Below are positions 1 to 54,282 of a stretch of DNA of 54,282 nucleotides, in pieces. Every line of letters begins with the position of its first letter. Position 1 is the first letter of the stretch. Position numbers and translations under genes: made by a program. The DNA is taken from positions 1-54,282 of the forward strand of contig JALWQW010000016.1 in the NCBI GenBank assembly GCA_026982895.1, in the 5' to 3' direction. Below the pieces are notes generated by a model. That model worked only from the letters and a program-made list of their open reading frames with translations. It did no database searches and was not told the origin of the DNA. Source of the stretch: Microcaldota archaeon. GTDB taxonomy: Archaea; Micrarchaeota; Micrarchaeia; Anstonellales; J096.

Positions 1-207
1 CTAACCAACCTGCCAAAAGGCAAATACACAATAGAGGTCCAATCCACCAATAAAATAAACGGCCTCTCCTTAGAGGTTGCCAGCAAGAACCAATTCCCGC
101 TTCCAATAAACGCTTACACCATAGGCGGCGCATTATTGGCATCGTTAATAATCGTAGGTAGTATTTACATTCTTATAAAGAGGATTAGAAAGCCGAAGGG
201 AGAATAA
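1..207 (+). CDS. C-terminal end of a membrane-anchored protein (5' end outside window)
   Basis: The first 68 codons are open in frame 1 and end at TAA 205-207. The visible piece has a short extracellular-looking stretch with alternating polar and hydrophobic residues (KGKYTIEVQS), then one hydrophobic segment (about residues 40-59, GGALLASLIIVGSIYILI), then a basic tail (KRIRKPKGE). This is a secreted or surface domain held by a single C-terminal membrane helix with a cytoplasmic positive tail. The same architecture recurs in the proteins at 220-1521 and 15492-16838. No family can be named from so little sequence. Confidence 0.7.
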   Translation, partial: LTNLPKGKYTIEVQSTNKINGLSLEVASKNQFPLPINAYTIGGALLASLIIVGSIYILIKRIRKPKGE

Positions 208-219
208 AAAAGAAAAAAA

Positions 220-1521
220 TTATCGCCTCATAAAGACGAAATAGGCAATGGCTCCTAAAACAGCAACCCCTACAATAATAGGTGTGTAAGGTGGATAAAG
301 CTGCTTAGTCGCCTTTATCTCGAGAGGCATATCCATAGCTCCATCTGCGAATAAGCTCTTGATTCCTATTGTTACATCCTGCTTATCTTGTTTATACAAC
401 ACGTTCATCCCACCATAACTTACATCAGCCACTTTATATCCTTCTGGAAGCTTCACAGTGTATCTCATGCTTATATCGCTGCCATATTGTTTTAGATAAG
501 ATGATAATGAGCTTATCTGTTCTACACTCACATCCAAAACTGTTCCATTTTCAAAGTCTATTAATTTATCAATCCTATTTAGCTCGAACCCCTTTTTGTT
601 ATTTCCTAGATAACTACTAAAACTGCTTCCACTAGATGATGTACTTAACTGACCTATAATATCGTCGAGCTTATCGTTTACCTCAAGTTCCTTTATGTAG
701 TATTTATATGTTGAATTTATTTTTGCCTTTCCTATTAGATAAATTGTGTCTTTATCTCTTGGACATGCTATTTCGCCATTCGTTATCGGGATAAGAGATA
801 TTTCAACATCTTCTTCTAGAGCATCTGCTGCTTCGGCACTGCTATTCCACCAGCCCCAACTTTCGCCGTCCTCTTCTTTATAACTAAGTGATTTTTCGTA
901 AGAGTAGAACATATCATTTGTACAACCATAAAGAACATATGTTCTTCCTGATGGCGCTACAGGACTGCATTTAATTTGCCCATCATTTACTTTAATGTTT
1001 GTGCATGGTTTATCCTCGTTAAAATAGCCACTTCTAATTTTGATGAAGTGTTCTTCTCCATACTTCTTTATAGCAAGTTCTCTTTCTTTCTTTAGTAGCT
1101 CTTCATTTGAAATCTTTGGAAGAGGTGATGGCACATATCTAATTTCTATATCCAATGTTTCTTCACCACTTATCCAGTCCGTATTTTTTTCGAATGTGTA
1201 ACCTTTATCCGTATCAAATTCAAGCGTCATATATCCATCTTTTGGTTCGCATTTAACATTTGAAGGTGCATAACCGCACATGGCCTCGTAAGTTATTTTA
1301 TTTATAATATCTGTCACAAGCTTATTTTCCTCATTTTCAGTATCATCTCTAGCACTATAATACGATTGGATAGCTTCGAGATTTATTCCCATACCGACAT
1401 CAGCGCTTACATGGCTCTTTCCATCCTCTGAAAAGCTCTGTTGCACATTATCTTTGAACTGCAGACAGCCACTAACCACTAATACTCCTAAGAGGAGCAA
1501 TACCAAAAATAACCGTTTCAT
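220..1521 (-). CDS. Lipoprotein with an additional C-terminal membrane anchor
   Basis: 433 residues from the ATG at 1521; an in-frame ATG six codons upstream is possible but gives a poorer signal peptide. The N-terminus MKRLFLVLLLLGVLVVSGC is a signal peptide with lipobox VSGC. The C-terminus has a second hydrophobic segment (PIIVGVAVLGAIAYFVFM) followed by RR. Between them is a roughly 390-residue extracellular domain with scattered cysteines and beta-rich sequence. A TATA-like TTATTAAG on the minus strand (plus 1539-1554) lies about 26 nt before this start, favouring a leaderless mRNA. The family is not recognised. Having both a lipobox and a C-terminal helix is unusual, because one anchor would be enough. 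Confidence 0.8.
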   Translation of the reverse strand: MKRLFLVLLLLGVLVVSGCLQFKDNVQQSFSEDGKSHVSADVGMGINLEAIQSYYSARDDTENEENKLVTDIINKITYEAMCGYAPSNVKCEPKDGYMTLEFDTDKGYTFEKNTDWISGEETLDIEIRYVPSPLPKISNEELLKKERELAIKKYGEEHFIKIRSGYFNEDKPCTNIKVNDGQIKCSPVAPSGRTYVLYGCTNDMFYSYEKSLSYKEEDGESWGWWNSSAEAADALEEDVEISLIPITNGEIACPRDKDTIYLIGKAKINSTYKYYIKELEVNDKLDDIIGQLSTSSSGSSFSSYLGNNKKGFELNRIDKLIDFENGTVLDVSVEQISSLSSYLKQYGSDISMRYTVKLPEGYKVADVSYGGMNVLYKQDKQDVTIGIKSLFADGAMDMPLEIKATKQLYPPYTPIIVGVAVLGAIAYFVFMRR

Positions 1522-1562
1522 AGCCTTATAATGCACCAAAAAACTTAATAACCTTCCAAAAT

Positions 1563-1573
1563 CTTATAAAAAT
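1563..1573 (+). promoter_or_regulatory. TATA box of the 1593 gene
   Basis: CTTATAAAAAT is centred about 26 nt before the ATG at 1593, which is the archaeal TATA-to-start distance expected when transcription begins at the start codon. No GGTG ribosome-binding site lies in between. Confidence 0.5.
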
Positions 1574-1592
1574 CTTTCTCTCATAATTATAC

Positions 1593-1973
1593 ATGGCAAC
1601 TTCCATCACTATTGGACAGTCTAAAAAAGGCAGTCGAAAGGCTAAGAAGGGTTTTGTCGCATATTTTTTTACATTTGTCGATATTACGAACCTAGAAAGC
1701 ATCCTCCGTTTTGTTGAAAGGGTGAAGAATGAATTCGCTCTTCACAAAGAATCAAAAGACAGCAAAGCGCTACAAAAGGACATAAAGGACTTTTTAGATA
1801 TCTCTGAGAAGATACTCCTATTATCCGATGAGCCCGTCGTCATATTAAAGACCCTACAACTTTTAGAATTCCTAAGAAAAAACAACATTTCTTCAAACAA
1901 ACTAGCAAAGGATGTAAATATGTTATGTGATAAATTTACAAATAAATTAAACAATCTTCTAATCAAGCAATAG
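1593..1973 (+). CDS. Small basic, helical protein of unknown function
   Basis: 126 residues. The N-terminal 20 residues are rich in Lys, Arg, Ser and Gly (GQSKKGSRKAKKG), like a flexible nucleic-acid-binding tail. The remainder is predicted helical with regular Leu/Ile spacing (FLDISEKILLLSDEP, LKTLQLLEFLRK). There are no membrane segments and no motif I recognise. It ends 8 nt before the GTG start of Trm1, so the two are probably co-transcribed from the TATA box at 1563. Confidence 0.65.
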   Translation: MATSITIGQSKKGSRKAKKGFVAYFFTFVDITNLESILRFVERVKNEFALHKESKDSKALQKDIKDFLDISEKILLLSDEPVVILKTLQLLEFLRKNNISSNKLAKDVNMLCDKFTNKLNNLLIKQ

Positions 1974-1981
1974 GTGTTCAT

Positions 1982-3049
1982 GTGTTTAAACATGTGCTCA
2001 AAGAAGGCAGTGCTTCATTCGAGCCTTGCGAGGGCATATTTTACAACCCCTACATGCGTCTAAGCAGGTCATTGAGTGTATCCATACTCCGAGCTTACAA
2101 ACATCTAGTCAATAAAGATGAGCCTCTAACTCTATTAGATGCCTTTACAGCAACGGGCATAAGAGGCTTGCGTTATGCCGTAGAGGCTGACTACCAAGTC
2201 GATTTTTTGGATTTCAGCGCAAAGGCTGTGGAATGTGCTAGCAAAAATTTGTCCCTAAATTCTATAAAAGGCCAAGTCTTTGATGATGATTTTGTAGCTT
2301 TTTCAACCAATGAGGGTTTCAAGAGCAAATACGATGCTGTTGAATTAGACCCTTTTGGAAGCCCTGTTCCATTCCTTTGGCCAGCTCTATACATGCTCAG
2401 CTCAAAAAAACGAGCCATTCTTTCTTTTACAGCCACGGATGGCCCAGTTCTCTGCGGTGTTCAAGGCGACGCTGCTAAGAAGTATTATCAATCACATATA
2501 CCTCACAACAGCTTTTGCCATGAGACGGGTTTAAGGGTTTTAATGAAAAAAGCCGCGCTGACAGCAGCAGAATTTAACTTCGCCTTTAAACCCCTTGCAT
2601 CCTTTTATTATAGGCATCAGTGGAAGGTCATTGCTGAGCTTGAAAAGAGCCATGAGGGTGTTATGGAAACTCTTACTCACATCTCGACTGCAGAAGACCC
2701 CTTCACAAAAAAGCACTATGGCCCTATATGGACAGGCCCTCTATTCGATGAAGAGATCTTGGCTAAAGCAAGCAGCGACGATAAACAAGCTGAGAAATAC
2801 CTCAATTTGTTCAGGGAAGAATACTCATTAACATCCTCAATTCCTTATCATTACTCGCTTCCTGCAATCATCCATGGTTTCTCAATAAAAGGTAATATGC
2901 CTTCTTTATCATCTATTCTAAAAACAATAAAAGAGAAGGGTTATAGAGGAACTAAGACTCATTTCTCGCCGCAGGCATTAAGAACTAATATGCCTATATC
3001 AGATTTCGTTGAACTTTTAAGAGAACTTAGTATCGATAATGGCAGCTAA
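1982..3049 (+). CDS. trm1: tRNA (guanine(26)-N(2))-dimethyltransferase Trm1
   Basis: 355 residues. The enzyme transfers methyl groups from S-adenosylmethionine to N2 of G26 at the D-arm/anticodon-arm junction of tRNA. Visible family features are the N-terminal EG-SFEPCEGIFYNPYM-RLSR block, the SAM-binding loop LLDAFTATGIRGLR (about residues 50-63) and the catalytic-pocket motif DAVELDPFGSPVPF (about 118-131). The length is typical of archaeal Trm1. The start is a GTG at 1982; the GGTG at 1974-1977 in TAGGTGTTCAT lies the right distance upstream. An out-of-frame ATG at 1980 overlaps it but gives no protein. Confidence 0.95.
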   Translation: MFKHVLKEGSASFEPCEGIFYNPYMRLSRSLSVSILRAYKHLVNKDEPLTLLDAFTATGIRGLRYAVEADYQVDFLDFSAKAVECASKNLSLNSIKGQVFDDDFVAFSTNEGFKSKYDAVELDPFGSPVPFLWPALYMLSSKKRAILSFTATDGPVLCGVQGDAAKKYYQSHIPHNSFCHETGLRVLMKKAALTAAEFNFAFKPLASFYYRHQWKVIAELEKSHEGVMETLTHISTAEDPFTKKHYGPIWTGPLFDEEILAKASSDDKQAEKYLNLFREEYSLTSSIPYHYSLPAIIHGFSIKGNMPSLSSILKTIKEKGYRGTKTHFSPQALRTNMPISDFVELLRELSIDNGS

Positions 3050-3091
3050 TTACATAAAAAACACAATGCTGCCTTTCTTTCAGTGGCCAAA

Positions 3092-3322
3092 TTAGACAAC
3101 AATAGCTGTTGCGAATTTTCTGCCAACGGTTTGAACTTCGATGTTGACTTCCTTGCCAACCTCGAGCCCTTCGCCCTTGACAAAAATGACATAGCCGTCA
3201 ATCTTGGCTACGCCGTCGCCTCTTTGGCCCATGCTCTCAATCTTTACAGAGAGCTTCTGCCCTTTATCTACGGGCTTTTTAAAGAAAGGCCTTCTGCCTT
3301 CATTGTTTACTTCATCTGTCAT
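3092..3322 (-). CDS. TRAM-domain small RNA-binding protein
   Basis: 76 residues, essentially one TRAM domain: KPVDKGQKLSVKIESMGQRGDGVAKIDGYVIFVKG followed by a second strand pair ending in VGRKFATAIV. Free-standing TRAM proteins are common in archaea and bind tRNA, rRNA or structured mRNA, some acting as RNA chaperones. GGTG lies 5 nt before the ATG (GGTGTTGTTATG on the minus strand). A TTTATAAGC box at plus 3369-3379 would give a leader of about 20 nt. The gene is convergent with trm1. The plus-strand reading of the same stretch is its shadow. Confidence 0.9.
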   Translation of the reverse strand: MTDEVNNEGRRPFFKKPVDKGQKLSVKIESMGQRGDGVAKIDGYVIFVKGEGLEVGKEVNIEVQTVGRKFATAIVV

Positions 3323-3390
3323 AACAACACCTTACTAAAACTGTGCTTTTATTGAAGCATAGGAAAGCTTATAAAGCGACCTCTTTACGG

Positions 3391-5151
3391 TTATTTTTTC
3401 GGCTGCTGGACCACTGCTTTTTCTGCGCTTTTCTTTTTCTTCTTCTTTTTGACGCCGCACATTACATCGAATAAAGGCTCCATAATCGGCGTCGGCCAAA
3501 GCATCATAACGACCAAGGCAAAGTATTTTATAACTCCGCTTTGTACCTTATAGAGGAATCCGTTTCTTCTTTTTATCTCCTTAAGCAGCGGCGAAAATTG
3601 CTCTCTTTCCTCTGGCCCTATCTTACTTTCAACATACTTAACATGCTTTTTGCCGTCAATCCATGTTACTTCCTCTTGCTTACCTATCTGCTTGTTTGCC
3701 TGCCCATACCATGGTGGCAATGAACTCTTCTTATGCCATATTGCCTTTATGTAATCGCCTGTGTTTATAGGTCTTTTATGCCCTTTAAGTTGAGCTTCTC
3801 TCCACGGGTATGTCGCAGCATCGTCACATATTGCCTTTAAATCTGCTGCTGAATAGCCTGTTGTAGCCAATGCGAGGCGTGTCCATGCTATGAATCTTGA
3901 TATATACCTCTTTTTTGAGTGAATCTTGAAAATCTCACGACGAGAACAGAAATCCGGCTCAGGTATATAAATGGATTTTGTGAAACGACCACTACGCCTC
4001 AATGCAGGATCGACATCCCACGGCGCGTTTGTAGCAGCCAAAACAAGAACATTTTGGTTGTTGGCTTCAACGCCGTCCATTTCATAGAGAAGCTGGTTGA
4101 CTGCCATGCGCATAGCCTGGCTTTGCTGTCCTTCACCTCTCCTTCCACCTATGGCATCGACTTCGTCGAAGAATATAATCGCCGGCGAATTCTTCCTAGC
4201 TAATTCGAAAACCTTATGTATATTCTTTTCAGTATTACCAACATACATGTCGAGCAAATCACTCAATTTGGCATTTATAAACGCACAGCCGATTTCGCCA
4301 GCAGCGGCTTTAACAATGTAAGTCTTACCACAACCTGGCGGCCCATATAATAAGACGCCACCACCACCGAATTTACCATACTCTCTAGCTAAATCGGGGT
4401 TTTGAAGAGGATAAATAATCGATTCTCTGATAACCTCTTTAACCTTTGTCATTCCCGCCACATCATCGAAGGTCGATGTCGGCCTCTCAACCATTTTAAT
4501 GTCACTCTTTCCTTCCTTGCCATCTCCACCTTCTCCGCCGCTTTGCTCCTTCTTTGCCTTTGCAGCATCTAGGTGGGCTTTCGCTTCAATTAAATCAGGT
4601 TTCAACTCCAGTGCTTTTTGATAATCCTCAATGGCGCCGTCTAAATCATCGTTGTATTCTTTTGCCAAACCTCTTAAATGGTAGGCTTCTGCAAAATCGG
4701 GCTTCAACTCTATGACCTTTGAGAAATCTTCGACAGCTTTGTCGTACTGTTCGAGAGATGCATAACATAAACCCCTATTGTAGTACGCCTTCATGTAATT
4801 GGGATTGAGCATGACAGCCTTATCGTAATCTTTAATGGCCTTTACGAAGTCTCCTTTTCTATAATATACATCCCCTCTGTTATTGTATATTATCGGGTTT
4901 TTAGGGTCTAATTCCAAGGTTTTTGTGTAGTCTGCTATTGCCTTATCGTATTCCTTTAATTTGTAGTATGCGAGGGCTCTTCCAAAATATGCTTCTGAGA
5001 AGAGCGGATTGAGGAGCACAGCCATATTGTAATTCTCTATGCTCTTTTCATAATCTCTGTTATCGAAATATTCTTCTGCCAACTCATAATATCGCTTAGC
5101 ATCGGCGAGATTCCCACCGCCGGTTTTTTTTGGGCCTAAAATGCCGGGCAT
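3391..5151 (-). CDS. TPR-AAA ATPase fusion with a hydrophobic C-terminal segment
   Basis: 586 residues. Residues about 17-200 hold five to six tetratricopeptide repeats (the A-YNRG-Y--L--YDKAI-DY-KA--L-P pattern). A Gly/Lys-rich linker leads to one AAA module: Walker A GPPGCGKT at 270-277, Walker B IIFFDEVDAI (catalytic D329-E330) and arginine-finger region RRSGRF at 385-390, closest in style to Vps4/katanin/Cdc48 AAA domains. Residues about 540-560 are hydrophobic (VIKYFALVVMMLWPTPIM), followed by a run of seven lysines, which suggests membrane association. The TPRs probably select clients for ATP-driven remodelling near the membrane. A TATTAAAAACC box about 28 nt upstream implies a leaderless start. 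The function is inferred from domains only. Confidence 0.9.
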   Translation of the reverse strand: MPGILGPKKTGGGNLADAKRYYELAEEYFDNRDYEKSIENYNMAVLLNPLFSEAYFGRALAYYKLKEYDKAIADYTKTLELDPKNPIIYNNRGDVYYRKGDFVKAIKDYDKAVMLNPNYMKAYYNRGLCYASLEQYDKAVEDFSKVIELKPDFAEAYHLRGLAKEYNDDLDGAIEDYQKALELKPDLIEAKAHLDAAKAKKEQSGGEGGDGKEGKSDIKMVERPTSTFDDVAGMTKVKEVIRESIIYPLQNPDLAREYGKFGGGGVLLYGPPGCGKTYIVKAAAGEIGCAFINAKLSDLLDMYVGNTEKNIHKVFELARKNSPAIIFFDEVDAIGGRRGEGQQSQAMRMAVNQLLYEMDGVEANNQNVLVLAATNAPWDVDPALRRSGRFTKSIYIPEPDFCSRREIFKIHSKKRYISRFIAWTRLALATTGYSAADLKAICDDAATYPWREAQLKGHKRPINTGDYIKAIWHKKSSLPPWYGQANKQIGKQEEVTWIDGKKHVKYVESKIGPEEREQFSPLLKEIKRRNGFLYKVQSGVIKYFALVVMMLWPTPIMEPLFDVMCGVKKKKKKKSAEKAVVQQPKK

Positions 5152-5190
5152 CTCTCTCCCTTATAAAGGAAAGGTTTTTAATACTCCTCT

Positions 5191-6093
5191 CTAACTGTTG
5201 AGGCAGATAGCACCGCATTTGCTCTTTTTGTCAGCCCATAGCTTCCAATCACCATTATCGCCGACTACAGAACAGTTACCAATCACTACATTCAAGCTGC
5301 ACATCGTATGCTTCCCGACATTATTTTCGACTTCATCGCTGCCATTTAAGTTGTCAATACTGTAATTGACCCACTTCCAATCTCGTATGCAGCTGTTATT
5401 TACACATATTTCGTCAGCATCGACTTTGCCTACATTCGTAATATTTTCTCCACCAGCGTCGTTTCCACTGCTAAGCACTCCACCTAGTCCTTCGCCAGTG
5501 GCTCTCCAGCTGCTTATACATCCGTCGTTTAAACAGAGCTCTTTTCCAATCACATGTTCAGCTTCGATGCTATCTCCACTCACATTCTTTGCTCTTATGC
5601 TCTCTGCTTCCAATTTATTTACACCGAGTATGTTTTGTCCACTTGCGTTGTTATTCTCCACAAGGATTTGCCCCAAGCTCGTGCTTTCTGTATTCATCTT
5701 CTCACAGACGACACTGCCATTCCATGTAACGCTTCGTATGGCTTCTCCCTCTTTACACTCTCCTGCAATCCTTAACTGTATCTCGCCGCTCTTCACATCC
5801 GCTCTGCCTATGCTATGATTCTTTATCTCTTCGCTGCCGACACTCTCCTTCTTTATCTTCAAACTGTTAAAATAGCCTTCAACATCGCCGTTAAAGCTTG
5901 TATTCAGTGTTAAGAATCTACTTCTCTTCGCCTTTACAAAATCCGCATAAACTTTTTTGGCATGCACATCGTTGAAGTAAATGCTCCCATTCTTTATCTC
6001 AGCCTGTTTTTTCAATGCGTCTACATACTGGTCTCCAAGACATCCTGCCATCAGTAAAATTCCAACGGCAAGAAAAATAATCGCAACTTTCAT
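5191..6093 (-). CDS. Secreted lipoprotein with an internally duplicated Asn-rich domain
   Basis: 300 residues. The signal peptide MKVAIIFLAVGILLMAGC has lipobox LMAGC. The mature part contains about ten N-X-S/T sequons, so it may be heavily N-glycosylated. An internal duplication is visible: ASGQNILGVNKLEAE with ELCLNDGCISSW matches AGGENITNVGKVDAD with EICVNNSCIRDW. Each unit has a Cys pair spaced by four residues and a final Trp. This alternating G-N-I/G-K-x-x-A pattern resembles the repetitive beta stalks of phage tail fibres and surface spikes. A TTTTTTAACC element about 24 nt upstream lies just past the end of the MEMO gene. The role is unknown; surface display is inferred. Confidence 0.75.
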   Translation of the reverse strand: MKVAIIFLAVGILLMAGCLGDQYVDALKKQAEIKNGSIYFNDVHAKKVYADFVKAKRSRFLTLNTSFNGDVEGYFNSLKIKKESVGSEEIKNHSIGRADVKSGEIQLRIAGECKEGEAIRSVTWNGSVVCEKMNTESTSLGQILVENNNASGQNILGVNKLEAESIRAKNVSGDSIEAEHVIGKELCLNDGCISSWRATGEGLGGVLSSGNDAGGENITNVGKVDADEICVNNSCIRDWKWVNYSIDNLNGSDEVENNVGKHTMCSLNVVIGNCSVVGDNGDWKLWADKKSKCGAICLNS

Positions 6094-6123
6094 AGCCTGC
6101 TTTTGAGCTTAAAGGTTAAAAAA

Positions 6124-6894
6124 TCATAGGTAGAACGCGTACGCTCCATAACCCACAACATTATTCTTGTCGTACCATACATCTCCTGAATTCATGTATT
6201 GCAATAGTTTGGCTTTCCATCTAAGCCTCTTCGCTAAAAGCATGACACTCAATATGCCTATCTTTCCGCACGCCTCAACCCTCTCCCATACACAGCGCAC
6301 ATCCAATTTTGGTATGCATTCATTGGCGTTGCCATCTATTCGCTTTGCTATGTCGTAAGGGTAGTAATGGCTTAAATCAGAGCTCGCTATAATTAATTTG
6401 TTCTCCATCTCTCCCTCAATAACCTCCGCCAGCTCTTCTGGTTCCGCATCGCCGACTACTATAGGGTAAAGGGTCCTTCCCTTTAAGCCGTCTAAAGTGT
6501 GCTGTAAGAAGGGTATCTGCACCTCTATGCTATGCTCTTTGCTATGCGATATTTCGTATTGAAAAATATTATCTAACCTTCCTACCTTTACCTTTCCCAA
6601 CGGCGTTTCCCACTCATCGCTTTCAGGCGCTGCAAAACCGTCCAATGCCACATAATGAGAAGGCCCCAAAATAACAATATCTTTGAAATCCTTGGCGTGC
6701 TTTTTCACCACATTGTAAGCGGTTGCTGCTACTATGCCCGAGAATTGGTAACCTGCATGAGGCGCGACAATGGCCTTCAATTCTCCATCTATATCTTCAT
6801 TCAGGGCTTTGGAAAAAAGCTCTTCCAACATGCCTTCAAGCTGCTCTTTATTCCCTGGATAAAAAGCCCCTGCAACAGCTGGTTTCCTAAGCAT
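6124..6894 (-). CDS. MEMO family protein (AmmeMemoRadiSam system protein B)
   Basis: 256 residues, full length for the family. Conserved features are the start KPAVAGAFYPG, VAPHAGYQFSG (His46), ILGPSH (His80), SSDLSHYYPY (His176) and EACGKIG (Cys209). They match the His/His/His/Cys copper- or iron-binding site known from human MEMO1 and the fold of LigB-type dioxygenases. In prokaryotes MEMO usually occurs with an AMMECR1 protein and a radical SAM enzyme; neither is next to it here. CATTTAAAGG on the minus strand (plus 6914-6923) is about 24 nt before the ATG, consistent with a leaderless transcript. The exact reaction is not established. Confidence 0.92.
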   Translation of the reverse strand: MLRKPAVAGAFYPGNKEQLEGMLEELFSKALNEDIDGELKAIVAPHAGYQFSGIVAATAYNVVKKHAKDFKDIVILGPSHYVALDGFAAPESDEWETPLGKVKVGRLDNIFQYEISHSKEHSIEVQIPFLQHTLDGLKGRTLYPIVVGDAEPEELAEVIEGEMENKLIIASSDLSHYYPYDIAKRIDGNANECIPKLDVRCVWERVEACGKIGILSVMLLAKRLRWKAKLLQYMNSGDVWYDKNNVVGYGAYAFYL

Positions 6895-6991
6895 ATTCTT
6901 AATTGGAATAATGCCTTTAAATGCCTTTTCATTTGGTGACTCTACATTTCGCTCTTTGTGGAATGAGCAGTCCTCTCTGCCACACTATTAA

Positions 6992-6999
6992 CTTTATAA
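6992..6999 (+). promoter_or_regulatory. TATA box of tRNA-Gly
   Basis: TTTATAAA lies 26-33 nt before the first base of the mature tRNA (7025), the expected position for transcription starting a few bases upstream of the tRNA. Confidence 0.6.
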
Positions 7000-7024
7000 A
7001 CCCTTCTCCGCCTTTAAAGGAGCA

Positions 7025-7095
7025 GCGGCAGTAGTCTAGCGGTAGGACATGGGCCTTCCAAGCCTATGACCCGGGTTCGAATCCCGGCTGCCGCA
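7025..7095 (+). tRNA. tRNA-Gly (anticodon TCC)
   Basis: Complete cloverleaf. The acceptor GCGGCAG (7025-7031) pairs with CTGCCGC (7088-7094), with discriminator A at 7095. The D arm contains AGCGGTAGG. The anticodon stem is TGGGC/GCCTA around loop CTTCCAA, giving anticodon TCC. The T arm is CCGGG-TTCGAAT-CCCGG. No CCA is encoded and no intron is present. It decodes GGA. Confidence 0.97.
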
Positions 7096-7107
7096 TATCG
7101 TGATATT

Positions 7108-7533
7108 ATGCTCGACAAAGAATTTTTCGAAGTTATTAAGATGCTCGACTGTGAAAAGGGCTTTGGTCATGCCGTGAAAAAGGGCTGCCTTCGCATCTTC
7201 TCCAAAGGCTTAATGACATACTCTATGATGGCTAAGGGCCTAAAGGATAGACGAGAAGAATCAAGAGGCCTTTGCGTGTATAACGGCAAGTTTACGAGGG
7301 CTTTTACCCATCTAGCCTCGAAGCTCAATTGTAAAAATCTTCCGACACTTGAACTGGATAGAGGGGCTTTGGAGGATTTTTTTGCCAAAGGCTCTATACC
7401 AAAACAAAATATTGGAAATGGCGTAGCCCCTTTAACTTTGGATGGCCGTGCCTATGTTTTTATAACCTTCCATTCTCACATCTACGCTTTGGCAGAGTTG
7501 AGCAATGGTATGATTAAGCTCGTAGAACATTGA
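7108..7533 (+). CDS. Unknown protein downstream of tRNA-Gly
   Basis: 141 residues from ATG 7108. A longer reading would start inside the tRNA and is rejected. The sequence is soluble, with several small motifs but no known family (MLDCEKGFGHAVKKGCLRIF, KNLPTLELDRGALEDFF, DGRAYVFITFHSHIYALAELSNGMIKLVEH). The last 40 residues look like a compact beta-rich unit. Its start is only 12 nt after the tRNA, so it may be transcribed from the tRNA promoter or through it. It is followed after 10 nt by the HEAT-like gene. Confidence 0.6.
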   Translation: MLDKEFFEVIKMLDCEKGFGHAVKKGCLRIFSKGLMTYSMMAKGLKDRREESRGLCVYNGKFTRAFTHLASKLNCKNLPTLELDRGALEDFFAKGSIPKQNIGNGVAPLTLDGRAYVFITFHSHIYALAELSNGMIKLVEH

Positions 7534-7543
7534 GGTAGATAAA

Positions 7544-8284
7544 ATGGACGAGAAAAAGGTGAATGAATGGCACTTCAAAGAGAGTCTTTCTGAAGACAAT
7601 ATCCCCAAACTCTTTTGGAGAGCTATACTTTCATTAAAGGAGAACGGCGAGCTTAATATACCACCTGCTTTGAAGGAACACATATCTTTAACGCCACATA
7701 TTCTCATATCTGCGGTTGAAAAAGGAACCTACCCCTCGCTTTTGGAAGTGTCAAAGACATCAGTAATTTATTATGGCCTATTATTCTATTGGAAAGTTGA
7801 TTGTGTTTCGTGTTTTGCTGAGGTGCTCAAATCCCTCTCATCAGAACCAGGCCTTGTAGCTGCTCTTCGCATGCTTATAAATAAAGAAGGTTCTATACCA
7901 TTTTTAAAATCCGTATTGGCAAAGGCGCCTCTCGAGTTTTTACAGGCGGCTGTGCTTCTGCCTATCGATGATTTGCGTCCATTCATAGATGAAATTTATA
8001 GAATAGCGAAGGAAGAGATAGGTGATAAACAGTATAAGGCGTTAAGCCTATTGGCGGATTTTATAGACGACGAGAAAGTAAAGCAGTTGTTTATGATGTT
8101 CTCAGATGATTGGGACCCGAAGGTTAGGCGCATATCCATTCGTGCTTTGAAGGCAGTCTCTTCTGACCCGCAAGTTGTATCATTGGCTAAGAGGCTTGTA
8201 AGAGATGAAGAGGATGCAATCAACAAGGCAATCCTCAAGCAGATAATCGATAAGGCCGAGAGTGAAGGAAGGAGTGAGTTATAA
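7544..8284 (+). CDS. HEAT-repeat-like helical protein
   Basis: 246 residues, all-helical. The C-terminal half shows HEAT-like pairs: QYKALSLLADFIDDEKVKQLF, then DDWDPKVRRISIRALKAVSSDPQVVSLAKRLVRDEEDAINKAIL, with the usual D-x-x-VR and A-L-A spacing. HEAT proteins are scaffolds for protein-protein contacts; no catalytic motif is visible. GGTAGATAAA precedes the ATG. The gene sits 9 nt before the KH-domain gene in the same orientation, so the two are probably co-translated. No specific partner can be named. Confidence 0.7.
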   Translation: MDEKKVNEWHFKESLSEDNIPKLFWRAILSLKENGELNIPPALKEHISLTPHILISAVEKGTYPSLLEVSKTSVIYYGLLFYWKVDCVSCFAEVLKSLSSEPGLVAALRMLINKEGSIPFLKSVLAKAPLEFLQAAVLLPIDDLRPFIDEIYRIAKEEIGDKQYKALSLLADFIDDEKVKQLFMMFSDDWDPKVRRISIRALKAVSSDPQVVSLAKRLVRDEEDAINKAILKQIIDKAESEGRSEL

Positions 8285-8293
8285 GGTGAGGCT

Positions 8294-8827
8294 ATGGCAG
8301 ATATCAACCGCGAAGTCGTCCGCGTGAATAGGGAGCGCGTTGCGCTCATAAGGAGAAAATACAAAAAGGATTTAGAAGATAAACTGGGCGTTAAACTTTT
8401 CCTGCATGATGAAACGGTAACTATTGAAGGTGATTCAGAACATGTGTTTTTTGCCCTTCCAGTAATAAAGGCAATAGCCCGAGGTTTTGGCATGGAAAAG
8501 GCCCTTCGCCTTAAAGAAGCAGAGAATGATTTATTTGTAATCAATCTTCGTGATTTTTGCAATACAGAAAACTGTGTATCTCGCTTAAAGGCGCGTGTTA
8601 TAGGCACAGAGGGGAAAATAAAAACAGCCATAGAAAATGCCACTGATTCGCATATAAGCGTATATGGCCATACTATTTCAATAATTGCGCCTTTATACAG
8701 CATGGGGAAGGCAAAAGAAGCTGTTCATATGCTTCTCCACGGTGCTAAACACAGCTCTCTTCTCAACTTCCTCAGTAGAGCTAAGGAAGAGCTATTTTTA
8801 ACAAAGCTCAAAGGGGATAGTTTTTAA
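8294..8827 (+). CDS. KH-domain RNA-binding protein, archaeal Dim2/Pno1 type
   Basis: 177 residues with the two-KH layout of the archaeal homologue of eukaryotic Dim2/Pno1, a small-subunit assembly factor that binds the 3' end of 16S-type rRNA. The first KH is degenerate (RVALIRRKYKKDLEDKLGVKLF, without GXXG). The second is canonical, with RVIGTEGKIKTAIENATDSHISVYGHTISII containing GTEG. LRDFC and the Lys-rich N-terminus also fit the family. It ends in AGTTTTTAA, and that stop doubles as part of the TATA box of the next gene. Function is by homology. Confidence 0.85.
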   Translation: MADINREVVRVNRERVALIRRKYKKDLEDKLGVKLFLHDETVTIEGDSEHVFFALPVIKAIARGFGMEKALRLKEAENDLFVINLRDFCNTENCVSRLKARVIGTEGKIKTAIENATDSHISVYGHTISIIAPLYSMGKAKEAVHMLLHGAKHSSLLNFLSRAKEELFLTKLKGDSF

Positions 8828-8830
8828 ACC
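8821..8830 (+). promoter_or_regulatory. TATA box of the membrane protein/gyrase run, overlapping an upstream stop codon
   Basis: TTTTTAAACC contains the stop codon of the KH gene (TAA 8825-8827) and is centred 26 nt before ATG 8851. No GGTG site precedes that ATG, so a leaderless transcript starting here and running into gyrB and gyrA is likely. Confidence 0.5.
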
Positions 8831-8850
8831 TTACATTCTAAAAGGCAACC

Positions 8851-11094
8851 ATGGTTCGAAAGCTAATAGTCCCCCTTTTATTGTTATTAACGATTATGCT
8901 ATTTCCGGGCTGTATTTATAAAGCCCAGCAGGACCTATCCAGCAAGCTTAAATTGAGCTTCATGACGCCTATTGATGTAGACAGTAATGGTGTCATCGAT
9001 ATATACGAGATGGGCTTTTCACCCACGACATTCCAAGCGGGCGAGACAGAAGTTACAGTATCTAGGACGCTTTACATCTATCCCATAGACGGCGTTGCAG
9101 AAGGTAGGAAGGACAGCGTCGATAACATGACAGTCTTATTCTTAAAAAGCTCTATAGACAGACTTTCCAGCAAAATTTCTGCTGCTGATGCCGACTGTAA
9201 AAGCAAGGTTAATTTCGACATATGTAAGGATGAAAAGACATGTGCAACTGCGTGCATATCCTCGACAGATTGCAGTGAAAGCAGTGGTATAAGTGGGCTG
9301 CTTTGGGATTACAAACAAATTATGGACCGCAGAGATGAAGATATTAGGGCACTTACTCTCCTAGTTAGCGCTTTAAGGGATGGCGATAGCTTGGCAGATG
9401 TTTCCTCTCGCCTGACTAAATTAAAGTTGGAATTGGATGAGATGGCGAATCACCCTCTTATAAGGGAGCTCCACTTTTGTTCGTTCTCTGTTGATACCTC
9501 TCAATGGGACCCATATATAGGTGTCTTTTATCCGTCTAAAAATAAGGGCCTTGTTTTGACAGAAGTGCTGGCAAACAATATTAATGGCGCAGGCCTGGAA
9601 TTAAATTTACAAGAGACAATAGATAGCAGTATAGACGGCAATGTCGATACCTATTACTTATTCACTGATTTGAGGAAAGTTTCATCGAGGCCCGTTGTCT
9701 TGCAGTATCCAACCCTCCGCATGTACGAAGATGGCAAAGCAGTCTTTGTTTATGAAGCTGTTGGGCCGTTGAAAAGAGAGGATACCTATTATGAAGGTTG
9801 GAATCAATTGACAGTAGACCTCCGCATAGTCACTATAAATTTAGGTTGGTTGAATAAGATTATGGATAGTTTTGATAAAGTTCTTTACACTCGCCTGTTG
9901 AATAGAACCGGCGACCCCAAGTTGGCTTTGGGCATCTCCCTTGCATTGCTTTGGTTCCTTATAGTTCTCTTCTATGAAGTTTCTATATATGCAACGCGCT
10001 TCTTCATTATTCTCCGCATGAACAAGCCCATAAAATATGCTTATATGCATGCCTTTGGCTATGCTAGCCCGAGTTGGAAGTGGGATTTGATTATAGGTAT
10101 TCTTCTTGCAATAATAGGTTATGCTGTCGATGTAACGCTTTCAACAAATGTCCCTCTCACCAATCTCAATGTCGATAGCTTAATAAATTTCATGTCAAAG
10201 GATATACTCGGCGCTGTAAGCATTATTATTTTGTTTGCATCGGGCTTTTTCATATCGTCTGTTTTAGTGGATAGGTTTAAGCGATTGTTGGCAGGCTCTG
10301 AATACGATGAATTAGAAACTATGGCAACGCCTGAGAAGAATGAAGCGCTTTGGAAGGAGCTTAAGCATCTCATCGAAAGTGGCAAAGAAGAGCTAAAGAA
10401 AGCCGCTGAAAAAGAGATGGATGTCGGCAGAGAACTCTCAAAGTTATTGGCAATTCCTATGGAGGATTTGAGAGAACAGATATACAATTCTCCCAATCAG
10501 CAGGAAGTCATGGAAGACTTGAAGAAATACAGGGAGCGTGTTGAAGAAATATTATCTGCTGTTAGGAATAAAGTTCAACTAGCGGAGAAGAACCGCGATG
10601 AATGGATTAAATATATAGATGGCAAGCTCACTAAATCATCGCAAGTGCCCCTCGATGCATTGGTTTCTATACCTATTGAATGGCGGCTTTGGGCGGCTAA
10701 AGAATATATCAACACATATCCTGAAAAGTTTGTTGAGCTCAACGGCGTAATGCTCGTTAAACGAACACCAACTGATGAAGAGAAGGTTGATGCATTCATA
10801 AATCATTTGAAGAAAGCCCTTCCAGAGAGTATTGGTGGCATAGCTGTTTTCAAGGGCGAACATCTCATATCTTCGAAGCTACCATCCAAAAAGACAACAA
10901 TAATAGCCAATCTTTTAGCCATACTCAACGAGAGGAGAAGCACTGTCGGTGCATCAAAGCTTTTGCTCATGTTTGACAAGCGCATACTTTATGCTGAGAA
11001 AATGGGCAGCAAAGATGTGTTTATACTTACAAAGAAGGAGGACTTTGAGAAATTAACCTCCAATATAGAGCGTCTTAAAAAGATGCTTATCTGA
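8851..11094 (+). CDS. Large membrane lipoprotein with three TM helices, coiled coil and roadblock-like C-terminus
   Basis: 747 residues. The signal sequence ends in lipobox-like FPGC. Residues about 25-345 are extracellular with a Cys-rich patch (DICKDEKTCATACISSTDC). Three membrane helices follow (LALLWFLIVLFYEVSIYATRF; LIIGILLAIIGYAVDV; ILGAVSIIILFASGFFISSVLV). A cytoplasmic Glu/Lys coiled coil comes next (about 480-580), then a final 100 residues alternating strands and helices (GGIAVFKGEHLISS...SKLLLMFDKRILYAEKMGSKDVFILTKK) reminiscent of roadblock/LC7 domains. This looks like a surface-to-cytoplasm connector. It ends 12 nt before the TTG start of gyrB. The roadblock assignment is tentative. 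Confidence 0.75.
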   Translation: MVRKLIVPLLLLLTIMLFPGCIYKAQQDLSSKLKLSFMTPIDVDSNGVIDIYEMGFSPTTFQAGETEVTVSRTLYIYPIDGVAEGRKDSVDNMTVLFLKSSIDRLSSKISAADADCKSKVNFDICKDEKTCATACISSTDCSESSGISGLLWDYKQIMDRRDEDIRALTLLVSALRDGDSLADVSSRLTKLKLELDEMANHPLIRELHFCSFSVDTSQWDPYIGVFYPSKNKGLVLTEVLANNINGAGLELNLQETIDSSIDGNVDTYYLFTDLRKVSSRPVVLQYPTLRMYEDGKAVFVYEAVGPLKREDTYYEGWNQLTVDLRIVTINLGWLNKIMDSFDKVLYTRLLNRTGDPKLALGISLALLWFLIVLFYEVSIYATRFFIILRMNKPIKYAYMHAFGYASPSWKWDLIIGILLAIIGYAVDVTLSTNVPLTNLNVDSLINFMSKDILGAVSIIILFASGFFISSVLVDRFKRLLAGSEYDELETMATPEKNEALWKELKHLIESGKEELKKAAEKEMDVGRELSKLLAIPMEDLREQIYNSPNQQEVMEDLKKYRERVEEILSAVRNKVQLAEKNRDEWIKYIDGKLTKSSQVPLDALVSIPIEWRLWAAKEYINTYPEKFVELNGVMLVKRTPTDEEKVDAFINHLKKALPESIGGIAVFKGEHLISSKLPSKKTTIIANLLAILNERRSTVGASKLLLMFDKRILYAEKMGSKDVFILTKKEDFEKLTSNIERLKKMLI

Positions 11095-11106
11095 TAGGTG
11101 ATTCAA

Positions 11107-12996
11107 TTGGCAGATTATACTGCAAAAGACATTCGTGTATTGAAAGGATTGGAAGGTGTTAGGCAGAGGCCCGCCATGTACATAGGCGACACAGGAAAGA
11201 GGGGTTTCCATCATTTGCTTTGGGAAATAGTAGACAACGCCGTCGATGAGAGTTTGGCAGGCTACTGCACCTCCATAAGGGTTAAGCTTAGAAAAGATGG
11301 GGCTGTTGAAGTCGAAGACAATGGAAGAGGTATTCCAGTTGATATACATCCAGAGGAAGGCAAAAGCGCCTTGGAAATTGTTGTAACTACATTACATGCT
11401 GGCGGCAAGTTCGAGAAAAATGCCTATAAAGTTTCTGGCGGCCTTCATGGCGTCGGCGTTAGTGTCGTGAATGCTCTGAGCGAATTCATGACTGCTAGAG
11501 TAAAACGCAATGGCAAGATTTATGAGCAGTCTTACAGCAGAGGTTTGCCCACAACAGGGCTGGAGGAGAAAGGCGAAGCCTCTGAAACAGGCACACTCAT
11601 AATTTTCAAACCCGACCCTCAGATATTCGGCGAGCAGAATTGGGACGAGGACTTAATTGAGACGCGCCTCCGTGAGCTGGCCTATCTCAACCCTCATTTG
11701 GAGATTGTCTTCGAGAGCGAGATTTCTGGCAAAACCGTTACATTCAAGTTCGATGAAGGTATTGCCGAGTTCGTGCGCTACTTGAATGAGGGCAAAAAGC
11801 CCATACATGAAAGTGTAATTATGGGCAAAAAGTATGGTGAAGAAGGCTTGTACGGAGGTGAATTCGCTATTCAGTACAATGAAACCTTTTATCCTACGAT
11901 ATATGCCTTCACAAATACTATCCGCAACGACGAAGGCGGAACGCATGTTGCTGGTTTTAAGGCAGGCTTAACTCGAGCCCTTAATGACTTCATAAAGAGG
12001 GAAAAGCTCCTTAAAGAGGGCTCCATAAGCGGTGAAGATGCCTTGGAAGGTCTCACAGCAGTCATAAGCGTCAAGGTGGCGGAGCCTCAATTTGAAGGTC
12101 AGACGAAGACGAAGCTTGGAAACAGCGAGGTAAAGAGTTTAATGGAAAAAGCTGTCTATGAATCCTTGAAGGAATGGTTTGAGAAGAACCGCGATGAGGG
12201 CAAAATCATAGCGCGCAAGGTAATTTCTGCAATGGAGGCAAGGATGGCTGCCAAGAAGGCTAAGGAGACCATTAGGCGAAAATCTGTCTTTGAAACGAGC
12301 CTTCTACCCGGTAAGTTAGCCGATTGCAGCGAGCGTGACCCTAGGAAAGCCGAGCTCTTCATAGTCGAGGGTGAATCTGCTGGTGGTTCTGCTAAGCAAG
12401 GCAGGGACAGAAATTTTCAAGCTATCCTGCCGCTCAAAGGAAAGATTATAAATGTCGAGAAGGCGCCGCCTATTAAAGTCCTTAGGAATGATGAGATAAA
12501 GGCTCTCATAATGGCGATAGGCACAGGCATATCGAGCGAGTTCAATATGGATAAGCTTAGATATCATAAAATAGTTATAATGACAGATGCCGATGTCGAT
12601 GGCAATCATATAAGGACACTCCTTTTAACCTTCTTCTTCCGCTACATGCGCCCTCTTATCGAGAAGGGCTACATATATATAGCGCAGCCTCCGCTCTATA
12701 AAATTACGAAGGGTAAGGCGGTGCGCTATGCATACACCGACGAAGATAAGGAAAGGATAGTGGCTGAGCTCGGCTCAAATGCAAATGTGCAGCGTTACAA
12801 AGGTCTTGGTGAAATGAATCCTGAACAGCTTTGGGAGACTACGATGGAGCCTCAGAAGAGGTTGTTGAAGCGCGTTTCCATCGAAGATGCCGAGAGTGCC
12901 GACAGGCTTTTCTCCATACTCATGGGTGAGGATGTCGAGAAGCGCAAGGTATTCATAGAAGAGCATGCCGCAGAAGTGGCTGAACTTGATGTATGA
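11107..12996 (+). CDS. gyrB: DNA gyrase subunit B
   Basis: ATPase subunit of a type IIA topoisomerase that introduces negative supercoils with GyrA. GHKL ATPase motifs are visible: EIVDNAVDESLAGYC, EVEDNGRGIPVDIHPEEG and GGLHGVGVSVVNALS. The transducer is followed by the TOPRIM domain with EGESAGGSAKQGRDR and the Mg-binding DADVDG. The length (629) is typical of the short GyrB without the E. coli insertion. I place the start at TTG 11107 because GGTGA (11097-11101) lies 5 nt before it and the protein then begins MADYTAKDIRVLKGLEGVRQRP, as in other GyrB. A GTG at 11098 is also in frame but lies inside the ribosome-binding site. gyrA follows after 9 nt. Confidence 0.97.
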   Translation: MADYTAKDIRVLKGLEGVRQRPAMYIGDTGKRGFHHLLWEIVDNAVDESLAGYCTSIRVKLRKDGAVEVEDNGRGIPVDIHPEEGKSALEIVVTTLHAGGKFEKNAYKVSGGLHGVGVSVVNALSEFMTARVKRNGKIYEQSYSRGLPTTGLEEKGEASETGTLIIFKPDPQIFGEQNWDEDLIETRLRELAYLNPHLEIVFESEISGKTVTFKFDEGIAEFVRYLNEGKKPIHESVIMGKKYGEEGLYGGEFAIQYNETFYPTIYAFTNTIRNDEGGTHVAGFKAGLTRALNDFIKREKLLKEGSISGEDALEGLTAVISVKVAEPQFEGQTKTKLGNSEVKSLMEKAVYESLKEWFEKNRDEGKIIARKVISAMEARMAAKKAKETIRRKSVFETSLLPGKLADCSERDPRKAELFIVEGESAGGSAKQGRDRNFQAILPLKGKIINVEKAPPIKVLRNDEIKALIMAIGTGISSEFNMDKLRYHKIVIMTDADVDGNHIRTLLLTFFFRYMRPLIEKGYIYIAQPPLYKITKGKAVRYAYTDEDKERIVAELGSNANVQRYKGLGEMNPEQLWETTMEPQKRLLKRVSIEDAESADRLFSILMGEDVEKRKVFIEEHAAEVAELDV

Positions 12997-13005
12997 GGTG
13001 AGTAA

Positions 13006-15495
13006 ATGGCTGAAGAACAACCAAACGATAAACCTGATGAAATCCCTGCCGATGAATCAAATGAAAAGCAGGTTAACGATAAATCTATCGAGCCTGAACA
13101 ATTGAATGATGCCAATTCTGTTGGTGAGAATTCAGGTGTAAATCTCGACGATAGCAAACTCACAATCATAAACATCGAAGAGGAAATGAAATACAGCTAT
13201 TTAAGCTACGCTATGAGCGTCATAGTGGCTAGAGCTCTGCCGGATGTGAGGGATGGCCTCAAACCCGTCCATAGGAGAATACTCTATTCGATGTATGAGC
13301 TTGGCAACACCCATGATAAACCCTATAAGAAGAGTGCCAGAATCGTCGGTGAAGTTTTGGGTAAGTATCATCCTCACGGTGATGCAGCCATATACGACAC
13401 GCTCGTCAGAATGGCGCAGCCATTTTCCCTTCGTTATCTTCTTGTAGATGGGCAAGGTAATTTTGGTAGCATCGATGGAGACCCTCCGGCGGCGATGCGT
13501 TATACAGAAGCTAGAATGTCCAAAATAAGCGAAGAGATGGTTAAGGAGCTTGGCGAAGACACAGTTGATTTCACGCCGAATTTCGACAACACGCTTAAAG
13601 AACCTGCCATATTGCCAGCCCGCATTCCACAGCTTCTCATAAACGGCTCGTCCGGAATCGCCGTTGCTATGGTGAGCAGCATTCCACCCCATAATCTTCG
13701 GGAAGTTGTCGATGCCATCCTAGCTATAATTGATGGCAAAGAGGAAGAGGAAGTTCTGGCGCACATAAAGGGCCCGGACTTTCCCACAGGAGGAATTGTC
13801 GTCGGCAGCGGCTTGAAGAAGGCGTATTCCACAGGAAGGGGAAGAGTTACTGTAATGGCAAAGGCAACTATTGAGGGGCAGAAGATAATCATAACTGAAA
13901 TTCCATATATGGTTAGCAAAAAGCGCATAATAGATGACATCGTTAAAGTTGTTAAAATGAACACAGTCCAAGGCATAACCGATGTGCATGATAGGAGCGA
14001 CAAGCGCGGCCTTTCATTGGAGATTGTTGTAAAGAAGGGATATAACCCTGACAACATATTGCACAAACTTTATGACCACACAGCATTGAAGACGACTTTT
14101 AGCATAATATCAATAGCGTTAGTCGATGGCAAGCCAAAAATGTTGCCTCTCTATAGCTTGTTGAATGAATTCTTAAGGTTTAGGGAGGAGACTGTTAAGA
14201 GAAGGACCCAATACCGTTTAAGGAAGGCTGAGAAGCGCGCTCATATCATTGAAGGTTTGCTCAAAGCCCTATCGAAAATAGATAAGACCGTTGCACTGCT
14301 TAAGTCTGCGAAGGATGTTAAAGATGCTAAAGAGCAGTTGAAGACCTTGTTGGAAATAGACGATGAACAGGCACAGGCAATACTCGACATGAAGCTGCAG
14401 AAGATTGTATCTCTGGAGAGAGATAAGCTCACATCTGAATTCGAAGCTCTTCAAAAAGATATATCTGCCCTCAGAGAAATCCTGGAAAGCAGGGAGCGTT
14501 TATTGGAAGTTATTAAGAATGAGCTTATAGAGATTCGCGATAAATACGGCGACGACCGAAGGACAGAGATTATTGAAGATTATTCCCAGCAGGATGTCGA
14601 TGAACCTACAATCGTCGTCTATACAGAAGGTGGTTATATAAAGAGGGTCCATCCTTCAGTCGTTAAAGCCCAGAATAGGGGTGGCGTGGGAATCCGCTTA
14701 ACCTCTACAGACCAAAGGGTTAGGGATATTCTAACTACGAGCACGGCCAAGGAAATTCTTGTATTCACTACAAAGGGCAAAGTTCATAAAGTACCTGTCT
14801 ATAAATTGCCAATTTTGGATAGGTATGCTAAGGGAATGTACATAGGCAATTTTGTTAAATTGGATGAAGGCGAAGAGCCTGTCACTATTGCCAGATATAG
14901 AACAGAAGGTTACATTATAATGGCGACGAAGAAGGGCTTGGTGAAGCGCGTTTCCATGGATGCCTTTGCCCATATACGGGCAGGGGGTATAAGGGCCATA
15001 TCATTTAAAGGAGACGATAGCTTGGCCGATGTGGCCTACAGCGATGGCAAAGAGGATATCTTCGTAGCTACAAAGAAAGGGAAATCAATCCTATTCCCTC
15101 AAGGACAGATACGCGAAACAGGCAGAGCTTCTATGGGCGTCCGCGCCATTAAATTAAGCGGGGATGATATCGTTGTAAATGTTTCATCGATTAGAGGTGG
15201 CGGTGCTATACTAACTATAACAAATACTGGCTATGGCCGCTTCACAAGAGTTGAGGATTATAGGGTGCAGAATAGAGGTGGGAGCGGCATAATAAACATT
15301 CGCCTTAAACAAGGAGAGCATGTCGTGTTTAGCAGGTATGTTTTAGATAATTCTGAGTTTTTGCTGACATCTGTAAAGGGTATGGTTATAAAAATAATAG
15401 CCTCCCAAATACCACAGTACGGCAGGAATTCAAGGGGTGTTCGTCTCATGCGCTTGAAAGACGATGAATTGGCGTCGGTTGCGGTGGTGCTATGA
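13006..15495 (+). CDS. gyrA: DNA gyrase subunit A
   Basis: 829 residues, the breakage-reunion subunit. It has the catalytic tyrosine in AAMRYTEAR (Tyr166), the DNA-gate helix region [18 protein letters not shown] and a C-terminal beta-pinwheel with repeated GG-x-G blades. The first blade carries QNRGGVGI (at about 562) at the place of the GyrA box; a second NRGGSGI lies near 760. An acidic, Asn-rich extension of roughly 55 residues precedes the usual start ([18 protein letters not shown]). The residue matching E. coli Ser83 is Ala127; Asp87 is conserved as Asp131. GAGGTGAGTAA gives a clear ribosome-binding site. The stop overlaps the next ATG. Gyrase in archaea is generally regarded as acquired from bacteria. 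Confidence 0.97.
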
Positions 15496-16838
15496 ATCAT
15501 GCAAAAGGTATATTTATACGGGCATTTATTTTAGCGATTCTTTTGCTTCCCTTTATGCTAGCTGCTAATTTGTGCAGGCCTAAATTTATAGAATCCTTAC
15601 ATATGCAAGTTGTCGATGCAGATGGCTATGCTATACCCAATGTTTCCATCAGTTTGAGATATCAACGCTCAGCCACAGTCTATGTTTATGAGAATGGCAG
15701 GTATGTGCCAGATTACCGCACGACGAATCCTGTATATACTGATTGGCGTGGGCAGGCAAATGTTACTGTTGTGAATACAGAGAGCGATTCCTCCAAGCTC
15801 GATTGTAATATACAGGTAACCCTTGAATATTTTGGTAAAAAATACTATCATACTATAAGCCTGAAGGATGTGCCTCCAGATTATTTCACATTCACTCTCT
15901 CTGATGTTAGGAGGGTTCATGTTAGAGTCTTAGACGAAGGTAGGGCAGTACCTTCCTTCAAGCTTTATGTATCTGCCAGAGGCACTGACGCATCTTGGTC
16001 CGTCAATGGCAATGAGTTTTATGTTGAGCTGCCGGAAGGCTCTATTCAAGGTTATGTATATAATCCCGCAAAGGACTTGAAGATGTTTTTCTCAGAGTAT
16101 GTAAATAAGGATTATGGCGGACTACTAATTGATTTTAGGCGTGTCCCTCTAACCATAAAGGTTAGCGACGATTTAGGCATGCCTCTGCCTTTTACCGTGA
16201 TTGTGGATGGAAAGAGTTATTTTGGCGCTAAAAATGGCGTTAATATCTCATTATATGATAAGCCTATAAATGCTACATTACTCGTCAATGGGACTGAAAT
16301 GGCAATAACATTGAACCCTAAATTGGGCGAGCAATCTTATTATATAGATAGACACAGCCCCTATCTTGTGAATACACGGCTCCGATTGAAAGACAAGGAC
16401 AAGTATGAATATACACTCTCCTTCATGGCTGTCGATAGAGGTAACTATGCTTCTGGCGTTGCTTCTGCTAAGCTCTATACAAAAGGTGAAGATGGCGAGT
16501 GGCACGAATACAGTTTGAGCTACGACGGAAGCGTCTATGTTGCTGAATTTTATGGCGTAAAGAAGGATGTTGATGTCAAGATAGTTCTTAAAGATGAATG
16601 GGGTAATGAGCGCATAATACTTGGTAAAGTGGATGTGAGCAACGACGACTCCTCTTCAAGTACAGCCTCTACTTCTCAGTCATCAAATGAGGGAAAGGCT
16701 GCTGATAGTGGCTCTAAAAAATCCTCTCCAGGCTTATTGGACCTTATCATTAAGGGTGTTTTGGCTTTAGTGGGCTTGCTCGTTGTGGGAAGCATTATTT
16801 ATTATATAAAGGTTATGTATCTCGATGAGGGAGAGTGA
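15492..16838 (+). CDS. Secreted beta-domain protein with a C-terminal membrane anchor
   Basis: 448 residues. Its ATG overlaps the gyrA stop (ATGA), so it is translationally coupled to it. It has a signal peptide ([19 protein letters not shown]), then several Ig/carboxypeptidase-regulatory-like beta units ([62 protein letters not shown]) of the kind that share a D-x-x-G-x-x-x-P core. A Ser/Thr-rich stalk (about 390-415), one membrane helix ([22 protein letters not shown]) and a short tail follow. It is probably a cell-surface protein. Why it is coupled to gyrase is not evident. Confidence 0.8.
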
Positions 16839-17474
16839 GTGCGCTGCCCCTCTAAAATCTTATACAAGAGGCTTAAAGCAGCTTATGGCAGCAAAGAAAG
16901 GTGGTGGCCCGGCGAAGGGACTTTTGAGGTTGTAGTCGGTGCATTGCTTACGCAGAACACATCCTGGCAGAATGTCGAGAAGGCTATTAATAACTTAAAG
17001 CAGGTAAAAGCACTATCGCCGCAAGCTATATTGAATATGCCCTTGGAGAAGCTCCAAGACCTCATAAGGCCAGCGGGTTTTTATAGACAGAAGGCAGAGC
17101 GTCTAAAAGCATTGGTGAAGGTTGTTTTAGAAGGCAGCATTGATAGAGGCACATTGCTTGATGTTAAGGGTATTGGGAAGGAAACCGCTGATAGTATATT
17201 GCTCTATGGCTATAACAAGCCTTTCTTCGTCGTCGATGCATATACGCGAAGATTATGCTCCCGCCTAATGGAGGTGGATTGTATGAAAATAGAGTATGAT
17301 GAGCTTGCAGAGGCTTTCACAACATCCCTCCCCAAAGATGCTGCTGTTTATAAAGAGCTCCATGCTTTAATCGTCGAACATGCTAAGCAGAGGTGCTTAA
17401 AGAGGCAGCCGAAATGTGAGAGCTGCCCTTTAAAAAATATGTGTCTCTTTTATACCCGTGGACCAAGAACATAA
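16839..17474 (+). CDS. HhH-GPD DNA glycosylase, endonuclease III-related (MagIII-like)
   Basis: 211 residues. Base-excision glycosylase fold with a helix-hairpin-helix LLDVKGIGKETADSILL, catalytic Asp133 (VVDAYTRR) and a C-terminal 4Fe-4S loop C186-x6-C193-x2-C196-x5-C202. At the position of the endonuclease III catalytic lysine (GVGRK-TA) this protein has Glu115 (GIGKE-TA). That pattern is seen in MagIII-type 3-methyladenine glycosylases, so a monofunctional alkylbase glycosylase is more likely than a lyase. GTG starts directly after the previous stop, with GAGGGAG just upstream. The last 17 nt overlap the next gene. Confidence 0.88.
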   Translation: MRCPSKILYKRLKAAYGSKERWWPGEGTFEVVVGALLTQNTSWQNVEKAINNLKQVKALSPQAILNMPLEKLQDLIRPAGFYRQKAERLKALVKVVLEGSIDRGTLLDVKGIGKETADSILLYGYNKPFFVVDAYTRRLCSRLMEVDCMKIEYDELAEAFTTSLPKDAAVYKELHALIVEHAKQRCLKRQPKCESCPLKNMCLFYTRGPRT

Positions 17475-18654
17475 AGAGAAGAATCTTGAGCCTTTTGAGC
17501 TTCCGAAAGAAGAGAAGAAAGTTGATTTTTCCACTTATAGCGAAAGGGAATCAAAACCCCCTATTGCTGAAATGAATGAAGAATTATCTTCTATTCAAGA
17601 TGCACTCGCTTATGTCTATGGCGAATCCACGGACATGTCGCAGCCCTTCGCAGCTGTTAGGGACATGATATTAAACCCTAAAGGGCTAAATCCTCAAAAG
17701 CTCGAGGATGAATTGGATAAAATAACGGATGCCTTTGGCATGAGGAAGAAGCTTCTTCGCTTAGCTACAATGTCTATCATGGAGTGGTGCCAAACTTATG
17801 GCTGCCCGAGGGAAACCGAGTTGAAGGCAAGGGAGTGGGCAGAGGAGCTTGAACATATAAAGGAAGAGGAGAAAAAAGAAGAAGAGCGTCTATTGAAGCT
17901 CGTTAATGAGCCAAAACAGAGCCTCCGTTCGTTTATTGCTGCCATAAAGGATACTGTAAAAAAAGGCGTTAAAGTTGCCCCAAATCTTTATCTAACAACA
18001 TTCCTATTCTCTGTGAAGCGTGCCAATGAGTATTTGTCCAATGAAAATATAGACGCCTATTTGGGCGAGGTTTCGCTCATACCTTCTGAAAGGCTCATGG
18101 GTGTGAATGGCTCGGCCTTGGCTCAGCTCATTAACGATAATAAGATAGAGGCTGCTCAGCATTTGTTAAAGGAGCTTGAAAAAGCCCATCAGCCCTTTCT
18201 CCTCAGGATAGAGCCTAAGGGAAAAATCTCATTGGAGGCTCCACTCTTTTCAGTTGAAGCATCCAAGGAAGCTGAGTTGAAAATAGAGAGGGAAAAAGGC
18301 AGAATAAAAATAACCTTTTACAAAAAAGCAGACCCCCTTATGAAAGTGGCAAGGGAGGTAGCAAAAGAATTAATCTACGAGATGGGCGGCGAGATTAAAA
18401 ACGAAGATACATCTTCTCTTGTATTCGATGCCGAGGCAGATGGTGATATAAAAAGGCTGGTTATAAATGCCAAAGAGGAGATAAAGGTTTTGGTCAATGG
18501 AAAGCTTGTTATGAGTGGTATCCACACATTTAAAGGTCCATTAAAAGTAGAAATCGTTTCTAAATATGGTCGTGTAACTTACACCATAAAGGAGCCTCTC
18601 ATTCTTCATTTGGAATTGAGAAAAATTATCAATAAAGTTTTAGATGAGAAGTAA
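17458..18654 (+). CDS. Charged soluble protein of unknown function
   Basis: 398 residues from GTG 17458, overlapping the glycosylase by 17 nt. The first 50 residues are acidic/basic and likely disordered. Residues about 40-145 are helical and end in a Glu/Lys helix (EELEHIKEEEKKEEERLL). About 155-245 is a second helical domain. The C-terminal 150 residues look like a beta sandwich (KAELKIEREKGRIKITFYKK; IKVLVNGKLVMSGIHTF). There are no signal peptide, TM helix or catalytic motif. It ends the gyrase-containing run and is convergent, with a 26-nt overlap, with pth2. I do not recognise the family. Confidence 0.7.
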   Translation: MDQEHKEKNLEPFELPKEEKKVDFSTYSERESKPPIAEMNEELSSIQDALAYVYGESTDMSQPFAAVRDMILNPKGLNPQKLEDELDKITDAFGMRKKLLRLATMSIMEWCQTYGCPRETELKAREWAEELEHIKEEEKKEEERLLKLVNEPKQSLRSFIAAIKDTVKKGVKVAPNLYLTTFLFSVKRANEYLSNENIDAYLGEVSLIPSERLMGVNGSALAQLINDNKIEAAQHLLKELEKAHQPFLLRIEPKGKISLEAPLFSVEASKEAELKIEREKGRIKITFYKKADPLMKVAREVAKELIYEMGGEIKNEDTSSLVFDAEADGDIKRLVINAKEEIKVLVNGKLVMSGIHTFKGPLKVEIVSKYGRVTYTIKEPLILHLELRKIINKVLDEK

Positions 18655-18970
18655 CGGTATCGACCTTTTTTTCAAAATCAGGCCCTATTGCTATAGCCGT
18701 TAGGCTATTTGGAGCTATTTGCGTTAAGCCTGCATCGTGTATAATTGCCACGACGAGGCCTTGCCTCCTTCCTTCTTCGGCGATTTTAATGAGCTCATCC
18801 TCGCTCGCCTTCAAGACAACTTTTTTAGCCCCCTCTCTTAACCATTTATCTCTTATATCGCCGGGGCTCTTAATAAAAGCGTGAAGGGAAGCGTGCGCTA
18901 CTTGAGCACATGCTTTGCCCTTTCCCATGTTCAGGTCTTTATTTACGACGATAACCTGCTTAAACTCCAT
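18629..18970 (-). CDS. pth2: Peptidyl-tRNA hydrolase, archaeal/eukaryotic type (Pth2)
   Basis: 113 residues, the usual size. It releases peptides from peptidyl-tRNA that has dropped off ribosomes. Family blocks are KQVIVVNKDLNMGKGKACAQVAHASLHAF at the N-terminus, with the catalytic region GKGKxxAQ-AHA, and VVAIIHDAGLTQIAPNSLTAIAIGP near the C-terminus. Its ATG overlaps the TAG stop of the S8e gene at 18970, so both are translated from one message driven from 19395-19402. Confidence 0.96.
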   Translation of the reverse strand: MEFKQVIVVNKDLNMGKGKACAQVAHASLHAFIKSPGDIRDKWLREGAKKVVLKASEDELIKIAEEGRRQGLVVAIIHDAGLTQIAPNSLTAIAIGPDFEKKVDTVTSHLKLY

Positions 18971-19371
18971 TAGTTAGAGGCCTCTCCACTTACAAGCTTG
19001 GCATTGACTATGCCGTGTTGGCTCGGCCTGCTTGTTATAACGGCCTTTCCAATCTCTGTCTGTATAATGGCGCCTTTAACCATAATGTTCTGCCTTGTCA
19101 ATGTTGGCGTATTACTCTCTATAACCTGCAGGATTTTAACCTTTTTTATACCCTCTTTGGTTGCTACATTGGCGTATTTCTCTTCTTTTAGCTTGATTTT
19201 TATAGTCTTTCCTCTTCCTCGTGTCTTCTTTATCTTTCTCTCATCTCCGACCTTCGTGTGCGTCGGATAGCCACCGACATGGGCTAATCGTTTGTCCCTG
19301 TGCTTAACCTTTTTAGCGCCAGTTCCTCTACTAACCTTTCCCTTGACAACTTCATGATATTGCTTCTTCAT
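18970..19371 (-). CDS. rps8e: 30S ribosomal protein S8e
   Basis: 133 residues, matching archaeal eS8: the start KQYHEVVKGKVSRGTGAKK, the conserved KRLAHVGGYPTHT-VG-ERK block and the C-terminal KGAIIQTEIGKAVITSRPSQHGIVNAKL. It is a component of the small subunit found only in archaea and eukaryotes. The ATG lies 27 nt from the centre of the TTTATAAA box at 19395-19402, with no GGTG site between, so translation is probably leaderless. Confidence 0.97.
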   Translation of the reverse strand: MKKQYHEVVKGKVSRGTGAKKVKHRDKRLAHVGGYPTHTKVGDERKIKKTRGRGKTIKIKLKEEKYANVATKEGIKKVKILQVIESNTPTLTRQNIMVKGAIIQTEIGKAVITSRPSQHGIVNAKLVSGEASN

Positions 19372-19394
19372 GGCCCTATTTTGTAGCCATAACC

Positions 19395-19402
19395 TTTATA
19401 AA
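19395..19402. promoter_or_regulatory. Shared bidirectional TATA box (S8e and RNA polymerase subunit K)
   Basis: The perfect palindrome TTTATAAA lies midway between two divergent ATGs: its centre is about 27 nt from the S8e start (19371) and about 26 nt from the rpoK start (19425). The whole divergent gap is only 53 nt and holds no other AT-rich box, so one TATA element probably directs both leaderless transcripts. Confidence 0.65.
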
Positions 19403-19424
19403 ATCCTCTGCCACTAATTAAGCC

Positions 19425-19601
19425 ATGACTGAACGCTACAATAAATATGAGAAGGCCAGGCTTGTAGGAGCTAGAGCTTTCCAGATAGCAGTCAACGCTC
19501 CTCCTCTTGTCCCAGTAAGCCCTCATAAGGAGCCCATTGATTTGGCGACAGAGGAGTATTACCAGAAAAAAATTCCCCTTGAAGTGGTAAGGAAGCGATG
19601 A
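19425..19601 (+). CDS. rpoK: DNA-directed RNA polymerase subunit K (Rpo6/RPB6)
   Basis: 58 residues, easy to overlook because of its size. The sequence MTERYNKYEKARLVGARAFQ, followed by IAVNAPPLVPVSPHKEPI and a C-terminal EEYYQKKIPLEVVRKR, is the conserved core of RPB6/omega. This subunit clamps and stabilises the largest RNA polymerase subunit. The TATA box at 19395-19402 fits a leaderless start. Its TGA overlaps the ATG of the next gene (ATGA at 19598-19601). Confidence 0.95.
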   Translation: MTERYNKYEKARLVGARAFQIAVNAPPLVPVSPHKEPIDLATEEYYQKKIPLEVVRKR

Positions 19602-20170
19602 TTTCCTATATTCAGCTTTTTTTAATTATCTCTTTTTTCAATGTTTGGCCTGCATTAGCTCCTCCTACATGGGTTGTTTTAGGCGATTTAACCCTTAAAT
19701 GGGGCCTCAACCCTTTTATAGCACTGTTTGTCGGCGTTTTAGGCGCTGCAACAGGTAGGGGCATTCTTTATCTGTTTTCTGAATTTTTTTACCCCTTTTT
19801 GCCCGATGATAAAAAGGCAAAGGTTAAACATTATAGGGTTGTTTTGTATAAGCAGCGTTTTCGTCTAGCCGAGCTTATTTTTTTGTATTCCTTGGGGCCT
19901 TTGCCAAGCAATGTCATATTCATATTGGGAGGCCTCATAAAAGCGCCGTTTCTTCCTATTGCTACGGGTTTTGTTTTGGGCAGGTTGCTGAGCTATGGTA
20001 TGGGCATATTTTTGTTCAACCAAGGCGTAACCTTTTTGAAAGATGCAGGCTTTAACCTTCTTCCTTATCTCGATTTTATAACTCTTCTCCTTACACTAGC
20101 TCTTGTATTCATTGATTGGGAGAAATTATTAGATAACCACCTTAAAAAAATAAAAAAGGAGAAACATTAG
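19598..20170 (+). CDS. Integral membrane protein, VTT/DedA-like
   Basis: 190 residues with about five hydrophobic segments (IQLFLIISFFNVWPALAPPTWVVLG; FIALFVGVLGAATGRGILYLF; LAELIFLYSLGPLPSNVIFILGGL; FVLGRLLSYGMGIFLF; LITLLLTLALVFI). The G-x-x-x-GR motif in the second segment, the re-entrant-looking P-x-x-x-x-G-x-x segment and the length resemble small VTT/DedA (SNARE-associated) membrane proteins involved in lipid scrambling or export. It is translationally coupled to rpoK. The family call is tentative. Confidence 0.65.
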   Translation: MISYIQLFLIISFFNVWPALAPPTWVVLGDLTLKWGLNPFIALFVGVLGAATGRGILYLFSEFFYPFLPDDKKAKVKHYRVVLYKQRFRLAELIFLYSLGPLPSNVIFILGGLIKAPFLPIATGFVLGRLLSYGMGIFLFNQGVTFLKDAGFNLLPYLDFITLLLTLALVFIDWEKLLDNHLKKIKKEKH

Positions 20171-20931
20171 GGCAAACTTATCTCTGTGTCTATGTTCCCC
20201 ATATTGCCGTAGAAGTCTTCTTGGCTGCATACCTTTCCGTCGATTTTGAATACAGAACTGTCGTAGGGCACAACCTCGCAGGATACGCTTCCCTTTTGTC
20301 CTTCATCCAACTGTTGGCTTATATCCACATCAAATTCATCCGCGTTTTCGTTTATATATGCTTCAAAATCCTCGCCTTCCAAACTTGAATTGCTGTCCAT
20401 TTCCAACCAGTCGCAGTTTAATCCTTCGCCGAACGCTTGGCCCTTCAAATATGTTTTTTCATACAGAGTGTTGCCTTCGCTGTATTCAATGCTTACGGTT
20501 CTCACGACGGTTTCTTTTCCTGTCATGGCATCTTTGCCTACTATGGAACCGCCTGTGTAGTATTTCCCTGTGCTTGAATCATAGTAACTGTAGACATCAT
20601 ATTTGCCTGTCCCTTCTTCTCCTGTTACATCCAATGTGCAGTGGAGCATCTTGCCCTCTTTGCTTATGTCGTAGATGTTTGGCATATTCGTGCTCCCTTC
20701 GTTGGTTCCAGCGCTTCCTTCTCCTGCGTTTCCTGTTGTTTCGCCGCTGCTTGTTTCACTGTTACCATTTGTTCCTTCAAGCTCATTACTACTGCCAGTA
20801 TCGCTAGCCGTCGGCTTTTGATTGGATACATGGCTTGGCTGCTTTGCTTCTTCAGGCTGTTCTAAACAGCCAGCTCCTATTATGAAGGAGAAAGCGAGCA
20901 AAACCACTATTGTGTAGATTATTGCTTTCAT
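20167..20931 (-). CDS. Secreted lipoprotein with a Ser/Thr/Gly-rich stalk
   Basis: 254 residues. The signal peptide MKAIIYTIVVLLAFSFIIGAGC has lipobox GAGC. Residues about 25-85 are a low-complexity stalk of Ser, Thr, Gly, Glu and Asn with several N-x-S/T sequons. The rest (about 86-254) is a beta-rich domain with four cysteines (MLHCTLD, LNCDWLE, VSCEVVP, GKVCSQE) that may form disulphides. GGTG lies just before the ATG, and AGTTTTTAAACC a little further up, giving a leader of about 10 nt. The end overlaps the convergent membrane-protein gene by 4 nt. The function is unknown. Confidence 0.75.
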   Translation of the reverse strand: MKAIIYTIVVLLAFSFIIGAGCLEQPEEAKQPSHVSNQKPTASDTGSSNELEGTNGNSETSSGETTGNAGEGSAGTNEGSTNMPNIYDISKEGKMLHCTLDVTGEEGTGKYDVYSYYDSSTGKYYTGGSIVGKDAMTGKETVVRTVSIEYSEGNTLYEKTYLKGQAFGEGLNCDWLEMDSNSSLEGEDFEAYINENADEFDVDISQQLDEGQKGSVSCEVVPYDSSVFKIDGKVCSQEDFYGNMGNIDTEISLP

Positions 20932-20975
20932 AACATCACCAACGCTGATTGATTAGAATGGTTTAAAAACTTTCA

Positions 20976-21500
20976 CTAATGCTTTTCGTTTTGGGAAGCT
21001 CTAGAATCTTTCTTCTTAAATATGTCGGCAGCCCTCTCCTTTTTCACAACCTTAACCATAGCCTTCTCGGCCAATTCATTATATTTCTTTTTTATGCTTC
21101 TAAATCTATTAGCGTATTTGCTGAATGCCATTCTAGCAGCTGCATAAGCATCTCTAGCATGGACATCACTTATTTTATACCTGTAACTGTCCTTCCTCGC
21201 TTTGCTTATATTTTTCGTTGGCACGATGAGTGTAGCTCCAAAACGGGCTGCTATTAAGCTAACCATTGCAGGCGGTTTTTCTACATCTGTCGCTATAATC
21301 ACCGGCGTGCCGTATCGCTCTAAGAGCTCCACTATACTTTTTTCCCCAAGCTGCTTCCAGCTTTTTGCTATTAAAAGCCTGCCTTCTAAATCCAATATAG
21401 CTATGCCTGTATACAAACCAGGGTCCAAACCGACAATGATGAAGGGCTTTTCTATGTTATCCCTCTTCTTTTGGCGCTTTTTGTGGATACACAACTTCAT
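20976..21500 (-). CDS. RNase H-fold protein, short DUF460-like form
   Basis: 174 residues. IIVGLDPGLYTGIAILDLEGRL is the first strand of an RNase H-like fold with its metal-binding Asp. VIIATDVEKPPAMVSLIAARFGATLIVP and the DVHARDAYAAARMA helix follow, all as in the N-terminal domain of archaeal DUF460 proteins. Full-length DUF460 proteins are several hundred residues longer; here only the RNase H-like domain and a basic tail remain. The start overlaps the upstream nucleotidylyltransferase by 44 nt, so a shorter form is possible. The substrate is unknown; nuclease or resolvase activity is suggested by the fold only. Confidence 0.78.
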   Translation of the reverse strand: MKLCIHKKRQKKRDNIEKPFIIVGLDPGLYTGIAILDLEGRLLIAKSWKQLGEKSIVELLERYGTPVIIATDVEKPPAMVSLIAARFGATLIVPTKNISKARKDSYRYKISDVHARDAYAAARMAFSKYANRFRSIKKKYNELAEKAMVKVVKKERAADIFKKKDSRASQNEKH

Positions 21501-22650
21501 TCGGCATTATCCTTTTTCCAGCATCTACGACTGTTCCGGGCATAATACTGGCGTTTATGCCAATCTTAACCTTCTCTCCTATAATGGCGCCGAACTTCTT
21601 CTTTCCAGTGTCTATAAGCTTTCCTTTTCTCATTACCTTCACGGTTTTATCGTCGAAGCGCAAGTTGGCAACTTTTGCTCCTCCGCCGAAGTTAACATCC
21701 TTGCCGACGACACTATCGCCTATATATGATAGGTGTTTAGCATAAGTTCTCAGCATGAGATAACTTCTAACGACGCTCGTGCCTGTGCCTATATACGAGC
21801 CCGCGCCCACCATACTTTTATTTACATAAGTGAATGGGCCGATATGAGCTCCTCTGCCTATATAAGCAGGCCCTTCTATAACCGCATTATCTATTACAGC
21901 ATCTTTCTCTACAATTACTTTACCTCTCAATGTGGAGTTTATTACCTCCCCTTCTCTCTTTTCAGGCAGCTGCTCCATCGTTATATTGAAGGCGTCTATT
22001 AGATGCCATGGATATGCGATGTCTATCCACTCCTTCATAGTAGCCAAAGCCCTAAATCCTGGCAGCAGGTCTGTGAATTCGTATTCTCCGCGGGGGGAGG
22101 GCTTTATCTTCTCCAATTTGGCAAATATGTCTTCGTGCACTGCATATATACCTAGGTTGGCGAAGCCCTCCTTTATATCCTTTGGCTTTTCTTTTGCCGT
22201 CATAACCTTTCCACATTTTAGCGACAGGACACCGAAGCGCGAAACATCTTTTAGGTATTTTACGACGACTGTATTCTCGCCCTTCCACATCCTGACGACA
22301 TCCTTGTATATGCTCCAATCTAGGACATGGTCGCCAGATGCTATTAAGAAGGGCTTATCTATGTACTCTTTAGCCAGCAGCACGGCGTGGCCCGTTCCCT
22401 TTGCCTCCTTTTGCTCTATGCTGTGGGCTCCCTGATTTTCTATATAATGCTGCAATGCTTCACTACCTTTGCGAGTTATCACATATATGTCTTTTATGCC
22501 CGCAGCTTTTAGGCCGTCTATAATTCTGCCTATTATTGGTTTTCCTGCTATAGGTAGTAGTGGTTTGGGCACCTCTTCAGTTGTTATGGGGTAGAGGCGC
22601 GTTCCATTGCCCCCTGCAAGTATCAATCCTATTTTTATGTCATTCTTCAT
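21457..22650 (-). CDS. Bifunctional sugar-1-phosphate nucleotidylyltransferase/acetyltransferase
   Basis: 397 residues from ATG 22650; an ATG six codons upstream would overlap the previous gene further. The N-terminal Rossmann domain has the pyrophosphorylase signature GLILAGGNGTRLYPIT-PKPLLPIAGKPI, and later GEYEFTDLLP. The C-terminal left-handed beta-helix shows hexapeptide repeats from about 245 on (VIVEKDAVIDNAVIEGPAYIGRGAHIGP). This is the archaeal GlmU-like arrangement (as in Sulfolobus ST0452 and Methanocaldococcus MJ1101) making UDP-GlcNAc or dTDP/UDP-sugars. It would supply activated sugars for glycosylating the many sequon-rich surface proteins here. It overlaps its upstream neighbour by 11 nt. 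Confidence 0.9.
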   Translation of the reverse strand: MKNDIKIGLILAGGNGTRLYPITTEEVPKPLLPIAGKPIIGRIIDGLKAAGIKDIYVITRKGSEALQHYIENQGAHSIEQKEAKGTGHAVLLAKEYIDKPFLIASGDHVLDWSIYKDVVRMWKGENTVVVKYLKDVSRFGVLSLKCGKVMTAKEKPKDIKEGFANLGIYAVHEDIFAKLEKIKPSPRGEYEFTDLLPGFRALATMKEWIDIAYPWHLIDAFNITMEQLPEKREGEVINSTLRGKVIVEKDAVIDNAVIEGPAYIGRGAHIGPFTYVNKSMVGAGSYIGTGTSVVRSYLMLRTYAKHLSYIGDSVVGKDVNFGGGAKVANLRFDDKTVKVMRKGKLIDTGKKKFGAIIGEKVKIGINASIMPGTVVDAGKRIMPNEVVYPQKAPKEEG

Positions 22651-23140
22651 ATTCTTCCTCGTTTGCAAATTCTATGGGCAGAGATGCTAAGCGTGCATAG
22701 TAGTTGTCTTTGGACAGCGTGCTTAGAAGCTTGTCAAAGCCCAGCCATGCCAAATACCATGAGGGGAACAAGGCGAAGTCATACAAAGGCTCCAGCGCCG
22801 ATATGTGCATCTCCAGCCAGAGCAAGCCTAAGTAAATGATAAACCCGATTAAAAAATAAGCAATCCCCTGCTCTCGCCTGCTTTTAATCTCTCTTCTTAT
22901 CCTTTCTGCCTGCTGCCTAAAAAAGCCTTTGAGCCTTTTGGCCACCTTCTTCTCGTCCTTTTTTACTCTCCTATATTTTGGCACTGTGAATATAATTCTT
23001 TTTGGGTAGGGCGTCTGCTCTAGTCGTCTCCTAAGCTCATGTATTAAGTCTATCGATATCGCCCTTTCTTTGTATTCGCGTATATCAAAGTCTGAGAATA
23101 TATCGTCGTAGCTGTCCAACGCTATTAGCAACTCTTCCAC
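22640..23140 (-). CDS. Small membrane protein of unknown function with a basic cytoplasmic domain
   Basis: 166 residues. The N-terminal 85 residues are soluble and increasingly basic (VPKYRRVKKDEKKVAKRLKGFFRQQAERIRREIKSRR). Two hydrophobic segments follow (AYFLIGFIIYLGLLWLEM; LYDFALFPSWYLAWLGF), then an acidic tail (EFANEEEYEE). Its end overlaps the nucleotidylyltransferase start, so they form an operon with the DUF460-like gene. No family is recognised. The juxtamembrane Arg/Lys stretch may bind RNA or lipid head groups. Confidence 0.7.
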   Translation of the reverse strand: MEELLIALDSYDDIFSDFDIREYKERAISIDLIHELRRRLEQTPYPKRIIFTVPKYRRVKKDEKKVAKRLKGFFRQQAERIRREIKSRREQGIAYFLIGFIIYLGLLWLEMHISALEPLYDFALFPSWYLAWLGFDKLLSTLSKDNYYARLASLPIEFANEEEYEE

Positions 23141-23188
23141 GCTTTGGAATGGGGATTAAGCTTTAAAAAAGCTCCTCCTATCAAAGTC

Positions 23189-23202
23189 GTTATATATAAA
23201 AA
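23189..23202 (+). promoter_or_regulatory. TATA box for the C/D sRNA-MFS transcript
   Basis: The AT-rich element GTTATATATAAAAA is centred about 25 nt before position 23220, placing the predicted transcription start at the 5' edge of the C/D box element rather than at the MFS start codon. Confidence 0.5.
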
Positions 23203-23218
23203 GCTTTCCATTCAACCA

Positions 23219-23298
23219 CCCTGTGATGACCATCGGATCTTCTGACGGCTTAGCTCTCGTGGCTTTTGCCAAGGATGACGATCTTGAGTGCTGAGGGG
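23219..23298 (+). ncRNA. Probable C/D box sRNA (2'-O-methylation guide) in the leader of the MFS gene
   Basis: Boxes occur in the right order: C box GTGATGA (23223-23229), D' CTGA (23242-23245), C' GGATGA (23273-23278) and D CTGA (23291-23294). Both guide segments (23230-23241 and 23279-23290) are exactly 12 nt, the spacing typical of archaeal dual-guide sRNAs. CCCT (23219-23222) can pair with GGGG (23295-23298) to close the kink-turn stem. The two guides predict overlapping targets sharing AAGAUC (CACUCAAGAUCG and AAGAUCCGAUGG), as for two nearby sites in one RNA. Weak points are the imperfect C' box and a long 27-nt D'-C' spacer. A 22-codon reading frame beginning in the C box is probably fortuitous. 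Confidence 0.65.
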
Positions 23299-23303
23299 GT
23301 ATA

Positions 23304-24428
23304 ATGAAGAGGGTATTGAATAAAATCATATTTCTGCTTCATACGAAGAAGTTTGAGTATGTGTCTATAATATTTTTGAGGACTCTTGCCCTCTCTTTAA
23401 TAAGCGTCTTCGTTCCGCTTTATATTTATTCCACCGGCGCGGGTATGGTCGGCGTTGCCTTCTATTTAATGTTTTATGGCTTGGCTTCACTTATAGGGAG
23501 TTTGTTTACAGCTCATTACATAAAGCATCATGGCATAACCCATCTAATTGTATTGTCTATTTTCTTCTTCATGGCAGGACTTTATTTCCTGTATTCCAGC
23601 GCTTCTTTACTCTTCATTATATTGGCGGCGATATTCCTCCGTGTGTCTGAGATTGTATTCTGGGCGCCTTTGCATGCCCTCTTTCCCTTTATAACGAGGC
23701 ATAAGGAGAGGACTTTTGGTTTGGAGATGGCCCTCATCCTTTTGACGCCTTTCTTAGGCCCCTTAATCGGTGCTTACATTATAGATGTTGTTAATTATGC
23801 TGCCCTCTTCTTTTTAGCATCAGTTGTTTACCTTACCTCTGTTATTCCCCTTCGTGATATTAAGAGAGTGCATAAGGTGGATATACCTCTTAAGCATTAT
23901 AACCTTTCTTTTAGATATGCTTTAGAGGGTTTTAGGACAGCCGCTTTATCCTATGTTTGGCCACTGTTTTTATTTGTCAATGTCCTTTTTAGAGTCGATG
24001 AAGTTGCTTCTGTGAATGCCGTTATTGCCTTGGTTGGCGGAGTAACATCTCTATGGGTTGCTGCTAGATTAAAGGACGGGATGAAAAAATTCGTCGGGAA
24101 GCTCGGTGCTTATCTTCATAGCATAAGCATACTTCTTAGAGCATTCCCCTCTTCTTTTGTTGTAACCTCCCTTATATCTGCTGCCGGTGCTGCAGGTTAT
24201 GCCTTCATCCAGCCGGTGTATATGGGTGTTTATTATAACAGGGTTAAGAAGAGTTTTGAGGAGATTCTCGCTAGAGAAAATTCCATAGGCGTCGGCTTAT
24301 TCACAGGCGGTTTTATTATAGTGCTGGGTTTATCCCTCGGCGCATCTAACAGCTTGGCGTGGGTTATTGGCTTAGCGTCGCTTACCTCTGCTTACTTCGG
24401 CTGGAAGGTCGTTGGAGAGGCTAAGTGA
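23304..24428 (+). CDS. Major facilitator superfamily transporter
   Basis: 374 residues, almost entirely hydrophobic with about 10-12 membrane helices. The first half (FEYVSIIFLRTLALSLISVFVPLYIYSTG; FYLMFYGLASLIGSLFTAHYIKHHG) and the second (EVASVNAVIALVGGVTSLWVAARLKDGMKK) have the MFS-type cytoplasmic loop with a conserved small-residue/Lys pattern after helices 2 and 8. The substrate cannot be predicted. The start follows GAGGGGGTATA, so the D-box region of the sRNA element also supplies a ribosome-binding site. Sequestering that site in sRNP could couple the two, which is inference. Confidence 0.85.
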   Translation: MKRVLNKIIFLLHTKKFEYVSIIFLRTLALSLISVFVPLYIYSTGAGMVGVAFYLMFYGLASLIGSLFTAHYIKHHGITHLIVLSIFFFMAGLYFLYSSASLLFIILAAIFLRVSEIVFWAPLHALFPFITRHKERTFGLEMALILLTPFLGPLIGAYIIDVVNYAALFFLASVVYLTSVIPLRDIKRVHKVDIPLKHYNLSFRYALEGFRTAALSYVWPLFLFVNVLFRVDEVASVNAVIALVGGVTSLWVAARLKDGMKKFVGKLGAYLHSISILLRAFPSSFVVTSLISAAGAAGYAFIQPVYMGVYYNRVKKSFEEILARENSIGVGLFTGGFIIVLGLSLGASNSLAWVIGLASLTSAYFGWKVVGEAK

Positions 24429-24523
24429 AATTGTATATTGAGCAGTGAAACGTTGCTTTTTTGGCTCTAATTTTTTTCTATATGTGTAAGATTTAGAGAA
24501 TAAACCCTAAGATTATGTTTAGA

Positions 24524-24535
24524 AGTTTATAAATA
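24524..24535 (+). promoter_or_regulatory. TATA box of the repeat/caspase-like gene
   Basis: AGTTTATAAATA is centred about 25 nt before ATG 24555 with no ribosome-binding site in between, so a leaderless transcript for this single gene is likely. Confidence 0.55.
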
Positions 24536-24554
24536 TTTCTTTTCACAAACATAC

Positions 24555-27500
24555 ATGACACCTGAACCCAAGCCGCCTGAAACCTATAGTAGGAAGATAA
24601 CATCTCAATCACCACAAAGGAAACTAAAAAGTGCTGAGGAGGAGCTTCTCGAGAGAAGCTTCCCCAAGGATTTACCCGGGAAGCTCAAAAGCACCATCAT
24701 AAAAAGAATCCTCCAAAATCTCCCAAAGAATCCAATTCAAAGAGAGGCTGCGTTGGATAAGATCTCCAGAGCGTTTAGTAACCTCCCTTTTAAGAAGGAG
24801 TTAAAAACAGCTGTTTTCAAAGCCCTCACCAATCCAGACATAGCTAAGCTTTTCACAAAAGACCCCGATAAGCTTATATTTTATTTCAAAAAGATAGCAG
24901 AAGCAGCAGACTATTATGCACGTAATGATGCCTTCCAAGCCCTCACAAATCCAAACATAGCCAAGCTATTTACTCAGTACCCAGATAAGTTCGTAGGAAT
25001 AGCACAAGGAGCTGGATGGAACACACCTGATGCCTTCCAAGCCCTCACAATTCCAGAAGTAGCTAAGCTCTTCTCTCAATACCCAGATAAGTTCGTAGGA
25101 ATAGCACAAGGAGCAGGCGATTATACGCATAAAGCCTTCCAAGCCCTCACAAATCCAAACATAGCCAAGCTATTTACTCAGTACCCAGATAAGTTCGTAG
25201 GAATAGCACAAGGAGCTGGATGGAACACACCTGATGCCTTCCAAGCCCTCACAAATCCAAACATAGCCAAGCTCTTCTCTCAATACCCAGACAAGTTCGT
25301 AGAAATAGCTAAAATGGCAAGAAGAGGTACTGATTATGCCTTCCAAGCCCTCACAAATCCAAACATAGCCAAGCTCTTCTCTCAATACCCAGATAAGTTC
25401 GTAGGAATAGCACAAGGAGCTGGATGGAACACACCTGATGCCTTCCAAGCCCTCACAAATCCAAACATAGCCAAGCTCTTCTCTCAATACCCAGACAAGT
25501 TCGTAGAAATAGCTAAAATGGCAAGAAGAGGTACTGATTATGCCTTCCAAGCCCTCACAAATCCAAACATAGCCAAGCTATTTACTCAGTACCCAGATAA
25601 GTTCGTAGGAATAGCACAAGGAGCAGGCTATCATACTGGTAATGCCTTCCAAGCCCTCACAATTCCAGAAGTAGCTAAGCTCTTCTCTCAATACCCCGAT
25701 AAGTTCGTAGGAATAGCACAAGGAGCAGGCTATCATACTGGTAATGCCTTCCAAGCCCTCACAAATCCAAACATAGCTAAACTATTCACAAAAGACCCCG
25801 ATAAGCTCATATTTTATTTCAAAAAGATAGCAGAAGCAGTAGGCGATTATACTGGTAATGCCTTCCAAGCCCTCACAAATCCAAACATAGCTAAACTATT
25901 CACAAAAGACCCCGATAAGCTTATCTTCTATTTCAAAAAAGTAATTAAAGTAGCAAAAAAGGGTGCATATTATACCTTCAAATCCCTCGCAATTCCAGAC
26001 ATAGCTAAACTATTCACAAAAGACCCCGATAAGCTTATTTCCTATTTCAAAAAGATAGCAGAAGTAGGTAGAAAAAGTGCGTATTATACCTACCCAATCC
26101 ACCCAGATATGATGATGGGTGCATATTATACCTTCAAATCCCTCGCAATTCCAGACATAGCTAAACTTTTCATTAAAGACCCCGATAAGCTTATCTTCTA
26201 TTTCAAAAAAGTAATTAAAGTAGCAAAAAAGGGTGCATATTATACCTTCAAATCCCTCGCAATTCCAGAAGTAGCTAAACTCTTCATTAAGTATGCCAAA
26301 GGAGAGATAAAACCAATATCGTTTTACGCTCCTTTAATAGGAAGCACGTATAGCTATGCTATAGAGCTTGGTCGGCCTTTAGATGATTTACACGATAGGC
26401 CAAAGAAGAGAATAAAATACTTGAACTCCTTAAAGGATTATGAAGTATTGGGCTTATTACTATCAAACCCATCTCTCTTCTATACCTCTACTAACCATCT
26501 GCTATTTGATAGATTACAGAGAAATCTCAGAGGGAAGAAACTTACAACCTATTTGAAAGAGTTAGGCATATGGGATAATACGCCGCTAATGCTTAATCTC
26601 TTATTTAGAGCAGCAAACTATGGCAGACTATTTGGAGGTTCAAAGCCCTTATTCAAGCCATCTGAAAGCAAAGAGGTTCTAGATCTAATGTTTGAGCCTC
26701 TCCACTCACAGAAATTTGACTCAAAATACTATTATCTCCTAGCCAACACAATTGAAAACCTTACTTACATTAAGAGAAGTAGCTCCATCTTACCCTATAT
26801 TGAAAAAGTGCTAAAAGATGAATTGTCAAAGTCCAAAGGAGCAAAGAAGGAGGCTATTTCTTATCTTCTAAGGTTCGTAGAAGACCCCAACATGAGAAAA
26901 GAAACAGAATTAAACCTAAAAAAATTCACTGACAACGGTAAGCTAACCATTGTTCAAGTTTTCAAGGAAGGGGATACTACTGGAAAAGGTTCCGATCATT
27001 GGCATTTAACTATTAAAGACTTTACTAAAAGTTGGATGCATAACAAAGTAATAAAAATAGATGACAAAAATTACAAGATAGAAACAAAGGATTTCATCAT
27101 GCTACTTCATTTAGGGGACAGTGAAAACAACGAGAAATACACTCAAGAGGTCCTAAAGAAATACAAAAATGTAATACTCACGTTTAGAGGGCACAGCTAC
27201 AGCTTGGAAAGCAGCATACCTACAGATATTTTCAAAAATAAAAACAGCGGACATGTCCTTTTCATTCCAGGAAGCTGTGGAAGTGCTGGTTCTATACCTC
27301 TATACTTATCAAACGCTAATCCAAAACTTGACATCACATTCATTGCTAATACATCTACAGGAAGAGGTCAAGTAACAAACGCTTTACTCTATTATATGAT
27401 CAAGCTTTACAAGCAGGGATGGCATGGACCTTTCAGAGAATTGGTGAGTAGATATGCAGCTGAATCTATTAACCTTCAAGGTGGGGATCCAGCCACATTG

Positions 27501-27575
27501 AAGTACAATAGCTTAGGAGAGAGGCTAATTTCTGAGCTTAATAAAGTTAATGTGCTTAATTCCTTCAATCAATGA
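24555..27575 (+). CDS. Giant helical-repeat protein with a caspase-like C-terminal domain
   Basis: 1006 residues, cytoplasmic (no signal peptide or TM). A charged N-terminal region (1-85) precedes about 14 tandem repeats (about 86-590) of 34-38 residues. Core positions are AFQALTNPxIAKLFxxxPDKxxxxxxxA, suggesting two short helices per unit, HEAT- or ALF-like. Residues about 590-790 are helical without repeats. The last 200 residues resemble clan CD cysteine peptidases (caspase, gingipain, CHAT): ILTFRGHSY with His880, then strand VLFIPGSCGSAG with Cys908, then ITFIANTS. This suggests a repeat-sensor plus protease, as in defence or cell-death proteins. Codon choice (ACA, ATA, AAA) differs from flanking housekeeping genes, and it stands alone between MFS and ValRS, so acquisition is likely. 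Peptidase activity is inferred. Confidence 0.75.
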   Translation: MTPEPKPPETYSRKITSQSPQRKLKSAEEELLERSFPKDLPGKLKSTIIKRILQNLPKNPIQREAALDKISRAFSNLPFKKELKTAVFKALTNPDIAKLFTKDPDKLIFYFKKIAEAADYYARNDAFQALTNPNIAKLFTQYPDKFVGIAQGAGWNTPDAFQALTIPEVAKLFSQYPDKFVGIAQGAGDYTHKAFQALTNPNIAKLFTQYPDKFVGIAQGAGWNTPDAFQALTNPNIAKLFSQYPDKFVEIAKMARRGTDYAFQALTNPNIAKLFSQYPDKFVGIAQGAGWNTPDAFQALTNPNIAKLFSQYPDKFVEIAKMARRGTDYAFQALTNPNIAKLFTQYPDKFVGIAQGAGYHTGNAFQALTIPEVAKLFSQYPDKFVGIAQGAGYHTGNAFQALTNPNIAKLFTKDPDKLIFYFKKIAEAVGDYTGNAFQALTNPNIAKLFTKDPDKLIFYFKKVIKVAKKGAYYTFKSLAIPDIAKLFTKDPDKLISYFKKIAEVGRKSAYYTYPIHPDMMMGAYYTFKSLAIPDIAKLFIKDPDKLIFYFKKVIKVAKKGAYYTFKSLAIPEVAKLFIKYAKGEIKPISFYAPLIGSTYSYAIELGRPLDDLHDRPKKRIKYLNSLKDYEVLGLLLSNPSLFYTSTNHLLFDRLQRNLRGKKLTTYLKELGIWDNTPLMLNLLFRAANYGRLFGGSKPLFKPSESKEVLDLMFEPLHSQKFDSKYYYLLANTIENLTYIKRSSSILPYIEKVLKDELSKSKGAKKEAISYLLRFVEDPNMRKETELNLKKFTDNGKLTIVQVFKEGDTTGKGSDHWHLTIKDFTKSWMHNKVIKIDDKNYKIETKDFIMLLHLGDSENNEKYTQEVLKKYKNVILTFRGHSYSLESSIPTDIFKNKNSGHVLFIPGSCGSAGSIPLYLSNANPKLDITFIANTSTGRGQVTNALLYYMIKLYKQGWHGPFRELVSRYAAESINLQGGDPATLKYNSLGERLISELNKVNVLNSFNQ
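24810..26330 (+). repeat. Coding tandem repeats, 102-114 bp period, recently expanded
   Basis: About 14 units. The inner block (about 24930-25750) has units of exactly 102 bp (34 codons) that are nearly identical at the nucleotide level, including silent positions. A two-unit, 204-bp module (ending EIAKMARRGTDY, then IAQGAGWNTPD) is duplicated in tandem. Outer units are 38 codons and more diverged (PDKLIFYFKKI). Near-identity inside and divergence outside indicate repeated unequal crossing-over in the centre. Copy number probably varies between strains. Confidence 0.9.
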
Positions 27576-27679
27576 AAATGCCGACTTGTGTTTTTATCAT
27601 TTTCTTCCTTTATAGTTAGTTTAAGACCATTAATGCGAAGTTAGCAAAACCTTTTAATTCTTCCTCCTCTAAAATGGGC

Positions 27680-30049
27680 ATGCCCAGTGAAAACAACACA
27701 GCTGAATCGTTGGCTAGTGGCTCCTTTAAGTTGGAGCGGTACAATAAGAATATCGAAGACCAGCTCGTTGAGCAATGGGAAAAGGAACAAGTATATAAAT
27801 TCGTAGATGATGGCAAAAAACCTGTATATGTAATAGATTCTCCTCCGCCCTTTACATCCGGAAAGCTTCATATGGGGCACATCCTTTCCTTCACAATGTT
27901 CGACATAGTAGCCCGTTTTAAGCGCATGAACGGTTACAATGTCCTCTATGCTCAAGGCTGGGATACGCAGGGTTTTCCGACAGAGGTTAAAGTCGAGAAG
28001 AAATATGGCCGTTTGCCTAGAGAGCAGTTTGTCGAAAAATGCCATGAATGGACAGAGGAGTACATGGAGCATATGCGCTGGCAGGCTAAACACTTCGGCT
28101 TTTCTGCTGATTGGAGCAGAGAGTATGTCACGCTTAAACCCGATTACCATAAGAAAGTCCAGCTCTCCCTCGTTGAGATGTACAAGAAGGGCGATGTTTA
28201 TATGGCGGAGCATCCTGTCTTTTGGTGCCCCCACTGCCATTCGGCTTTGGCTAAGGCAGAGACAGAAGAGATTGAGAGAGAGGGAACCCTTTGGGACCTT
28301 CGTTTTGAGATTGAAGGGCAGCCCCTAATAATAGCTACGACGAGGCCTGAGCTTCTTCATGCAGTCGTTGCAGTAGCCGTGCATCCCAACGATGAAAGGT
28401 ATAAAGGCCTCATAGGCAAAACAGTAACGACGCCCCTTGGGAAGGAAGTTCCTCTTTTAGCAGATGAAGATGTTGATATGGAATTTGGTACAGGGGCTGT
28501 TATGATTGCTACCTTCGGTGACAAGCAGGATGTTGTATGGATGTACAGGCATAAACTGCCGTATATAAAGGCCATGGATGAGCACGGCCGCTTAATAAAT
28601 GCAGGCGAATTCGACGGCTTGAAAGTAGCAGAGGCCAAGCAAAAGGTCATAGAGAAGCTTAAGGCAGAGGGCAAGGTTCTCGGCGAGAAGAAGCTTAAAC
28701 AGGTTGTTAAAATCCATGACCGCTGTAAGAAGCCTGTCGAGCTTCTCATGAGCAACCAGTGGTTTGCTAAGCTTTTGCCATATAAAGAAGATATAAAGAA
28801 GGCTGCTCACGAGATAAGGTGGCATCCTGATTTTGGCATTCATTATCTTCTAGATTGGGTGAATACGCTTGAATGGGATTGGGTTATAAGTAGGCAGAGG
28901 TATTTTGGAACTCCGTTGCCTTTCTATGTTTGCCCTAAATGCGGGCATACAGAGGCTGTAGCTGATGATGAGCTTCCCTTCTACCCAGAGAAGGCTAAAG
29001 GTATGAAGTGTCCAAAGTGCGGAGCTGACATGAAGCCAGAAGAGGCTGTAGCGGATTGCTGGGTGGATTCTAGCATAACGCCTCTCGTAGTGGCAGGCTG
29101 GCCTGATGAGGGCTGGGAGAAGTACTATCCAAGCGATTTAAGGCCGCAGGGCATTGAAATTGTTAGAACTTGGGCGTTTTACACAATATATAGAGGACTC
29201 CGCCTAACGGGGGAAAAGCCCTTCAAGCATGTTCTTCTCCATGGGCATGTCATGGGGCCTGACGGCAAGAAGATGAGTAAGAGTCTTGGCAATGTTGTAG
29301 ACCCCAAGGATTTGCTTGATAAATACAGTGCAGATGCTATTCGCTTGTGGGTTGCATTCAGCGGGACATTGGAGAGGGACAGGCCATTCATGTACGATCA
29401 GGTGAAGCGCATGCAGAACCTCGTAAATAAGATATGGAATGCCTCTCGCTTTGTCCAGCTTGTTACAGAAGACTATAATGGTGAGGATGAGCCTCTCACT
29501 TTAACGGATAAGTGGATACTAAGCCGCTTCTATGAGGTTGTTAATGAATATATGAAGCACATGGAAGAGTTCAATTTTTACCAGGCAGTAACAGCGCTTA
29601 CGAATTTCTTTTGGGAGGAATTTTGCGACAATTACCTGGAGTTCGTCAAGTATCGTGTGTATAATGACATAAACAAGAGAAGCGCGCAGAAGGTTTTGAG
29701 GACTGTTTTAGAGGGTGTCCTTCGCCTTTATGCACCATTTGCTCCTTTCTTGAGCGATTATCTATATAGAGCTATCTATGGCAAGGGAACTCTCCATAAA
29801 GGACCTCTTCCCACAGCTGGCGAAATTGATGCCTCTGCGGTAACCTATGGAAAGGTGTTGAAGGAGAGCGCTGAGGCTATTCGCCGTTTGAAGAAAAAGA
29901 AAGGCCTTTCATTGAAGGATGAGCTCGATAGTGTGGAATTGGAACTGCCGAAAGAAGCAGAGCCATTCAGACAGGCTTTAGAAGATGAGCTTAAGAAAAC
30001 TGTCTTTGTAAAGGCTATTTCTTGGAGCCTTCTAACTTCGAAAGAGTAG
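27680..30049 (+). CDS. valS: Valyl-tRNA synthetase
   Basis: 789 residues, class Ia. It charges tRNA-Val and edits misactivated threonine. Signatures are PPPFTSGKLHMGH (HIGH motif), GWDTQGFPTEVKVEK, the CP1 editing domain with TTRPELL (about 225-340), LRPQGIEIVRTWAFYTI typical of ValRS, KMSKS and an anticodon-binding domain with WIL-SRFYEVV. Zn-binding knuckles are visible (CPHC; CPKCG-CPKCG). At 789 residues it is somewhat shorter than many archaeal ValRS. I prefer ATG 27680 over ATG 27674 because the CTTTTAATTC box is centred 25 nt before it, like the other leaderless genes here. Confidence 0.95.
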   Translation: MPSENNTAESLASGSFKLERYNKNIEDQLVEQWEKEQVYKFVDDGKKPVYVIDSPPPFTSGKLHMGHILSFTMFDIVARFKRMNGYNVLYAQGWDTQGFPTEVKVEKKYGRLPREQFVEKCHEWTEEYMEHMRWQAKHFGFSADWSREYVTLKPDYHKKVQLSLVEMYKKGDVYMAEHPVFWCPHCHSALAKAETEEIEREGTLWDLRFEIEGQPLIIATTRPELLHAVVAVAVHPNDERYKGLIGKTVTTPLGKEVPLLADEDVDMEFGTGAVMIATFGDKQDVVWMYRHKLPYIKAMDEHGRLINAGEFDGLKVAEAKQKVIEKLKAEGKVLGEKKLKQVVKIHDRCKKPVELLMSNQWFAKLLPYKEDIKKAAHEIRWHPDFGIHYLLDWVNTLEWDWVISRQRYFGTPLPFYVCPKCGHTEAVADDELPFYPEKAKGMKCPKCGADMKPEEAVADCWVDSSITPLVVAGWPDEGWEKYYPSDLRPQGIEIVRTWAFYTIYRGLRLTGEKPFKHVLLHGHVMGPDGKKMSKSLGNVVDPKDLLDKYSADAIRLWVAFSGTLERDRPFMYDQVKRMQNLVNKIWNASRFVQLVTEDYNGEDEPLTLTDKWILSRFYEVVNEYMKHMEEFNFYQAVTALTNFFWEEFCDNYLEFVKYRVYNDINKRSAQKVLRTVLEGVLRLYAPFAPFLSDYLYRAIYGKGTLHKGPLPTAGEIDASAVTYGKVLKESAEAIRRLKKKKGLSLKDELDSVELELPKEAEPFRQALEDELKKTVFVKAISWSLLTSKE

Positions 30050-30566
30050 TTGGGAGTTTAACATCCTTTTCTTTTTTGCTTGCCTTTTTATCTTCGTTTC
30101 TTTCTTCCTTTGCCTCGTTTTTACTTACAAACTTTGTTAAATCTGGGAAGAATTTCTCCAGCGAAGTGCAGCCTTCTCTTATGCCGACATGAAAGCGTAT
30201 ATTGTGTCTTTCGAGGAGCGCTGCCAAGTAGTCCATCGCCCTCGCCGTCCTTTCGACGCCGAATTCTTCGACAAATGGCTTGACATCCTCTATGAACAAA
30301 TCGTCTATCTCTTCGCCTACTTCTAAAGCATCTTCCAACTTTTCAATGATTAGTGTGAGCGTTAATAAGCCGCGATTCTTCTTAAAGGCTAAAAAGTCTT
30401 TGCCCTTTCCGCTGCTCTCTCCTGTTAAATCCACGAAGAAAAAAGGCTTTTCGTCTCGAATATCCTTAGGGAAATCACTGATGGGTGTTATTGTCAAAAC
30501 AACGACAGCAAAACCCTTTGCTTTTGACACGACATCTACGAAATCCTGAGCTGGAAAGGGTATCAT
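30015..30566 (-). CDS. Unknown soluble protein, possibly a degenerate RecA/KaiC-like fold
   Basis: 183 residues. Residues 1-125 alternate strands and helices (GFAVVVLTITPISDFP; KPFFFVDLTGESSGKGKDFLAFKK; LLTLTLIIEKLEDALEVGEEIDDLFIEDVKPFVEEFG; RFHVGIREG). This resembles the P-loop-less RecA-like proteins of archaea (DUF835 style), but no Walker motif is present and I am not sure. The C-terminal 45 residues are Lys/Glu-rich and probably disordered. CTTTTAAAGG on the minus strand about 28 nt upstream fits a leaderless start. The 3' end overlaps the end of valS by 35 nt in a convergent arrangement. Confidence 0.6.
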   Translation of the reverse strand: MIPFPAQDFVDVVSKAKGFAVVVLTITPISDFPKDIRDEKPFFFVDLTGESSGKGKDFLAFKKNRGLLTLTLIIEKLEDALEVGEEIDDLFIEDVKPFVEEFGVERTARAMDYLAALLERHNIRFHVGIREGCTSLEKFFPDLTKFVSKNEAKEERNEDKKASKKEKDVKLPTTLSKLEGSKK

Positions 30567-30666
30567 TGCAGCTCTTTTAGTCGAAGCCTTTAAAAGAATA
30601 GCCTTTGCTCATGGCTTAGTATCGCTTATCTTTTTGTATGAAATTCTTGTCGCAGATTGTGATAGC

Positions 30667-30676
30667 TTTTTAAACC
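30667..30676 (+). promoter_or_regulatory. TATA box of the pilin cassette
   Basis: TTTTTAAACC lies about 50 nt before the preferred GTG start at 30720, giving a transcript with a short leader that includes AGGTGG (30707-30712). The spacing fits a leadered mRNA. Confidence 0.45.
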
Positions 30677-30719
30677 TTAGGGGGCTTTTATAGATAGTAA
30701 TCCCATGAGGTGGGCAAAA

Positions 30720-31067
30720 GTGAACATGAAAATCTTTGGTTTGTTTGTACTGTTGCTAGCTGCTTCGTTTGTAGTAGCAGCTGATGCGACACCAACCGAT
30801 ACAGGACAGAGAATCAGTGGAGCGCTATGCCAGCTCTATGATTTAATGAAGAATATCTTTCCGCCATTAATAGTGCTCGTCGTAGTTATGGCTGCTGTTA
30901 TATACGCTGCTGGTCATGTCCTTGGCCAGGAGATGGGCGCTAGGGCGAAGAGCTGGGCTCTGAACCTTATCATCTACACTACTATTGGTATAATCATATT
31001 CCTTCTCGTGCCTTGGCTACTTGGGCAGGTTGTGCCTGAGCTGAATTTAGAAGAGGCATGTGGATGA
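30720..31067 (+). CDS. VirB2/TrbC-like two-TM pilin, copy 1
   Basis: 115 residues from GTG 30720, with AGGTGG 7 nt upstream; ATG 30726 is possible, and ATG 30705 would lie before the ribosome-binding site. A signal peptide (FGLFVLLLAASFVVAA) is followed by a Cys-containing segment (GALCQLYDLMKNIFPP), then two helices (LIVLVVVMAAVIYAAGHVLG; LIIYTTIGIIIFLLVPWLLG) with a small basic loop (GARAKSW) between. This is the topology of VirB2/TrbC conjugative pilins and of similar small DPANN proteins. The last residues contain another Cys (EEACG), possibly pairing with the first. The paralogue follows after 10 nt. Confidence 0.75.
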   Translation: MNMKIFGLFVLLLAASFVVAADATPTDTGQRISGALCQLYDLMKNIFPPLIVLVVVMAAVIYAAGHVLGQEMGARAKSWALNLIIYTTIGIIIFLLVPWLLGQVVPELNLEEACG

Positions 31068-31077
31068 GGTATGAGGT

Positions 31078-31407
31078 ATGAAGTATAAATTAATTTTTTC
31101 TCTTATTTTTATATTAGCAGTATCCATGGTCAGCGCAGGTGGCACTATAACTGCTGCGTTAACTGATTTGTGTAAGATACTCTATGAGGTTGTAGGGACA
31201 TTGGCTTCTGTCATGATTCTCTTGTCATCCGTTGTTTATGCAGGAGGCCAAATGTTTGGGGCTGAAATGCGTGCTAGAGCTCATGTATGGAGCCAGAGCC
31301 TCCTAAGCGGTGCTGTTATTGGCATTATAATGATAGTCATAGTTCCCAATGTCTTGGGCGCTATGCTTGGCATGACATTCGATGCTAATAGCTGCACGTT
31401 TAGTTGA
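31078..31407 (+). CDS. VirB2/TrbC-like two-TM pilin, copy 2
   Basis: 109 residues. A signal peptide (LIFSLIFILAVSMVSA) is followed by LTDLCKILYEVVGT, helix 1 (LASVMILLSSVVYAGGQMFG), loop AEMRARAHVWSQS, helix 2 (AVIGIIMIVIVPNVLGAML) and a tail with a second Cys (NSCTF). It aligns along its whole length with copy 1, including LC, the GG/AGxxxGxEMxARA loop and the terminal Cys, so it arose by tandem duplication. GAGGTATGAAG upstream provides the ribosome-binding site. The two may form a mixed polymer or membrane complex, which is inference. Confidence 0.75.
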   Translation: MKYKLIFSLIFILAVSMVSAGGTITAALTDLCKILYEVVGTLASVMILLSSVVYAGGQMFGAEMRARAHVWSQSLLSGAVIGIIMIVIVPNVLGAMLGMTFDANSCTFS

Positions 31408-32447
31408 TAAGTGGTACTGTGTCCTTAGGAGGACAAGAACAAGGCGAAGTTTTTAGCAACAAGCCTGAGGATGTGGTTAGGGGCGAAGTATCATTTGAAG
31501 TTTATGCTCCTGAAGCAGCGTATACGCCTGTTGTCGGTATTGTGGCTCTCCTCGCTGTTTCATCCATGCTGGGAGAGAAAGTTGGCGGGAATCAAGATAG
31601 AAAAACTCCGCCTAAGACACCACCTCCAATGGCTTTGCCTGCTTCTATTCAACTACCTCCTTCTGTTAAGCTTCAAGACCGTGAAATATCCTTAAAGATA
31701 CCAGAACCTATGGCAGAGGCCGATATGGCTGGAAAGGAGTTGAGCATGGAAGAGAAAAGGATGGATGAAGCTGCTCTTGAAAAGACGACTCTACGCACCC
31801 ACGAGATAAAAGATAGGTTCGCCATCGTCTTCCACGATCCTGTAACGGGCAAGGTTGACATTCACATAGAGGAGCAGCCTATTCACTATGATACCATTGA
31901 GTCGAAGGTCGTTGATGTAACTGTAGCGAATAGGGATGTTGAGAAGGCTGAGAGTTATATTGCAGAGGGCATTATAAAGGATAAGACAGAGGAAATCGAC
32001 AAAAAAGTTAAGCAAGTTTTGGAGAGTCCTAAAAAGGGTTTTGGCCACTCGCTTGAAACGGATTTGATGAAGCTCATAGAGAAAGAGGTTGATCACAGTC
32101 CAAGGGCTGTTGATGAAGTGGCTAAGAGGAAAGCAGCTCTACTTAAAGAGCTTGATAAGAGAGAGAAGCTCTTGAAGGAAGCGCTGGATGTTCTTAAAAA
32201 AGATGGTTGGGAGGCCTTCAAAAAGAAAGTATTGCCGAAGTTCTCCAAGATGACGCAAAAGCGCCTTTTGTGGCTTATGGAGCATTATAAAGACGCTAAC
32301 CTCCTCGTGAGGATCCTTCTCATAGAGGAGATGTATGTTAAGTGGTTGAAGAAGCGTTTAGCCTCCCTTCCTTTCAAAGCCTTTTTAGCCATAGCCAAAA
32401 ATCTCTTAGCTAAATCCATTCTTGGCTTTTTAAAGAGTGCAAAGTGA
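31404..32447 (+). CDS. Membrane-anchored helical protein downstream of the pilins
   Basis: 347 residues, start uncertain: TTG 31404 overlaps the pilin stop, and GTG 31419 is an alternative. One hydrophobic segment near the N-terminus (YTPVVGIVALLAVSSMLG) is followed by a Pro-rich linker (KTPPKTPPPMALP), a small beta-containing stretch (DRFAIVFHDPVTGKVDIHIEEQ) and a long basic helical region ending in amphipathic helices (LPFKAFLAIAKNLLAKSILGFLKSAK). The cytoplasmic part could scaffold the pilin complex. No family is recognised. Overlap with the previous gene indicates translational coupling. Confidence 0.65.
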   Translation: MISGTVSLGGQEQGEVFSNKPEDVVRGEVSFEVYAPEAAYTPVVGIVALLAVSSMLGEKVGGNQDRKTPPKTPPPMALPASIQLPPSVKLQDREISLKIPEPMAEADMAGKELSMEEKRMDEAALEKTTLRTHEIKDRFAIVFHDPVTGKVDIHIEEQPIHYDTIESKVVDVTVANRDVEKAESYIAEGIIKDKTEEIDKKVKQVLESPKKGFGHSLETDLMKLIEKEVDHSPRAVDEVAKRKAALLKELDKREKLLKEALDVLKKDGWEAFKKKVLPKFSKMTQKRLLWLMEHYKDANLLVRILLIEEMYVKWLKKRLASLPFKAFLAIAKNLLAKSILGFLKSAK

Positions 32448-32475
32448 TTTAAAGCCTTTCTACCACAAAATAAGC

Positions 32476-33336
32476 ATGGAGAAATATGGTTCTAATAATA
32501 CTAAAAAGAGCCCTATAAAGAGTGCTGCATCTGGAGAGGATGATGTGAAAAATAGGCGTAAGGATGCCTTCTACTCATTAAAGCATGCACTTAATCACAA
32601 TGATAATGTAGACCCCTTTGGCATAGAATCTTATAAACGCTGGCCTCTTGAGAAAATGGTTGATGAAGGGAGAAGGGCTATATCGCATTTGCGTTATTTT
32701 GACAAGCTCATCGTGCTTATCCCCTTTTTGGAGAGCGAGTTAGAAGTTTCTCTTGCCAAAGTAAATGGGGCTTGCTGGGCTCATGTTTCTAGAGATGAAT
32801 GGATGTGCAAAAAGGCTGCTGCCATACTTATGTCCGAAACAGGCTTATTGGGAAAGCTTCTTGTAATGGCTAACAATCGGAGCCTTTATAGAGAGAGTAT
32901 GTATTTCTTAAAAAGGGGTTGGACTGTCAAAGCCTCTGCTCCTTTGATAAGAAACTTTTTATCGCATATAAGTGAAGAGGAGCGCTTCTTTTTGGAATGG
33001 GCGTTGAGAGGAGATTATGGTAGCTTTTTGGATTCTGACGATGGCCATGTTCTTGCAAGCACCCTCCATTTTATTCAGGATGCTCCTATGCCCGAGCTCT
33101 TCTTTGATGTTTTGAATATGGGGTTAAATGGCGAGCGAATTCTTGGCGTTAAGAAAACTTTGGTTAAATTGCTTGCTTATGAAGATGTGCTCGAGAGCAT
33201 TTTCCCTCATTTCAGAGAAAAAGCCATAGAAAAGATAGAAAATGATTCAGACCCTGATGATAACAGCACCATTTATAGAAATTTTGTGAAGGATATGCTT
33301 TACCTATTAACCCCTGTTGAAGATGAGAGTGGCTGA
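32476..33336 (+). CDS. HEAT-like helical protein
   Basis: 286 residues from ATG 32476, chosen because ATTTAAAGCC (32448-32457) is centred about 24 nt upstream; a GTG at 32437 would extend it by 13 residues into the previous gene. After a disordered N-terminus come irregular helical pairs resembling HEAT repeats (KLLVMANNRSLYRESMYFLKRG; TKASAPLIRNFLSHISEEERFFLEWALRGD; KKTLVKLLAYEDVLESIFPHFREK). No catalytic motifs. It resembles the 7544-8284 protein in style but not clearly in sequence. It could be a partner of the upstream membrane cassette, though it has its own promoter. Confidence 0.65.
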   Translation: MEKYGSNNTKKSPIKSAASGEDDVKNRRKDAFYSLKHALNHNDNVDPFGIESYKRWPLEKMVDEGRRAISHLRYFDKLIVLIPFLESELEVSLAKVNGACWAHVSRDEWMCKKAAAILMSETGLLGKLLVMANNRSLYRESMYFLKRGWTVKASAPLIRNFLSHISEEERFFLEWALRGDYGSFLDSDDGHVLASTLHFIQDAPMPELFFDVLNMGLNGERILGVKKTLVKLLAYEDVLESIFPHFREKAIEKIENDSDPDDNSTIYRNFVKDMLYLLTPVEDESG

Positions 33337-33414
33337 CATTATTCGTAAGCCCCTTACTAATCATCTTCTTCTATTATAACATCCTATTGAGGCTTTAGAA
33401 ACGCCACCAATACA

Positions 33415-33423
33415 TTTTTAAAG
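33415..33423 (+). promoter_or_regulatory. TATA box of the acylphosphatase/heptad gene
   Basis: TTTTTAAAG is centred 27 nt before ATG 33446, a leaderless arrangement. Confidence 0.5.
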
Positions 33424-33445
33424 CCCTTCAACCATAAAATTAGCG

Positions 33446-34118
33446 ATGGTAAAAGCCAAGCGTCTTATCGTAGATGGTCAAGTGCAGCGTGTGGGTTACA
33501 GAGATTACATTCAGCTTTTAGGTAGAGAAATATGTGTCAAAGGCCATGTGAAGAATGATGAAGAAGACCCGTTTAAAGTAGAAATTCTTGTTATTTATGA
33601 TACTGAAGAGAAATATAAGACTTTCTTAGAGAGGGCGAAGAATCCACCATTCCCAGCTTCTGTTTCTTCCATCGTTGAGGAAGATGCTGAAGTTAACGAA
33701 GATGAGGCTAAGAAATACAAAACTATTCGCATCATAAGGGGCGATCCTACATTAGAATTGGCAGAGAGGCTTGATCAGGCTATGTACTTCTTCAGGAGTC
33801 TCGACAAAAAACAAGATAGTATGTTAGAAAAACAGGATAAGATGTTAGAAAAGCAAGATAAAATGCTGGAAAAACAAGATTTGATGCTAGAGAAGCAGGA
33901 CAAGATGTTGGAAAAACAAGACAGTATGCTAGAAAAACAGGATAAGATGTTAGAAAAGCAAGACGATACTATTAACGCCATAAAGATATGAATGCCAATA
34001 TGCAGACACGCTTCGACCGTTTAGATGAGAAGTATGTGTTATTTCCAAAAAATTAGACAGGATAGCTGTAGCGTTTGAGAAGCTTATAGCAGCTTTGGAA
34101 GGTAAGGGCTTGCATTGA
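33446..34118 (+). pseudogene. Acylphosphatase-domain protein with a heptad-repeat stalk; 3' end broken by two frameshifts
   Basis: The first 181 codons (33446-33991) are open. Residues 1-90 form an acylphosphatase domain: VDGQVQRVGYRDYIQLLG with the catalytic-site Arg, and VKGHVKNDEED with the Asn. From about 115, at least seven 7-residue units of the type KQDxMLE make a coiled coil. After the stop, sequence continuous with a coiled-coil end is readable in the next frame (KDMNANMQTRFDRLDEKY) and then in the third (VISKKLDRIAVAFEKL) to TGA 34116-34118. Restoring one A near 33985 and one base near 34041 would rebuild a protein of roughly 223 residues. The N-terminal part may still be made. Sequencing error is the alternative. 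Confidence 0.7.
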
Positions 34119-34165
34119 GTTTATACAGCGATTTTTGGGTTTTATGTTAAGCGTTACCATACTCA

Positions 34166-34177
34166 TTTTTAAATATA
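34166..34177 (+). promoter_or_regulatory. TATA box of the ribosomal protein operon
   Basis: TTTTTAAATATA lies about 90 nt upstream of the L3 start, predicting a leader of roughly 65-70 nt, unlike the leaderless genes elsewhere in the window. Confidence 0.5.
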
Positions 34178-34196
34178 TCCCAAGAAAGAAGGGCAT

Positions 34197-34267
34197 GCTA
34201 GTCTTTCTCTTAGATTAAGGGAAGGCCGGCTGACGACCCTCTCCTGAGGGCAACGTAAGGTGATTTT
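34197..34267 (+). promoter_or_regulatory. Structured 5' leader of the L3 operon
   Basis: The predicted untranslated leader contains a GC-rich hairpin CCCTC-TCCT-GAGGG (about 34238-34251) directly before the ribosome-binding region TAAGGTGATTTTATG. GC content here is clearly higher than in other intergenic DNA of the window. A leader hairpin beside the start site is the classic place for ribosomal-protein autoregulation, with L4 or L3/L2 as possible ligands, but no binding-site match is claimed. Confidence 0.4.
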
Positions 34268-35209
34268 ATGACGGATATACGAAAGCCTAGAAGCGGTTCG
34301 ATGGCATTTAGGCCCCGAAAGAGGGCAAGACCTAAAGCCCAGCGTATAAATTCATGGCCGTCTGTAGATGAAAAGGCGGTATTGGGCTTTGTAGGTTATA
34401 AAGTAGGGATGACTACTGTCAGTTGGATAGAACAGCAGGAAGGCCCGAGAAAGGGTATGGAAGTTGTCGGCGGAGCGACCGTCGTCGAGGCGCCGCCCTT
34501 AAAAGTCTATGGCGTGCGTTTCTTCAAAGGTCCTATCATGAAGGATGTGCTCACAGAAGAGAAGGACATCCTAGAAAAGCTGGGCATGAAGAATGTTAAG
34601 GCGAGTTCTGTTCCTGAAGGTGAATTTAAGGATGTAAGGCTTCTTGCTTATGCTCAGCCCTTCCTCACAACGACTGGGAAGAAGCATGTCGAGAGGATTG
34701 AGCTTGGGCTTGGCGGAGCTAGCAGCGAGGAGAAAAAAGAATATGCTTTATCCCTTCTTGGCAAGGATCTCAGCGTTGCCGATGTTATTAAGGAGGGTTC
34801 GTTTGTTGATATCATTGGCGTTACAAAGGGCAAGGGCTGGCAGGGTCCAATAAAGCGTTTTGGCGTCTCAAAACAGAGGAGGAAAGCCACAGGAAAGCAG
34901 AGGCATGTCGGTACGCTTGGTCCATTCAAGCCGGGTTATGTCCAATATACAGCTCCACAAGCTGGTCAGATGGGCTTGCATAAGAGAACCGAACTTAACA
35001 AGTGGGTGTTAAAAGTGGGCAAGGCGGAGGAAGCAAAGGACATAAATCCAAGCGCAGGCTGGCCTCATTATGGTCTGGTTAAGAACGATTTTATACTCAT
35101 AAAGGGTAGCGTGCCCGGTCCGGCGAAGCGTGTTCTTCGCTTTAGGTGGGCTGCTAGGAAGCTCGGCCAAACATTGGAGCCAAAGCTCACATTTGTCAGT
35201 AGAGGGTGA
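34268..35209 (+). CDS. rpl3: 50S ribosomal protein L3
   Basis: 313 residues, archaeal uL3. Start region KPRSGSMAFRPRKRARPKAQRINSWPS, then AVLGFVGYKVGMT, and the conserved core GKGWQGPIKRFGVSKQRRKATGKQRHVGTLGPFKPGYVQYTAPQAGQMGLHKRTE. It is an early-assembly protein near the peptidyl-transferase centre. It opens the ribosomal cluster. GGTGA lies 5 nt before the ATG. Its stop overlaps the GTGATTGA ribosome-binding region of L4. Confidence 0.98.
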   Translation: MTDIRKPRSGSMAFRPRKRARPKAQRINSWPSVDEKAVLGFVGYKVGMTTVSWIEQQEGPRKGMEVVGGATVVEAPPLKVYGVRFFKGPIMKDVLTEEKDILEKLGMKNVKASSVPEGEFKDVRLLAYAQPFLTTTGKKHVERIELGLGGASSEEKKEYALSLLGKDLSVADVIKEGSFVDIIGVTKGKGWQGPIKRFGVSKQRRKATGKQRHVGTLGPFKPGYVQYTAPQAGQMGLHKRTELNKWVLKVGKAEEAKDINPSAGWPHYGLVKNDFILIKGSVPGPAKRVLRFRWAARKLGQTLEPKLTFVSRG

Positions 35210-35213
35210 TTGA

Positions 35214-35981
35214 ATGGTTAAAAAAGCTCACATTTACGATAAGGAAGGAAAGGTCGTCTCTGATTTATCTTTGCCGGAAGTTTTTGAAACAGAGGTTAGG
35301 GCAGAGGTTATACGAAGAGCAGTGCTCTCCGAAGAAAGCAAGGAAAAGCAGCCAAAGGGTTCATATAGATGGGCTGGTTTGGAGACAAGTGCTCGCTATA
35401 TAGGTAGGAAGGAAGCCTACGCTACCCTTAAAAACAGGGGTCAATCCCGTCTGCCAAGAGAATTCTTTGGAGGCGGAAGGCCTGGGAGAGTTCGTTATAT
35501 CCCATCTGCTGTTAGCGGTAGGAGGGCTCACCCACCAAAGCCAGAGAAAATACTCGAAGAAAAGATTAACAAAAAAGAATGGGACCTTGCTTTAAGGAGT
35601 GCCCTTGCCGCGACGACAGTCAAAGAGCTTGTATTGAATAGAGGGCATAAAGTTGATGTGGATGTGCCCATCGTTTTGAAAGACGCTGAGAGTGTATCCA
35701 AGACGAGCGATGTTTATAAGATATTAGCTAACTTAATCTCAATGGATTTGGAGAGAGCCAAGGAGAAGAGAGGCAGGAACAAGAAGCATCCTAAATCTGC
35801 TGTAATAATCGTCAGCGGAGATGTGCCCCTCCTGAAGGCGGCAAAGAATATTCCTGGCGTGGATGTTGTGGCTGTGGAGAACTTAAAGGTTTCGTTGCTA
35901 GCTCCTGGCGCGCATCCTGGCCGTTTAGCCGTGTATACAGAGGAGGCTGTTAAGGCCTTGGCTGAGAGGTGGAAATTATGA
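35214..35981 (+). CDS. rpl4: 50S ribosomal protein L4
   Basis: 255 residues, archaeal uL4 (L4/L1e type). It has the globular N-terminus with VFETEVRAEVIRRAVLSE, the tunnel loop around GLETSARYIGRKEAYATLKNRGQSRLPREFFGGGRPGRVRYIPSAVSGRRAHPPKPEK, and a C-terminal half ending HPGRLAVYTEEAVKAL. The loop lines the exit tunnel in homologues. Its TGA overlaps the L23 ATG. Confidence 0.98.
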   Translation: MVKKAHIYDKEGKVVSDLSLPEVFETEVRAEVIRRAVLSEESKEKQPKGSYRWAGLETSARYIGRKEAYATLKNRGQSRLPREFFGGGRPGRVRYIPSAVSGRRAHPPKPEKILEEKINKKEWDLALRSALAATTVKELVLNRGHKVDVDVPIVLKDAESVSKTSDVYKILANLISMDLERAKEKRGRNKKHPKSAVIIVSGDVPLLKAAKNIPGVDVVAVENLKVSLLAPGAHPGRLAVYTEEAVKALAERWKL

Positions 35982-36220
35982 TTGCAAGCGTTTTAAGAAC
36001 AGAAAAGGCTTTGAAGCTCGTAACAAAGGAGCATACTATTCCTTTCATAGTCGATTTACGGGCTTCCAAGCCTGAGATAAAGGAAGAGGTTGAGAGGCTC
36101 TACGGTGTTAAGGTGGATAGTGTGCGAACACTCACACGCTCGGGCAAGAAGATTGCTTATGTCAAATTCGCCCCAGAGGTGAATGTTGAAGAGCTTGCTA
36201 GCTCGTTGAACCTCGTATGA
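35978..36220 (+). CDS. rpl23: 50S ribosomal protein L23
   Basis: 80 residues (uL23) from ATG 35978, which overlaps the L4 stop and lies 5 nt after AGGTGG; a GTG at 35969 lies inside the ribosome-binding site and is rejected. Typical blocks are TEKALKLVTKEHTIPFIVDLRASKPEIKEEVERLYGVKVDSVRTL. The protein sits at the tunnel exit and docks SRP and chaperones. Confidence 0.97.
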   Translation: MIASVLRTEKALKLVTKEHTIPFIVDLRASKPEIKEEVERLYGVKVDSVRTLTRSGKKIAYVKFAPEVNVEELASSLNLV

Positions 36221-36232
36221 TAGGTGGTGTTT

Positions 36233-36973
36233 ATGGGAAAAAGACTTAAACAACAGGTAAGGGGTCGTGGAACGCCTCGTTATAGGTCTCCTAATCATCG
36301 ATACAAGGCAGAAGTTAAATACAGGCCTTACGATGACCAGGAGAAGATGGGTCTGCTCATTGGCGAGGTTGTCGGCTTTATAGACGACCCTGCTAGGAAC
36401 AGCATCGTGGCGGTTGTTCAGTTGGATAATGGAGAGCGCATCCCGCTCATAGCAGCTGAGGGCATGGCCGTCGGCGACAAAGTTGAAATAGGTGCTCAGG
36501 CAAGCTTGAAGATGGGCAATGTCGTTCCGCTCTATGAAGTCCCCGAAGGTATGTACATATACAATATTGAGAGAAGGCCCGGCGACGGCGGAAAAATTGC
36601 TAGAGCTGCTGGCACTTATGCCATCGTAATGGTTAAAGAGGGTAATATCGTCAGGCTAAAGCTGCCCAGCGGCAGAATTATAGAGGTAAACAACGAAGCC
36701 CGCGTCCAAATAGGTGTGCCGGCAGGCGGCAACATAAAGAACAAGCCTCTCTTAAAGGCAGGTAATGCTTATTACAAACACAAGGCTAAGAATCGCTTGT
36801 GGCCAAAACAGCGTGGTGTTAGCATGTCTCCTTACGACCATCCCTTTGGTGGTAAGCAGCACCATGAAGGTAGGCCTACTGCGGTTAGCAGGCATGCTCC
36901 ACCGGGACAGAAGGTTGGTCACATCAAGGCCAAGCAGACCGGTAGGCGTGTAAGGAAGAGTGGAGGTGCATAA
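36233..36973 (+). CDS. rpl2: 50S ribosomal protein L2
   Basis: 246 residues (uL2) from ATG 36233, with TAGGTGG at 36221-36227 as ribosome-binding site; GTGs at 36224 and 36227 fall within that site. Recognised by KRLKQQVRGRGTPRYRSPNHRYKAEVKYRP, VGDKVEIGAQASLKMGNVVPL and the C-terminal catalytic-centre region RGVSMSPYDHPFGGKQHHEGRPTAVSRHAPPGQKVGHIKAKQTGRR. The conserved His of HHEGRP is present. Confidence 0.98.
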   Translation: MGKRLKQQVRGRGTPRYRSPNHRYKAEVKYRPYDDQEKMGLLIGEVVGFIDDPARNSIVAVVQLDNGERIPLIAAEGMAVGDKVEIGAQASLKMGNVVPLYEVPEGMYIYNIERRPGDGGKIARAAGTYAIVMVKEGNIVRLKLPSGRIIEVNNEARVQIGVPAGGNIKNKPLLKAGNAYYKHKAKNRLWPKQRGVSMSPYDHPFGGKQHHEGRPTAVSRHAPPGQKVGHIKAKQTGRRVRKSGGA

Positions 36974-36975
36974 TC

Positions 36976-37389
36976 ATGGTAAAACTTGCTCGTGATATCT
37001 TCAGAGGGCTGAGCGAAGAACAGCTCAAAGACATGCCCATCGAAGATTTTATGAAGTTAGTGAAGGCAAGGCCCCGCAGAGCCATTAAGCGCATGCTAGA
37101 GGGCACGAATGTCCAATTCCGCATGCTTGTCGATAAAGTGAGGAAGAAGGTCAAGGAAGGCAAGGTAAAGAAGGGCATTCGCACACATGTGCGTGATGCC
37201 GTCATATTGCCTGAATGGCTGGGCTTAACCTTCTTCGTTTACAGCGGCAAGGAGTGGAAGCAGGTCGAAATTACTATCGACAAATTAGGGCATAGATTAG
37301 GCGAGTACAGCTATTCTACCAAATTCGATAGGCACTCCAACCCAGGTATAGGTGCTACGAGAGGTAGTAAGTTCGTATCTGCGAAGTGA
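36976..37389 (+). CDS. rps19: 30S ribosomal protein S19
   Basis: 137 residues (uS19), 2 nt after L2. Features are LSEEQLKDMPIEDFMKLVKARPRRAIKRML, VRTHVRD-VILPEWLGLTFFVYSGKEWKQVEIT-KLGHRLGEYS, and the end GIGATRGSKFVS. It is a small-subunit head protein contacting tRNA through its tail. The usual cluster order is preserved. Confidence 0.98.
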   Translation: MVKLARDIFRGLSEEQLKDMPIEDFMKLVKARPRRAIKRMLEGTNVQFRMLVDKVRKKVKEGKVKKGIRTHVRDAVILPEWLGLTFFVYSGKEWKQVEITIDKLGHRLGEYSYSTKFDRHSNPGIGATRGSKFVSAK

Positions 37390-37393
37390 TAAC

Positions 37394-38227
37394 ATGTACA
37401 GCGCAAAAATACCCTCTCCTGAAAAGTATATTATAGGCAAGGCGAGGTTGGAGGAGGCAAATGTCTCCTTCAAAGACCTTGCAGAGGTTTGCAGAAACAT
37501 TCGTGGCATGGCGGCTACAGCAGCTATATCTCTATTGGAAGAGGCTGCTGCAGGCAAGCGCCCATTGGAATTTAGAAGGCACAATAAGAGGCTCGCCCAT
37601 AGGAAAGAGCTCGGCGGCAAAAAGGGCCGCTATCCAAAGAAAGCGGCGAAGCATGTTCTGGATGTGCTTAAAAGCGCAGTTGCCAACGCCACCGTTTTCG
37701 GCGGCAATGAGGAGCAGTTGAAGGTTTATCATGCCGCTGCCAACAAGAAGCGCATCTATTATAGATTGCAGCCTAAGGGCAGAAGAACGAGGCACGACTA
37801 CGAGCTTGCCCGCTTAGAGATTATTGTTATACAGGAATTGAGTGAAGAGCAGAGAGCAGAAGTTGCCAAGAAAAAGGAAGAGGTTTTGAAGAGGCAGAGG
37901 GAGATAGCAGAGAAGAAGAAAGAAGAATACTTAGCTCAGAAACAGCAGGCTCTTGCCGAAGCAGGAAAGGTTTCAAAAGAGGCTGTAAAAATCCAGAAGG
38001 CTGTAAAGGAGGACATAAAAGCCAAGAGCGAGGCTAAGGCAGAGAAGGCCGAAAAGAAGAGCGAGGCCAAGGAAGAGAAAAAAGCTGAGAAAAAGGGCAA
38101 AGCTGTAGAGAAGGCTAAGGAAGAAAAGGGCAAAGCATCGGCTAAAGAAGAAAAAAGCGAAGTAGAGAAGAAAACAAAGGCCAGCGAAGGGAAGAAGGAT
38201 AATAATAAAAAGACTAATGGTCAATGA
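37394..38227 (+). CDS. rpl22: 50S ribosomal protein L22 with a long charged C-terminal tail
   Basis: 277 residues from ATG 37394; an upstream ATG at 37352 lies within S19 and is rejected. Residues 1-155 are standard uL22 (MYSAKIPSPEKYIIGKARLEEANVSFKDLAEVCRNIRGMAATAAISLLEEAA and RGRMTRHDYELARLEIIV-like YRLQPKGRRTRHDYELARLEIIV). About 120 further residues are almost only Lys, Glu and Ala, forming a long helix or disordered tail (AEKKSEAKEEKKAEKKGK). Other uL22 lack such a tail at this length. It may extend outside the ribosome near the tunnel exit. Confidence 0.96.
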   Translation: MYSAKIPSPEKYIIGKARLEEANVSFKDLAEVCRNIRGMAATAAISLLEEAAAGKRPLEFRRHNKRLAHRKELGGKKGRYPKKAAKHVLDVLKSAVANATVFGGNEEQLKVYHAAANKKRIYYRLQPKGRRTRHDYELARLEIIVIQELSEEQRAEVAKKKEEVLKRQREIAEKKKEEYLAQKQQALAEAGKVSKEAVKIQKAVKEDIKAKSEAKAEKAEKKSEAKEEKKAEKKGKAVEKAKEEKGKASAKEEKSEVEKKTKASEGKKDNNKKTNGQ

Positions 38228-38235
38228 GGGATAAC

Positions 38236-38973
38236 ATGGTAATGGAAAGTATTCGCAAGAAGTTTATATACGATGAAGTGAAGAAAGCGCTCATCATGGA
38301 CTTTTTGGAGAAGGAGCTTGAACATGTTTGGATAGCAAATCTCTTCATACAAAAGTCTCCAATAGAAACGCGCATAACGATTGAGATGCTCGACCCAAAG
38401 AGGCTCATAAGCAGAAGGAGCAGGAAGGTCCAGCACATTGTTAATATATTGAAGAAGGACTTTGGCATAGAGAATCCCAAGATAAACATTGTAGAAGTTA
38501 AGAATCCTTGGCTTGAGCCGCGCATCATAGCTAAAAGGGCCGCCATGAACATAGAAAGGGGCATGAGCGTTAAGAGCGTTTTATACAGGCTCATGAGGCA
38601 GGTCATGAATTCAGGAGCTATGGGCGTCGAGATTATAGCTGCCGGAAAATTGGGGGCTAAGGGTGCAAAGGCCCGTTCAATGAAGGTTGTGAGCGGTTTT
38701 GTGCCAAAGGCCGGCGATCCTGCCCGTTATGTTAGGCATTATCACTATGCAGCGCTTACAAAGCCCGGAATTATTGGCATTACTGTTAAGATAGCCACAA
38801 AAGACCTCTTGGAGCTCGTTAAGCCTGAATTGGCTAAGAAGGAGGCAGAAGAGGTTGAGAATGCCGAAGAGGAATCTCAAAAAGGGGCTGAAGGGCAAGA
38901 TTCAAACAAGCCCGGCAAAGAGGGGAAACCTGTAAAAGGTGAGAAGCATGAAAAAGAAGTTAGAGCCGCTTAG
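38236..38973 (+). CDS. rps3: 30S ribosomal protein S3
   Basis: 245 residues (uS3) from ATG 38236, six bases after GAGGG; an ATG at 38224 overlapping the L22 stop is the alternative. KH domain IEMLDPKRLISRRSRKVQHIVNILKKDFGI and C-terminal block GAMGVEIIAAGKLGAKGAKARSMKVVSGFVPKAGDPARYVRHYHYAALTKPGIIGITVKI are diagnostic. A 40-residue Glu/Lys tail follows. The protein forms part of the mRNA entry channel. Confidence 0.97.
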   Translation: MVMESIRKKFIYDEVKKALIMDFLEKELEHVWIANLFIQKSPIETRITIEMLDPKRLISRRSRKVQHIVNILKKDFGIENPKINIVEVKNPWLEPRIIAKRAAMNIERGMSVKSVLYRLMRQVMNSGAMGVEIIAAGKLGAKGAKARSMKVVSGFVPKAGDPARYVRHYHYAALTKPGIIGITVKIATKDLLELVKPELAKKEAEEVENAEEESQKGAEGQDSNKPGKEGKPVKGEKHEKEVRAA

Positions 38974-39130
38974 AGACATGACGATAGAAGAGCTGGAGAA
39001 GCGCCTTGATGAGCTTAGGAAGACTATGATATCATTAGAAGAGACTGAAAGGGCGAAAGGCAAAAGCATTAAAAAAGAGATTGCTCGCATTAATACTATA
39101 ATCAACGAAAAGCGCAATGGTGGTGTATAA
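38948..39130 (+). CDS. rpl29: 50S ribosomal protein L29
   Basis: 60 residues (uL29), a two-helix protein: LEPLRDMTIEELEKRLDELRKTMISLEETERAKGKSIKKEIARINTIINEKR. The start is ATG 38948 because GGTGAGAAGC provides GGTG 6 nt upstream. It overlaps the end of S3 by 26 nt in another frame. It sits beside L23 at the tunnel exit. Confidence 0.95.
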   Translation: MKKKLEPLRDMTIEELEKRLDELRKTMISLEETERAKGKSIKKEIARINTIINEKRNGGV

Positions 39131-39133
39131 GCT

Positions 39134-39445
39134 TTGGTAGAAGACATTTGTCCTGTGTGTGGTTTGCCCAAGGACCTCTGCGTCTGTAAGGATATAGAGC
39201 GAGAAGAGGCCACGCAGCGCATAAAGGTTTATACAGAGAAAGCCAAATTTAAAAAATATGTGACTGTCATTGAAGGTATTGAGAAGCAGCAGGCTAAGGA
39301 TGTGTTCAAGGACTTGAAGAAAAAATTGGCATGTGGCGGCGCTATAAAGGATGGAAAGCTCATCCTTCAAGGCGACCATAAGAAGAAGATAAAGGAGCTT
39401 TTAATTAAGCTGGGATACAAAGAAAACCTTATAGAAGTGATATGA
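39134..39445 (+). CDS. Translation initiation factor eIF1/SUI1 homologue
   Basis: 103 residues from TTG 39134. A small zinc knuckle (CPVCGLPKDLCVC) precedes the SUI1 fold (RIKVYTEKAKFKKYVTVIEGI-KDVFKDLKKKLACGGAIKDGKLILQGDHKKKIKELLIKLGY). It monitors start-codon selection on the small subunit. In many archaea it follows L29, as here, but the usual next genes (RNase P subunit, S17, L14) are missing. The stop overlaps the following ATG. Confidence 0.95.
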   Translation: MVEDICPVCGLPKDLCVCKDIEREEATQRIKVYTEKAKFKKYVTVIEGIEKQQAKDVFKDLKKKLACGGAIKDGKLILQGDHKKKIKELLIKLGYKENLIEVI

Positions 39446-40002
39446 TGGTCCTTTTTGTCACATCAAATACCGGAAAGCTCAGCGAGGCTCAAGCCCATCT
39501 TCAGCCTATTGAAGTGGAGCAGCTCAAATTAGACCTTGACGAGCCTAGAGGTTCATTGGAAGAAATTGCTATGGCAAAGGCGCTTCAAGCATATAGGGAG
39601 GTCGGTAAAGCCCTGTTTGTCGAAGATTCTGGCTTTTTTATAGAATCATTGGGCGGTTTTCCAGGGGCTTATTCTGCCCATGTTTTAAAGCATTTAAGCC
39701 TTTCAGATGTTGTAGCCCTTATTGATAAAAAGGAAAAAGAAGGCGCTACTAGGGCAGCTTATTTCAAGGCTGTCGTTGCATATATCGACGACAGCGGAAT
39801 AAGGCTTTTTAAGGGCAGGGTTGATGGTTTTGTGGCGAAAGATGTTAGAGGAGAGGGTGGCTTTGGTTATGACCCCATCTTCATCCCAAAAGGTTATGAA
39901 GAGACCTTCGCCGAAAACGAAGGTTTAAAAAGAAATATGTCCCATAGATATAGGGCATTAATTGCTCTCAAATCATTTATGCTGAAGGAATCCCCTTCTT
40001 AG
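39442..40002 (+). CDS. Non-canonical purine NTP pyrophosphatase (HAM1/RdgB family)
   Basis: 186 residues. It hydrolyses ITP, dITP and XTP to monophosphates, cleaning the nucleotide pool. Family motifs are FVTSNTGKLSEAQ, ALFVEDSGFFIESLGGFPGAYSA, EGGFGYDPIFIPKGYEETFAE and NMSHRYRALIAL. Translationally coupled to eIF1 (ATGATG overlapping TGA). S15 follows after 12 nt. An intermediary-metabolism enzyme inside a ribosomal cluster is common for archaeal operons. Confidence 0.95.
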   Translation: MMVLFVTSNTGKLSEAQAHLQPIEVEQLKLDLDEPRGSLEEIAMAKALQAYREVGKALFVEDSGFFIESLGGFPGAYSAHVLKHLSLSDVVALIDKKEKEGATRAAYFKAVVAYIDDSGIRLFKGRVDGFVAKDVRGEGGFGYDPIFIPKGYEETFAENEGLKRNMSHRYRALIALKSFMLKESPS

Positions 40003-40014
40003 GAGGTATAAATT

Positions 40015-40470
40015 ATGGCAAAGTTGCATTCAAAAAAACGAGGTAAGAGCGGCTCGAAAAGGCCGAATAGGAAGAGTAGTAAACCCGAATTCGTAGAGCT
40101 TAGCCCAGAGGAGGCCAAGGATATCGTAAGGAAGCTTTATAGGCAGGGTCACAGCACCGCTGAAATAGGCTTAATCCTTCGAGACCAATACGGTGTTCCT
40201 TCGTTTAAGGGCTTGACTGGAGTAAGCATGGTCGCCTTTTTAAGGGAAGAAAAACTCTACAAATATCCAGAGGATTTGCTCAACCTTTTGAAGAAAGCGG
40301 TTAGGATGCATCATCATCTTAACCAAGCCAAAAAGGATGTTCACAATAAAGTCAAATACCAGCATGTTTTAAGCAAGATACACCGCTTGGCTAAATACTA
40401 CAAGGACAAAGGCTTCCTGCCGTCTACATGGAAGTACAGTCCAGAAGAGGCTGAGGCGTTGGTGAGGTGA
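40015..40470 (+). CDS. rps15: 30S ribosomal protein S15
   Basis: 151 residues, archaeal/eukaryotic uS15 with the extra N-terminal domain: KLHSKKRGKSGSKRP, EEAKDIVRKLYRQGHSTAEIGLILRDQYGVPSFKGLTG, and the classic rRNA-binding half (HHLNQAKKDVHNKVKYQHVLSKIHRLAKYYK). AGGAGGTATAAATT is the strongest ribosome-binding site in the cluster. Confidence 0.98.
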   Translation: MAKLHSKKRGKSGSKRPNRKSSKPEFVELSPEEAKDIVRKLYRQGHSTAEIGLILRDQYGVPSFKGLTGVSMVAFLREEKLYKYPEDLLNLLKKAVRMHHHLNQAKKDVHNKVKYQHVLSKIHRLAKYYKDKGFLPSTWKYSPEEAEALVR

Positions 40471-40474
40471 TTGT

Positions 40475-41089
40475 ATGGCTAAGAGAAGAAAAAGCGTAAA
40501 GAAGACAGTAGATAAGTGGAAGTTGAAGCGCACATACAAAGTAGTAACGCCGACGCCGTTGGGCGGAAAAGTCGTCGGTGAAATTATCTCCGCAGAACCC
40601 TCAAATCTTTTTAATCGCGTTGTTCCTCTTTCTTTGGCTGACCTTCTTGGGGCTGATGTAAATCCTCAAGCCTTTTATATAACTGCCCTCCTCCGCATAA
40701 AGGATGTAGGCGAGGATACGGTTAACACTGAATTGGTTGGACACACCACCGCCTTCAGTTATTTAAGGAGCATAGCCAGGAGGAGGAAGAGCATCATACA
40801 CGATTCGTTCGTCGTTAAGACAAAGGACGGCAAAACCGTTAGAATAAAGCCGATACTCATTACATTGAGGAAGGTTTCTGCCATCGTCAAGAGGAATCTT
40901 AGAAAGGCTCTTGTCGAAGAGGTGAAGAAGAAGGCAGAGGGCATGAATTACTATGATTTGATGAAGGACATCTTCAACGGAAACTTCACAAAAGCCCTTG
41001 CCGCCGACATAAACAAGATAAACCCAATAACCCACCTCATAATAAAGAAAGTGGAATTGGAAGAGAACTTGAAGGAGGTCGCTGCCTAA
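40475..41089 (+). CDS. rps3ae: 30S ribosomal protein S1e (S3Ae)
   Basis: 204 residues (eS1). Blocks: DKWKLKRTYKVVTPTPLGGKVVGEIISAEPSNLFNRVVPLSLADL, TAFSYLRSIARRRKSIIHDSFVVKTKDGKTVRIKPILITLRK and KINPITHLIIKKVEL. It is found in archaea and eukaryotes at the platform near the mRNA exit. S15 and S1e adjacency is frequent in archaea; the RecJ-like gene often between them is absent. GGTGATTGTATG marks the start. Its stop overlaps the NAC start. Confidence 0.97.
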   Translation: MAKRRKSVKKTVDKWKLKRTYKVVTPTPLGGKVVGEIISAEPSNLFNRVVPLSLADLLGADVNPQAFYITALLRIKDVGEDTVNTELVGHTTAFSYLRSIARRRKSIIHDSFVVKTKDGKTVRIKPILITLRKVSAIVKRNLRKALVEEVKKKAEGMNYYDLMKDIFNGNFTKALAADINKINPITHLIIKKVELEENLKEVAA

Positions 41090-41454
41090 TGATGTTCAAT
41101 CCTCAGCAGATGAAGCAGATGATGAAGCAGCTCGGTATAAAGAGCAGGGAGCTTGATGTTGAGGAGCTTGTAATGAAGACCTCTGCAGGTGAGATTGTTT
41201 TGAAGAACCCCCAAGTCCTCGAGATGGACATGAAGGGGCAGAAGGTTTATCAGGTATCTGGCGGAGAGAGGGTCGAGAAGGCTTTCAACGACGAGGATGT
41301 GGAGCTCGTCGCTGAACAGGCCCATATCTCCAAGGAGCTCGCCGTTGAGCTTCTTAAGAAGGCCGACGGCGATATAGCACAGGCCATTGTGTTGGCAGAG
41401 GGCCTCTCTGAAGAGGAGTCTAAAGGAGCTTCTGACAGCTCCGAAGGCGTTTAA
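41089..41454 (+). CDS. nac: Nascent polypeptide-associated complex protein
   Basis: 121 residues. It has a Met/Gln-rich start (FNPQQMKQMMKQLGIKSREL), then the NAC domain (EELVMKTSAGEIVLKNPQVLEMDMKGQKVYQVSG), then a C-terminal UBA domain (DVELVAEQAHISKELAVELLKKADGDIAQAIVLA). It binds emerging chains at the tunnel exit as a homodimer in archaea. Coupled to S1e by a TAATGATG overlap. Confidence 0.96.
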   Translation: MMFNPQQMKQMMKQLGIKSRELDVEELVMKTSAGEIVLKNPQVLEMDMKGQKVYQVSGGERVEKAFNDEDVELVAEQAHISKELAVELLKKADGDIAQAIVLAEGLSEEESKGASDSSEGV

Positions 41455-41471
41455 TATTCATGGGTGTTATT

Positions 41472-42005
41472 ATGGGAGCGTACAAGCACATTAAAGAAAC
41501 TATTCAAGAAGAGTATAGTGAAAGGCCAAACCATTTTAGGTATAAGTTGGCTGAATGGAGAAAGGAATCTCCTATAAAGAGGGTCGAAAGACCGACGAAT
41601 CTGCCTAGAGCTAGAAGCCTCGGCTATAAGGCAAAGCAGGGCTATTTTGTCGTTAGAGTTAGGGTTAGGAAAGGGCAGAGAAAGCGTGTCTCGCCGAAGG
41701 GCGGAAGGCATCCTCGCCATAATTACAGGTATGTGCAGCCCGGTTTAAGCCACCAGGTTATAGCCGAGCAGCGCGTTGCTTCTCGTTATAGAAATGCCGA
41801 AGTCCTCAATTCATATTATGTAGGTGAGGACGGCGTTTACAAATTCTTTGAAGTTATACTCGCTGATAGAAATGCTCCTACCCTCGATAAGGCCACAAAG
41901 GCCGCTGTGAAGAGGAAGGGCAGAGCGTTTAGGGGTTTAACCTCTGCTGGAAAGAAGGTTCGTGGCCTTAGAGTAAAGGGTTTAAGGAGGCAGAGAAAAG
42001 CCTGA
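41472..42005 (+). CDS. rpl15e: 50S ribosomal protein L15e
   Basis: 177 residues (eL15) from ATG 41472, with GGTG 6 nt upstream; an ATG at 41460 precedes that site. MGAYKHIKETIQEEYSERP, ARSLGYKAKQGYFVVRVRVRKGQRKRVSPKGGRHPRHNYRYVQPGLSHQVIAEQRVASRYRNAEVLNSYYVGEDG and GRAFRGLTSAGKKVRGLRVKG are diagnostic. A large-subunit protein of archaea and eukaryotes. Confidence 0.97.
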   Translation: MGAYKHIKETIQEEYSERPNHFRYKLAEWRKESPIKRVERPTNLPRARSLGYKAKQGYFVVRVRVRKGQRKRVSPKGGRHPRHNYRYVQPGLSHQVIAEQRVASRYRNAEVLNSYYVGEDGVYKFFEVILADRNAPTLDKATKAAVKRKGRAFRGLTSAGKKVRGLRVKGLRRQRKA

Positions 42006-42017
42006 TGAGGTGAAATT

Positions 42018-42425
42018 ATGACCGAAGGTGACATTAATAAGACGGAAGCCCGCAATGTAAAAGTGGGTCGATTTATAGTAATTGACGACATTCCGTGCAA
42101 GGTTGTATCCATTGATGTAAGCAAGCCCGGAAAGCACGGCGCTGCCAAGATGCGCATAACCGCCATAGGCATCTTCGACGGACAGAAGAAGACTCTTTTA
42201 ACTTCTACTGATGGCACAGTAATTGTTCCCGTTATAAAGAAGAGCACTGCTCAGGTTATAAGCATAGACGGCAATGTTGCCCAAGTCATGGACAAAGACA
42301 CATATGAGACCTACGAGGTTGTTGTTCCGGATGAATTCAAGGACCAGGTTGAAGAGGGTAAAGAGGTTGAAGTCATGGAAGCCATGGGCAGGAAAGCCAT
42401 TATCCGCGTATTCAGGGGTGAGTAA
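42018..42425 (+). CDS. Translation initiation factor 5A (aIF5A)
   Basis: 135 residues. The hypusine loop is SKPGKHGAAKM with Lys39 as modification site, followed by the OB-fold domain. It promotes peptide-bond formation at difficult sequences and needs deoxyhypusine synthase, which is not in this window. GAGGTGAAATT before the ATG is a textbook ribosome-binding site. Its TAA directly abuts the S24e start. Confidence 0.97.
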   Translation: MTEGDINKTEARNVKVGRFIVIDDIPCKVVSIDVSKPGKHGAAKMRITAIGIFDGQKKTLLTSTDGTVIVPVIKKSTAQVISIDGNVAQVMDKDTYETYEVVVPDEFKDQVEEGKEVEVMEAMGRKAIIRVFRGE

Positions 42426-42728
42426 ATGGATGTAAATGTAGTTTTGAAGAAGGACAATCCCCCTTTGAGCAGGCGCGAATTCGTCATTGAGGTTACATTC
42501 AAGGGCGCTACGCCCAAGAGAGATGAGATAAAGAATGCCCTTGTCGCCAAATTGGGGGCGCAGCCAGAGCTCTTGGTTATAAAGAAAGCGGACCAGCTTA
42601 CAGGCAGGAAGAAGGTCCGCGTCTTCGCCTATCAATACAGCGACAAGGAGACGCTCATGCGTGTGGAGCCACCCTATATTTTAAAAAGGGAAGGGTTCGT
42701 TCAAGATGAAAAGAAATCAGAAAACTGA
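42426..42728 (+). CDS. rps24e: 30S ribosomal protein S24e
   Basis: 100 residues (eS24): KKDNPPLSRREFVIEVTFKGATPKRDEIKNALVAKLGAQPELLVIKKADQLTGRKKVRVFAYQYSDKE, matching the archaeal family closely, followed by a short acidic tail. It directly follows aIF5A without a gap (GGTGAGTAA spans the aIF5A stop). Confidence 0.95.
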   Translation: MDVNVVLKKDNPPLSRREFVIEVTFKGATPKRDEIKNALVAKLGAQPELLVIKKADQLTGRKKVRVFAYQYSDKETLMRVEPPYILKREGFVQDEKKSEN

Positions 42729-42738
42729 GGTGTGAAAT

Positions 42739-42954
42739 ATGCCAGACAAAAGACCTTTTGATTTGTTGAATGAAATGCTCAACAAGCAGGTAGTGGTTGT
42801 TATCAAAGGCAACAAGACATTCAAGGGCAAGCTCTTGTCCTACGATATACATATGAATCTCGAGATGCAGGGCGTTCAAGAAGAGGGCAGCGATAAGCAG
42901 ATAAGCAAGATGCTTATAAGGGGAGACTCCATAGTATTGCTCTACTTGGAGTGA
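42739..42954 (+). CDS. Sm/Lsm-like RNA-binding protein
   Basis: 71 residues. Sm1 motif RPFDLLNEMLNKQVVVVIKGNKTFKGKLLSYDIHMNLEM and Sm2 motif SKMLIRGDSIVLLYLE. These form heptameric rings binding U-rich RNA. A GAGGTGTGAAAT ribosome-binding site is present. It sits 10 nt downstream of S24e and belongs to the translation/RNA operon. Confidence 0.95.
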   Translation: MPDKRPFDLLNEMLNKQVVVVIKGNKTFKGKLLSYDIHMNLEMQGVQEEGSDKQISKMLIRGDSIVLLYLE

Positions 42955-42958
42955 TCCC

Positions 42959-43312
42959 ATGGACAAAGACACGGCCTTGTCTGCTGTTAGTGTCGGAGCC
43001 TTTTGGATAGGCCTGCTATTGGTTTTGGTGAGCCTGTTTATCAAGAGTGCTCTTGTAGCAGGCACAATCATTGTCCTGGGGACTGTTGTTGGCCTGCTGA
43101 ACATAGATGTGGACGAGGTCGTGAGATTTTTATTGGCGAATGTTGCTATAATCGTTGGCTCAGCAGCCCTAAAAACGCTGCTCATAAACTTTACATTGCC
43201 TCAGAGCGTCGTGGCTTTTTTGGGGAGTTTATTTGATAGCCTAATATTGTTTTTTGCTCCTGCTGCGTTGATAGTGGCTATAAAAACCCTTATAGACTTG
43301 TCAAGGGACTGA
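42959..43312 (+). CDS. Small membrane protein with 3-4 helices, unknown
   Basis: 117 residues, nearly all hydrophobic: ALSAVSVGAFWIGLLLVLVSLFI, ALVAGTIIVLGTVVGLLNI, FLLANVAIIVGSAALKTLLI, LFDSLILFFAPAALIVAIKTL. The linker INIDVDEVVRF-like NIDVDEVVRF between helices 2 and 3 is the only polar loop. No family can be assigned. The ATG follows the Lsm stop by 4 nt; the Lsm end TTGGAGTGATCCC holds its ribosome-binding site. The dephospho-CoA kinase follows after 1 nt. Confidence 0.75.
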   Translation: MDKDTALSAVSVGAFWIGLLLVLVSLFIKSALVAGTIIVLGTVVGLLNIDVDEVVRFLLANVAIIVGSAALKTLLINFTLPQSVVAFLGSLFDSLILFFAPAALIVAIKTLIDLSRD

Positions 43313-43313
43313 C

Positions 43314-43814
43314 ATGATTGTCACTGATGAATTGAGGGAGCTTCTCTCCCATCCTTTTTCTGGCCTTTGCCCTATTGAAAATATTGTTAAGGATCATGAG
43401 GGCAAGAAGCTCGTGGCTGTTGGCGATAGGGTTACGCTTGACACATTGAAATTAGGCGTGGTGCCTTTTGTGGCTGTATTCGACCATAAGACGGAGCGAG
43501 CTCCTATAAGCAAAGGGGATAAAGTTATTTTGGACAAACATTTTCCTGAACCTGAAAGCATTGAAAATCCACCAGGCCATTTTAACGAAGAGCTTCTGCC
43601 TTTGGCTAAAAGGATTATGCAGAACGGCGGGGCTGTGCTTGTAGATGGTGAGGAGGATATAACTGGCTTGGCCTTTATGTTTTATGCCACAGAAGACCAT
43701 GTCGTTTATTATGGCATGAGAGGAGAAGGTGTTGTATTGTTAGAAGGCCTGCAGGCCGCTAGCATAGCTAAGTATCTATTGAATAAAATGGGGCTCTCTT
43801 TATTCGATGTCTGA
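43314..43814 (+). CDS. GTP-dependent dephospho-CoA kinase (DUF359)
   Basis: 166 residues. It catalyses the last step of CoA synthesis with GTP, replacing bacterial CoaE in archaea. Family blocks: VAVGDRVTLDTLKLGVVPFVAVFDHKTERAP, the IENPPGHFNEELLPLAKRIMQNGGAVLVDGEEDITGLAFMFYATEDHVVYYGMRGEGVVLLE core with the conserved Asp/Glu of DGEED. It closes the ribosomal cluster and its end overlaps the convergent 609-residue gene by 15 nt. Confidence 0.92.
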   Translation: MIVTDELRELLSHPFSGLCPIENIVKDHEGKKLVAVGDRVTLDTLKLGVVPFVAVFDHKTERAPISKGDKVILDKHFPEPESIENPPGHFNEELLPLAKRIMQNGGAVLVDGEEDITGLAFMFYATEDHVVYYGMRGEGVVLLEGLQAASIAKYLLNKMGLSLFDV

Positions 43815-45629
43815 TACGATTTCTACTATTTTGTCGAATAGGTACTTAGAGGCTTTTATTGAATATGCCATTTGTTTATCGTCTTCGAATTTATGGCTCT
43901 TTAATGTTTTTACGATTTTATTTCCAACTTCTTTTAGGAATTCCTTTTTTATTATGCGTCTGAGCTCTTTCTTTATAGTTTCGTCGTTTGTGTATTTAAT
44001 GGCGGCGTTCTTGAAGTCTTTTAACGGCCTCAATATTACATCTATTCTTATTTTTGTTGTTTCGTTTAATTCGTCTTCGTTGTGTCCGTTTACTGTGGCG
44101 ATTATTTTGTCTTCTGTGCCGAATCTCTTTTCTATGATTCTTTCGCTTAATTTTTTGAATAGATATATTGCCGTATCTTTGAATTCGAGGTTTTGTTTTT
44201 TGGAGCGTATCATGACTTTGCTTAATATCTCTTCGGCAGGCTTTGGCGTCTTCTCAAAGCCGTCTTTGGATTGAGGGATGTATAGGAGCTGTTCTACTGT
44301 TTGATTCGTTATTTCTTTGAATAGCTCTTCTTTATCTTTTCCTGTGTTTTTATCATAGCTGTAGGCGCCTGTGTATAAGATGGCTAGAGTTTCCCATAGT
44401 TTTGGCAGGATTCTTTTTTCGTCGAATTCCGCGTCTCCTGTAGGCGCTGCGTATTCGACAAGCTTTTTAAGGCATTCTTTTGCTATGTCTTCGTTTTTGT
44501 TTTTGTAAGCATCTTCCATTCTTTTTAGGGCGTAGGGTCTGTAAACTTTAATTCTTGCTAAACTTAAATATTTTATAGCATCTCTGAGACTGCTGTTTAT
44601 TAATTGGCTTTCGGTGTTGTTGCTCGAGTTGCTTTCTTGGATTAGTGCTTGCATACTCTCTATTATTTCTGTTATTGTTTCTGCTATTCTTCTTCTTAAC
44701 TCATCTCCTAGAATAGGGCTGTATTTTTTGGCGAAGTTTTTTAAACCGTCTGAACTCATTTCTATTTCCTGCTTTAAGAATGTTGTTCTCAATGGCGCGA
44801 GTTTTCTTGGCGAATATAAACCTTCTTTTATTTCCTTTAATTCGTCTTTATATACTTCCGCCCATTGATTTAAGGCGAATAATATGAGCGTGTTTGCTAT
44901 TGAAACGACTTTTTCCTTGCCAAATGCTTTTTCCCAATCGTTGGGGTGTTTTATTATGTGCCTTGCCGAGACAGCGTATGCATTGCCGAGGTATCTTTTT
45001 TCTTTTATTGATTCACCGAGCCTCTGCTTGATAGATTTTCCTTTTGATAAGTATTCTTCAATGTCGTCGAATATGCTATTTATAAATTGTGCTTTTAGGG
45101 ACAAATCCTTTTCCTTCTTTTCGTTGGATAAATTGTGTAGCAGGTCGTCTATGCTTTCGTCCCATAAAAAGTAATCCAATTGCAGTATTTCATCCATTTC
45201 GTCTGAAGAGGGGCGCATAACCCATATGAAGTTTTCTTCCTTTTCTTCAGGCTGCTCTTCTTTGACTTCTTCTTCGACGATATGTCTTTGAGCGTATACT
45301 TCTTCGAATATATGATATTTATCGACTACTTCTCGAATAAACATGCCTGCATTTGGCGATGTTATTGCCATGTCATTGAATGTTTTTACATTTACTTTTA
45401 TATTGGCATCTCTTATTTCCCTTGCCATTTCTTTTATTATTTCCTCTATGTTTTGCCTGGCTCTCATAGAATACATGTCGCTTTTTATATACTTCTCCAC
45501 ATACTTTTGGAGTATCTTGTAGAGTAGGAATTGCGAGGTGTCCTCTGGTGTTGCTTTCAAATCGTCGCTGTTGTTCTTATTTTGCGATTTATTATAAGAC
45601 CTGCTTTTTGGGCCTTTATGCCTTTCCAT
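43800..45629 (-). CDS. Large helical protein of unknown function
   Basis: 609 residues with no signal peptide or TM helix. The N-terminus (1-35) is basic and Asn/Ser/Lys-rich; 36-120 is helical; 120-140 is an acidic run (EEEVKEEQPEEKEE); the rest is a long series of helices (LNQWAEVYKDELKEIKEGLY; LRRRIAETITEIIESMQALIQ; DAIKYLSLARIKVYRPYALKRMEDAYKNKN; LGAYSYDKNTGKDKEELFKE). There are no catalytic motifs that I recognise. Codon use is AT-rich, with many AAA/AAT/ATT codons, unlike the ribosomal genes beside it. A TTTATAAA box 28 nt upstream implies a leaderless start. It marks the beginning of the accessory region. Confidence 0.7.
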   Translation of the reverse strand: MERHKGPKSRSYNKSQNKNNSDDLKATPEDTSQFLLYKILQKYVEKYIKSDMYSMRARQNIEEIIKEMAREIRDANIKVNVKTFNDMAITSPNAGMFIREVVDKYHIFEEVYAQRHIVEEEVKEEQPEEKEENFIWVMRPSSDEMDEILQLDYFLWDESIDDLLHNLSNEKKEKDLSLKAQFINSIFDDIEEYLSKGKSIKQRLGESIKEKRYLGNAYAVSARHIIKHPNDWEKAFGKEKVVSIANTLILFALNQWAEVYKDELKEIKEGLYSPRKLAPLRTTFLKQEIEMSSDGLKNFAKKYSPILGDELRRRIAETITEIIESMQALIQESNSSNNTESQLINSSLRDAIKYLSLARIKVYRPYALKRMEDAYKNKNEDIAKECLKKLVEYAAPTGDAEFDEKRILPKLWETLAILYTGAYSYDKNTGKDKEELFKEITNQTVEQLLYIPQSKDGFEKTPKPAEEILSKVMIRSKKQNLEFKDTAIYLFKKLSERIIEKRFGTEDKIIATVNGHNEDELNETTKIRIDVILRPLKDFKNAAIKYTNDETIKKELRRIIKKEFLKEVGNKIVKTLKSHKFEDDKQMAYSIKASKYLFDKIVEIVSDIE

Positions 45630-45653
45630 ATGGTTATTATGTGTGGGAAAGTG

Positions 45654-45668
45654 TTTATAAATATATCC
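45654..45668 (-). promoter_or_regulatory. TATA box of the 609-residue protein
   Basis: On the minus strand GGATATATTTATAAA is centred about 28 nt from the start codon at 45629. Confidence 0.5.
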
Positions 45669-45793
45669 TTTTTGGGTTGAAAGAAGCCATTTACTCGCTG
45701 TTAATGCGTTTTGTTATTGTGGAAGTTGATTTCGTTGATTGTCTTAAACAGTATATGGATTTATTAACAAAAGTTAATAAAACAAGGGAAAGC

Positions 45794-45803
45794 TTTATAA
45801 AGG
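45794..45803 (+). promoter_or_regulatory. S-layer gene promoter
   Basis: TTTATAAAGG predicts a transcription start near 45824 and a leader of about 25 nt containing AGAGGTG (45838-45844), a full ribosome-binding site 5 nt before ATG 45850. Combined TATA and strong ribosome-binding site fits a very highly expressed gene. The leader also holds the palindrome GGTTTCAAACC (45820-45830). Confidence 0.6.
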
Positions 45804-45849
45804 TTTAGCCTTCAACGGGTTTCAAACCTATTCGGTTAGAGGTGTAAGA

Positions 45850-48705
45850 ATGAAAGGTGTAAACCTAAAGAAACTAGGAGCCATTTTGGCTGGGACTGCC
45901 ATTCTGGCAGGAAGCCTAGCCTTTGCAGGTGCCGTAACTTATAACGGCATCCAGTTAGTGGACGACAGCGGCTCGCCAGCAGCCAAGGTTGTTGTGGGTA
46001 GCCAAGCAGCTGTAAGTGATGCAGTAGCTGCTTCTCAGATTGCCCAATTCTTGGCAAACAAGGCGTATGTGACAAAGACCTACACAGCTAAGGTAACTGG
46101 CCAAGACCAGCTCAGCTGCAGCGGAAGCAGCGAGGGATCAAGCCCAGAGGCAAGCTGTACTGTAAGCGACGAGAGCGTAACCTTGGAAGTTACTGTTCCA
46201 GGCGTCAGCAGCACAGCAGTGCACAACTTCGGCTTGTTAATCGCTGAAGATGCAGACAAGGACCTTGGCGACAGGGATGCTGACTACTACAACTATGAGG
46301 GTGACTTGCTTGACGATGAGCCAAACCCATTCCAAGACCAAAACGGTGGCGAGTTAAACATGGATGGGGCTGAAACCAACTATCAAGCATATATGATCGA
46401 CGGCAACAAGCTCGGTGCATTCAACACATATGAAGTTAAGAGCTCAAAGTTTGGCATCACAGCCAACGAGTATGAGAGAGCTTACTTCAAGATGCACACA
46501 GAGTTTGATGGCGACGACCAGATCGTAGTTCCTGGTGAGAATGTCGTTTACCAGATTGTATTCGGTCCTAGCGACCAGGGCATTCCACTTTGTCCAGGCG
46601 ACACATCTAAAACAGTAAGTGAATGTGATGATAATCAAGGACTTGGGGCTGCAAGATACCAAATTAGGTTTGCAGGAAGCGATTGGATCATTAGTGATAT
46701 TGACTCATTAACATCTACCTCCACCACAGCAACAACACCATCTTTAAGTACTGATAAAGTAGTAGGGTTACCTGATGATGGTTTCACAATTAAATTAGCT
46801 AAAGAAGCAGCATACGGAATAGTAAATGTTGGTAGTTCTTTGAAAGGCGAAGGTTATGAAGTTAGCTTGGATGATATCAGCAGAGATGACACTCAACACA
46901 ATCCAGCTATTATATCTATTAAAGATGGCAGCGGCAATGTTGTAGCTCAAGATCAGATTAAGCCCGGTACAACCAAGGAAGTTAGCTTGGGCAATGGAGA
47001 GAAATTAACCATCCATGTCTATCAGACAGCTCCTGGTTATACATTGGGTGCTAAGTGGGCTGAGATGGCTATCTTAAAGGACGAAATTAGATTAGAGGAA
47101 GGCAAAGAATTCATGGACTATGCAGATAAAGATTCCAACTATAAAGTTTATCTTGGCTTCACCGATAAGAATGGGGCTAATACAGGCCTTATGAAAGATG
47201 TAACTAATTTGAAGGAAATTACATTTGTGGGTGATGCAGACCTCTATGGTTCTGATGACAACCAACTAGAGCCTGGCGACAGCGTACCTGTTCTTGACTT
47301 GGATGGATACAACGCCTATGAGCTTAAATACAATGGCTTGGAAACTGAAGATGATGGTATAGAGTTTGACACACTTAGCTTCCAATACAGCGATGGTACG
47401 AAGAATAATCAGGATCTTTATGACCTTGCAACTGATAGTTCATATATGGATGACGTTGATTTAGAGGGTTATATTAAAGTTTCGTCTAGCTTAGAAAAAG
47501 CTTTTGAGAACAGTAACCAAAGATCTGGCGAAGTTCTTGTAGGGCTTGCTCAAAACTTTGACTCAGGTGAAACTGACAGTGATGGTACCCCCATTTATGT
47601 AAAGAATTTGCCAGTAGTCTTACTTAAAAGAGCTGATGGAGGCTATTATGCAGTTACAACAAAAGACGATGTTACTGTGGATACTACTGTGGCAGGTGGT
47701 GCTGCTACTGTGGATGCTACCGATACAGTTTCAATGGCCGCAGCTACAGAACATTTTACCTACAAACAAGCTGGTAGGGACAATGGTGATTTGAGTGTAG
47801 CTGTTCCAGCAGTTTCACATGCTCTCGCAGCGACAGACATTACAGGTTGTGATGATGGACTTACAGACACTCCTTGTATAGTTACAGTATCTGCAGCCGA
47901 TGGTGGAACTCTAGATGGTGAAACGTTATCTTTAGTAGAAGACATTGGTGAAATTGCTAATAACGATGAGACTGGCACTATCTCATTTGTAACTAGTGGT
48001 GGTAAATTTGTAGACAGTGGTGGTGATGACGAAAAAATAGATTATGTTGTCAGTGCAGCAGGTTATGACCAATATGGTTATTCAGCTGCTCCTGGTAATG
48101 AGGAAGATACAGGTTTCATAAGCATGAGAGGTACAGAGTTCAAGAGCGCTACTGATAGCAAGCGTGTATTCAGCGTGCCAGACAAGGTAAGAGAAGCTAA
48201 GTTCGTCTTCAAGCCAACAGCAGAGGCGAGCGAGAGCAGCTCAACACAGACCGTAACTCTACGCGAGGGCGATGAGCACGACTTCGGCGGCGGCGTTAAG
48301 GTAAAGGTTGCAAGCATCGATGAGAAGGCTACTGCAAGCGTAAGCGGCACTGGTGCTGCTGGCAGCTGCGCAGTAAGCGGCGCTGACCAATTAGGCGCTG
48401 TCATCACCGATGGCCAGACCTTTGCTCAGTCTACTTTGGAGGCAGCCACTGTTAACGATGTTAAGGAGAACCTCGTAGTTCTCGACAGTGATGCCGCTGA
48501 TGTAGGCACAAAGATCGTCGTTGGTGGTCCTGCTGTCAACAGCGTAGCTGCTGAGGCTTTCAGCAACGCCGGCTTGGAGCTCAGCCCAGACAACAGTGTG
48601 ATCGTCCAGAAGGTTGACGAGAAGACCATTGTTGTCGCCGGTTACACAGCTGAAGACACTCAGAGCGCTGTTAAGCAGTTCCTCGACAGCGTAGAGGTAG
48701 CATAA
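45850..48705 (+). CDS. S-layer protein (Methanococcus-type SLP)
   Basis: 951 residues. The signal peptide LKKLGAILAGTAILAGSLAFAGAVTYNG leads into the S_layer_N pattern (VVGSQAAVSDAVAASQIAQFLANKAY). The C-terminal S_layer_C block has VVLDSDAADVGTKIVVGGPAVNSVAAEAFSNAGLELSP and ends VVAGYTAEDTQSAVKQFL. The protein is strongly acidic with many Asp/Thr/Ser and several sequons, and would form the outer paracrystalline coat. Codon use is patchwork: 45850 to about 46605 and 48120 to 48705 use strongly biased codons (AGC, GGC, AAG, GAC, AAC); most of 46605-48115 uses AGT, GGT, GAT, AAA and TTA. This suggests replaced or fast-evolving central domains. Confidence 0.92.
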   Translation: MKGVNLKKLGAILAGTAILAGSLAFAGAVTYNGIQLVDDSGSPAAKVVVGSQAAVSDAVAASQIAQFLANKAYVTKTYTAKVTGQDQLSCSGSSEGSSPEASCTVSDESVTLEVTVPGVSSTAVHNFGLLIAEDADKDLGDRDADYYNYEGDLLDDEPNPFQDQNGGELNMDGAETNYQAYMIDGNKLGAFNTYEVKSSKFGITANEYERAYFKMHTEFDGDDQIVVPGENVVYQIVFGPSDQGIPLCPGDTSKTVSECDDNQGLGAARYQIRFAGSDWIISDIDSLTSTSTTATTPSLSTDKVVGLPDDGFTIKLAKEAAYGIVNVGSSLKGEGYEVSLDDISRDDTQHNPAIISIKDGSGNVVAQDQIKPGTTKEVSLGNGEKLTIHVYQTAPGYTLGAKWAEMAILKDEIRLEEGKEFMDYADKDSNYKVYLGFTDKNGANTGLMKDVTNLKEITFVGDADLYGSDDNQLEPGDSVPVLDLDGYNAYELKYNGLETEDDGIEFDTLSFQYSDGTKNNQDLYDLATDSSYMDDVDLEGYIKVSSSLEKAFENSNQRSGEVLVGLAQNFDSGETDSDGTPIYVKNLPVVLLKRADGGYYAVTTKDDVTVDTTVAGGAATVDATDTVSMAAATEHFTYKQAGRDNGDLSVAVPAVSHALAATDITGCDDGLTDTPCIVTVSAADGGTLDGETLSLVEDIGEIANNDETGTISFVTSGGKFVDSGGDDEKIDYVVSAAGYDQYGYSAAPGNEEDTGFISMRGTEFKSATDSKRVFSVPDKVREAKFVFKPTAEASESSSTQTVTLREGDEHDFGGGVKVKVASIDEKATASVSGTGAAGSCAVSGADQLGAVITDGQTFAQSTLEAATVNDVKENLVVLDSDAADVGTKIVVGGPAVNSVAAEAFSNAGLELSPDNSVIVQKVDEKTIVVAGYTAEDTQSAVKQFLDSVEVA

Positions 48706-48712
48706 GTTCTAC

Positions 48713-48733
48713 CTTCCTTTCTTTTTTTCTTTT
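48713..48733 (+). terminator. Poly-T terminator behind the S-layer gene
   Basis: A pyrimidine run with seven consecutive T (CTTTCCTTTCTTTTTTTCTTT type) begins 8 nt after the stop codon, the usual intrinsic signal for archaeal RNA polymerase. It runs straight into the first hairpin of the array that follows. Confidence 0.6.
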
Positions 48734-48734
48734 A

Positions 48735-49096
48735 GAAACCTTTTTCAAAAAAAGGTTTCATCGAAAAACTCTATTATATTTCTTGCTGGAGCTTCTTTTT
48801 TAAAGAAGGTCCTAAGAAGTTTCATCAAGAAAACAAACCTCTTTAAAAAAGAGGTTTGATCGAGAAAATTTAAGCACATATAAGCTCATTTTTGATGGAA
48901 CTTTTTCTTAAAAAGTTCCTTAGGAAGAAAGTTTTATCAAAGAAAACAAACCTTTTAGGAAAAGGTTTGATCGAAAAAACTTTTTTAGATTTATCAAAGA
49001 AAAGGCTCAATCGAAAATTTGGCAAATATTGGCTTATATTTTTTGATGGAACTTTTTCTTAAAAAGTTTCTTTTAAAGAAGGTCCTAAGAAGTTTC
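48735..49096. repeat. Array of AT-rich hairpins downstream of the S-layer gene
   Basis: At least six hairpins: 48735-48759 (11 bp), 48788-48812 (interrupted, 7+3 bp), 48834-48858 (11 bp), 48897-48919 (10 bp), 48947-48969 (10 bp) and 49048-49070 (10 bp with one G-T). Two stem types alternate: AAACCTTTT/AAAAGGTTT and GGAACTTTTT/AAAAAGTTCC. Stem changes are compensated (GAAACC/GGTTTC versus CAAACC/GGTTTG; CTCTTT/AAAGAG). Most are followed by ATCGAAAA or ATCAAGAAAA. Exact direct repeats of 26 bp (48798-48823 and 49071-49096) and 29 bp (48889-48917 and 49040-49068) lie within it. Functions could be transcript stabilisation, serial terminators or a recombination site. No gene is visible here. Confidence 0.8.
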
Positions 49097-49154
49097 CGCA
49101 TAATTGTGGAAAATATGCGGCTCGCCAATCCGCAAGATTGCGGAAAATATGCGG
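49096..49154. repeat. GC-capped palindrome pair (CCGCA...TGCGG)
   Basis: CCGCAT (49096-49101) pairs with ATGCGG (49115-49120); then CCGCAA (49130-49135) pairs with TTGCGG (49138-49143), followed by a second ATGCGG (49149-49154). Both halves share GGAAAATATGCGG (49108-49120 and 49142-49154). It directly abuts the hairpin array. It resembles in layout the palindromes at 52415-52468. Unknown function. Confidence 0.6.
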
Positions 49155-49180
49155 ATTAGAGATGCGATTGTTGTGGGCTG

Positions 49181-49294
49181 ATGGATTCTAAGAGCTTGCC
49201 AAAAGTTAAGCTCTACTTGGACTTTTCTCCCCCAAAAGTCAAGGTTGAGCTGGACTTTTCGGAAGAGTTTAGGGAATCTGTGGGCATTTTGTAA
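49181..49294 (+). CDS. Possible small protein or gene fragment in the gene-free stretch
   Basis: A 37-codon frame with a protein-like, internally repetitive sequence: LPKVKLYLDFSPPKVKVELDFSEEF, where KVKLYLDFS and KVKVELDFS are tandem copies. An in-frame stop lies close upstream (49157). No TATA box or GGTG site is found at the expected distance. It may be a remnant of a repetitive beta protein. Apart from this and the remnant at 49393 I see no other coding in 48706-49515. Confidence 0.3.
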   Translation: MDSKSLPKVKLYLDFSPPKVKVELDFSEEFRESVGIL

Positions 49295-49392
49295 TTTTAT
49301 ATTGTTGTGCGTGTTTTTGGCAAATATGTACATTGGTGGTGTGCATGTTTATGGAAAAGATGCACAAAGGGTTAGAGCATTGAGCTAATGAT

Positions 49393-49446
49393 ATGGAGCT
49401 TAGCTTTAAGTTATTAGCGGATAAGGTCCTAGTCATGCCAATATAA
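49393..49446 (+). pseudogene. Remnant of a paralogue of the 541-residue coiled-coil protein
   Basis: The stretch reads MELSFKLLADKV before running off-frame to a stop. At the nucleotide level 49397-49451 matches 51931-51975 (GCTTAGCTTTAAG, then GCGGATAAGGT, CATG and AATATAAGC) with small indels. The intact counterpart reads GLSFKMLADKVMGNISN. It therefore looks like the degraded 3' part of a second copy lying just upstream of the two intact coiled-coil genes. Confidence 0.55.
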
Positions 49447-49515
49447 GCCCATACACCACCTTTTGACACATAACTTTAAAAACACTTATATACTATAATA
49501 ATACTAGGTGAAATC

Positions 49516-50484
49516 ATGTATAAAGCTCGTATTCGCGTAAATCTGCTTAATGATGTTAAAAAGCCAAAAAATGCATTCAAGAAGCACGAGATAAAAGAGG
49601 AAAGAAAGCCCTTCTTAACTAAGCTAAGAAACAGCACCTTCGCTTATCTCTTCTATGGTATAAGTGCATTCGGCTTATACACAGGAGGCATAACAGCATA
49701 TAGTTTAGTTAATCCAAAAAGTAAAGTTGTTAGTGTGGCTTATGGCTATACAATAACTCCTGCTTCAAAGAAGATAATTAGTAAAAAACTAGACGAAGCC
49801 CTGCCTGATGTAGATACAATCTATAAAGATATAAAGAAGATTAGAGAAAACATTATCGAATATATTAAGCAAAGAGCAGATGGAGCTAACATAAGCGAAG
49901 AAAACCTAAAACGCTTAATAAAAGAAGAAGCTAAAAGGAGATTTGAGCTTATATTTCATCCTGGCGGAGAATTAGCTAAATTAAACGCTCAATTCTTAGA
50001 TAATGTTATAAGTCAAGAAGGGTATTTCAGTAAAGCTATCCCACTATTAGTTAAAGCAGCTTATTATGTTCCTCTTATGTTTGATTCAGAAGATGAATTA
50101 AATGAGATGCTTAGTAAAGTCCAAGCAAGAGCCAATGCAATAGATAGAGAAATAGATGATTTAATGTATAAAATAAAGAATTATGAGTGTGAAGATAGAG
50201 ATGCTTGTATAAGAGATGCAGAAGCACTTACAAGACAGCAGTTCTTAACAGATCTCGAGATAACTGCTCTAAAAGCAGGAGATAAAATAAAGGGCTTATA
50301 TGAGCATATGGAGAAAGCGGAAGAACACAAAAGAAGGGCACAGGAGTATGAAGAGCAAGAAAAGAAGTGGGAAGAGCTGGAGAAAGGCTTCGAGGAGAAT
50401 GAGAAGTATATTAAAAAAGGCGAGGAGATTGATGAAAAAATTAATCGCATGACAACAGAGGATTTGAAGAAGCTAGGCTGGTAA
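49516..50484 (+). CDS. Membrane-anchored coiled-coil protein, unknown
   Basis: 322 residues. The N-terminus is basic (about 1-45), followed by one membrane helix (TFAYLFYGISAFGLYTGGITAYSLV). The remainder is helical: 80-150 Lys/Glu-rich, 150-215 mixed, and 215-322 a long coiled coil (KAEEHKRRAQEYEEQEKKWEELEKGFEENEKYIKKG). DRDACIRDAEALTRQQF holds a Cys that could pair with the preceding NYEC. TAGGTGAAATC is a clear ribosome-binding site; CTTTAAAAAC lies further up. Codons are AT-rich. The position 40 nt before the 541-residue coiled-coil gene suggests the two work together, the first tethering the second to the membrane. Inference only. Confidence 0.65.
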   Translation: MYKARIRVNLLNDVKKPKNAFKKHEIKEERKPFLTKLRNSTFAYLFYGISAFGLYTGGITAYSLVNPKSKVVSVAYGYTITPASKKIISKKLDEALPDVDTIYKDIKKIRENIIEYIKQRADGANISEENLKRLIKEEAKRRFELIFHPGGELAKLNAQFLDNVISQEGYFSKAIPLLVKAAYYVPLMFDSEDELNEMLSKVQARANAIDREIDDLMYKIKNYECEDRDACIRDAEALTRQQFLTDLEITALKAGDKIKGLYEHMEKAEEHKRRAQEYEEQEKKWEELEKGFEENEKYIKKGEEIDEKINRMTTEDLKKLGW

Positions 50485-50524
50485 CAGCGAAAACTATTAA
50501 AAGCCCTTTCCTTCATTTTTATGT

Positions 50525-52150
50525 ATGTTAGGCGGACAGGAAAAGAGTGTCGAAGTTAAACCCGTTAAGAACATAGATCAATTTAAACAAATTTTAGAAA
50601 ATTTTTTTAAGTTAAGAATCAAAACGAAGGAAATTATCACAGGAAGATTTTCCCCACAAGAAAAGAAGAAAGCCCTTGAAGACCTTCTATCACTTTATAC
50701 AAAGACAAAAGCCCAACTCGACAACTTTATAAAGCTCTACAAAGAGGGAAAGCTGCCTAATGATGCTGTTATTAAGCTCCACGCCGCTGGCTACACGATA
50801 AAAGACCTAGAGGATATGAGCAAAAATTTGGACGAAACAATAAAGCAATTAGATAAAACCCTTACTGCTTATAACACCTACGATAATAATAGAACAAAAC
50901 CAAACGCAGATAAACTCTTAGGCAACTTTATTGCCCAACTCCAAACAGCTCTTTCTTCTGAATCCATTGCATTTAAGCAGCTCTCCATGCTTAACTCTAC
51001 GCTAAAAGACGTTTCAGCCACTGTGAAGAGGGAAATAAGTGAGAAGAAGCATCTCGAACAGAAGCAATACATTCGAAATAGAGTATCATCTGAGGTCAAA
51101 AAAGTAGAAGCTAAAAGAGTACTCAACGAAGGAGCTCAGAAGAGTGCTAAAAAGAACAAAAAGAAATACGATGTGATCCAAAAAGTAAAAAAGCAGAAGA
51201 ACATCGTGGAAGAGCTTTGTCCTGAATGTGCTAAGGAAATGAAGGAGTTCTCTAAAGCAATGAAGGAGGGTCGTATAAAGGACGCTCTGGCTATTATTAA
51301 GCGAATCCGCAAGGAATATGCTGAAAGGCTAAAAAAGAAAAAGCCCAAGGTCTTTGCGGCATTAAATAGAATAGACTCTTTATTAACCGGCTTCATTAAA
51401 GACTTCGGTAAGGACATGGCACAGAATCCGAAAAGGGAAAGGAAGCTAAACGCATTGGCTTGGAAAAGCAATTCTTTTGAAGATTACATTACAGCCGCTC
51501 ATAATCAGAACTTGATTTCTGATGCGGTTTTCCAAGCGGCTCAGGATTTGATAAAGGGGCTAAATCAGCTAGCCCAAAACCAGCCTGTAATGGTAGCAGA
51601 AACAGCTCCTGTCCTAACGCCAGAAGAGGTTAATGATATTTTAAGCGGCTCGGAAGAGGAGAATTACGCTCAATACCTCCAAGAGGAATTAGCGAGAATG
51701 GCAGGCATAGCAGGGTCTGTCTTGGAAGAGGTTATAAGGAAAATGGCAGAGGAAGATGAGACGCTTAAGAAAATCCTAAAAGAGCAGGCGAAGCAGGACA
51801 AGGAAATCGAGAAGCGGATAAGAGAAGCGGTTAAGAAGGCAATGAAAGTCGCGATGAAAAACAAAAGTGCGGTGTTATTGGCTTATCTTCAGTACATAAA
51901 AGATGAGATGCCGAATGTGGGTGATGAGGGGCTTAGCTTTAAGATGTTGGCGGATAAGGTCATGGGTAATATAAGCAACGATGAGCGGCTGGCATTACAA
52001 CGCGGCGGCATCCTCAGGAACATCCTCGGCAGTGAGGAGCCATCCTTCGGCGATGTGGAGAAGCTCCTATTGGCGTTATTCCCCAATGAGAATCTTCCTG
52101 CTAATACAGTAGCGGGCTCAGACACTCATAGGGGGGGGTCCGAGGCGTAG
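50525..52150 (+). CDS. Coiled-coil protein of unknown function ending at a G8 tract
   Basis: 541 residues, soluble, rich in Lys, Glu and Leu. Helical bundles: 15-130 (FKQILENFFKLRIKTKEIITG; LDNFIKLYKEGKLPNDAVIKLHAAGYTIKDLEDMSKNLDETIKQLDKTL), 145-230 coiled coil, a CPEC knuckle at about 236-239, 240-330 basic helices, and 410-470 a strongly charged coiled coil. ATTAAAAGCC centred about 26 nt upstream suggests a leaderless ATG. The final codons run across eight consecutive G (52131-52138): loss of one G would replace the last residues by about 45 others ending at 52286. No homologue recognised. Confidence 0.65.
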   Translation: MLGGQEKSVEVKPVKNIDQFKQILENFFKLRIKTKEIITGRFSPQEKKKALEDLLSLYTKTKAQLDNFIKLYKEGKLPNDAVIKLHAAGYTIKDLEDMSKNLDETIKQLDKTLTAYNTYDNNRTKPNADKLLGNFIAQLQTALSSESIAFKQLSMLNSTLKDVSATVKREISEKKHLEQKQYIRNRVSSEVKKVEAKRVLNEGAQKSAKKNKKKYDVIQKVKKQKNIVEELCPECAKEMKEFSKAMKEGRIKDALAIIKRIRKEYAERLKKKKPKVFAALNRIDSLLTGFIKDFGKDMAQNPKRERKLNALAWKSNSFEDYITAAHNQNLISDAVFQAAQDLIKGLNQLAQNQPVMVAETAPVLTPEEVNDILSGSEEENYAQYLQEELARMAGIAGSVLEEVIRKMAEEDETLKKILKEQAKQDKEIEKRIREAVKKAMKVAMKNKSAVLLAYLQYIKDEMPNVGDEGLSFKMLADKVMGNISNDERLALQRGGILRNILGSEEPSFGDVEKLLLALFPNENLPANTVAGSDTHRGGSEA

Positions 52151-52307
52151 GCTCCTCATTAGCGAAGAGTTCTCTGCTTTTATCGGGCACTATGCTCAGC
52201 AAAACCCCGAACAGCTCACTAACATCGCCTTTCTTCGCTTTTTCCAATGCTTTCTTATAAGCGGCTTTGAAGTTAGCATCTTGTAAATGCCTGTTGAGGG
52301 TCTCCAT
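52101..52307 (-). pseudogene. Short helical protein, probably the frameshifted remainder of a longer one
   Basis: 68 codons from ATG 52307. Up to the G8 tract the sequence is convincing (ETLNRHLQDANFKAAYKKALEKAKKGDVSELFGVLLSIVPDKSRELFANEE). The same frame stays open upstream with protein-like LAFANYFSQLSLDEKKHY, but has no start codon there. An ATG in another frame (about 52371) sits behind a CACACA tract; adding one CA would join it to this frame. So a 2-base slip may have separated start and body. The last 18 codons are antisense to the end of the 541-residue gene and look non-protein-like. Confidence 0.4.
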
Positions 52308-52414
52308 GTAGTGCTTCTTCTCATCTAAGCTCAGCTGGGAGAAGTAGTTGGCGAAGGCTAGTGTGTGGCATGATTATATATTAAGGCTATGTCGCGGTTT
52401 GGGCTATGGGAAGA

Positions 52415-52468
52415 ATTGGCAGTCAAAATGCCAATATTCCGGAAAAATTGGCAGTGGCAATGCCAATT
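52415..52468. repeat. Paired palindromes ATTGGCA-N7-TGCCAAT
   Basis: ATTGGCA (52415-52421) with TGCCAAT (52429-52435), and AATTGGCA (52446-52453) with TGCCAATT (52461-52468). Both loops are 7 nt, and each copy is preceded by GGAAGA or GGAAAA. Two well-matched copies 31 bp apart suggest a binding site for a dimeric protein or a pair of RNA hairpins. Nothing else is visible between the coiled-coil and ATPase genes apart from the repeats and fragment listed next. Confidence 0.6.
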
Positions 52469-52497
52469 ATGGACTAATCTAAGCCGAATTTGTCAAT

Positions 52498-52560
52498 ATT
52501 TTATAGTTGTTATAAGAAAATTTAGAATTATTTTATAGTGGCTATGAAAAATTAAGAATT
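52498..52560. repeat. Two tandem imperfect 31-32-bp direct repeats
   Basis: 52498-52529 and 52530-52560 both begin ATTTTATAGT and end AGAATT, with the same middle pattern (GTTATAAGAAAATT versus GGCTATGAAAAATT). AT-rich, directly adjacent, between the palindromes and the ATPase gene. Confidence 0.5.
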
Positions 52561-52669
52561 GGTAATCTCAAAACAAGGAGATGTGGAGACGCTCCACTAC
52601 GCTGTGGAAGTAACTGTTGGACTTAGACACCAGGATGGCGTAGCCAAAATATGCAAGTATGTTCAATAA
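52559..52669 (+). pseudogene. Possible gene fragment before the ATPase
   Basis: A 36-codon open stretch (TTG 52559 to TAA 52667-52669) with protein-like sequence ISKQGDVETLHYAVEVTVGL then RHQDGVAKICKYVQ. The DNA here has a normal coding GC content, in contrast to the AT-rich repeats directly before it. No promoter or ribosome-binding site. It may be the tail of a gene whose front was lost. No family recognised. Confidence 0.3.
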
Positions 52670-52678
52670 ATGCTAAGG

Positions 52679-52687
52679 TTTTTAAGC
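52679..52687 (+). promoter_or_regulatory. TATA box of the first ATPase
   Basis: TTTTTAAGC is centred 25 nt before ATG 52708 with no ribosome-binding site between, supporting that ATG over the one at 52651. Confidence 0.5.
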
Positions 52688-52707
52688 ATTTTTGTTCAGT
52701 AACTGCT

Positions 52708-53979
52708 ATGCTAAGCAAGATTTTGGCTTTTCAGCAAGAAGAGTGGGAGAAGCTCCTAGGAGAGAAATTGATAAGAAGGGATCTAGAAGAAACGTTTCTC
52801 ACATATCTCTCAAAGCCACTGGCGAAGCTCATCACTGGGCCAAGAAGAGCTGGGAAGAGCACCTTTGCCCTTATGCTACTAAAAGATAAGAACTTCGCAT
52901 ATGTTAACTTCGATGAGCCGCAACTCTCGAAGGTGGGGCTAAGCGACTTATTGGAAGCTATACAGGAAGTTTATGGAAATGTTAATGGCATATTCTTAGA
53001 TGAAGTGCAAAACGTTGAGGGATGGGAACTCTTAGTTAACAGCCTACTCAGGAAGGGTTTTAACATCGTGATAAGTGGGAGCAATGCCAAGCTCATGAGC
53101 AAAGAGCTCTCCACTCACTTAACAGGAAGGTATATGAGTTTTGAACTTCTACCTTTCAGCTTCAACGAATGGTTGAGGGCTAAGGGGATGGGAGTAAAGC
53201 TCACTAATGAGGGCCTCATTAGAAGGGAACTAGTGGATTACATGTCCAGGGGTGGATTTCCCGACGTTGTCCTGCGCGGCTTAGATGAAAGCTACTTGGA
53301 GACGCTTTTCAATGCTATTGTTTACAGAGATGTGGTGCTGAGGTGGAGGGTCAAGCATACTGCCCTGTTAGAGAAGTTAGCTCTTTATTTGGTGTCGAGT
53401 TTTGCTTCCGAATACAGCTACACTAAACTAAGAAAGCTCTTTTCATTCAGGAGTGTATTCACTGTCCAAAATTATGTGAAGTACTTAGAGGAGTCATATC
53501 TCTTTTTTTCATTGACTAATTTCTCCTTCAAAGCTAAAGAGCGCCTTAACTCACCTAAAAAAGCATACGTAGGCGACCTAAGCTTCATAAACGCTCTCTC
53601 CCCCACATTCAGCAAAGACATAGGCAAGCGTATGGAAAATGTCGTGTTCTTAGAGTTATATAGGCGAGGCCATGTGTCTGGTAAGACCCTTTTTTACTAC
53701 AAAGGCAGGGATTATGAAGTAGATTTCGTCGTTAAAGAGCGCAACAAAGTAAAGCAGCTCATCCAAGTGAGCTATGCCAGCAGCTTAGACGAGATAGAGC
53801 GAAGAGAGCTTCGAGCCCTTCTATCGGCGAGTGAGCAGTTAAAATGCGACAATTTGGTGGTTATAACATGGGATTACGAAGGCGAGGAGCTGTTAAAGCC
53901 ATGGGGAAAAGCGGCGAGGAAACGCGTTAAATTCACCCCGCTGCGGACGCGGCTGCTGAATATAAACTCCGAGGATTAA
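52708..53979 (+). CDS. Archaeal AAA ATPase with DUF4143-type C-terminus
   Basis: 423 residues. N-terminal AAA_14-like P-loop: Walker A LITGPRRAGKST (about 42-52), Walker B GIFLDEVQNV, sensor VISGSNAKLMS, arginine-containing HLTGRYMSFELLPFSFNEWLR. A winged-helix-like middle follows (SEYSYTKLRKLFSFRSVFTVQNYVKYLEESYLF). The C-terminal DUF4143 part has YKGRDYEVDFVV...LIQVSYA, a PD-(D/E)xK-like E/D/Q pattern. Such ATPases are abundant, often mobile or strain-specific in archaea, and their cellular role is poorly defined. GC content and codon use differ from the upstream coiled-coil genes. A second relative starts at 54081. Confidence 0.88.
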   Translation: MLSKILAFQQEEWEKLLGEKLIRRDLEETFLTYLSKPLAKLITGPRRAGKSTFALMLLKDKNFAYVNFDEPQLSKVGLSDLLEAIQEVYGNVNGIFLDEVQNVEGWELLVNSLLRKGFNIVISGSNAKLMSKELSTHLTGRYMSFELLPFSFNEWLRAKGMGVKLTNEGLIRRELVDYMSRGGFPDVVLRGLDESYLETLFNAIVYRDVVLRWRVKHTALLEKLALYLVSSFASEYSYTKLRKLFSFRSVFTVQNYVKYLEESYLFFSLTNFSFKAKERLNSPKKAYVGDLSFINALSPTFSKDIGKRMENVVFLELYRRGHVSGKTLFYYKGRDYEVDFVVKERNKVKQLIQVSYASSLDEIERRELRALLSASEQLKCDNLVVITWDYEGEELLKPWGKAARKRVKFTPLRTRLLNINSED

Positions 53980-54050
53980 TGAAGTATGTAAGGGTTAGAA
54001 GTTTCTATATTTTGAGAAAAAATTAGTAGAAAATTTCCCAAAACAGAGAA

Positions 54051-54060
54051 ATTTTTAAAA
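54051..54060 (+). promoter_or_regulatory. TATA box of the second ATPase
   Basis: ATTTTTAAAA is centred about 25 nt before ATG 54081, a leaderless arrangement like that of the first ATPase. Confidence 0.5.
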
Positions 54061-54080
54061 CTTTCCCCTCAAGACCCTTT

Positions 54081-54282
54081 ATGTATGATAGAGAATTTGT
54101 GTTGGAGTACTTCAATTACCTCCGTGGGAGGGTTAATAATAAGCAGTATTATCCTTGTGAACTCTCCATAAAGCCTTTGGAAGAAAAAGTCTTTGTGCTG
54201 TGGGGGCCAAGAAGGGCTGGGAAGAGCAGTCTCCTTCAACACTTCTTTAAGGAAAAAACAGGTACTTTTTACATCGACCTCG
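54081..54282 (+). CDS. Archaeal AAA ATPase, N-terminal part (cut by window end)
   Basis: The 67 visible codons begin MYDREFVLEYFNYLRGRV and contain Walker A VLWGPRRAGKSSLLQHFF followed by strand FYIDL. GPRRAGKS is identical to the Walker A of the 52708 gene, so this is a family member in tandem, though the flanking residues are quite different. It is placed 101 nt downstream with its own TATA box. The remainder lies outside the window. Confidence 0.85.
   Translation, partial: MYDREFVLEYFNYLRGRVNNKQYYPCELSIKPLEEKVFVLWGPRRAGKSSLLQHFFKEKTGTFYIDL

Follow-up and report, generated by a model that had tools for sequence, protein, structure and literature searches.

The analysis points to a single gene through which a member of the Micrarchaeota may couple recognition of a partner to the action of a damaging enzyme. 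The product is a protein of 1006 residues that joins an N-terminal tag, an array of 14 repeats, a helical linker and a C-terminal alpha/beta domain bearing a conserved His/Cys pair. We place at about even chances the reading that this is a one-gene sensor-effector, in which a solenoid switches a hydrolase with a catalytic cysteine, most probably a protease of the caspase fold acting through His880 and Cys908, the outcome being arrest or death of the cell or the disabling of an intruder. The architecture, the conserved dyad, the predicted succession of structural elements, the use of these repeats with other C-terminal domains and the near-identity of the repeats within the protein are observed; proteolysis, sensing by the repeats, the switch and a role in conflict or cell death are inferred. 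In the proposed course of events, the repeat solenoid would recognise a partner, which may be a protein that belongs to an invader, to another cell (a competitor or a host) or to the archaeon's own cell, and the helical linker would couple this recognition to the C-terminal domain. Before the solenoid binds its partner the protease would be inactive; once released, it would cut its target, with the result that the cell is stopped or killed or the intruder disabled. If correct, this would add an undescribed protease-like family in a lineage that seldom or never matches the classical models for caspases and CHAT, and would imply that minimal symbiotic archaea keep and reshape a modular repertoire of repeat sensors and effectors.

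The gene and its repeat array

The window, by which we mean the whole stretch of 54,282 nucleotides that was analysed, is contig 16 of the genome of a Micrarchaeota (DPANN) archaeon, an assembly of 1.01 Mb that is 88% complete. The gene (24555..27575, + strand, ATG start) stands alone between genes for an MFS transporter and valS, and its 3' side is T-rich. A TATA-box-like element, TTTATAAATAT (24526..24536, + strand), can be read about 24 bases upstream of the ATG; its position is compatible with a putative leaderless archaeal promoter, and the transcript is probably leaderless. The solitary gene with its own TATA box that the preliminary description had reported is thus borne out, whereas its statement that the gene interrupts housekeeping genes finds no support in these neighbours. 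Insertion between housekeeping genes was likewise set aside, since in a sister species (ValS 78% identical) none of the tested window neighbours lies near valS, and with gene order around valS not conserved no empty site can be defined. Across the loci compared, no gene recurs beside members of the family. Two genes past the repeat protein, positions 30705-31067 encode a protein of 120 residues with a weak match to TrbC/VirB2-type pilins (E 1e-5, which narrowly misses the Pfam cut-off).

The codon use that had been described as differing from that of the neighbours proves to be an artefact of the repeats. Only the repeat block stands out, because its codons are used again in each of the 14 repeats; taken as a whole, the gene is ordinary, at rank 16 in a comparison of genes and segments, and its C-terminal part lies lower still. 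With the deviation confined to the repeats, an origin as foreign DNA was rejected as an interpretation of codon use, and so was a virus or plasmid origin, given that a phage set, a plasmid set and two viral-contig scans all lacked a match. The gene tree that includes the window member is poorly resolved, with long branches, and does not place it.

The protein begins with a basic tag of 26 residues (MTPEPKPPETYSRKITSQSPQRKLKS..., 24555..24642, + strand), followed by an N-terminal helical part that precedes the repeats; by hydropathy, no signal or membrane segment was found at this N-terminus. The 88 bases of the tag are 93% identical in DNA to the start (5549-5636) of a repeat-only paralogue of 525 residues in the same genome (G000:C6, L133 4062-5636), and DNA similarity between the two genes is limited to these bases, such that the tag may perhaps have come to be common to both by gene conversion. 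A recurrent start, M(F/L)(I/V)F(Q/H), was also noted in members of the RGHS type (L031, L033, L036, L037, L044) and of the HG/SC type (L142, L144) described below.

The array itself (24813..26348, + strand) was delimited by counting anchors, by TRF, which places it at 24925-26247, and by comparison of the units. Its 14 anchors agree with the approximately 14 helical repeats recorded previously and mark two-helix units with the consensus AFQALTNPNIAKLFxxYPDKFVGIAQGAGxxTxx. In order, there is one unit of 39 residues, eight of 34, four of 38, 38, 52 and 38, and a last, partial one. The eight 34-residue units have a mean protein identity of 80%, and a stretch of 100 residues is 96% identical to itself when shifted by 68 residues (two units), which indicates that duplication or homogenisation of the array is recent. 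Positions 30, 31, 33 and 34 of this unit are the most variable, each with four codons and every change altering the residue, and roughly half of the 34 are encoded by a single codon throughout; an overall pN/pS of 0.49 between units gives no support for positive selection. Across the family, the N-terminal repeats vary in number and sequence. Matches of the whole protein to the Pfam families XPC-binding and HP1451_C were discarded as repeat artefacts, as no single stretch passes, and a role of the array as target of a diversity-generating retroelement was discarded because the genome that contains the window (88% complete) lacks an RVT_1 match.

The C-terminal domain and its predicted fold

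Downstream of the array lies a conserved helical linker domain (...LGRPLDDLHD...FYTSTNHLLFDRL...LFRAANYGRLFG..., 26352..26912, + strand), in which a P, a T and two N residues are invariant in an alignment of 20 members. The linker thus accompanies the catalytic domain as a single unit. The C-terminal alpha/beta domain (26913..27572, + strand), a putative cysteine peptidase, carries His880 in RGHS (codon 27192..27194, + strand) at the end of predicted strand beta-3 and Cys908 in GSCGS (codon 27276..27278, + strand) after predicted strand beta-4, where the earlier reading of RGHSY and PGSCGSAG had placed them. All 20 aligned members keep RGHS and G-x-C-x-S unchanged, even though their identity with the window protein is 24-43%, and conservation of this degree, judged from these sequences, exceeds chance; the two residues that the preliminary description had singled out are therefore conserved among homologues. 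The His is preceded by Gly and followed by Ser in every aligned member, with a His-Cys spacing of 27-30 residues in all that are intact. Among 27 domain sequences, three tandem copies have lost the His to Asp and one sequence is cut off before the Cys.

AlphaFold2 models were built with 16 sequences for the linker plus domain (pLDDT 86.2, pTM 0.88) and for the domain alone (pLDDT 84.7, pTM 0.84). In domain numbering, where His94 and Cys122 correspond to His880 and Cys908, the predicted elements run beta1 (10-18), alpha1 (29-40), a hairpin (46-57), beta2 (61-68), alpha2 (70-83), beta3 (86-92), His94, alpha3 (95-101), beta4 (114-119), Cys122, alpha4 (128-134), beta5 (140-146) and alpha5 (153-167), followed by a helix (174-188), beta6 (196-199) and a final helix (201-219). 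The caspase fold has been defined by its order of strands and helices, with the His at the C-terminal end of beta3 and the Cys at that of beta4 (PMC4357240). Both models follow this order, with five predicted helices alpha1-alpha5 and one hairpin inserted before beta2, and many of the invariant residues would sit in the loops after beta3, beta4 and beta5, as expected of an active site. The predicted order of secondary-structure elements is thus that of a caspase, the fold anticipated in the preliminary description. In clan CD the sheet has six strands in the order 2-1-3-4-5-6 with strand 6 antiparallel; the predicted strands of the models follow one another along the chain in the matching order.

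Sequence comparisons gave no match of weight in Pfam, NCBIfam, PADLOC, PHROG or the PDB, and no family member has significant similarity to any peptidase profile. PADLOC returned one stray member match to each of two models (E 0.005-0.01) and nothing more. None of the 20 members exceeds the Pfam cut-off for CHAT (PF12770) or Peptidase_C14 (PF00656); Among 118 relatives none matches Pfam CHAT, and 3 of 196 phylum genomes contain C14, the window's genome not being one of them. Foldseek with the linker plus domain retrieved caspase-4, -1 and -11, weakly (E 0.016-0.11, target TM-score 0.37-0.44). The earlier comparison with clan CD is supported by the order of His and Cys and by the predicted order of elements; no sequence method ties the domain to known clan CD peptidases and Foldseek does so weakly, so that "caspase-like" describes the predicted topology together with the dyad. 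Accordingly, we do not file the domain in clan CD and describe it as a predicted alpha/beta Cys/His domain that appears to have caspase-like topology.

Exchanged C-termini, tandem pairs and distribution

Searches with the repeats alone, followed by reading of the matched proteins, revealed that the same repeats carry other C-termini. A second type (A5), with the HG and SC motifs of GGHGT...SCSTG, is present in G031 at seven tandem places (G031:C25, L131 2231-16529) and at an eighth about 50 kb away (a paralogue at L132 4728-6818), and also in G039, G049 and G074. Against a solved CHAT domain the A5 profile gives E 0.01, with His and Cys aligned, and against a DUF4347 protein E 0.0024. Under several settings, hhalign did not demonstrate homology between the A5 domain and that of the window protein, the score not rising above a reversed control. 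The HG/SC caspase-like domain was observed in 32 of 245 phylum genomes. Yet another C-terminus on the same repeats contains PNFxAAxxFQEG (L140 3959-5644 in G005; L146 4079-5911 in G046), a stretch that by eye is lysozyme/transglycosylase-like and has no Pfam match, and repeat-only proteins exist as well, among them the paralogue in the window's own genome. That the same repeats bear the HG/SC domain and other C-termini argues for a modular sensor-effector family; the combination of a constant recognition part with exchanged effectors is the strongest evidence for the sensor-effector reading.

In three genomes, an intact RGHS copy lies directly downstream, on the same strand, of a copy in which the His has become Asp (RGD/RAD) with the Cys kept: G010 (L043 9670-13522, gap of 58 bases), G014 (L042 5008-8976, gap of 12 bases) and G079 (L045 7638-11382). 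The window gene has no such partner. Pseudo-enzymes also occur among the orthocaspases, where His and Cys are replaced by Tyr and Ser (PMC6426788). The upstream, His-less tandem copies have a signal-peptide-like N-terminus; such N-termini or a TM segment are found in G079a, G079c, G081 and the upstream copies of G010 and G014. Most of the complete members, like the window protein, have no signal peptide. Because some relatives have signal peptides or a membrane anchor, not every member of the family can be explained by action inside the cell alone.

The RGHS/GSC family is patchily distributed. An alignment-based search with the last ~400 residues found homologues in 20 of 302 Micrarchaeota genomes, and the C-terminal 261 residues have homologues in 19 genomes among 147 relatives, none of them in the window's genus or family beyond its own genome. 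The family is missing from all nine other sampled genomes of that taxonomic family and is present in scattered others. When 85,462 GTDB species were scanned for both core motifs, 15 relatives emerged, 14 of which are labelled Micrarchaeota or uncultured archaeon and one Candidatus ainarchaeum; outside Micrarchaeota, phage, plasmid and viral collections (two viral-contig scans) contained none. Among open-licence papers, we found none on caspase-like proteins of Micrarchaeota.

Proposed role and competing readings

The preliminary description had proposed a sensor-protease of the kind seen in defence or programmed death. For the sensor-effector reading we also count the invariant dyad, the predicted caspase order of elements, the patchy occurrence of the family, the homogenised repeats with variation centred on four positions, which resemble those of fungal NLR sensors (PMC4986451), and the lack of an N-terminal signal or membrane segment in the window protein. 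The alternative C-termini on the same repeats, one of them CHAT-like, favor this proposal, while the defence part of it has no support from gene neighbourhoods: in the comparison with known anti-phage systems there was no PADLOC match of weight, and no defence neighbours were shared. As to role, the strongest rival is an exported or surface effector resembling polymorphic toxins, whose repeat stalk would bind a neighbouring or host archaeon and whose C-terminal enzyme would cut surface or internal proteins. Micrarchaeota are believed to live in attachment to other archaeal cells, which we counted in favor of this rival along with the signal-peptide-like N-termini and TM segment of the relatives named above and the swapping of C-termini on the same repeats, two of them with the lysozyme-like stretch. 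A DPANN relative is host-dependent (PMC6642349). We nevertheless consider export unlikely, as neither the window protein nor most complete members have a signal peptide, no immunity-type gene adjoins, and the lysozyme-like reading is without Pfam support. Far less probable is a housekeeping protease regulated in the manner of separase, with a solenoid and a caspase-like domain devoted to one cellular substrate. Separase has a repeat solenoid. A caspase-like domain forms the C-terminal part of this large protein (PMC4626109), which we counted in favor of this reading; a housekeeping role sits poorly with a family found in so few of the 302 Micrarchaeota genomes and missing from the rest of the window's own family, and with repeats that are homogenised within a protein and divergent between members.

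As to chemistry, the strongest rival is a non-proteolytic Cys/His enzyme, a Rossmann-like or Arf-like alpha/beta domain in which Cys and His would serve acyl transfer, deamidation or metal binding. Foldseek with the isolated domain places Arf-family GTPases first (E 1.2e-4 to 1e-3), with no caspase among the best 50 matches, and the inserted hairpin presumably resembles the Arf beta2-beta3 hairpin; the lack of significant similarity to peptidase profiles and the Ser after the His point the same way. The TM-scores to Arf are, however, only ~0.3-0.5, and the core order of elements is one that Arf and caspase folds have in common. Moreover, the Walker A motif [AG]xxxxGK[ST] is absent after beta1 in all 27 domain sequences, which led us to reject an Arf/Ras-like P-loop GTPase, and the invariant residues are a His and a Cys that end successive strands. 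We regard a non-peptidase as quite unlikely and retain a caspase-fold protease as the preferred reading.

A bolder form of the sensor-effector reading, which we rate as rather unlikely, would make the family an NTPase-free Micrarchaeota counterpart of the NLR receptors. Homogenised and rapidly reshuffled solenoid repeats would be combined with interchangeable killing domains, including a new RGHS/GSCGS caspase-fold protease family with His-to-Asp signal-peptide tandem partners, for self/non-self or virus recognition. The fungal NLRs HET-D/E/R (PMC4986451) likewise have near-identical internal repeats varying at few positions and exchangeable effectors; the window protein differs in being archaeal, in having its putative effector at the C-terminus and in lacking a NACHT/NB-ARC switch.

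The nearest likeness in chemistry is to the clan CD peptidases (C14, C11, C13, C25, C80, separase), with which the modelled domain has in common the order of His then Cys, sites after beta3 and beta4, and the order and number of helices and strands. It differs from them in its lack of detectable sequence similarity, its weak Foldseek matches, the extra hairpin before beta2 and the short His-Cys spacing of the family, and where caspase-7 has His144-Gly145 the family has His-Ser. In architecture, the window protein resembles TPR-CHAT/Csx29 of type III-E CRISPR (PMC10028731), a partner-activated protein with a helical-repeat solenoid and a C-terminal caspase-like protease, though it has different repeats, no CHAT match and no CRISPR effector gene among the scanned neighbours. 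The A5 HG/SC type, weakly CHAT/DUF4347-like, has the same repeats, phylum, C-terminal position and dyad order. Finally, the SPEARE proteins of Nanohaloarchaeota (PMC6642349) are, like this family with its putative protease, lineage-specific protease-bearing proteins of DPANN archaea; they are membrane-anchored serine proteases of thousands of residues with laminin-G adhesion domains.
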